32,859 nt of DNA from assembly GCA_025361885.1 (NCBI GenBank), contig JANYJF010000058.1, positions 1 through 32,859 of the forward strand. Reading direction: 5' to 3'. Made by a program: the position numbers and the translations under genes. Below, piece after piece: positions 1-32,859 of this stretch (its first letter is position 1; every line of letters starts with the position of its first letter). Source of the stretch: Coriobacteriia bacterium. Its GTDB lineage: Bacteria > Actinomycetota > Coriobacteriia > Anaerosomatales > PALSA-660. Under the pieces are notes generated by a model. The model saw nothing but the letters and a program-made list of their open reading frames with translations. It ran no database searches and was not told the origin of the DNA.

Positions 1-564
1 ACAGCAGACGGCGAGCTGCACGAACGTCAGCGGCCGGGAATCGTGCTCGCGTCCGAGCGAGCCGAGCACGATGATGTGCGCGGAGTATGCGACGGCGCAC
101 AGCAGGACACGGGTATCTCCGGCATTCCATCCGCCGGCCGCTCCACCCGACAGCAGCCACAGGCCGATCACCGACGCCACGATCCCGAGCCACGCCGGCC
201 ACGATGGCGGCCTGCGCAGCACGACGGCCTGCAGGAACGGCGTGATCACGACGAACATCCCCGTGATGAAGGCGGCCTTCGAGGGCGAAGTGCCCTGCAG
301 TCCCCACGTCTGGAACACGTAACCGGCCGTCAGCAGCAGCCCGGCGAGCACGCCCACCCGCACGGTGCCGGGCCTGAACAGACGGAACGTCCTCGGGAAC
401 AGCACCACGAATGCGGCCGACGCGATGGCGAACCGCCAGAACAGGAAGCCGTAGAGCGGGTAGTCCGCGACCGCGTTCTTGACCATCACGAACGTGGCGC
501 CCCACACTGCGGCGACGCCCACCAGCGCCAAGGTCACGAGCCACCGCCGCGCGGCGGCGCTCAC
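1..564 (-). CDS. EamA/DMT-family transporter, 3' truncated by window edge
   Basis: Manual minus-strand translation VSAAARRWLVTLALVGVAAVWGATFVMVKNAVADYPLYGFLFWRFAIAS...LAGLLLTAGYVFQTWGLQGTSPSKAAFITGMFVVITPFLQAVVLRR; typical EamA WGatFv.vK and FLFWRF.iA motifs and TM helices. This frame is not in the supplied ORF list because it runs off the window edge. Confidence 0.85.
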   Translation of the reverse strand, partial: MSAAARRWLVTLALVGVAAVWGATFVMVKNAVADYPLYGFLFWRFAIASAAFVVLFPRTFRLFRPGTVRVGVLAGLLLTAGYVFQTWGLQGTSPSKAAFITGMFVVITPFLQAVVLRRPPSWPAWLGIVASVIGLWLLSGGAAGGWNAGDTRVLLCAVAYSAHIIVLGSLGREHDSRPLTFVQLAVCC

Positions 565-576
565 GACGACGAGCCC

Positions 577-1020
577 CTACGCATCGCCAGGCTCGGCAGG
601 ATCGGTCTCGTCGTCGCTCGCTTCGGGGATCGGGGCCGTGGCGTTGACGACATCCGCCGGAAGATCCAGACGCGGAGCGTCGCTCCACAGCTTCTCGAGG
701 CGGTAGAAGTCGCGCTCCTGGGGCTGGAAGACGTGGATGACCAGATCTCCGAAATCGAGCAGCACCCACGTGTTCTCGCGCTCGCCCTCACGGCCGATCG
801 GCTTGATGCCGCACTTCACGCGCAGCTGCTCTTCTATCTCGTCCGCGATGGACGAGACCTGTCGGTCCGTGGCACCCGTGGCGATCACGAAGTAGTCGGT
901 GACCACCAGAAGGTCGCCCACGAACATGGCCACCACGTCGGCGGCCTTCTTGTCGGCCGCGGCCTCAGCCGCGACTCGTGCATAGCCCTGGATATCGGTT
1001 AGGGCGTCCTTGTTCGGCAT
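577..1020 (-). CDS. rsfS: Ribosomal silencing factor RsfS (Iojap family)
   Basis: MPNKDALTDIQGYARVAAEAAADKKAADVVAMFVGDLLVVTDYFVIATGATDRQVSSIADEIEEQL...WVLLDFGDLVIHVFQPQERDFYRLEKLWSDAP; start at ATG 1018-1020, not at the start of the longer ORF. Confidence 0.95.
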   Translation of the reverse strand: MPNKDALTDIQGYARVAAEAAADKKAADVVAMFVGDLLVVTDYFVIATGATDRQVSSIADEIEEQLRVKCGIKPIGREGERENTWVLLDFGDLVIHVFQPQERDFYRLEKLWSDAPRLDLPADVVNATAPIPEASDDETDPAEPGDA

Positions 1021-1025
1021 ACCGG

Positions 1026-2327
1026 TCAGCTCCCTGCTGGTGGAACGTAATCGCGTCCGATGACGACGATGATGTCGGTGATGTCCTGAGGGGCGTCGAC
1101 CTCTCGGATGTCGCCCGTGCCGAGCACCTCGCGGATGCGCGCTGCGTCGGCCTTGCTCCCATGATAGAGGAGTATCTGTGTCCGCTTGTAGTCGAACTTG
1201 TCCGCGTTCTTGGAATCGACGACCCTGAACCCCTGCCGGATGAGCTGCTGCGCAGCCTTGCCCGCGATCCCCGGCGAGCCGGTGCCGTTGAACACGATCA
1301 CGCGCGACGCCTGCTTTGTGGTGTCGGTCTTCACGCCCCACCACGACAGAAGCAGGTCCGCGACCTGCTCGCGCTGGGGTTCGAAGAAGCGCTGGTCTCC
1401 CACGGCCACCTGCCGGACCGGCAATGGCACGATCCATACGTCCTTGGCCTTGACTGTCGCGAGGAAGCCGGTGAGCTCATCCTTCTCGGCCAGCTTGAGG
1501 TCAGACTTTATCGCATTGCTGAGCAGACGGGCGACCGCCTGCGTCCTCATCAGGTTCTGGTATGTGTCCGAGCCCACCTCCACGTAGCGCTCGAACGGCA
1601 CGCCGAGGTAGTTGGAGACCGCGTCCTTGGAGACCTGGGGTCCCGCCTCGAAGCTGGTCCCGATGCGCTCGAAGCCCTGCCCCGGCACCTCGACGTACGC
1701 GCCGTCAGGGATGGCTATCCCCAAGACCCTCTTGCCGGAGCGCTCGGCTTTGAGCGCGAGAAAACCGATCGCGCGTCCGTTGTTGACGCCGATGACCAGG
1801 AGGTTCTCCTTCGCATTGAGTGCGCGCACGCGGGTCGCCTCCCCCACGGCGATGCGGCGCTCGTTCCAGCGGACGGCCGTGTTGATGCCGACCGCGACGC
1901 CCCACAATACGAGTGCGGCGCCAGCGAGCACCACCACCGCGAAGCCCGCCCAGGCGACGACCCGCCCCGTCTTGCTCCCGATGGAGGACACCCGCGCCGA
2001 CACACCCTCACGGACTCTGGCGACCTTCTCGGAACGGCGTCGCTGCTTCCCGAGGTGCGACGTGCGCTTCGAGGTCCTGTATCCCGCGGAGACATCCGCC
2101 CGGGCATCCGGGTCCGGCAGTGTGCGTGGCAGGGCGTCCCGCACGGGCCGAGGCGTTTCCGCCTCCAGTGTCGTCTCCTCGCGCCCAGCATCGGCCTCCA
2201 TCGAGCGGTCATCCGTGGGGACCGATCCGCGGTCGTCCCGCATGGCGTCTTCGCGCAGTGTCTCATCCGAGACGGGCTCATCCGCGGCGCCCCGACGTCG
2301 TCGCGACCTGCGTCCGAGCGGCCTCAC
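1026..2327 (-). CDS. LytR_C domain membrane protein with a degenerate LCP-like domain
   Basis: GTG start overlaps the yqeK stop (2324-2327). One TM helix, then ENLLVIGVNNGRAIGFLALKAERSGKRVLGIAIPDGAYVEVPGQGFERIGTSFEAGP... (LCP-like) and C-terminal SRVIVFNGTGSPGIAGKAAQQLIRQGFRVVDS...TQILLYHGSKADAARI (LytR_C). Confidence 0.75.
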   Translation of the reverse strand: MRPLGRRSRRRRGAADEPVSDETLREDAMRDDRGSVPTDDRSMEADAGREETTLEAETPRPVRDALPRTLPDPDARADVSAGYRTSKRTSHLGKQRRRSEKVARVREGVSARVSSIGSKTGRVVAWAGFAVVVLAGAALVLWGVAVGINTAVRWNERRIAVGEATRVRALNAKENLLVIGVNNGRAIGFLALKAERSGKRVLGIAIPDGAYVEVPGQGFERIGTSFEAGPQVSKDAVSNYLGVPFERYVEVGSDTYQNLMRTQAVARLLSNAIKSDLKLAEKDELTGFLATVKAKDVWIVPLPVRQVAVGDQRFFEPQREQVADLLLSWWGVKTDTTKQASRVIVFNGTGSPGIAGKAAQQLIRQGFRVVDSKNADKFDYKRTQILLYHGSKADAARIREVLGTGDIREVDAPQDITDIIVVIGRDYVPPAGS

Positions 2328-2911
2328 GCGTCCGCCTCCGCCACAAGGGCGTTCCACACGCGCACGGTGTCCGGATGGACGCGCCGTCCGCATCCGATGA
2401 TGTGCAGCACCGACCTCCGGTAGGAGGCGAAGAGGAGTTGCGACAGGGTCGTGTCCGGCGCGAGCGCGAGCGCCCGCAACTCGAGCACGCCCTCGAACGT
2501 GCGCGAAGGCTCGAGCATGTCGGCTATGTAGACGATCCGGCTGAGGTCCGTCATGTCGACCTCGCCGACGGTGTGGACCGCGATCGCGTCGACGATGGCG
2601 GGCGCGATCCCGGGGAACGCTTCGCGCACCTGCGCCGCCGCGACCCTCGCATGCAGCAAGTACGGCACCGCACGGTCCACGTCGCACATCGGCAAGCCGT
2701 CGCGCTGCGCGTAGGCGAGCAGCTCCGCCGCCGTATCGTCCCGGCTCCAGTCGTGCAGCAGGCCAGCGAGAGCTGCCTCGTCGGCGTCCGAGCCGAATCG
2801 GATGGCGAGGCCCCGCGCGAAGACCGAGACACGCTCGCAGTGCGCGAGGCTGCTGGGTGATAGACGCGCCGCCAGGGCCACACGCGCGGTATCGGCGGCC
2901 GGGTTGCTCAC
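2324..2911 (-). CDS. yqeK: HD-domain protein YqeK (Ap4A hydrolase-like)
   Basis: HCERVSVFARGLA...LAGLLHDWSRD...HARVAA...AIVDAIAVHTVGEVDMTDLSRIVYIADMLEPSR; located next to nadD and rsfS as is usual. Confidence 0.9.
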   Translation of the reverse strand: MSNPAADTARVALAARLSPSSLAHCERVSVFARGLAIRFGSDADEAALAGLLHDWSRDDTAAELLAYAQRDGLPMCDVDRAVPYLLHARVAAAQVREAFPGIAPAIVDAIAVHTVGEVDMTDLSRIVYIADMLEPSRTFEGVLELRALALAPDTTLSQLLFASYRRSVLHIIGCGRRVHPDTVRVWNALVAEADA

Positions 2912-3531
2912 CGGTCGCCGTCCCTGGCGTAGAGACCGTTCTTGACGATGTATGCCGAGACCGCCTCAGGCAGCAGGTAGCGCACCGGCCGCCTGTCAGC
3001 CACACGCGCCCGGATGCCTGAGGACGAGATGGCGAGAGCTGGCACCGCCATCGGCTCGACGCGCGGTGCCGTGACACCTGGCGGCATGGCGTCGGTCAGG
3101 GGATCCGCCTCGTAGCCGGGCCGAGTAGCCGCGATGAAGGTGGTCAGGCCCGCCAGCTCTTCCGCGCCCTTCCACGTCAGGATCTCGCGGATGGCGTCGG
3201 CGCCGGTGATGAAGAACAGCTCGGTGCTCGGCCCGTACGAGTCACGCAGCTGGCGCAGCGTGTCGACCGTGTAGGTGTCGCCCGGGCGGTCGATCTCGAG
3301 TCGCGATACCTCGAAGTCGGGATTGGACGCCGTGGCGATGACCGTCATGAGATACCGATCTTCGGCCGAAGACACGGAGCGATGCGTCTTGCGAACAGGA
3401 CGGCCCGTCGGCATGAAGACGACTCGGTCCAGGTCGAACTGGACCAGGGCCTCCTCGGCGGTCACGAGGTGCCCGTAGTGGACGGGGTCGAAGGTCCCGC
3501 CCATTATGCCGAGCCGCAGGGTCTTGATCAC
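2908..3531 (-). CDS. nadD: Nicotinate-nucleotide adenylyltransferase
   Basis: VIKTLRLGIMGGTFDPVHYGHLVTAEEAL...; GGTFDPVHxGH motif and ISSSGIR motif; GTG start overlaps the proA stop. Confidence 0.95.
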   Translation of the reverse strand: MIKTLRLGIMGGTFDPVHYGHLVTAEEALVQFDLDRVVFMPTGRPVRKTHRSVSSAEDRYLMTVIATASNPDFEVSRLEIDRPGDTYTVDTLRQLRDSYGPSTELFFITGADAIREILTWKGAEELAGLTTFIAATRPGYEADPLTDAMPPGVTAPRVEPMAVPALAISSSGIRARVADRRPVRYLLPEAVSAYIVKNGLYARDGDR

Positions 3532-4781
3532 TCGCGGACCTGTCCGCTCCCCATGCCGATGTACTTGGTGGATGTAAGTGCGTGCAGCCCCATCGGACCG
3601 CGCGCGTGCAGCTTCTGTGTGGAGATGCCTATCTCGGCGCCAAGGCCGAACTCGCCGCCATCCGTGAAGCGGGTGGATGCGTTGACGTAGACGGCCGCGG
3701 CGTCGATCTCGGTAGTGAAGCGGCGCGCGGCCTCGTAGTCGCTGGTGACGATGGCCTCGGAGTGGCCGGTCCCATACGTGTTGATATGGGCGATCGCGTC
3801 GTCCAGGCCCTTGACCACCTTGCACGCCATCTTCATGTCCAGGTACTCGGTGGCCCAGTCCTGGTCGGTGGCGGGCTGGATGCGCATGATCGCACCGAGC
3901 GCGCGCGTCTTCTCGTCTCCGAAGACGGTCACGCCCTCGTCCTCGAGGGCCTTGAGGATCATCGGCAGCACCCTCTCGTGCTCCGCCTCGTCGATCAGCA
4001 GGGTCTCGGCGGCGTTACACACCCCCGGGCGCTGGACCTTCGAGTTGAGCGTGATGCGGCGGGCCATCTCGGGGTCGGCCGTCTTGTGGACATAGACGTG
4101 ACAGTTGCCCACGCCGGTCTCGATGACAGGCACCTTGGCGTTCTCGACGACGGACTTGATGAGGCTCGCGCCACCGCGAGGGATCAGCACGTCGATCAGG
4201 CCGTGCAGCCCCATCAGCTCGTCAGCGGCAGCGTGGTCAGTCGACTCGATGGACGCGATGCAGCCGTCAGGCAGGCCGGCACCCGTCGCGGCGCCCGCGA
4301 GGACGCGGGTGATGGCGAGGTTCGACCTGATGGCCATCGAGCCGCCGCGCAACACCACCGCGTTGCCCGTCTTGATGCACAGCGCGGCCGCGTCAGCCGT
4401 CACGTTGGGCCTGGCCTCATAGATCATCGCCACGACGCCGAGCGGGACGCGTATCTGCGTGATCTGGATGCCGTTGTTCATCCGGTGCCCGGAGACCACT
4501 TCGCCGATAGGGTCGGGCAGCAGCGACAGGCTGCGGAGCGCCTCCGACATGGACTTGAGCCGCTGCGGGTCCAATGCCAGGCGGTCGAGCAGTCCCGCCG
4601 ACGTGTTCTTGGCGCGCGCGGCGGCCATGTCCTCCTCGTTGGCGGCGAGGATCTCATCCGACTTGTGCGTGAGGGCGTGAGCCATCGCGAGCAGGGCGCG
4701 GTCACGCTGGCGGGTGGATGTCGCGGCCAGGATGCGTGATGCCTCGTGCGCCTTGATCGCCAGGGCTCTGACTTCGGACAT
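3528..4781 (-). CDS. proA: Glutamate-5-semialdehyde dehydrogenase
   Basis: MSEVRALAIKAHEASRILAATSTRQRDRALLAMAHAL...MIYEARPNVTADAAALCIKTGNAVVLRGG...VQRPGVCNAAETLLID; start chosen at MSEVRAL (4779-4781). Confidence 0.95.
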   Translation of the reverse strand: MSEVRALAIKAHEASRILAATSTRQRDRALLAMAHALTHKSDEILAANEEDMAAARAKNTSAGLLDRLALDPQRLKSMSEALRSLSLLPDPIGEVVSGHRMNNGIQITQIRVPLGVVAMIYEARPNVTADAAALCIKTGNAVVLRGGSMAIRSNLAITRVLAGAATGAGLPDGCIASIESTDHAAADELMGLHGLIDVLIPRGGASLIKSVVENAKVPVIETGVGNCHVYVHKTADPEMARRITLNSKVQRPGVCNAAETLLIDEAEHERVLPMILKALEDEGVTVFGDEKTRALGAIMRIQPATDQDWATEYLDMKMACKVVKGLDDAIAHINTYGTGHSEAIVTSDYEAARRFTTEIDAAAVYVNASTRFTDGGEFGLGAEIGISTQKLHARGPMGLHALTSTKYIGMGSGQVRE

Positions 4782-4859
4782 GGTGTCGACCGTCCCCTCT
4801 CGCTCCAGCATCTCGCCTTGCAGGGCGCCTCGAAGCCGCTCAGGGCTTGTGCGCACATT

Positions 4860-5972
4860 CTACAGGATGACCAGCCGGTCCCTGTGGACGACCTCTGTGC
4901 CGGCGAGTCGCGGCGCGACCCCGGCAATCTCGGACGACTTGAGCCCCATGACCTGCGACAACTCCGCCGACGAGAGGCCGGACAGGCCGCGGGCGATCAC
5001 ACGACCGTGCGGATCGGTGATCGCGATGGCGTCGTCCGCATGGAACGTGCCTTCCACCGCGACGACCCCCGCGGGCAGCAGACTCTTACCCCGCAGACAC
5101 AACGCGTCCCGCGCGCCTTCATCGACGGTCACGGTACCCACGGGCTTGAGCCCGTACGCGATCCAGAGCTTACGCCCGGCCAAGGCCGACTCATCGCCGG
5201 CGAAGTACGTGCCCACGGGCTCGCCTGCCGCCGCCGCGACCACGACACCTTCGCGCCTGCCGTCGGCCACGACCATGGGGATGCCGGCCTTCATCAGGAT
5301 ACGTGCGGCTTCGATCTTGGTAGCCATGCCGCCGCTACCGGCGTCCGAGCCTGCGCCGCCCGCCGCGGCCACGAGCCCGTCGGTCAGGGTCGCGACATGT
5401 TCGACGAGCGAGGCGTCCTCGCTCGTGCGGGGATCGGCGTCGTACAGGCCCTCGATGTCGGTGAGCAGCATGACCAGGTCGGCCTTCACCATGATGCCGA
5501 CCAGTGCCGCCAGTGTGTCGTTATCGCCGAAGCGGATCTCATCGACAGCTGTGGTGTCGTTCTCGTTGACCACCGCCACCACGTCCATCTCCAGCAGCCG
5601 CTCGAGCGTCGCACACGCGAAGAGGTACTGCTGGCGATGCGCCGTGTCGTGGCGCGTGAGGAGCACCTGCGCGACCGGCACCCCCGCTTCGCCGAAGAGC
5701 TTCGCGTAATGCCCGATGATGCGGACCTGCCCGATCGCGGCGGCGGCCTGCAGGGCGGTGAGTTCGTCGGGGCGCTCGGTCATGCCCATCGCCTCGACAC
5801 CCGCGGCGATCGCGCCACTCGTCACCACGATCACCCGGTCACCCGATGCGCGCAGCGCGGCGACCTGTCCGGCAAGCGAGCGCAGATAGTCGCGGTCTAT
5901 TCGCCCGTCCACGCCCGTGAGCGTGGAGGTGCCGACCTTGACGACTATGCGCCGCGCGCCGGTGTCACTCAT
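4860..5972 (-). CDS. proB: Glutamate 5-kinase with PUA domain
   Basis: MSDTGARRIVVKVGTSTLTG...VIVVTSGAIAAGVEAMG...VAVVNENDTTAVDEIRFGDNDTLAALV, with C-terminal PUA-like region. Confidence 0.95.
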   Translation of the reverse strand: MSDTGARRIVVKVGTSTLTGVDGRIDRDYLRSLAGQVAALRASGDRVIVVTSGAIAAGVEAMGMTERPDELTALQAAAAIGQVRIIGHYAKLFGEAGVPVAQVLLTRHDTAHRQQYLFACATLERLLEMDVVAVVNENDTTAVDEIRFGDNDTLAALVGIMVKADLVMLLTDIEGLYDADPRTSEDASLVEHVATLTDGLVAAAGGAGSDAGSGGMATKIEAARILMKAGIPMVVADGRREGVVVAAAAGEPVGTYFAGDESALAGRKLWIAYGLKPVGTVTVDEGARDALCLRGKSLLPAGVVAVEGTFHADDAIAITDPHGRVIARGLSGLSSAELSQVMGLKSSEIAGVAPRLAGTEVVHRDRLVIL

Positions 5973-7263
5973 CCGCAAGCCCCGCCTCGAACTCGAAGGT
6001 CACGGGGCCTATCGTAACGGAATCGCCATCCCGGGCGCCCGCCGCGACGAGCGCGTTCTCCACACCAGCACGGGCCAGCCGCCGCTGCAGGAACGCGACG
6101 GCCTCCTCGTTGCCGATCTCCGTCTGGATGACCCATCGCTCGTACGATCGGCCATGGACGCTGAACTCGTGGGGAGCCGTCTGCTCGATGCGCAGGTCCG
6201 CGTCCTCGGGGTGGTCGTAGGTGAAGACCTCCTGGACCGGCTCGGCGTCGATGGGGCGAGCCGCGCGCAGGTCGTGCACCATCTGCCCGACCGCCAGTAT
6301 CAGCGGCTCCATCCCGGCACCGGTCACCGCCGATACAGCGAAGTACGGTATCTCGCGCTCCGCGGCATACGCCGCGACGGCCGCAGACGCCTCGGCGGCG
6401 CCTTCCATGTCCAGCTTGTTGCCCACCAACACCTGCGGGCGGGTCGCGAGCTCCGCCGCATGCGCCACGAGCTCCGCGTCGATCGCCGCGATGGCCTCGA
6501 TCGGATCGCGCTGGTCGTGGCCGCCCGTGAGGTCGACGACATGCATGATGAGCGCGGTGCGCTCGATATGGCGAAGGAACGCGTGCCCGAGACCGGCACC
6601 TTCACTCGCTCCCTCGATCAGCCCCGGCACGTCCGCCACCGTGAACGAGTTCCCGCCCGAGCGCACCACACCGAGGTTCGGCACGAGCGTCGTGAACGGG
6701 TAGTCGGCGATCTTGGGCCGTGCGGCGCTCATATGTGCGATGAGCGAGGACTTGCCCACGCTCGGGAAGCCCACGAGGGCGGCGTCCGCGAGGAGCTTGA
6801 GCTCCATGGTCACCCATCGCTCCTCGGAGGGCTCGCCCAGCTCCGCGAAGGCGGGTGCGCGCCGCGTCGGCGTGCAGAAGTGGATGTTGCCGCGCCCGCC
6901 GCGACCGCCGCGAGCCACGATCGCGCGCTGGCCCGGATGCGTCAGGTCCGCGATCACATGACCGGTCTCCGCGTCGCGTACGATGGTGCCGAGCGGCACG
7001 GGCAGTACGACATCCTCGCCCGTGGCCCCGTTCATGCGGCTCCCCTGGCCGTGGGTGCCGCGCTCGGCCTTGAAGTGCCGTTTGTAGTGATAGTCGATCA
7101 ACGTCGCGGCCTGCGCATCGGCGAGCAGCACGACGTTGCCGCCCGCACCGCCGTCGCCGCCGTCGGGGCCGCCCTTGGGGACGTGCTTCTCGCGGCGGAA
7201 CGACTTGCAGCCCGCACCGCCAGAACCCGCCTTCGCGAAGATCTTGGCCTCGTCGACGAACAT
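5965..7263 (-). CDS. obgE: Obg family GTPase
   Basis: MFVDEAKIFAKAGSGGAGCKSFRREKHVPKGGPDGGDGGAGGNVVL...VGFPSVGKSSLI...DVPGLIEGASEGAGLGHAFLRHIERT, OCT domain at the C-terminus. Confidence 0.97.
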   Translation of the reverse strand: MFVDEAKIFAKAGSGGAGCKSFRREKHVPKGGPDGGDGGAGGNVVLLADAQAATLIDYHYKRHFKAERGTHGQGSRMNGATGEDVVLPVPLGTIVRDAETGHVIADLTHPGQRAIVARGGRGGRGNIHFCTPTRRAPAFAELGEPSEERWVTMELKLLADAALVGFPSVGKSSLIAHMSAARPKIADYPFTTLVPNLGVVRSGGNSFTVADVPGLIEGASEGAGLGHAFLRHIERTALIMHVVDLTGGHDQRDPIEAIAAIDAELVAHAAELATRPQVLVGNKLDMEGAAEASAAVAAYAAEREIPYFAVSAVTGAGMEPLILAVGQMVHDLRAARPIDAEPVQEVFTYDHPEDADLRIEQTAPHEFSVHGRSYERWVIQTEIGNEEAVAFLQRRLARAGVENALVAAGARDGDSVTIGPVTFEFEAGLADE

Positions 7264-7295
7264 ATGCGCCTACCAGCTTCCTTGTGAGTGCGAAC

Positions 7296-7331
7296 GAGCC
7301 CCCCGCCGCAAACGTCGCGGGCGGAGGGCTC
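7296..7331 (-). terminator. Strong hairpin in the rpmA-obgE gap, possible attenuator
   Basis: Minus-strand RNA GAGCCCUCCGCC...GGCGGGGGGCUC: 12-bp stem with one G-U wobble, between rpmA stop and obgE start. No clear U-tract. Confidence 0.4.
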
Positions 7332-7359
7332 GGCTGATTCCGGTGGGTTCGAGGCTGAG

Positions 7360-7611
7360 CTACTCGACCGGTCGGACGTGCACCTTGCGCTTCAGGCCGC
7401 GGCTGAACTCCACGACGCCCGCACGCAACGCGAAGAGCGTGTCGTCGCCGCCGCGCCCCACGCCCTCGCCCGGGTGGATGTGCGTACCGCGCTGCCGCAC
7501 GATGATCGTGCCGCCGGTGACGACCTCGCCCGCGAACCGCTTCACCCCAAGGCGCTTGGACTTGGAGTCGCGGCCGTTCTTAGTGGAGCCGAGGCCTTTC
7601 TTGTGAGCCAT
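7360..7611 (-). CDS. rpmA: 50S ribosomal protein bL27
   Basis: [62 protein letters not shown]. Confidence 0.97.
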
Positions 7612-7650
7612 CTTGAGTTCCCTGCCTTCACATGATCCAGGCGGTCCAGC

Positions 7651-8286
7651 CTACTCGGCGGACTCGGTCTTCTTCTTGGGAGCGGCCTTCTTGGCCGGTG
7701 CCTTCTTCGTTGCAGCCGGCTTCGCGGCGGCATCCGCCTTGGCGGCCTTAGGAGCGGCGGTCTTCTTGGCGGCCGGAGCCTTCTTGACTGCGGGCTTGGC
7801 GGGCTTGGCGGCGGGCTTGGCGGCTGCTTCAGCCTTGGCGGGCTTGGCGGCGGGCTTGGCGGTCTTCGGAGCAGCCTCGGCCTTCGGAGCCGCGGCCTTC
7901 TTCGCGACGACAGGCTTCTCGGCCACAGCCTTCTTGACGGCCGGCTCGGCCTTGCTCGCGGCGGCCTTCTTCGCACCGGTCATCGAGATGTCACTGATCT
8001 TCACGATGGTGAGGTTCTGGCGATGACCACGGGTGCGCTTGTAGCCCTTGCGCTTCTTGAACTTGAAAACGATGACCTTGTCGCCCTTGGTGTGCTCAAG
8101 GACCTCGGCCGTGACTGTGGCGGAAGCAAGCTCATCCGCGTTGACCGCGACAGTGTCGCCATCGGACACGAACAGGACGTCGAACGTAACGGTATCGCCG
8201 ACAGCAGCGTCGAGCTTCTCGACGGTGACGACGGAACCCGCCTCGACCTTGTGCTGCTTGCCGCCTGTCTTGACGACTGCATACAT
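7651..8286 (-). CDS. rplU: 50S ribosomal protein bL21 with long Lys/Ala/Pro-rich C-terminal extension
   Basis: MYAVVKTGGKQHKVEAGSVVTVEKL...VIVFKFKKRKGYKRTRGHRQNLTIVKISDI (bL21 core), then about 107 residues of KKAAASKAEPAVKKAVAEKPVVAKKAAAPKAEAAPKTAKPAAKPAK... No stop between core and tail. Confidence 0.95.
   Translation of the reverse strand: MYAVVKTGGKQHKVEAGSVVTVEKLDAAVGDTVTFDVLFVSDGDTVAVNADELASATVTAEVLEHTKGDKVIVFKFKKRKGYKRTRGHRQNLTIVKISDISMTGAKKAAASKAEPAVKKAVAEKPVVAKKAAAPKAEAAPKTAKPAAKPAKAEAAAKPAAKPAKPAVKKAPAAKKTAAPKAAKADAAAKPAATKKAPAKKAAPKKKTESAE
7795..7862. repeat. Direct repeat: two identical 29-bp copies inside the rplU tail
   Basis: cttggcgggcttggcggcgggcttggcgg at 7795-7823 and again at 7834-7862; encodes repeated AKPAAKPAK modules. 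Confidence 0.9.
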
Positions 8287-8327
8287 GGCTAGGTGTTCCT
8301 GACTCTCGGTTGGATGCGCGAGGAGGT

Positions 8328-8357
8328 ATGCTACCACACCCCTCTCAGGGGTGGCAA
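8328..8357 (-). promoter_or_regulatory. Candidate sigma70-type promoter for rplU-rpmA-obgE
   Basis: Minus strand TTGCCA (8352-8357), 18-nt spacer, TAGCAT (8328-8333), about 40 nt upstream of the rplU ATG. The spacer holds a 7-bp perfect hairpin (cacccct/aggggtg, 8337-8353). Confidence 0.4.
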
Positions 8358-8372
8358 CGTCCCGGGAAACGC

Positions 8373-8396
8373 GGTCCACGGCCGGCGGGCCGGACC
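8373..8396 (-). terminator. Hairpin immediately after the ABC permease stop codon
   Basis: Minus-strand GGUCCGGCC-cgcc-GGCCguGGACC: 9-bp stem with a 2-nt bulge, between permease stop (TAG 8396-8398) and rplU promoter. Little U-tract. Confidence 0.45.
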
Positions 8397-9607
8397 TACT
8401 CGATCGCTCCGCTGTTCCTGCGCCCGCGCGTGACGGACTCTATCGTGACCGCGGTGATCAGGACGGCGCCGGTCACGATGAACTTCACCGACGACGCCAG
8501 GGCCAGCAGGTTCATGCCGTTGGCGATCGACCCGATGACGACGGCCCCGAGCAACGCCGACCACACCGTGCCGCGACCACCGAACAGGCTCGTTCCGGCG
8601 ATGACCGGGCCCGCGATGGCCATCAACAGCAGATCGCTGGCGCCCGACGACTGGTTGACCGCCAGGAGACGGGAAGCCGCAAGAACGCCGCCGGCCGCGG
8701 CGAGCGTCGAGCCGAGCATGAAGACCATGATGCGCACGTGATCGATCTTGATGCCGGCTCGCCTGGCAGCCTCGGCATTGCCGCCGACCGCGAACATGTG
8801 GCGGCCGAAGCGTGTCCGCTCCGTGAGATAGGCGAACGCAAGCGCAAGCGCAAAGACTATGACCACCACGAGAGGCAGTCCGCGGTCCTGGTTCATGACG
8901 AACACAAGTGCCACGAAGGCCGCGCCGATGACCGCGATGCGGAAGATGAGTCCCCGCAACGCGCCTACCTGCAGACCCGCTGCCCGGCGATGCGCGCGTC
9001 CGAGAAGGGCGAACCCCAGCGTCAGCGCGATGGCCAGCACCGCGACCGCCCAGCCGATCAGGGGCGGGAAGAACGTGTTGGTCAGCGCGGTCACGAAGTT
9101 GTCGCCCAAGTTGATCGTGCCGGTCTGACCGAGCACGTACAGCTGCAGGCCGACCCAAGCGAGCGAGCCGGCCAGCGTGACGACGAACGAGGGGATCCGG
9201 AACCGCGTGATCATGAACCCGTTGAACAACCCGATGATCGCGCCGAGCCCCAGTGCGATGACGACCGCGAGCACGGGCTGGACACCGCGGTTCACGATCA
9301 GCACCGCCATGACCGATGCGCACAACCCGCTCACCGCGCCGACCGACAGGTCGATCTCGCCGAGCAGGAGTATGAGCACGACTCCGATCGAGATGGTCGC
9401 GACGGCGGCCTGCTGCAGCATCAGGTTGGTGAGGTTGCCCGGGCTCAGGAAGCGGTCGTTCTGGAACTGGAAGAAGGTCCAGATGGCAGCGACCATCAAG
9501 AGCACGAGGAGTGGGCCCGCCTCTCCCTGCGAGAGCTTGCGGCCCACGTCGCGCACCATCTGGATCGGGCCGTTCGTGCGGAGCGGCGTTTCTCGATCGT
9601 CGCTCAT
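8396..9607 (-). CDS. Sugar ABC transporter permease (XylH/RbsC family)
   Basis: LSPGNLTNLMLQQAAVATISIGVVLILLLGEIDLSVGAVSGLCA...TRFGRHMFAVGGNAEAARRAGIKIDHVRIMVFMLGSTLAAAGGVLAASRL...DLLLMAIAGPVIAGTSLFGGRGTVWSALLGAVVIGSI. Confidence 0.93.
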   Translation of the reverse strand: MSDDRETPLRTNGPIQMVRDVGRKLSQGEAGPLLVLLMVAAIWTFFQFQNDRFLSPGNLTNLMLQQAAVATISIGVVLILLLGEIDLSVGAVSGLCASVMAVLIVNRGVQPVLAVVIALGLGAIIGLFNGFMITRFRIPSFVVTLAGSLAWVGLQLYVLGQTGTINLGDNFVTALTNTFFPPLIGWAVAVLAIALTLGFALLGRAHRRAAGLQVGALRGLIFRIAVIGAAFVALVFVMNQDRGLPLVVVIVFALALAFAYLTERTRFGRHMFAVGGNAEAARRAGIKIDHVRIMVFMLGSTLAAAGGVLAASRLLAVNQSSGASDLLLMAIAGPVIAGTSLFGGRGTVWSALLGAVVIGSIANGMNLLALASSVKFIVTGAVLITAVTIESVTRGRRNSGAIE

Positions 9608-10407
9608 GCGCTCTCCTTGGACAGGCCGGCTCCAACACCGAACTCGGCGCCGGTGATGGCCGAGACGACATCCTCACGACTGACCCCACGGACGTCGAAC
9701 GTAGCGGCCCGGCGTCCCAGTCGCAGAACGATGATCCTGTCCGCCACCGCGAAGACGTTCTCCAGGTTGTGACTGATCACCACGACGCCGAGGCCGCGCT
9801 GACGCAGCGTGTGGATCAGTTCCAGCACCTGCTCAGTCTGCGAGACCCCGAGTGCGGCGGTCGGCTCATCGAGCAGGACCACGCTCGGTTCTCCGAGCAG
9901 CGAGCGGGCGATGGCGACCGCCTGACGCTGGCCGCCCGACAGCATCCCCACGTGCTCGCGGACGTTTCTGATGGTCGTGACGGCCAAGGAGTCGAGCAGT
10001 TCGAGAGCACTCTGCTCCATCGCCGTCTCGTCGATCAGGTAGGCGGCTCTCGAGGGGCCTCGGGTGAACAGTTCGCGGCCCAGGTAGAGGTTGGCGACGA
10101 CATCCAGGTTGTCGCACAGAGCGAGGTCTTGGTAGACCGTCGCGATCCCAAGCGCTGTTGCGTCCTGGGGACTCGAGATCTTCACCATCTCGCCGCGGAA
10201 ATAGAACGCGCCTTCGTCGCAGAGCTGGACGCCGGCGATGGCCTTGACCAGCGTCGACTTGCCGGCGCCGTTGTCGCCGACCAAAGCGACGACCTCACCA
10301 GCGTCGACTTCGAAGTCGACGCTGGTGAGTGCCTGGTTGGCGCCGAACGCCTTGCTCACGCTCTTGAGCGTGAGCAAGGCCGGAGCCGTGGGCGTCGTCG
10401 CGCTCAT
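9604..10407 (-). CDS. Sugar ABC transporter ATP-binding protein, half-size (single NBD)
   Basis: LTLKSVSKAFGANQALTSVDFEVDAGEVVALVGDNGAGKSTLVKAIAGV...LSGGQRQAVAIARSLLGEPSVVLLDEPTAAL; only one ABC cassette in 267 aa. Confidence 0.95.
   Translation of the reverse strand: MSATTPTAPALLTLKSVSKAFGANQALTSVDFEVDAGEVVALVGDNGAGKSTLVKAIAGVQLCDEGAFYFRGEMVKISSPQDATALGIATVYQDLALCDNLDVVANLYLGRELFTRGPSRAAYLIDETAMEQSALELLDSLAVTTIRNVREHVGMLSGGQRQAVAIARSLLGEPSVVLLDEPTAALGVSQTEQVLELIHTLRQRGLGVVVISHNLENVFAVADRIIVLRLGRRAATFDVRGVSREDVVSAITGAEFGVGAGLSKESA
10294..10329. repeat. Perfect 36-bp palindrome inside the ABC ATPase gene
   Basis: ctcaccagcgtcgacttc|gaagtcgacgctggtgag; the right half is the exact reverse complement of the left half. 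The peptide LTSVDFEVDAGE is encoded on both strands, as the supplied ORFs 9604..10407(-) and 9511..10524(+) confirm. Confidence 0.98.
10349..10380. repeat. Perfect inverted repeat, 15-bp arms with 2-nt spacer, inside the ABC ATPase gene
   Basis: gccttgctcacgctc-tt-gagcgtgagcaaggc; arms exactly complementary; 19 bp from the 36-bp palindrome. Confidence 0.98.
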
Positions 10408-10426
10408 GCGGTCTCGGGGAGCAAGA

Positions 10427-11542
10427 CTACTGCAGCCCGACGGCAGCGCCTGCCGCCTTCAGTTCCGGAGTGTTCAGGATGTCCGACGTCTTCCAGAATC
10501 CGTCGGCGACGACCGTGGACTTGATGGTGTCCTTGGTTACCGCGACCGGCTTGAGCAAGATCGAATCGACGTCCTTCGTGCCGTTGTTGACCTTGGTGAG
10601 CGACATGGTCGAGGGAACGGGCTTGCCCTGCGCGAGCGCGACAGCGAGCTCCGCGGTCGCCTCGGCCTCGAGCTTGATCGCCTTGTAGATGGTCATGTAC
10701 TGGTCGCCCAGCAAGATCCGCTGGATGCCCGCAAGCTCGGCGTCCTGACCGGTGACCGGCCTGGTCTTGGGATCGATACCGGCGCCCTTCATGGCTGCGA
10801 TCGCGCCGCCGCCTGTGCCGTCGTTGGCGGCGAGGACTCCGACGAAGCCGTCCTTGCCGAGCTTCGTTATCGCCTGGTCCATCTCTGTCTGGGCCTGGTC
10901 GGGGCTCCAATCAGGCGTGTCGTACTCGGCGCCGATGGTGACCTTGCCATCAAGGATGCTGTGAGCGCCCTTCTTGAACAAAGTGGCGTTGTTGTCGGTC
11001 GGGGAGCCGTTGATGAACACGACCGCCTTGCCGGCCTTGCCGTCGGCAGTCAGCTTGTCCAGAAGCGCCTGGCCCTGGAGCACGCCGACCTTCTCGTTGT
11101 CGAACGAGACATAGTAGTCGACGTTGGCCTTGAGGATGAGACGGTCGTAGCTGATGACCGGCACCTTCTTGGCGGCCGCCTTCGCGACTATCGAAGCCGC
11201 GGAGGCCGAGTCGACAGGGTCGAGAACGAGCACGTTCGCGCCGTTGGTCAGGGCCGCATCGGCCTGCGACTGCTGCTGTGCCGCGTCTTGGTTGGCGTTG
11301 CTGTACAGGATCTCGATGTTCGGGTCGAGTGCCTTGACCTTCTTCTCGAACAGCGGGCGGTCCTGCGTCTCATAGCGAGCCGTCTTGGTCTCCGGAAGCA
11401 GAAGAGCGATCTTCAGCTTCTTGGCAGTGCCTCCGGTCGTTCCCTTCGTGGTGGCACCGCTGCTACAACCTGCGAGCGCGATGACGATGCCCACAGCGAG
11501 AGCCGCGACGCCGAATCGAACCAGTGCTTTTCTTCCACGCAT
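10427..11542 (-). CDS. Sugar ABC transporter substrate-binding lipoprotein (XylF-like)
   Basis: MRGRKALVRFGVAALAVGIVIALAGCSSGATTKG (lipobox LAGC) followed by KIALLLPETKTARYETQDRPLFEKKV...NGANVLVLDPVDSASAASIVAKAAAKKVPVISYDRLI (XylF-like periplasmic-binding fold). Confidence 0.92.
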   Translation of the reverse strand: MRGRKALVRFGVAALAVGIVIALAGCSSGATTKGTTGGTAKKLKIALLLPETKTARYETQDRPLFEKKVKALDPNIEILYSNANQDAAQQQSQADAALTNGANVLVLDPVDSASAASIVAKAAAKKVPVISYDRLILKANVDYYVSFDNEKVGVLQGQALLDKLTADGKAGKAVVFINGSPTDNNATLFKKGAHSILDGKVTIGAEYDTPDWSPDQAQTEMDQAITKLGKDGFVGVLAANDGTGGGAIAAMKGAGIDPKTRPVTGQDAELAGIQRILLGDQYMTIYKAIKLEAEATAELAVALAQGKPVPSTMSLTKVNNGTKDVDSILLKPVAVTKDTIKSTVVADGFWKTSDILNTPELKAAGAAVGLQ

Positions 11543-11707
11543 GACTGCCTCCCTACACTCCATCGAGATGCTCTGCCTCCACAGCGACTCTGCGAGTCAC
11601 CTTGAGTATGATTCCCTTTAGGCGAGTCTTCCAATTGCGTGTGACCAACCGGGCGCGATCTCCCGTAGGGGCAACCCTCTCCTCCCCGGTCCGGATCAGC
11701 CCCGAGA

Positions 11708-13195
11708 CTACCGCGCCGCCCGCTCGATCGCCCCCGCTTTCCCTTCGATCAGGATGCGTACTTCGGCCGGCCCGCAGTCCGGATCCGGGACCATCGCCAC
11801 CTGCCTGCGCGTCTCCGCGCGAAGCATGGCGATCACGTTCTGGCCGGGCGCGTTGACGATCGCGTACGTCTCGGGGTGCAGCCCGAACAGGTACGCCGGA
11901 CTCTTGCCGGTGCGCAGCACCTCGCGCATGCGGCGCTCCACCATGATGCGGCGCGTCGAGTCGGAGAGGACTCGCCCTTCACCGTGGCACGTGGGGCACG
12001 AGTCGGTCAGCACTGCTGTGATGCCGTCGGTGACGTTCTTGCGCGTCATCTCCACGAGCCCGAGCTTCGAGATGTCCATCACGCGCGTCTTGGTGCGGTC
12101 GCGCTCCAGCGCCTTGTTGAACCTCGCGAAGACTTCCGCCCTGTGGAACTGGTCCTCCATGTCGATGAAGTCGACGACGATTATCCCGCCCACGTCGCGC
12201 AGGCGGAGCTGGCGGACCACCTCGTCGGCCGCCTCCAGGTTCGTGCGATAGATGGTGTCCTCGAGGCTCTTGCGCCCCGTGTACTTGCCGGTGTTGACGT
12301 CCACCGCGGTGAGCGCTTCGGTCGGGTCGATGGCTATGTAGCCGCCGGACGGAAGGCGCACCGTCCGCTCAAGGACCGAGGCGATCTGGTCGGGCAGAGC
12401 GAAGTAGTCGAACAGCGGGACCTTCTCGCGATAGAGCTGGACGGAGCGCACGAGCTCGGGTGACGTCTTCTTCAGGAACGAGGCGATCTTCTCGAACAGC
12501 GACTTGTCGTCGATGAGAAGCCTTTTGAAGTCCTCGCCGAAGACGTCGCGGACGAAACGAAGCGCGAGGTCCATCTCGGTGTAGACGACCTCGGGCGGCA
12601 GGGCTTCCTGCGCCTGGTGCTGCACGCGCTTCCACAGGCGCTGCAGGAACTCGAGGTCACTCGTGATGTCCTTGGCCGAGCTGCCGGACGCCGCGGTCCT
12701 CACGATGACACCCACGCCTTGCGGCGCGGCCTCGGTGATGATCGCGTGCAGGCGGTCGCGCTCCTCCTCGGGGAGCTTCCTCGAGATCCCGACGAAGTCG
12801 GAGTACGGCATCAGGACAAGGAACCGTCCCGGCAGCGTGATGTCGGTGGTGGCGCGAGCGCCCTTGGTCCCCATCGGGTCCTTGAGCACCTGCACCAGGA
12901 TCTGCTGGCCGGGACGCAGCATCTGGGTGATGTCACGCTTGGGAACGTCCTCGAACCCCTCGGGTGCCACGATCTCATCCACGTAGAGGAAGGCGTTCTT
13001 CTCCAGCCCGATGTCGACGAAGGCCGCCTGCATCCCGGGCAACACGTCCTTCACCCGTCCCAGGTAGACGTTGCCCACGACGGAACGCTTCGCCCGCTCG
13101 ATGTAGAACTCGACGAGCTTGCCGTCCTCGATGACGGCCACGCGCGTCTCGGATGGGTCGTGCGAGATGAGCATCTCGCGGACCAGTTCGGCCAC
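11708..13195 (-). CDS. rng: Ribonuclease G / RNase E family
   Basis: REMLISHDPSETRVAVIEDGKLVEFYIERAKRSVVGNVYLGRVKDVLPGMQAAFVDIGLEKNAFLYVDEI...GGIIVVDFIDMED...DSCPTCHGEGRV Zn-link; GTG start at 13193-13195 chosen over the longer ORF. Confidence 0.95.
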   Translation of the reverse strand: MAELVREMLISHDPSETRVAVIEDGKLVEFYIERAKRSVVGNVYLGRVKDVLPGMQAAFVDIGLEKNAFLYVDEIVAPEGFEDVPKRDITQMLRPGQQILVQVLKDPMGTKGARATTDITLPGRFLVLMPYSDFVGISRKLPEEERDRLHAIITEAAPQGVGVIVRTAASGSSAKDITSDLEFLQRLWKRVQHQAQEALPPEVVYTEMDLALRFVRDVFGEDFKRLLIDDKSLFEKIASFLKKTSPELVRSVQLYREKVPLFDYFALPDQIASVLERTVRLPSGGYIAIDPTEALTAVDVNTGKYTGRKSLEDTIYRTNLEAADEVVRQLRLRDVGGIIVVDFIDMEDQFHRAEVFARFNKALERDRTKTRVMDISKLGLVEMTRKNVTDGITAVLTDSCPTCHGEGRVLSDSTRRIMVERRMREVLRTGKSPAYLFGLHPETYAIVNAPGQNVIAMLRAETRRQVAMVPDPDCGPAEVRILIEGKAGAIERAAR

Positions 13196-13212
13196 GGTGG
13201 ATCTCCTACTCC

Positions 13213-13896
13213 TCAAGGACGCATGAAGCCGCCCTCGGTTTCCATGAGGAGGTCCGTGCGCGTCACGGTCGTGATGGCATGTGGCAGACCGGCGCACTCC
13301 AGCGCGCGGCCCACAAGGGCTTCCGGCCTCAGCGACCCCGTCGCGCCCATGCGCGTCGTGAGCACCACGGTGCTGCCAGATCCGCTCGACTCCACGCGCG
13401 GCTCCTCCGGGAGCACGCTCGCGAGGTCGAAAACCTTGGTCTTGCCCTTCGCCTTTACCGTCAATTCCGATTCCGCGAGCACGTCCTCCACGGCCCGCAC
13501 CAGCATCTCCGGCCCCACGGCCGGACCCACGCCCACTTCGTAGCGGGCGATCGTCAGCGCCGCCGAAAGCGACGGAGCCTTTTCCGGAACATACCGCGCG
13601 GCTCCCGGCGCCATCCCCGGCGGAGTCGCCGCGGCCAGCCTCGCCAGCGCTTCCGGCGCCGGCACGAGCTCACGAAGCCACAGGTCGTAGTACTCGCGCA
13701 GGCCCGCCGTCCCCACGGGGAGCGCAGGCCCGAACGCCGCCTTCATGTGCGGCGAGAACCCCTGTGTCACAGCATACGGCAAGTCGGCCCGACGAATCGA
13801 CCTCTCCAGGGCACGCATCACCTCGAGATGCGACAGGTGGCGCAGCCGGCCCAACTTGCCGAACCGGACGCGAAGCCGGAAGGTCGTCCGCTCAGC
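13213..13896 (-). CDS. TIGR03936-family (DUF2344) radical-SAM-linked protein
   Basis: AERTTFRLRVRFGKLGRLRHLSHLEVMRALERSIRRADLPYAVTQGFSPHMKAAFGPALPVGTAGLREYYDLWL; directly downstream of the TIGR03960-like gene. Exact start within 13890-13908 is uncertain. Confidence 0.88.
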   Translation of the reverse strand, partial: AERTTFRLRVRFGKLGRLRHLSHLEVMRALERSIRRADLPYAVTQGFSPHMKAAFGPALPVGTAGLREYYDLWLRELVPAPEALARLAAATPPGMAPGAARYVPEKAPSLSAALTIARYEVGVGPAVGPEMLVRAVEDVLAESELTVKAKGKTKVFDLASVLPEEPRVESSGSGSTVVLTTRMGATGSLRPEALVGRALECAGLPHAITTVTRTDLLMETEGGFMRP

Positions 13897-15763
13897 CACG
13901 GGACGCACCTCCCAAGACGATGTCGAGCCCCAGGTCGCCGCACGCGTCGCAGCCCGTGCAGCCGTCGAAGCTACAGTCTCTGGTGGTCACACCGGCGACC
14001 GCGCGCTCGCGCTCGCGCAGCAAGTAGCGCTTCGAGACGCCGGATGAGATGTGGTCCCACGGCAGCGCGTCGGCCGGGTCACGTTCCGACGACGCGAGCG
14101 CCACCGGGTCGATCCCCGCGGACTCGAACGCCGCGAGCCAGCGAGGGAGCGAGAACTCCTCAGTCCAGGCATCGAAGACACAGCCGCTGCGCCATGCCTT
14201 CTCGATGACATCGGACAGCTCCCGGCCGCCACGAGCCAGCGCGCCCTCCAGGAACGAGACGTCCGGGTCGTGCCACGACAGGTCCACGCCGCGTCGGGGC
14301 ATCGCCTCGCGCAGGATCTCCTGGCGGCGGCGCACCTCCGGCAGCGTGAGCTGCGGCTCCCACTGGAACGGCGTATGGGGCTTGGGCACGAACGTCGCCA
14401 CGGACACGCCGATCTTGAGCCCGCCGCGCTGGTCCTTGGGGGTGTTCTCGCGAGCGACGTCCAAGACCTTGTGCACGAGCCGCCCGATCCCGCGTATGTC
14501 ATCGTCCGTCTCGCTGGGAAGACCGAGCATGAAGTAGAGCTTCACCCTTCGCCACCCGGCGCCGAAGGCGTGTTCTATGGTGCCGAGCAGGTCCTCCTCA
14601 GTGATGTTCTTGTTGATGACATCGCGAAGCCGCTGGGTCCCCGCCTCGGGCGCGAAGGTCAGTCCCGCCTTCTTACCGCCACCGGCCACGAGCCGCGCCA
14701 TCTCCACGCCGAACGAGTCCACGCGCAGCGACGGCAGCGACACGGAGACCGCGCGGCCCTCGAGCGAGCGCGAGAGGCGGCGCAGGACCTCCTCGATCTG
14801 CGAATGGTCGGTGGTCGACAGCGAGACGAGCGAGACCTCGTCGTGACCGGTGCAGCGCAGGGTGGCCATCACGTCGTGCACGATGTCGTCGGCACCCCGC
14901 TCGCGGACAGGGCGATAGACCATGCCGGCCTGGCAGAAGCGGCAGCCACGTGTGCAACCCCGCAGGACCTCTACCACCGCGCGGTCGTGGACCACGTCCA
15001 TGTACGGCACGACGGGGCAGGTCGGCGGACGGACGCTGCCCAGGTCCTTCAGTGCCCGCTTGGTGACCATGCGTGGCGTGGCAGCGTCCGCGGGGACCAC
15101 CGCGCCACACCCGGGCTGCGCGGAGCCGTCCGCTGACACGTAGAGCGTCGGCACGTACACACCCGGCACCCCAGAGAGCGCGCGGAGTCGATCGGCCCGC
15201 GTGCCGCCTGCCTCGATGACGGCCCTGTCGGCCTCGACGAGTTCCAGCACGGCCTCTTCGCCCTCGCCCACCAGCACCGCATCCAGGAACGACGCGATCG
15301 GCTCCGGGTTGAACGCGCACGGTCCACCCGCGATCACGAGCGGATCGTCCTCGCCCCGGTCGACGGAACGCAGCGGGATGCCCGCCAAGTCGAGCATCTC
15401 GAGCACGTTCGTATACGTCAATTCATGCGGCAGCGTCACGCCGACGAGCGCGCAGTCCCGCAGGGGCTGGAGCGTCTCGAGCGTGTGGAGCGGAACGTCG
15501 GCGGCCCGCATCGCGGCGGCCATGTCTTTCCACGGAACGAAACAGCGCTCGGCGGCCACGCCGTCGACCTCGTTCAGGATGTCGTAGAGGATGGCGACCG
15601 CTTGGTTCGCCATGCCGAGCTCATACGTGTCCGGATACACGAGGGCCACACGGTACGACGCGTCCGGGCGGACGCGGACACCCCATTCCGAGTCCAGGTA
15701 ACGGGCAGGGCGCTCCACCCCGTCGAGCAGCGGCTCGACACGCGCCCACATGTCATCGCGCAC
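13892..15763 (-). CDS. TIGR03960-family B12-binding-like/radical SAM protein
   Basis: VRDDMWARVEPLLDGVERPARYLDSEWG...VALVYPDTYELGMANQAVAILYDILN...VEVLRGCTRGCRFCQAGMVYRPVRER (CxxxCxxC) ...FDGCTGCDACGDLG C-terminal Cys motif. GTG (15761-15763) or ATG (15749-15751) start. Confidence 0.92.
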   Translation of the reverse strand: MRDDMWARVEPLLDGVERPARYLDSEWGVRVRPDASYRVALVYPDTYELGMANQAVAILYDILNEVDGVAAERCFVPWKDMAAAMRAADVPLHTLETLQPLRDCALVGVTLPHELTYTNVLEMLDLAGIPLRSVDRGEDDPLVIAGGPCAFNPEPIASFLDAVLVGEGEEAVLELVEADRAVIEAGGTRADRLRALSGVPGVYVPTLYVSADGSAQPGCGAVVPADAATPRMVTKRALKDLGSVRPPTCPVVPYMDVVHDRAVVEVLRGCTRGCRFCQAGMVYRPVRERGADDIVHDVMATLRCTGHDEVSLVSLSTTDHSQIEEVLRRLSRSLEGRAVSVSLPSLRVDSFGVEMARLVAGGGKKAGLTFAPEAGTQRLRDVINKNITEEDLLGTIEHAFGAGWRRVKLYFMLGLPSETDDDIRGIGRLVHKVLDVARENTPKDQRGGLKIGVSVATFVPKPHTPFQWEPQLTLPEVRRRQEILREAMPRRGVDLSWHDPDVSFLEGALARGGRELSDVIEKAWRSGCVFDAWTEEFSLPRWLAAFESAGIDPVALASSERDPADALPWDHISSGVSKRYLLRERERAVAGVTTRDCSFDGCTGCDACGDLGLDIVLGGASRG

Positions 15764-16773
15764 GAGGCTCGGTGCTCTCCGGTATCGCGACGTAGTGGCC
15801 CATGGCGGCCGCACGGACGTGCTCGGCCCGCTCGGCCACCAGCGCCTCACGGTGTGCGCGCTTGGCTTCCGCGCGAGCGACGCGGCTTCCCGCCAGCTCC
15901 TTGGCGCGCGAGGAGACCTTACCGGCCTCATCGCCGAGTCGGCCGAGGACGCCGGAGAGGTCCGCACCCTGCTCGAAGTAGCGGATCGCCGCCTCCCCCA
16001 TCGCCAAGGTGCCCGTGTAGCCGATCACGCCCTTGACGGCCCAGCCGAAGCCGGGAATGAAGTCGAGGAGTTGCCGGGCGACGGCCCTGAACAACAGCCC
16101 GCCGCCGACGACGGCCGTCAGCTCCTTGACGCGGTCATAGCCGAGCGGCTCACCGTATGCCGCCGCGATCTGCAACAGCATCTTGGCCTGGTTCGCGGTC
16201 ATGATCGGCATGTCGGTCCCGGGCAGGATGGTGATGGCGCCGATGGCCGCGTTCTGCCATGCGGTCGATTTCACGGCCTCTTTGGCCACAGCTCGCCGGG
16301 TGAACGCGAAGTTGTGCGCGACCGCCACGCGCTTGGCGGGAAGGCGCGCCATCATCCATTCGGCGAGCGGACCGAGCACGAGTTCCCTCGCGTCCGCGCC
16401 GGTGAGCACGTCGTCGTCCGGATGCTCGAGCAGCCGCACGATCTCACCCCGGTCGGCCCGCAGGGCCAGAACCACGGTCGGGAGCGACTTGCGGTTGAGT
16501 TCGTGCAGTGTCGGCGCAACGTCGTTCGTGCCGCTCCCGATGAGCGCCACGACCGCGTCGACGGACGAGTCGACGCGCATGACCGAGCCCGGCTCGATCG
16601 CCGCCACGTCCACGAACGCCCTGGACGTCTTGGGGCGCAGTTCCTCGCGAACGGCCTCGAGGAGCTGCTCGGGTGCGTCGATCTCCACCAGTATCGCGAT
16701 CCGGACCGGAAGGTCCCCGGCCTCGAGCATCTTCTGGCTATGGGTCCACAGTGCGCGGACGTCAACGGGCATC
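15753..16773 (-). CDS. DUF697/YcjF-like protein with N-terminal domain lacking a P-loop
   Basis: TANQAKMLLQIAAAYGEPLGYDRVKELTAVVGGGLLFRAVARQLLDFIPGFGWAVKGVIGYTGTLAMGEAAIRYFEQG resembles DUF697. N-terminus begins near MPVDVRALWTHSQKMLEAGDLPVRIAILVEIDAPEQ; start approximate. Confidence 0.7.
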
Positions 16774-16827
16774 TCCACGGCGCAGCCGCTCCTTATTCGC
16801 ATCTGGACGGACTGGGTCGCGCCTCTC

Positions 16828-17943
16828 CTACGTGCCGTACCTGCGCGACCACACGGACATCAGCATACCCACACCAGCGAGGTTCGTGATCATGAACGAG
16901 CCGCCGTAGCTCATGAACGGCAGCGGGATGCCTGTGATCGGCATCATGCCCATCGTCATGCCTGCATTCTCGAGTATCTGGAACGTCCACATGCCGATGA
17001 GTCCTGCGGCGATCAGCGCTCCGTACAGATCGCGCGAGGATGTGGCGATGGAGAGGGATGAGATGAGCAGGGCGAGATAGAACCCGAGAAGCATCACCGC
17101 GCCCAGGAAGCCCAGTTGCTCGCCGACCACGGAGAAGATGAAGTCGGTGTGCCGCTCGGGGATGAAGTTGAGCCGCGACTGCGTGGAGTTCTGCAGCCCC
17201 TTGCCCGTCAGCCCCCCGGAGCCTATCGCGATCTTGGACTGCGCGAGGTTGTAGCCGGCGCCCTTGGGGTCCCGCGTGGGGTCCACGAACACGAGCAGGC
17301 GGTCCTTCTGATACGTCTTGAGGATGGGCAGCGTGACCACAGCCGCCACCATCAGCACCGCGATGATCGCGAACACGCCGAACCACTTGGGCTTGAGCCC
17401 GCCGACGAGCAGCATCGCGAGAGCGACGACGACGAACACGAGCCCTGTACCCAAGTCCGGCTGCAGAAGGATGAGCGCCAGCGGGACCCCCGCATAGCCG
17501 GCGACGCGCAGCACGTCGCGCGGTGCCTCTATCTTGCCGTTGTATCCCGCGATGACCGCCGCGAGCACAACGATGAAGATGAGCTTCGCCGGCTCTGACG
17601 GCTGGAAGAGCGATATCGACCCGATCTTGAGCCACGACGTCGCACCCTTGGCGCTGCCGCCGAGGCCCGGGATGCGCGGCGAGATGATCAGCAGCGACAG
17701 AGCGACCATGAGCGGGCCGGCCCACCCCTTCAGCTTCTGGTAGTCGAGGAACCACAGGATGGCCAGCGGAAGCAGCCCCACGGCAAGGCCCGTGAGGTGC
17801 CGCTTGAACAGCGCGTCGGCGCCGACCATTCCGCGCGTGGCCGACCACACCATGACCGAACCATATGCGGCCAGTGCGATGGCCGACAGCAGCAGCGGCA
17901 CGTTCACGCTGTTCATGATCCGCTTGAAGATGCTCTGGTCCAC
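16828..17943 (-). CDS. rodA: Rod shape-determining SEDS protein RodA
   Basis: VDQSIFKRIMNSVNVPLLLSAIALAAYGSVMVWSAT...QPSEPAKLIFIVVLAAVIA...ILLQPDLGTGLVF...NFIPERHTDFIFSVVGEQLGFLG...ITGIPLPFMSYGGSFMITNLAGVGMLMSV. Confidence 0.96.
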   Translation of the reverse strand: MDQSIFKRIMNSVNVPLLLSAIALAAYGSVMVWSATRGMVGADALFKRHLTGLAVGLLPLAILWFLDYQKLKGWAGPLMVALSLLIISPRIPGLGGSAKGATSWLKIGSISLFQPSEPAKLIFIVVLAAVIAGYNGKIEAPRDVLRVAGYAGVPLALILLQPDLGTGLVFVVVALAMLLVGGLKPKWFGVFAIIAVLMVAAVVTLPILKTYQKDRLLVFVDPTRDPKGAGYNLAQSKIAIGSGGLTGKGLQNSTQSRLNFIPERHTDFIFSVVGEQLGFLGAVMLLGFYLALLISSLSIATSSRDLYGALIAAGLIGMWTFQILENAGMTMGMMPITGIPLPFMSYGGSFMITNLAGVGMLMSVWSRRYGT

Positions 17944-17948
17944 GTCGG

Positions 17949-19805
17949 CTACCTCGAGACGTCCACGGCGTGCACGGGCTTGTACTTGACGTTGAGCAGC
18001 TTGGACAGGATCTGCCGCGCGGCCGGGCCGGCCACCGACCCGCCATGACCGCCCTGCTCCACCAGCACGACCACCGCGTACCGAGGCTTGTCGGCGGGTG
18101 CGTAGGCCGCGAACCACGCGTAGTCGTCCTTGTTGTTGACCTGTGCGGTACCCGTCTTGCCCGCCACCTGGTAGGGGAAGCCGGCGAAGACGGCCTTCGC
18201 CGTGCCGCGCGTCGTGACGCCGACGAGCGCATCGCGCATCGTGGCCAGATTCGACGGGGTGAGGCCGGGATCGCGCGTCACCTCGGTCTTCGCGTCGAGC
18301 GCGGAGGTTCCGTCGGCACCGAGGACGGACTTGAGGAGGCGCGGCTTGGCGACCTTTCCGCCATTGCCCAGAGCCCCATAGTAGCTCGCCATCTGCAGCG
18401 GGCTCGCCAGCAAGTCGCCCTGCCCGATCGCCATGTTGACCGTGTCGCCTCCCAGCCACGCCTGGGCCTCGGGGTAGTTTGCGTTGTACGCCTTCTTCCA
18501 CGCCGCGTCGGGCACCCGGCCCGTCACCTCACCAGGGAGGTCGATGCCGGTCTTGGCGCCCAGGCCCATGGACTTCGCGAACGCCTGGAGCGGTTCGCCC
18601 TTGGCCTTGTAGAGGCGGTAGCCGATCTCGTAGAAGACACTGTCGCAGGACTGGACGACGCCCTCGCTGAAGTCAATGGCGCCGTGACCCGCATGGTTCC
18701 AGCACCACTTGGACCATGCCACGCCCATCGTGGTCCACTTTCCCTTGCACATGAACGCACTGTGGGCCTGCGCGACACCGGTCTGCAGCGCGGCCATCCC
18801 TGTGACCGCCTTGAACGTCGACGCGGGCGGATACACGGCCATGATCGCGCGGTTATTGAGCGGATACTCGCTGTCCGTGGCCGTCATGCTGGCCCAGACC
18901 TCGGGCTTGATGCCCCCGATGAACTGATTGGGGTCGTAGGTGGGCGCGCTGGCCATCGCGAGGACCTCACCAGTCTGCAGGTCGAGCACGACAGCGGCCC
19001 CTGCGCGCGCCTTCGTGAAGTTCAGATGGTGCGCCTCGGCGATCGCGTCGGCCAGCGCCTGCTCGGTGACCGCCTGCACTCCCGAGTCGATGGTGAGCAC
19101 GACGTCCTTGCCGGGGATCGCCTGCCCCTCGGATACGACGCGGCGCACGCGCCCTTGGGAATCGACCTCAAGCTGCTGAAAGCCCTTCTCGCCTTGGAGC
19201 ACCTTGTCGTACTGCGCCTCGATGCCCGTTTTGCCGACGATGTCGCCGAGCCGGTAGTCGGGCAGCTTCTCGGCGGCGAGCTGTGCCTCTGATATCTCGC
19301 CCGTATAGCCCAGCACGTGCGATGCGAGCGCCCCCATCGGGTACTGACGCACGGCGCCCTCCTTCACGGCGACGCCCGGGAACTCGGGTGCGTGCTCCGT
19401 GAGGTAGGCCACGGTGGCCATCGGCACGTCGATCGCCAGCACACGCGGCTTGAGCCGCTCGGTCTTGTAGCTCTCGAGCTTCTTGATCAGATCGCCCACG
19501 GGGACGCCCAGAACGGTGGACAGCCGTGTCAGGACCTTGGTGTCGGTGATGAGCGTGGGATCGCCGGTGACGGACATGACCGCACGGTTCGTGACGAGCG
19601 GCACGCCGTTCCTGTCGAGAATCCGACCTCGCGGCGTATCGACGGTTATCTGACGGATCCGGTTGCTATCGGACTGGGCCGCGTAGCTCGAGCCCGAGAG
19701 TATCTGCATGCTCCAGGCCCGGACCAGCAACGACCCGAGCACCAGCAGGACGACGAGTCCCAGCATGGCGAAGCGGCCTTTGAGTTGCTCGCTGAAGGTA
19801 GGCAT
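17949..19805 (-). CDS. mrdA: Penicillin-binding protein 2 (class B transpeptidase)
   Basis: TPRGRILDRNGVPLVTN..., YPPASTFK (SxxK), SCD (SxN-type), AGKTGTAQ (KTG), one N-terminal TM; adjacent to rodA. Confidence 0.95.
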   Translation of the reverse strand: MPTFSEQLKGRFAMLGLVVLLVLGSLLVRAWSMQILSGSSYAAQSDSNRIRQITVDTPRGRILDRNGVPLVTNRAVMSVTGDPTLITDTKVLTRLSTVLGVPVGDLIKKLESYKTERLKPRVLAIDVPMATVAYLTEHAPEFPGVAVKEGAVRQYPMGALASHVLGYTGEISEAQLAAEKLPDYRLGDIVGKTGIEAQYDKVLQGEKGFQQLEVDSQGRVRRVVSEGQAIPGKDVVLTIDSGVQAVTEQALADAIAEAHHLNFTKARAGAAVVLDLQTGEVLAMASAPTYDPNQFIGGIKPEVWASMTATDSEYPLNNRAIMAVYPPASTFKAVTGMAALQTGVAQAHSAFMCKGKWTTMGVAWSKWCWNHAGHGAIDFSEGVVQSCDSVFYEIGYRLYKAKGEPLQAFAKSMGLGAKTGIDLPGEVTGRVPDAAWKKAYNANYPEAQAWLGGDTVNMAIGQGDLLASPLQMASYYGALGNGGKVAKPRLLKSVLGADGTSALDAKTEVTRDPGLTPSNLATMRDALVGVTTRGTAKAVFAGFPYQVAGKTGTAQVNNKDDYAWFAAYAPADKPRYAVVVLVEQGGHGGSVAGPAARQILSKLLNVKYKPVHAVDVSR

Positions 19806-19892
19806 GGATAGCGGCTCCCGGGTCGCGCTATGGCGCCCGTCAGGTGTCTGTGGCTGGTGCGGGTGGCGCCGGGTGCGGGACTCCTCGTGACT

Positions 19893-20408
19893 CTACGCGA
19901 GGCGCTTGAACGACATCACCGAGCGGTCCTGCCGCAAGAGGCGCGCCAAGAGTGGGTACGCCAACACGGCTAGAACGGTATTGTACACGGCTCCCGGGAG
20001 CATGACGCGGACGAAGGACGTCCAGAAGGCATGCCCGACGTCGAGAACGGCGAGCAGGAGACCGTACGAGATCTCGGAGACCAGCCCGGCCATGAGAACG
20101 ACCGTGACCGGCAGCAGCCAGCCCTCGGCGAACATGTTCGCGGTCACCATGCCCGCGACGTAGCCGACCGCGCACAACACGAGCGCGTGCGGCCCGATCG
20201 GCGACGTGCCGAGCAAGTCGAACAGCAGGCCGCCCAAGAAACCCGCGACGCAACCCGCGACCGGCCCCTCGACGAGCGCGAGCGTGACGACGACCAGGAA
20301 GATGAAGTTGGGCACAACGCCGAAGATGGCGATCCGTGGGGCGATCGCGATCTGGAGTACGGTCGCGACGAGGATCGCCCCGGTCGCAGGAAGGCCTCGG
20401 CTGATCAT
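19893..20408 (-). CDS. mreD: Rod shape-determining protein MreD
   Basis: MISRGLPATGAILVATVLQIAIAPRIAIFGVVPNFIFLVVVTLALVEGPVAGCVAGFLGGLLFDLLGTSPIG; between mreC and mrdA. Confidence 0.92.
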   Translation of the reverse strand: MISRGLPATGAILVATVLQIAIAPRIAIFGVVPNFIFLVVVTLALVEGPVAGCVAGFLGGLLFDLLGTSPIGPHALVLCAVGYVAGMVTANMFAEGWLLPVTVVLMAGLVSEISYGLLLAVLDVGHAFWTSFVRVMLPGAVYNTVLAVLAYPLLARLLRQDRSVMSFKRLA

Positions 20409-21274
20409 TCGCCCGCACCTCCCGAGGTCGCCGTCGCCTGAGGCTTGAGCACCAGGACCTCCTCGATCTTGCCGATGGGCACTCTGGAATCGACGGTGAC
20501 GTGCGGGAACAGGTCGCTCGGCGCGTTGCGCACGTCGATCACGTCCCCGACCACGAGCCCCTTGGGATACACACCGCCGAGTCCGGAGGTGATGAGCACG
20601 TCGCCTTTGACCGGAGGCTGGGCCTTGTCCACGAAGTCGAGCGTCAGCGCGCCGGAAACGGAACCACGAACGACGCCCGCCGCGCGCGTGCGCTGCACGA
20701 TGACCGCGACACCGCTCGCGGCATCGGTCACGAGCCGGACCTTGGAGTCGATAGCGCTGACGTCCACCACCTGTCCGACGAGTCCTCCCGACGCGATGAC
20801 CGGTGCGCCGATCTTGACGCCGTCACGGGTTCCGCGGTCGACCAGGATCGTGCCCTCCCAGGAGTCCGTGGGCCGCCCGATGACGCGGGCGCCGACCGAG
20901 GCCAGGTTCTCCGCCTTCGCGAACTGCACGAGAGCGTGGATGCGCTCATTCTCCAAACGCGCCTCTTCGAGTTTGGCGAGGCGGTCGCGGAGTGTGGTGT
21001 TCTGCTTGACCAGCGCTGCATAGTCCCCCGCGGAGACCGTCCGTCCGCCGACCCAGTCCGCAACGACACGGAACGGCGCGGTCAGCACAGTCCCGGCGGT
21101 GGCGATGGGAGAGCTGATCGCGAGTACAACGGTGCGCGTCGCGTGCAGCGGCCCACTGGAGCCTTCGCGAAAGTACACCGTCGTCAGAACGAGAGCCGCG
21201 ACCACGAACGCGACAAGCACGAGCGGTCGGCCTGCGCCACGTTGCGTGTCGATCTCCAGGCGCTTCACGGACAC
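20405..21274 (-). CDS. mreC: Rod shape-determining protein MreC
   Basis: N-terminal TM, coiled coil LVKQNTTLRDRLAKLEEARLENERIHAL, then ARVIGRPTDSWEGTILVDRGTRDGVKIGAPVIASGGLVGQVVDVSAIDSKVRLVTD. Confidence 0.95.
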   Translation of the reverse strand: MSVKRLEIDTQRGAGRPLVLVAFVVAALVLTTVYFREGSSGPLHATRTVVLAISSPIATAGTVLTAPFRVVADWVGGRTVSAGDYAALVKQNTTLRDRLAKLEEARLENERIHALVQFAKAENLASVGARVIGRPTDSWEGTILVDRGTRDGVKIGAPVIASGGLVGQVVDVSAIDSKVRLVTDAASGVAVIVQRTRAAGVVRGSVSGALTLDFVDKAQPPVKGDVLITSGLGGVYPKGLVVGDVIDVRNAPSDLFPHVTVDSRVPIGKIEEVLVLKPQATATSGGAGE

Positions 21275-21292
21275 CCGCCTCGACGAGCCTCC

Positions 21293-22339
21293 CTAGCGGG
21301 AGACCGTCAGGACCTTCTTGAGAACGTCGATCTCCTCGAGCGCCATCGCGGAGCCGAGCACGACGTTGATGAGCGCGTTCTCCGAGACATGAACGGGCAT
21401 ACCGGTCTCGGACTTGATCCTCTCGTCGAGGCTCTTGAGCAGCGCCCCGCCGCCGGTCAGCACGATACCGTACTCCATGACATCGCTCGCCAGCTCCGGC
21501 GGCGTCTCCTCGAGGCATCCCTTGATCGCCGTGATGATCGCCTGGGTCGGCTCCTCGACAGCGGTCCTGATCTCCTCCGAGGAGATGGTCAGCGTCTTAG
21601 GCAGGCCCGTGACCAAGTCGCGGCCGCGGATCTCGACGTCCAGCTCGTCCGTGAGGGGAAACGCTGAACCGATCTCGAACTTGATCTCCTCGGCCGTGCG
21701 CTCACCGATGAGCACGTTGTACTCGCGTTTGACGTGGGCGATGATCGCGTCGTCGAACTCATCGCCGCCGATGCGTATGGACTGCGCGACCACGATGCCG
21801 CCCAGCGAGATGACGGCGACCTCGGTCGTGCCACCTCCGATGTCGACGACCATGTTGCCGGTAGGCTCCTGGATCGGCAGGCCCGCGCCGATCGCCGCGG
21901 CCATGGGCTCCTCGATGAGGTACGCGTGGCGGGCGCCCGCCTGCATGGTCGCCTCGAACACCGCGCGCTTCTCGACCTCAGTGACCCCAGAAGGCACGCA
22001 TACGACGACACGCGGCTTGGGCTGCCACGGGAATCGCTTCACGCGCGTCTTGTTGATGAAGTAGCGCAACATCGCCTCGGTGACCTCGAAGTCGGCGATG
22101 ACGCCGTCCTTGAGCGGGCGGATGGCGACGATGGAGCCGGGCGTGCGACCCAGCATGCGCTTGGCCTCGGTGCCCACTGCCAAGACGCGCTTCGTGTCCT
22201 TCTCGACCGCCACCACGGACGGTTCGATGAGCACGATGCCACGTCCGCGTACGGATACGAGCGTGTTGGCCGTTCCGAGGTCGACGGCCATGTCGCCGCC
22301 CCATGAGTCGAAGAACATGTCGATGAGCGACACGTGCAC
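21293..22339 (-). CDS. mreB: Rod shape-determining actin-like protein MreB
   Basis: [30 protein letters not shown]...[44 protein letters not shown]...[18 protein letters not shown]. Confidence 0.97.
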
Positions 22340-22500
22340 TCCTTTATGATGACGCCCGACCGGACAGGCGGGTTCTATATCGGATGTATCCTGCGCGACG
22401 TGTTCGGTGCCGCGCGTTGCTGACGCGACGAAACCCGCCCGGCTCGTGGCCGTGGCGAGGCACGGGGTTCGAAAACGCCCGAGGCAAGTCTAGCACACGG

Positions 22501-23163
22501 CTACATCGCGCCCATCTCCCTCAAGCTCACGTGCGCTCCTCCATCGCCGATCACCACGTGGTCGAGGACCTCGATGCCGAGCACGTCGCCCGCACGCACC
22601 AGCCTGCGCGTGAGCTGGAGGTCGGCGCCCGAAGGCGTGGGATCGCCGCTGGGGTGGTTGTGCACTACGATGATCGCCGCCGCGGACAGGCGCACTGCCT
22701 CCTTGAACAACTCGCGAGGATGGACGATCGACGCGTTGAGGCTTCCGACGGATACCTCCACCATCCGCAGCAGCCGGTTCTTCGTGGTCAACGCGAGCGC
22801 CCAGAAATGCTCACGATCCACCCCCCGCAGTTGCGACGCACACAGCCGCACGACATCCTCGGGCGTCGATACGCACGGCCGCTGTGACGCCGGCCAGCTT
22901 GCAGCGCGTCGGCTCATCTCCAGACAAGCCAGCAGTCGGGCGGCGCCCGCCGGCCCGACTCCGGGCACGCCCACGAGGTCCTCGGCGGACAGACGCCAGA
23001 AACCGTCAGGGATCGGGTGGCGCCGCAGGATCTCGTTGCCCGCCCGCTCGCTGCTCTCCGCGACGAGCAGCGAGAGCAGCGCCGCGTCCGACAGCGAGTC
23101 CGCACGGCCGCACAGAATGACGTCCCTTGGTGTCGCTTCCCCGGACTGCGTTCGTGGTACCAC
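22501..23163 (-). CDS. radC: RadC/JAB-domain DNA repair-like protein
   Basis: HhH motif GVPGVGPAGAARLLACLEMSRR and JAMM motif HNHPSGDPTPSGAD; GTG start within the palindrome GTGGTACCAC. Confidence 0.93.
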   Translation of the reverse strand: MVPRTQSGEATPRDVILCGRADSLSDAALLSLLVAESSERAGNEILRRHPIPDGFWRLSAEDLVGVPGVGPAGAARLLACLEMSRRAASWPASQRPCVSTPEDVVRLCASQLRGVDREHFWALALTTKNRLLRMVEVSVGSLNASIVHPRELFKEAVRLSAAAIIVVHNHPSGDPTPSGADLQLTRRLVRAGDVLGIEVLDHVVIGDGGAHVSLREMGAM

Positions 23164-23259
23164 GCGGATCCCCCCTCGGTCGTATGGATGGCAGTGCGAG
23201 GGGTGGCGGAGAAGGGAGATTTCTTCGGGCGATAGCGGCGCGAGCCGCTCGGTCGTGCG

Positions 23260-23595
23260 TCAGCCGGGGTCGCGAGTGTGCGGGTGGTCGGTCGGGCCTG
23301 GCCTTGGGGGCGCGAGGCCTTGCACACGGGTGACGGCTGCGGCCACGGCGCTCCCGCCGGTTCTGCACGCACCCGCTGGAAGCGCGCCGCTCACGATCCC
23401 GACCGCTGTGGCCAAGCACGAGCGATTGCCGCAAACGCCGCAATCTGCGCCCGGCAGAGCGGAGAGCACCGCTTGGAGCCTCGGGTCGGGCGTGTGGCTG
23501 ATGCGCCGACCGCGCGACGACACCGCAAGACCGGCGGTCGCCGCGCCGAGCAATGCGATCAGCCCGGCAGCCATGAGCATCACCGGCACGTCCAT
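23260..23595 (-). CDS. Membrane-anchored single [4Fe-4S] protein resembling the RnfB N-terminus
   Basis: MDVPVMLMAAGLIALLGAATAGLAVSS (TM) then LPGADCGVCGNRSCLATAVGIVSGALPAGACRTGG, matching the RnfB-type FeS motif C-x2-C-x4-C-xn-C and trailing GG. ATG preceded by an AGGGGGG Shine-Dalgarno-like run. Confidence 0.75.
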   Translation of the reverse strand: MDVPVMLMAAGLIALLGAATAGLAVSSRGRRISHTPDPRLQAVLSALPGADCGVCGNRSCLATAVGIVSGALPAGACRTGGSAVAAAVTRVQGLAPPRPGPTDHPHTRDPG

Positions 23596-23728
23596 ATCGC
23601 ACCCCCCTTGCGTCGCCCTCCACGAGCGCCTCGGCGGCGCCCCGGTCTGCCGTCAGTGTGCCACACGCACCCGTCCGATTCCCATCCGCCCTCGAACCAA
23701 CGCCTGACGGACGGGTCGCGCGCCCTCG

Positions 23729-25015
23729 TCAGTGTACTGAGCAGGACAGACACGGGTCGTATGAGCGCACAAGTTGTTCTATCAGCAGCTCGAACTCCTT
23801 CGGTGAGCGGTCCGCCACGGTCGGAGCGAACGCCCGCATGTCCGCCTCGAGGTTCGCGAGGTTCTGGGCAGTGGGCGTGATCACATCGCCGGAGGTGATG
23901 ATGCCGTTCGCGTCGATCCCGTACGAATGGTAGAGGGTGCCGCGCGGCGCCTCGGTAGCCCCGGCTCCCCAGCACTCCCGACCCAGCTCCACAGTCGCGG
24001 GCTTCGACGATCCGCCCATGTCGATGACGCGCTCGATGTAGCCGGCGCAGTGCTCGGCGGCGTCGACGAGTTCGACCGCCTGGCACAGGTTCATGTGGAA
24101 GGGATTGCGCGACGGAAGCACCAGACCGAGCCTGGCCAGAGCGGCCTTCGCGTTGGGGACGAGACGGTCGCCTGAGAGGTTGATGCGTGGCAGGGCGCCG
24201 ACCATGAAGGTGCGCCCGTCGGCCGTGGTCCGGCTGTGCTTGGCGTTGCCGTGTCCCTCGCCCGCCGACGTCTCGACGATCACGTCGCGGTACTCGGCGA
24301 CCGGTCTGCGCCACCCGCGGTCGAGAGACTCGATGTCGCCGCCGTAGATCGCGTAGTCGTCGCTCTCCACGAGCGCGAGCATGTCGCCGGCGGACGCGAA
24401 GTCCGGCAGTGCGAACGACGCGAACAGGTCGACGGTGGCAAGCACATCGTTCGCGACCTCGAGCAACTGATCGTGGATGGAGGCCAGGTCCAGCGCCTTC
24501 GGCTCCGAGGTGAAGCCGCCCACGACCGCGGTCACCGGGTGCACGGGCCGCCCCCCGACCAGCGCGGTCAGCCGGTTGCCCAGCGACTTGATCTTGAGCG
24601 CGCGCTCGACCACTTCTGGATGCGTCGCGGCGAGCGGGAAGACGCTGTCGAGCCCCACGAAGTCGGGGGCGGCGAGCACGTAGAGGTGCGTCGCATGGTT
24701 CTGGAGGAACGAGCCGTAGACGAGGAGCTTTCGTAGCATGGTCGTACGCTCAGTGACTTCGACACCCAGCGCGGCCTCGACCGCCTTGATCGACGTCAAT
24801 GCGTGGTTCGGCGAGCAGATGCCGCAGATGCGCGAAGTGATCAGCGGCGCGTCGTCGTATCGGCGTCCCACGACCATGGCCTCGAAGAACCGCGCGGGCT
24901 CCACCACATCCATGCGGACCTCGAGCACGCGACCCTCCTCGACCTTGACCGCGATGTTGCCGTGGCCCTCGATGCGGGCGATGTGTTCGATCGCAAGTTC
25001 GGCCACTAGCGGCAC
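23729..25015 (-). CDS. hydA: Group 3b-type [NiFe] hydrogenase large (alpha) subunit
   Basis: L1 motif SRICGICSPNHALTS, L2 motif DPCLSCSVH at the extreme C-terminus; adjacent hydD, hydG, hydB. Confidence 0.93.
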   Translation of the reverse strand: MPLVAELAIEHIARIEGHGNIAVKVEEGRVLEVRMDVVEPARFFEAMVVGRRYDDAPLITSRICGICSPNHALTSIKAVEAALGVEVTERTTMLRKLLVYGSFLQNHATHLYVLAAPDFVGLDSVFPLAATHPEVVERALKIKSLGNRLTALVGGRPVHPVTAVVGGFTSEPKALDLASIHDQLLEVANDVLATVDLFASFALPDFASAGDMLALVESDDYAIYGGDIESLDRGWRRPVAEYRDVIVETSAGEGHGNAKHSRTTADGRTFMVGALPRINLSGDRLVPNAKAALARLGLVLPSRNPFHMNLCQAVELVDAAEHCAGYIERVIDMGGSSKPATVELGRECWGAGATEAPRGTLYHSYGIDANGIITSGDVITPTAQNLANLEADMRAFAPTVADRSPKEFELLIEQLVRSYDPCLSCSVH

Positions 25016-25755
25016 ACCTCCCGGTCGGTGTTGTACAGGTCGAGTGCGGTGACGACCTCATCGAAGTCGTGCCCGAATGCGGCGTACACCTTCCGCGCGG
25101 CCTCCAGGTTCGCATCCGGTGCCAAGCCGCGGCAGCCGGTGCATGGCCGCCCGAGCGTCGTGCACTTCGCGTCGCACCCGCTTCGCGTGATGATCCCGAG
25201 GCACAGATCGCCGCGCCTCATGAAGCACTCGTTGCCGTGAGTCTTGCACGAGGCGCACAGCGGCTGCTCGGGCATGCCGTTCGACAGCCCCTTGAGAGCT
25301 CGTCCGAGCACCGCGAGGAACTCCGTGGTGTCGATCGGGCAGCCCGGGACGATATAGTCCACGTCGATATAGCGACTGATAGCCACGGGCGAGTGCAGAC
25401 CTGGCGTCACCGTCGCATCCTCGCCGTAGACCGCGGCGAAGCGGCAGTCCGCGTCGATGGTGCCCGCCAGCGCCGGAATGCCTCCGGTCACCGCGCACGA
25501 CCCGATCGCCACTACCACGCTCGCGGTCTCGCGAACGCGGCGTAGCAGCTCGATGTGCTCGTCGGTGGTGACCGCACCTTCGATCACCGCGACGTCATAT
25601 TCCTCGGGCATGTGTCCCGAGGACGTCAACTGCCAGTAGCGCAGGTCGATCAGCCCCAGGACCTGCAGCAGCCCCGGGTCGATGTTGGTGATCTGGACCT
25701 GACATCCGAAATCGGAGGCCAGGCTGATGATGGCAACGCTCGGCGCGTCGGCCAC
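25006..25755 (-). CDS. hydD: [NiFe] hydrogenase small (delta) subunit
   Basis: ISLASDFGCQVQ...EGAVTTDEHIELLRRVRETASVVVAIGSCAVTGGIPAL...VPGCPIDTTEFL...CASCKTHGNECFMRRGDLCLGIITRSGCDAKCTTLGRPCTGCRG. Confidence 0.92.
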   Translation of the reverse strand: MADAPSVAIISLASDFGCQVQITNIDPGLLQVLGLIDLRYWQLTSSGHMPEEYDVAVIEGAVTTDEHIELLRRVRETASVVVAIGSCAVTGGIPALAGTIDADCRFAAVYGEDATVTPGLHSPVAISRYIDVDYIVPGCPIDTTEFLAVLGRALKGLSNGMPEQPLCASCKTHGNECFMRRGDLCLGIITRSGCDAKCTTLGRPCTGCRGLAPDANLEAARKVYAAFGHDFDEVVTALDLYNTDREVCR

Positions 25756-26621
25756 TATATCGCCTCCTGCAGGTTCATCGCTTCCCAGTAGTTGAAGACC
25801 GGTCCGTCAACGCACGCGTACTGATGGCCGACGCCACAGTGCCCGCACTTGCCCACACCGCACTTCATCCTTCGCTCGAAGCTCACATAGATCCGGTCGG
25901 CGTCGATGCTCTTCTTGCGCATCTCGGCGATGACGTACTTGTACATGACCGGCGGCCCGCAGATGGCGCCGTACGTGTTCGATGGATCCACGTCGATCCG
26001 GTCGAACAGCTTGGTCACAAGCCCTACCTCGCCCGTCCACGTCTCGTCCGCCTGGTCGACCGTCAGGACCATGTCGAAGTCGTCGCGGTGCTGCCACATC
26101 TCGAACTGGCGGCGGAACAGGATCTCGGACGGCGTCCGCGACCCGTACAGGATCGTCACATTGCCAAAAGCGTGCCGCTCGTCGTGGATGTGGTTGATGA
26201 GGCTCTTGAGTGGAGCGATCCCGAGCCCGCCAGCCACAAGCAGCACGTCGGAGCCCTTCATCTGCTCGAAGGGGAAGCCCCGGCCGAACGGCCCGCGGAT
26301 CCCGATGATGTCGCCGCATCGCATGTCGTGGAGCGCACCCGTGACGTCGCCCGCGCGGCGGACACACAACTCGATGAAGCCCTGCTTCGACGGCGCCGAT
26401 GAGATCGAGATCGGCGCCTCCCCCACACCAAAGATGGAGACTTCGACGAACTGGCCCGCCGAATGCGAGAACTCCGCGCGGCTCTCCTCGTCGATGAGGC
26501 GGAGCTCGAAGAGCTTCTCGTTGTCGGTCAGGTCGACGATCGAGGTGATGCGTGCGCGATGGGGCCGATACGGGTTGACCGTCTCGACCTCCGGATGGAC
26601 GTGCCCGTCGATGCCGATCAC
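25755..26621 (-). CDS. hydG: Hydrogenase gamma subunit (FAD/NAD(P)-binding, [2Fe-2S])
   Basis: AGQFVEVSIFGVGEAPISISSAP...VLLVAGGLGIAPLKSLINHI...YGAICGPPVMYKYVIAEM...CGVGKCGHCGVGHQYACVDGPVF. GTG start overlaps the hydB stop at 26618-26621. Confidence 0.93.
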   Translation of the reverse strand: MIGIDGHVHPEVETVNPYRPHRARITSIVDLTDNEKLFELRLIDEESRAEFSHSAGQFVEVSIFGVGEAPISISSAPSKQGFIELCVRRAGDVTGALHDMRCGDIIGIRGPFGRGFPFEQMKGSDVLLVAGGLGIAPLKSLINHIHDERHAFGNVTILYGSRTPSEILFRRQFEMWQHRDDFDMVLTVDQADETWTGEVGLVTKLFDRIDVDPSNTYGAICGPPVMYKYVIAEMRKKSIDADRIYVSFERRMKCGVGKCGHCGVGHQYACVDGPVFNYWEAMNLQEAI

Positions 26622-27658
26622 TCGGCAGCCACCTCCTCGCGGCTCATGGCGCCTTGCAGGGCCGCGATGACCTCGGGCGGATTGATGCCCGCCAGGCACG
26701 CGCGCGTGCACCGGCCGCAGCCGACGCACAGCACCCGCTCGAACTTGCTCAGGTAGCCCCATTGCTTGTGGTAGTAGCGGTACTTCACCCTGCTCGAGCG
26801 ACTCTCGCGGAAGTTGGCGCCGTGCGCCACCGCCGCGAAGTCGCGGAACATGCACGAGTCCCACACACGCACCCGCTCGCCGCCGGCATGATCGGGATCG
26901 AGCACGTCCTTCACATCGAAGCAGTAGCACGTCGGGCAGACCATCGAGCACGCGCCGCACGACAGGCACCGCTCGCCGAGCTCGTCCCACACGGGGCTGT
27001 CGAACTTGGCGTCGAGCAACAGTGGGAGTTGCGAGGTGTCGAGCGGCTCCGGGAACGACGCCTTGAAGCGCGCGGTCACCTCTTGGAACCGCCGGGTGTC
27101 CTGGTGGGTGATCTCGCGGGACTCCACATGCCGGTCGATGAGTTCCGCGCCCTTGACCGAGCGCACCGACACGAAGTAGTCGGGCCCGAGATCGGACAGG
27201 AAGATGTCGAAGCCCCAGTGCGTCTCGTCGGTGCCCCATGCGTTACAGAAGCATGTGTCCGACGGCTGGCAGTTCACGCCCACGATCAGCGTGTTCTCGC
27301 GGCGCGCCTTGTAGTACGGGTCCGGGCGGTCGCCCAGGAAGACGTTGTCCATCAGCTGCAAGCCGTTGACGTCGCACGGGTGCACGCCGAACAGCACGCG
27401 CGGCGGCGCATCGACCTCGCAGTCCACGACCTCGTTGTCCGCCGTCGCGAAGCGCATGATGCGCTCGCGCGGCGGCATGAACCACTCCTTGGGTGGAAGC
27501 AGGGTCGAGTCGAAGTCCAAGCGAAGATCGCCCGGCCCCTCGAGTTCCGCGTAGACGAACGAATCGCCTTTGGCCACAGGTCCGACGACCTCGAACTCCG
27601 CGGCTAGGCCGCGGACGAGATCGGGCAGACGGTCCTTGTCGATCATCCGGAAGAACAC
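26618..27658 (-). CDS. hydB: Hydrogenase beta subunit (4Fe-4S, sulfhydrogenase beta-like)
   Basis: VLFGVHPCDVNGLQLMDNVFLGDRPDPYY..., CLSCGACSMVCPTCYCFDV and CVGCGRCTRACLAGINPPEVI ferredoxin motifs. Confidence 0.92.
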   Translation of the reverse strand: MFFRMIDKDRLPDLVRGLAAEFEVVGPVAKGDSFVYAELEGPGDLRLDFDSTLLPPKEWFMPPRERIMRFATADNEVVDCEVDAPPRVLFGVHPCDVNGLQLMDNVFLGDRPDPYYKARRENTLIVGVNCQPSDTCFCNAWGTDETHWGFDIFLSDLGPDYFVSVRSVKGAELIDRHVESREITHQDTRRFQEVTARFKASFPEPLDTSQLPLLLDAKFDSPVWDELGERCLSCGACSMVCPTCYCFDVKDVLDPDHAGGERVRVWDSCMFRDFAAVAHGANFRESRSSRVKYRYYHKQWGYLSKFERVLCVGCGRCTRACLAGINPPEVIAALQGAMSREEVAAE

Positions 27659-27682
27659 CTTGGTGCTCGACCCCCTTTCCCC

Positions 27683-27703
27683 GCCGCGCCCCCGGGGCGC
27701 GGC
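27683..27703 (-). terminator. GC-only hairpin between ndk and the hyd operon
   Basis: gccgcgcccc-c-ggggcgcggc perfect inverted repeat (10-bp arms, 1-nt centre); no U-tract. Confidence 0.35.
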
Positions 27704-27738
27704 CGCCGTGTGGCAGGTCCGACTTCGCGTCGGCGCGC

Positions 27739-28143
27739 CTACTTGCCGAAGAAGATGCCGATCTCGCGCTCCGCGCTTTCAGCGGAGTCTGAGCCGTGGA
27801 TGATGTTCGCGTCCAAGATCAGACCGAAGTCGCCGCGGATCGTACCGGGAGCCGCATCCTTCGGGTTGGTCGCGCCGATGAGCTTGCGGCATACAGACAC
27901 CGCATCGGGGCCGGAGATGACCATGCGCACGACCGGGCCGGACGTCACGTAGTCCACCAACCCCTCGTAGAACGGCTTGCCCTCGTGCTCAGCGTAGTTC
28001 GCCGCGGCCTGCTCGCGGGTGAGTTGCGCCATCTCGAGCCTGTCGATCACAAGGCCCGCATCCTCGAACCGGCTCACGATGCGGCCGGTGATACGGCGGG
28101 AGACTGCGTCGGGCTTGATCATCACGTAGGTGCGTTGATCCAT
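27739..28143 (-). CDS. ndk: Nucleoside diphosphate kinase
   Basis: MDQRTYVMIKPDAVSRRITGRIVSRFEDAGL...MVISGPDAVSVCRKLIGATNPKDAAPGTIRGDFG...IIHGSDSAESAEREIGIFF (catalytic His in NIIHGSDS). Confidence 0.97.
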   Translation of the reverse strand: MDQRTYVMIKPDAVSRRITGRIVSRFEDAGLVIDRLEMAQLTREQAAANYAEHEGKPFYEGLVDYVTSGPVVRMVISGPDAVSVCRKLIGATNPKDAAPGTIRGDFGLILDANIIHGSDSAESAEREIGIFFGK

Positions 28144-28193
28144 GTTCGCTTCATGCTCCTTGTTCGTCGTTGTCCGCGACCGGGGCCCACACG

Positions 28194-28229
28194 AAGCGAC
28201 GCGGCCACGAAGGGGTCGCGTCGTCGCTT
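28194..28229 (-). terminator. Imperfect hairpin overlapping the stop codon of the TPR gene
   Basis: aagcgacgcg...cgcgtcgtcgctt, 10-bp pairing with a 3-nt bulge around the TAA stop (28228-28230). Confidence 0.3.
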
Positions 28230-29592
28230 AGAACCCGGTCGACTGCCAGTCGTTCTTGATGCCGTTGACCTTCCAGCCCACACCCTCGCGGACGAGGTTG
28301 ATCCTGTAGTAGAGCGGTGCGTTCTTGTCGAGCTTGATGGTCACCCGCGCCGATGATTGCGCCGGACCGCGCTGGATACCGTTGATCGTATAGGTGAAGC
28401 GAAGCGGAAGCAGCTGCATCTGCTGCTTGATGTCGGCCGGAGGCACAGCGACCCAGTACGGTGTCACGTCCCGGCTGCCCAGGTGGGCGTCGATCATGCC
28501 GGCGACGGTCCCCGTCTGCGTGGGATAGCCCAACCCCGCGAACCACGCGCCCGCGATTCCGCCCGCAACGAGCAGACAGGCGATGACGACCAGCAGGATA
28601 GGGAGCCAGGCGGGACGATCCGAGTGTCGATCGCGCTTCTCGGCTTTGCGGGCCTCGCGGTCGACGACCTTCATCTCGTCATCTGTGATGGTGAAGAATC
28701 GCTCCTCACCGGTCATATCCTCGCCCTGAGAGGGCATACCGGACGGCTCTGTGTCGTGCGCGCCCTTCGCATCGCCCGCCGGGGTGGCCCGCTGCATCTC
28801 GCCGGTGGACCAGCCATCGACCATCTCGGGCGGCAGTATCGACTCGCCCTCTGATAGTGCCGTGGACGGTGCGGGTCCGCTCTCGGGCTCCTCGGGTCCG
28901 CACAGGGCGCTGACCTTGGTATAGACATCCAGGATGTCGCCGGTCAGCTCGAGACCGTACGTCTCGCGCGCCCGTGCGAGCGAGCGGCACGCCTCATGGT
29001 TGAAGCCCATCGCGGCATACGCCAGGCCGAGGTTGGCCGATGCCTTGCCCTTGGCCTTGTATGCTTCGAGTCCCAGCGCGGCCTTGTACGCCTCGACCGC
29101 CTCTTCAGGCTTGCCGAGCGCCATGAAGGCCAGGCCGAGATTGTTGAGCGCCTTGCCGGGGTCGGGATTGTCGTGGTCCCACGCGGCGGCGCGATACGAG
29201 GTCGCGGCCTCCTCGTAGCGGCCCATGTCGAACAGCGCACCGGCGCGACCCTGCTCGGCCTTGTACGGCGCGTCGTACCCGGGGGTCCGGAGCGCTTCAT
29301 CGAACACGGTGACCGCGTTGGTGAGATCGCCGGCGGCGGCGAGCGCGGCGCCGAGGTTGGCGAGAACGATCGCGCGCTTCTCGTACGCATCGTCCTTGAG
29401 GGCGTGTCCATAGACGGTGGCCGCATCGGACCAGCGGCGCAGCCTCATCAGGGCGTTGCCCGCCTGGTGGTAGGCTCGCCCGCTCTCTCCGTCGGAGTCA
29501 CTCTGCGCTACCGCCAGGTACTCCTTGGCGGCCGCACGGTAGTCGCCGGCGGCGTAGTGCCTGTCCGCCTGCTGGTAGAGATCGGGGTCCAC
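28228..29592 (-). CDS. TPR-repeat protein with TM helix and C-terminal extracytoplasmic domain
   Basis: TPR units such as GRAYHQAGNALMRLRRWSDAATVYGHAL and GKALNNLGLAFMALGKPEEAVEAYKAALGL; TM helix PAWLPILLVVIACLLVAGGIAGAWFAGL; C-terminal PLYYRINLVREGVGWKVNGIKND. Confidence 0.8.
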   Translation of the reverse strand: MDPDLYQQADRHYAAGDYRAAAKEYLAVAQSDSDGESGRAYHQAGNALMRLRRWSDAATVYGHALKDDAYEKRAIVLANLGAALAAAGDLTNAVTVFDEALRTPGYDAPYKAEQGRAGALFDMGRYEEAATSYRAAAWDHDNPDPGKALNNLGLAFMALGKPEEAVEAYKAALGLEAYKAKGKASANLGLAYAAMGFNHEACRSLARARETYGLELTGDILDVYTKVSALCGPEEPESGPAPSTALSEGESILPPEMVDGWSTGEMQRATPAGDAKGAHDTEPSGMPSQGEDMTGEERFFTITDDEMKVVDREARKAEKRDRHSDRPAWLPILLVVIACLLVAGGIAGAWFAGLGYPTQTGTVAGMIDAHLGSRDVTPYWVAVPPADIKQQMQLLPLRFTYTINGIQRGPAQSSARVTIKLDKNAPLYYRINLVREGVGWKVNGIKNDWQSTGF

Positions 29593-29621
29593 GGCCGCTT
29601 AGGTCCTCCTCGAGGTGCAGG

Positions 29622-30263
29622 CTACTGGGCCCGACGGACCGTCACGGAGCGCATGACGTCGCCGACCTGTATCTGCTTTACGACGTCCATGCCTTTGATG
29701 ACATGGCCGAAGACGGTGTACTGGCCGTCGAGCTGCGGAAGAGCCGCGAGCGCGAGGTAGAACTGCGATCCGGCGGAATCGGGCGCAGACGTGCGCGCCA
29801 TTGCGACGCTGCCTTCGACGTGCTTGATGTCGTTGAACTCCGCCTTCATGGTCCAACCCGGACCGCCCGTGCCCACACCGGGGTCATCCGTCTTGGAGAG
29901 CGGGTCTCCACCCTGCACCACGAACCCGGGCTCGACGCGATGGAACTTGATGCCGTTGAAATAGCCCCTGTCCGTGAGCTCGATCATGCTCGCCACGGTG
30001 TTGGGCGCCTTGTCGGCGTAGAAGGCGATCTCGATGACACCCTTGTCCGTGGTGATGACCCAGGTCTCGTCGCCCTTCACCTTCACCGTGGACGTGTGCA
30101 GCCCGGCGGGCGCAGCCGGCGACCGGCTCGCCGTGGACTCGGTCTTCGCTGCGGCGGGGGCCTGCCCGGACGACGGCGCGGCACCACAGCCCGACAGCAC
30201 GAAGCCTGCGAGCACGAGCGCCAGAAGTGCGGCGGGCGCCGCATATGAACGGGAGTCACGCAT
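29622..30263 (-). CDS. Cyclophilin-type peptidyl-prolyl cis-trans isomerase, lipoprotein
   Basis: Lipobox LSGC after [22 protein letters not shown]; cyclophilin core [21 protein letters not shown]...[45 protein letters not shown]. Confidence 0.93.
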
Positions 30264-30443
30264 GGTGCCGCCCATGGTACCACGGAAGCCCGGCACCGCC
30301 ACGCGCTCACAGGCGCACGAGGCGCTGAGCGCCGTCGCGGCGGCGGCGTCTCGTGCGCCCACCCGCGCGCGCGTGTGCTAGTGTTCTGAGCGGGTCCCGA
30401 CAGGGGCTCGGCGGTCACGTCTTACCTACGGAGGCGATGCACC

Positions 30444-32366
30444 TTGGGAGCGACGAGCACCGACAAGATCCGTAACGTCGTCCTGGTCGGCCATGGGGGC
30501 GCGGGGAAGACATCCCTCGCCGAGGCGATGCTCTTCATGGCAGGGGAAACGAAGCGCCTCGGCACCGTTGACGGAGGGCACTCGACCCTCGACTACGATC
30601 CCGAAGAGATCAAGCGCGGCTTCACCATCAACCTCTCGCTGGCGCCCCTCGTGCACAAAGACGTCAAGGTCAACATCATCGATACCCCCGGATTCGCGGA
30701 TTTCATGGGCGATGCCGTCGCGGGGATGGAAGCTGCGGAGATGGCGCTGTTCGTCGTCGACGCGGTCTCGGGTCCGCAGGTCCAGACGGACCGGCTGTGG
30801 GAGATCGCGGGCGATATGGGCATCGCCCGCTCTGTGTTCATCAGCCGAATGGACAAAGAACACGCCGACTTCGACGCGGTCATGACCAAGCTCGAGGCCG
30901 ACTTCGGTCACCGCGTCGGGGCCGTACAGATACCGATGGGCGCCGAGGCCGATTTCCACGGCGTCATCGACATCATCCGGATGAAGGCATATCACCACGA
31001 GGACGACGGCGAGCACATGGACGAGATCCCGGCGGAGTTCATGCCCGCGGTCGAGTCCGCTCGCGAGAAGCTCACCGACCTGGTCGCCGAGGCGGACGAG
31101 GCACTCATGGAGAAGTTCCTCGAAGGTGAGACGCTCTCGCAGGAGGACCTTGAGAAACTGCTCGGCCTAGCCATCGCGCAGGGGATCTTCATACCTGTGT
31201 TCGTCGGCAGCGCCGCCAAGCTCCAGGGCGTCGAGGACCTCCTCGACGAGATCGTGACGTTCTTCCCCGAGCCCACCGCGCACGGCCCCATGCCGACCGC
31301 GGATGGCGGCGAGGTGCCGTTCAACGTGGACGGCCCCGCCTCGGCCTTCGTCTTCAAGACGATGTCGGACCCCTACCTGGGCCGCCTGAACTTCGTGAAG
31401 GTGGTCTCGGGCACCCTGACGCCCACCATGGAGCTCGTCGACGCGCGCACCGGCAAGAAGGAGCGCGTCGCGCACATCCTCAAGATGACCGGCAAGGAGA
31501 CGAAGGACATCGAGGCGGTCCCGGCGGGCGACATAGCGGTGCTGCCGAAGCTCGGCGACGTGGTGACCAACGACACGCTCTCGATCAAAGGCGACGTGAG
31601 GTTCGCGCCGATGCCCCTGCCCGAGCCCCTCTTCGCCGTGGCCATCGTGGCCATCAACAAGACGGACGAGGACAAGCTCGGCCAAGGCACCAACAAGCTT
31701 GCCGAGGAGGAGCCCACGCTGCGGCTGCATCGCGATGCGGAGACCCACCAGACGGTGCTGTTCGCACTGGGCGACACGCAGATCGACGTCGCGATGGGCC
31801 GGCTCAAGAGCCGCTTCAACGTGGAGACGGCGCTCGAGGACATGCGCATCCCCTACCGGGAGACGATCCGGAAGGTCGCGTCAGCGCAGGGCCGCCACAA
31901 GAAGCAGACCGGCGGCTCCGGCCAGTTCGGCGACGCATGGCTTCGGCTCGAGCCGAACCCGGGCCGTGGCTACGAGTTCCTCGACGAGATCGTGGGCGGC
32001 CGCATCCCGCGCCAGTTCATCCCCCACGTGGACAAGGGCGTGCAGGACACGATGACGCAGGGTGTGCTGGCCGGGTACCCGGTCGTGGACGTCAAGGTGG
32101 CGGTCTACGACGGCAGCTACCACGCGGTCGACTCATCCGAGCTCGCATTCAAGACAGCCGCCCGCTTGGGGTTCCGAGCGGCCGCCGAGAAGGCGGACAT
32201 GGTGCTGCTCGAACCCATGGCGCACCTGACCATCACGGTCCCAGAGAGGTTCGCCGGCGACGTCATGGGCGACATGTCCTCGCGCAGAGGCAAGATCGTG
32301 GGCATGGAGAGCGTCGGCGGCAAGCAGGTCAACGAATCGCAGTACGCGCTGCACTGCAGCGGGTGA
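30444..32366 (+). CDS. EF-G-like translational GTPase (EF-G2-like), C-terminus disrupted
   Basis: TTG start with upstream GGAGG; GHGGAGKTSLAEAMLF (G1), DTPGFADF (G3), domain IV/V motifs up to GDMSSRRGKIVGMESVGGKQV, then an unrelated NESQYALHCSG* ending about 45-50 residues short of typical EF-G. Confidence 0.88.
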   Translation: MGATSTDKIRNVVLVGHGGAGKTSLAEAMLFMAGETKRLGTVDGGHSTLDYDPEEIKRGFTINLSLAPLVHKDVKVNIIDTPGFADFMGDAVAGMEAAEMALFVVDAVSGPQVQTDRLWEIAGDMGIARSVFISRMDKEHADFDAVMTKLEADFGHRVGAVQIPMGAEADFHGVIDIIRMKAYHHEDDGEHMDEIPAEFMPAVESAREKLTDLVAEADEALMEKFLEGETLSQEDLEKLLGLAIAQGIFIPVFVGSAAKLQGVEDLLDEIVTFFPEPTAHGPMPTADGGEVPFNVDGPASAFVFKTMSDPYLGRLNFVKVVSGTLTPTMELVDARTGKKERVAHILKMTGKETKDIEAVPAGDIAVLPKLGDVVTNDTLSIKGDVRFAPMPLPEPLFAVAIVAINKTDEDKLGQGTNKLAEEEPTLRLHRDAETHQTVLFALGDTQIDVAMGRLKSRFNVETALEDMRIPYRETIRKVASAQGRHKKQTGGSGQFGDAWLRLEPNPGRGYEFLDEIVGGRIPRQFIPHVDKGVQDTMTQGVLAGYPVVDVKVAVYDGSYHAVDSSELAFKTAARLGFRAAAEKADMVLLEPMAHLTITVPERFAGDVMGDMSSRRGKIVGMESVGGKQVNESQYALHCSG

Positions 32367-32521
32367 GGCGAATTATGGCTTCGACGGTCGCCTTGCAAGC
32401 ACAGCAACCATCTAATATCGGCTGGAGCCCCGCAGAAGTTCCGCGACGCTCCAAGCCTGGGCCGGACAGCCGCCGGGCCGATGGGGCGCGTCGCCGTCAT
32501 AGACCTCTGCAATGGAACCGA

Positions 32522-32858
32522 TCAGGCACGCATCGAGTTCCTGCTCCAACCTGGTTGACGACCGCGGAGCAGTAAGAGAGGGTCTCCGGAGTTTGTCCGA
32601 AGGCGGTGAGCTGGGCATCGATGTACGGGCCGGCCGGTCAGCCTGCAGAGTGACCAGTGGGTTAGGCTTCGCTGGTCGGACGGAAGATTGGGAGCGCCGT
32701 TCAGGTTCGGGCGTTCGCCCGTGGCTCCCGGCGTGGTCTGAGATCCCGATACCGAGGTCGCCAAAGACGGCGAAAAGTGCAAGCCAGAGCAGACGGTCCA
32801 GATACCGGACACGTTCCAGTCTCCGACCACCTTGCCCAAGAAGCCCTTGCTAAGAAAC
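32522..32858 (-). pseudogene. TonB-dependent-receptor-like C-terminal barrel fragment at the contig end
   Basis: Minus-strand frame [68 protein letters not shown] resembles the recurring GdWxvSGIxtxxSGxPFtp...RPNlxGxPNLPxdqRtxxxWF segment of acidobacterial-type TonB-dependent receptors; similarity stops after THW. Confidence 0.5.
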
Positions 32859-32859
32859 T

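Follow-up and report, generated by a model that had tools for sequence, protein, structure and literature searches.

The large subunits of [NiFe] hydrogenases are usually cut after the final histidine of their C-terminal motif. Of the proteins with solved structures, the closest to the enzyme considered here are the alpha subunits of sulfhydrogenase 1 (SHI) of Pyrococcus furiosus and HyhL of Thermococcus kodakarensis, which belong to group 3b. In HyhL the C-terminal tail displaces the N-terminus, which brings HypA to the site (PMC7294309, PMC12134894). Large subunits without a tail have been published for groups 2b, 2d, 4c, 4e, and 4g, and group 3b is absent from those lists (PMC7294309, PMC12134894); we found no report in the open-licence literature describing a 3b enzyme as tail-less. 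The naturally tail-less regulatory hydrogenase of R. eutropha is supplied by the Hyp machinery with the standard cofactor, and R. eutropha HoxG minus its tail (HoxG-proc) is fully active at lower abundance; E. coli Hyd-2 and the R. eutropha SH are nickel-free once their tails have been removed genetically, and some enzymes thus do suffer from losing the tail (PMC7294309). The same paper calls for tests on further large subunits of whether they tolerate the lack of a tail (PMC7294309).

We analyzed a 32,859-nucleotide contig (JANYJF010000058.1, hereafter the window) of a Coriobacteriia draft genome, in which hydA is the last gene of a four-gene operon, hydB-hydG-hydD-hydA, lying between two syntenic markers:

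22501..23163, reverse strand: radC, downstream syntenic marker (PF04002, synteny)
23729..25015, reverse strand: hydA, 428 aa from a GTG start, the large (alpha) subunit of a group 3b [NiFe] hydrogenase (PF00374)
23729..23758, reverse strand: the motif DPCLSCSVH and the TGA stop, the cleavage-site histidine being the last encoded residue
25006..25755, reverse strand: hydD, small (delta) subunit, 249 aa (PF01058), overlapping the hydA start by 10 nt
25755..26618 (frame, not start codon), reverse strand: hydG, FAD/NAD(P)-binding gamma subunit (PF00970, PF00175, PF10418; HydG/ShyC)
26618..27658, reverse strand: hydB, 4Fe-4S dicluster beta subunit, 346 aa (PF17179; HydB/ShyB)
27739..28143, reverse strand: ndk, upstream syntenic marker of the Coriobacteriia hydBGDA locus (PF00334, synteny)

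All four subunits of a group 3b enzyme are present (catalytic large, small, FAD/NAD(P)-binding, and 4Fe-4S dicluster), and HydA is nearer to SHI and HyhL than to groups 1, 3a, 3c, or 3d: the P. furiosus SHI alpha subunit matches it with an E-value of 7e-74, and the ranking of PDB entries is headed by 9e15, 9nez, and 5yxy, followed by Mvh-type, F420-type, and NAD-type enzymes. The best NCBIfam matches of HydD are sulfhydrogenase HydD/ShyD, yet under the curated cut-offs, and those of HydA are HydA/ShyA, well under theirs. An earlier sequence-only reading of this DNA had assigned the enzyme to group 3b; the subunit make-up and the homology to the Pyrococcus (SHI) and Thermococcus (HyhL) enzymes uphold this and support a [NiFe] hydrogenase of group 3b that is coupled to NAD(P), with NAD(P) specificity and H2 activity as predictions. 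Between hydA and radC (window positions 23260-23595, reverse strand) there is also a protein of 111 aa that carries a PF04060 Fe-S motif and whose homologues in relatives lie directly before radC or several kb downstream.

The HydA open reading frame, read on the minus strand, ends in ...EQLVRSYDPCLSCSVH and is followed by TGA at 23731..23729; no residue follows the final motif histidine, exactly as the sequence-only reading had claimed, and all four active-site cysteines are present. We consider it very likely that this protein is made at its mature length and loaded with cofactor by the Hyp proteins with no proteolytic step, its receipt of cofactor and its activity being predicted from the gene content. 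The hyp set is complete in this genome (hypF-C-D-E on contig C51, hypA-B on C39; HypE was recognized by its AIRS domains and C-terminal PRIC). Two iterated HMMs and a motif scan found no HycI/HybD-like ORF in the window, and no protease gene was found in the hydA-radC interval. The earlier statement that there is no protease gene therefore holds for the window and fails for the genome (a draft of 70 contigs, 91.6% complete), which has a single HycI-type protease gene on another contig (C35:18473-18853), identified by PF01750 and by a custom profile that we made from 12 diverse rows because PF01750 misses a divergent type of protease. A second protease was not found in this 91.6% complete genome with the 12-row profile, so that HydA has no dedicated maturation protease there, an absence that at this completeness is not absolute.

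Some 2.6 kb separate the C35 protease gene from a group 1 large subunit, which is probably, judging from its sequence, a selenocysteine-containing [NiFeSe] hydrogenase that should require cleavage. This large subunit (L002, G000:C35:21414-22877) reads DP-TGA-LGCGVH followed by VFEPKTGKKSFVMSKPMGR, a 19-residue tail, with the TGA at 1519-1521 on the minus strand; a single in-frame TGA was also observed in most group 1 matches of the order. In three other genomes (G023, G301, and G302) every protease is near another hydrogenase gene. The Raymondbacteria MAG G303 has a tail-less 3b gene as its only [NiFe] large subunit above the Pfam cut-off, and neither PF01750 nor the custom profile found a protease in that MAG. 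A missing protease can also mean an incomplete genome, since G080 and G034 have tailed [NiFeSe] enzymes, yet no protease by the custom profile. A class Coriobacteriia free of such proteases was considered and rejected: almost all near-complete genomes that encode a tail-less 3b enzyme also encode one or more of them, because most of these genomes carry group 1 hydrogenases as well.

The retention of one HycI in the window's genome, and of at least one in nearly all near-complete Coriobacteriia genomes with tail-less 3b enzymes, would also be expected if the HycI-type protein helped HydA to mature without cutting it, for example as a nickel-sensing chaperone; we regard this as very unlikely, since the HycI gene adjoins, and is explained by, the tailed [NiFeSe] hydrogenase, and since G303 has a tail-less 3b enzyme with no detectable protease. 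Maturation independent of a protease, which the sequence-only reading had predicted for HydA, gains comparative support as a prediction: there is nothing to cleave, the only protease of the genome lies beside a tailed [NiFeSe] enzyme, no protease could be detected in G303 alongside its tail-less 3b enzyme, and an adjacent protease is frequent at tailed 3b loci and absent from tail-less ones (see below).

The same terminal histidine is the end of all 74 distinct Coriobacteriia orthologues that we compared, which come from MAGs and isolates across the class (Anaerosomatales-like genomes, Adlercreutzia, Enterorhabdus, Parvibacter, and others). The motif is DPC[L/M]SC in 68 of them (ending in TAG in 40, TAA in 17, and TGA in 11), DPCFSC in three, and DLCLSC in three, all tail-less; the DLCLSC form, in place of the near-universal DPCxxC, was seen at L066/L104, L086, and L103. 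The sequence-only reading had named a shared ending of all close homologues as something that would refute it; that ending is indeed shared, which goes partly against the reading by making the trait one of a subclade. The suggestion that the ending was special to this genome did not stand; the tail-less end is clade-wide. In some close relatives the setting TPR gene, ndk, hydBGDA, (FeS gene), radC, mreB is complete, and in Eggerthellaceae it is partial. This conserved setting argues for vertical inheritance within the class, and by the evidence of the neighbourhood the tail-less state is old in Coriobacteriia.

Such conservation also bears on whether the tail-less enzyme could be a poorly matured or non-functional relic that is merely tolerated, as the nickel-free products of engineered tail removal in two other hydrogenases (PMC7294309) might suggest. 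The operon is intact with all four active-site cysteines, and it has been conserved over deep branches of the class with its synteny kept; together these imply long-standing selection, and make a relic very unlikely indeed. That a sequencing error or a frameshift created the stop and cut off a normal tail, for which the 70-contig draft state of the genome could be cited, is ruled out by the 74 distinct orthologues, in which TAG, TAA, or TGA occupies this very codon position, and the in-frame readthrough past the hydA stop contains nothing resembling a YLDVEFVR-type tail. Recoding of the TGA (as selenocysteine or by readthrough) into a longer, tailed protein, in a genome whose [NiFeSe] hydrogenase (DPULGCGVH) does seem to contain a recoded TGA, is ruled out for the clade by TAG or TAA at the stop position in 62 of the 74 orthologues, and the sequence 3′ of the stop is not conserved among them; we give either of these two accounts practically no credence.

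Outside the Coriobacteriia clade, 3b homologues mostly extend 5-21 residues past the histidine (most commonly 7 or 8), and tails of 1-4 residues were not found among those compared. Six exceptions have exactly no tail: Fibrobacteres L046, Aminicenantes L057, Raymondbacteria L067, G023 (L138), and Coriobacteriia G245 and G246 (L185 and L186). In the tree, the Coriobacteriia clade (tail-less in 55 of 55 rows) is separated from other 3b sequences by a strongly supported split, and at least 4-5 changes of tail state are required, the direction of which is not given by the tree alone. On these sequences, the tail-less state is found in several separate 3b lineages. We identified 15 clade-specific HydA positions (e.g., S102, N106, A108, T109, D318, C323, and V427), none of which recurs as a compensating substitution in the independently tail-less lineages. 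At HydA residues 102-109 (window 24689-24712), the clade has S-x-x-x-N-H-A-T-H versus an otherwise conserved E-x-x-x-S-H-x-L-H, and S102, N106, A108, and T109 are each at least 95% conserved in the tail-less clade.

A second 3b lineage, about 40% identical to the tail-less clade, exists in the same order. Of the 16 members compared, fifteen have an 8-residue YLDVEFVR-like tail, and in the same fifteen a HycI-type protease ORF (checked with Pfam) follows directly downstream in the same orientation. The remaining member, G023, ends at the histidine and has no adjacent hycI, and its operon (L184, L181; G023:C8, about 15500-27500) occupies the ndk-radC locus that normally holds the operon of the tail-less clade; the simplest account, from this arrangement, would be that the resident operon was replaced and that tail and protease were lost together. 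Among 3b loci with at least 500 bases of downstream sequence, an adjacent HycI is found at 23 of 45 tailed loci and at none of 53 tail-less loci (Fisher p = 2.8e-10, relatedness ignored). When relatedness is counted there are only 4-5 independent contrasts and the association of tail and protease is not significant (p = 0.125-0.5); the protease follows the tail in about three of these contrasts and goes in the opposite direction in none. As sole evidence adjacency is weak, since roughly one in two tailed 3b loci has no adjacent protease either. Beyond group 3b, we observed that group 3c-like large subunits with tails of about 25 residues have a convergent ORF about 250 nt downstream that encodes a divergent HycI/HybD-like protease (at L165, 2359-2799, reverse strand, with similar ORFs by most of L163-L174); PF01750 misses it, and the best PDB match of the L165 protein is 5ttx, a hydrogenase 2 maturation peptidase (E = 3.5e-4).

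In the maturation route that we propose, HydA would be translated at mature length with the histidine as its encoded C-terminus, HypA-F would load the Ni-Fe(CN)2CO cofactor into the tail-less apo-subunit, the last cysteine would close the active site with no proteolysis involved, and assembly with HydD and the remaining subunits would follow cofactor loading. The N-terminus of HydA would presumably reach HypA without a tail, and subunit assembly may reject empty large subunits, so that proofreading could rest on the N-terminus or the small subunit, as has been proposed for other tail-less hydrogenases. It is quite possible, though we would stop short of calling it probable, that the proteolytic nickel checkpoint is dispensable in group 3b and has been lost several times, once (in G023) through an operon replacement at the same locus in which tail and protease were shed together; tail-less 3b enzymes may then use a generic checkpoint at the N-terminus or small subunit, not specific compensating mutations, a possibility raised by the lack of any residue change common to the independent losses.

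Tail-less large subunits as such are known, and it is the clade-wide lack of the tail in group 3b that appears to be undescribed; the useful part is, on the loci compared here, that within 3b the lack of the tail goes with the lack of an adjacent protease. T. kodakarensis HyhL, the source of the structural model in which the tail keeps the site open to HypA, is itself a 3b enzyme. The tail-less 3b clade and its tailed relatives in the same order offer matched pairs for testing this model, while relatives that lack the tail and the neighbouring protease gene together are natural test cases for the purpose of the tail. Heterologous production of 3b enzymes could also become simpler, as a cognate protease would not be needed.

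Compared with described systems, the window's operon has the four-subunit make-up of P. furiosus SHI (HydA, PDB 9e15/9nez) and T. kodakarensis HyhL (PDB 5yxy/5yy0), whose large subunits align with its HydA across 420 residues (E about 1e-71 to 1e-74), the SHI motif DPCISCSVH lining up with the last motif of HydA. The PDB chains 9nez_D and 5yxy_A have 428 residues and can be aligned only as far as residue 424, consistent with a tail of four residues in those proteins, versus none in the Coriobacteriia clade. For the cultured Anaerosoma tenue M08DHB, of the order Anaerosomatales, PMC9686372 describes a 3b operon classified by HydDB (MCK8114995-8), with a make-up like that of the window's, together with HypABCDEF and, apart from the 3b operon, a group 1i hydrogenase that has a maturation protease of its own. 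In having no C-terminal extension, HydA resembles the large subunits of groups 2b and 2d (H2-sensing), 4c (CO dehydrogenase-associated), 4e (Ech), and 4g (PMC7294309; for 2b, 2d, 4c, and 4e also PMC12134894); those known tail-less groups are sensory or membrane energy-converting, whereas the window's enzyme is predicted to be a cytosolic NAD(P)-coupled hydrogenase of group 3b.
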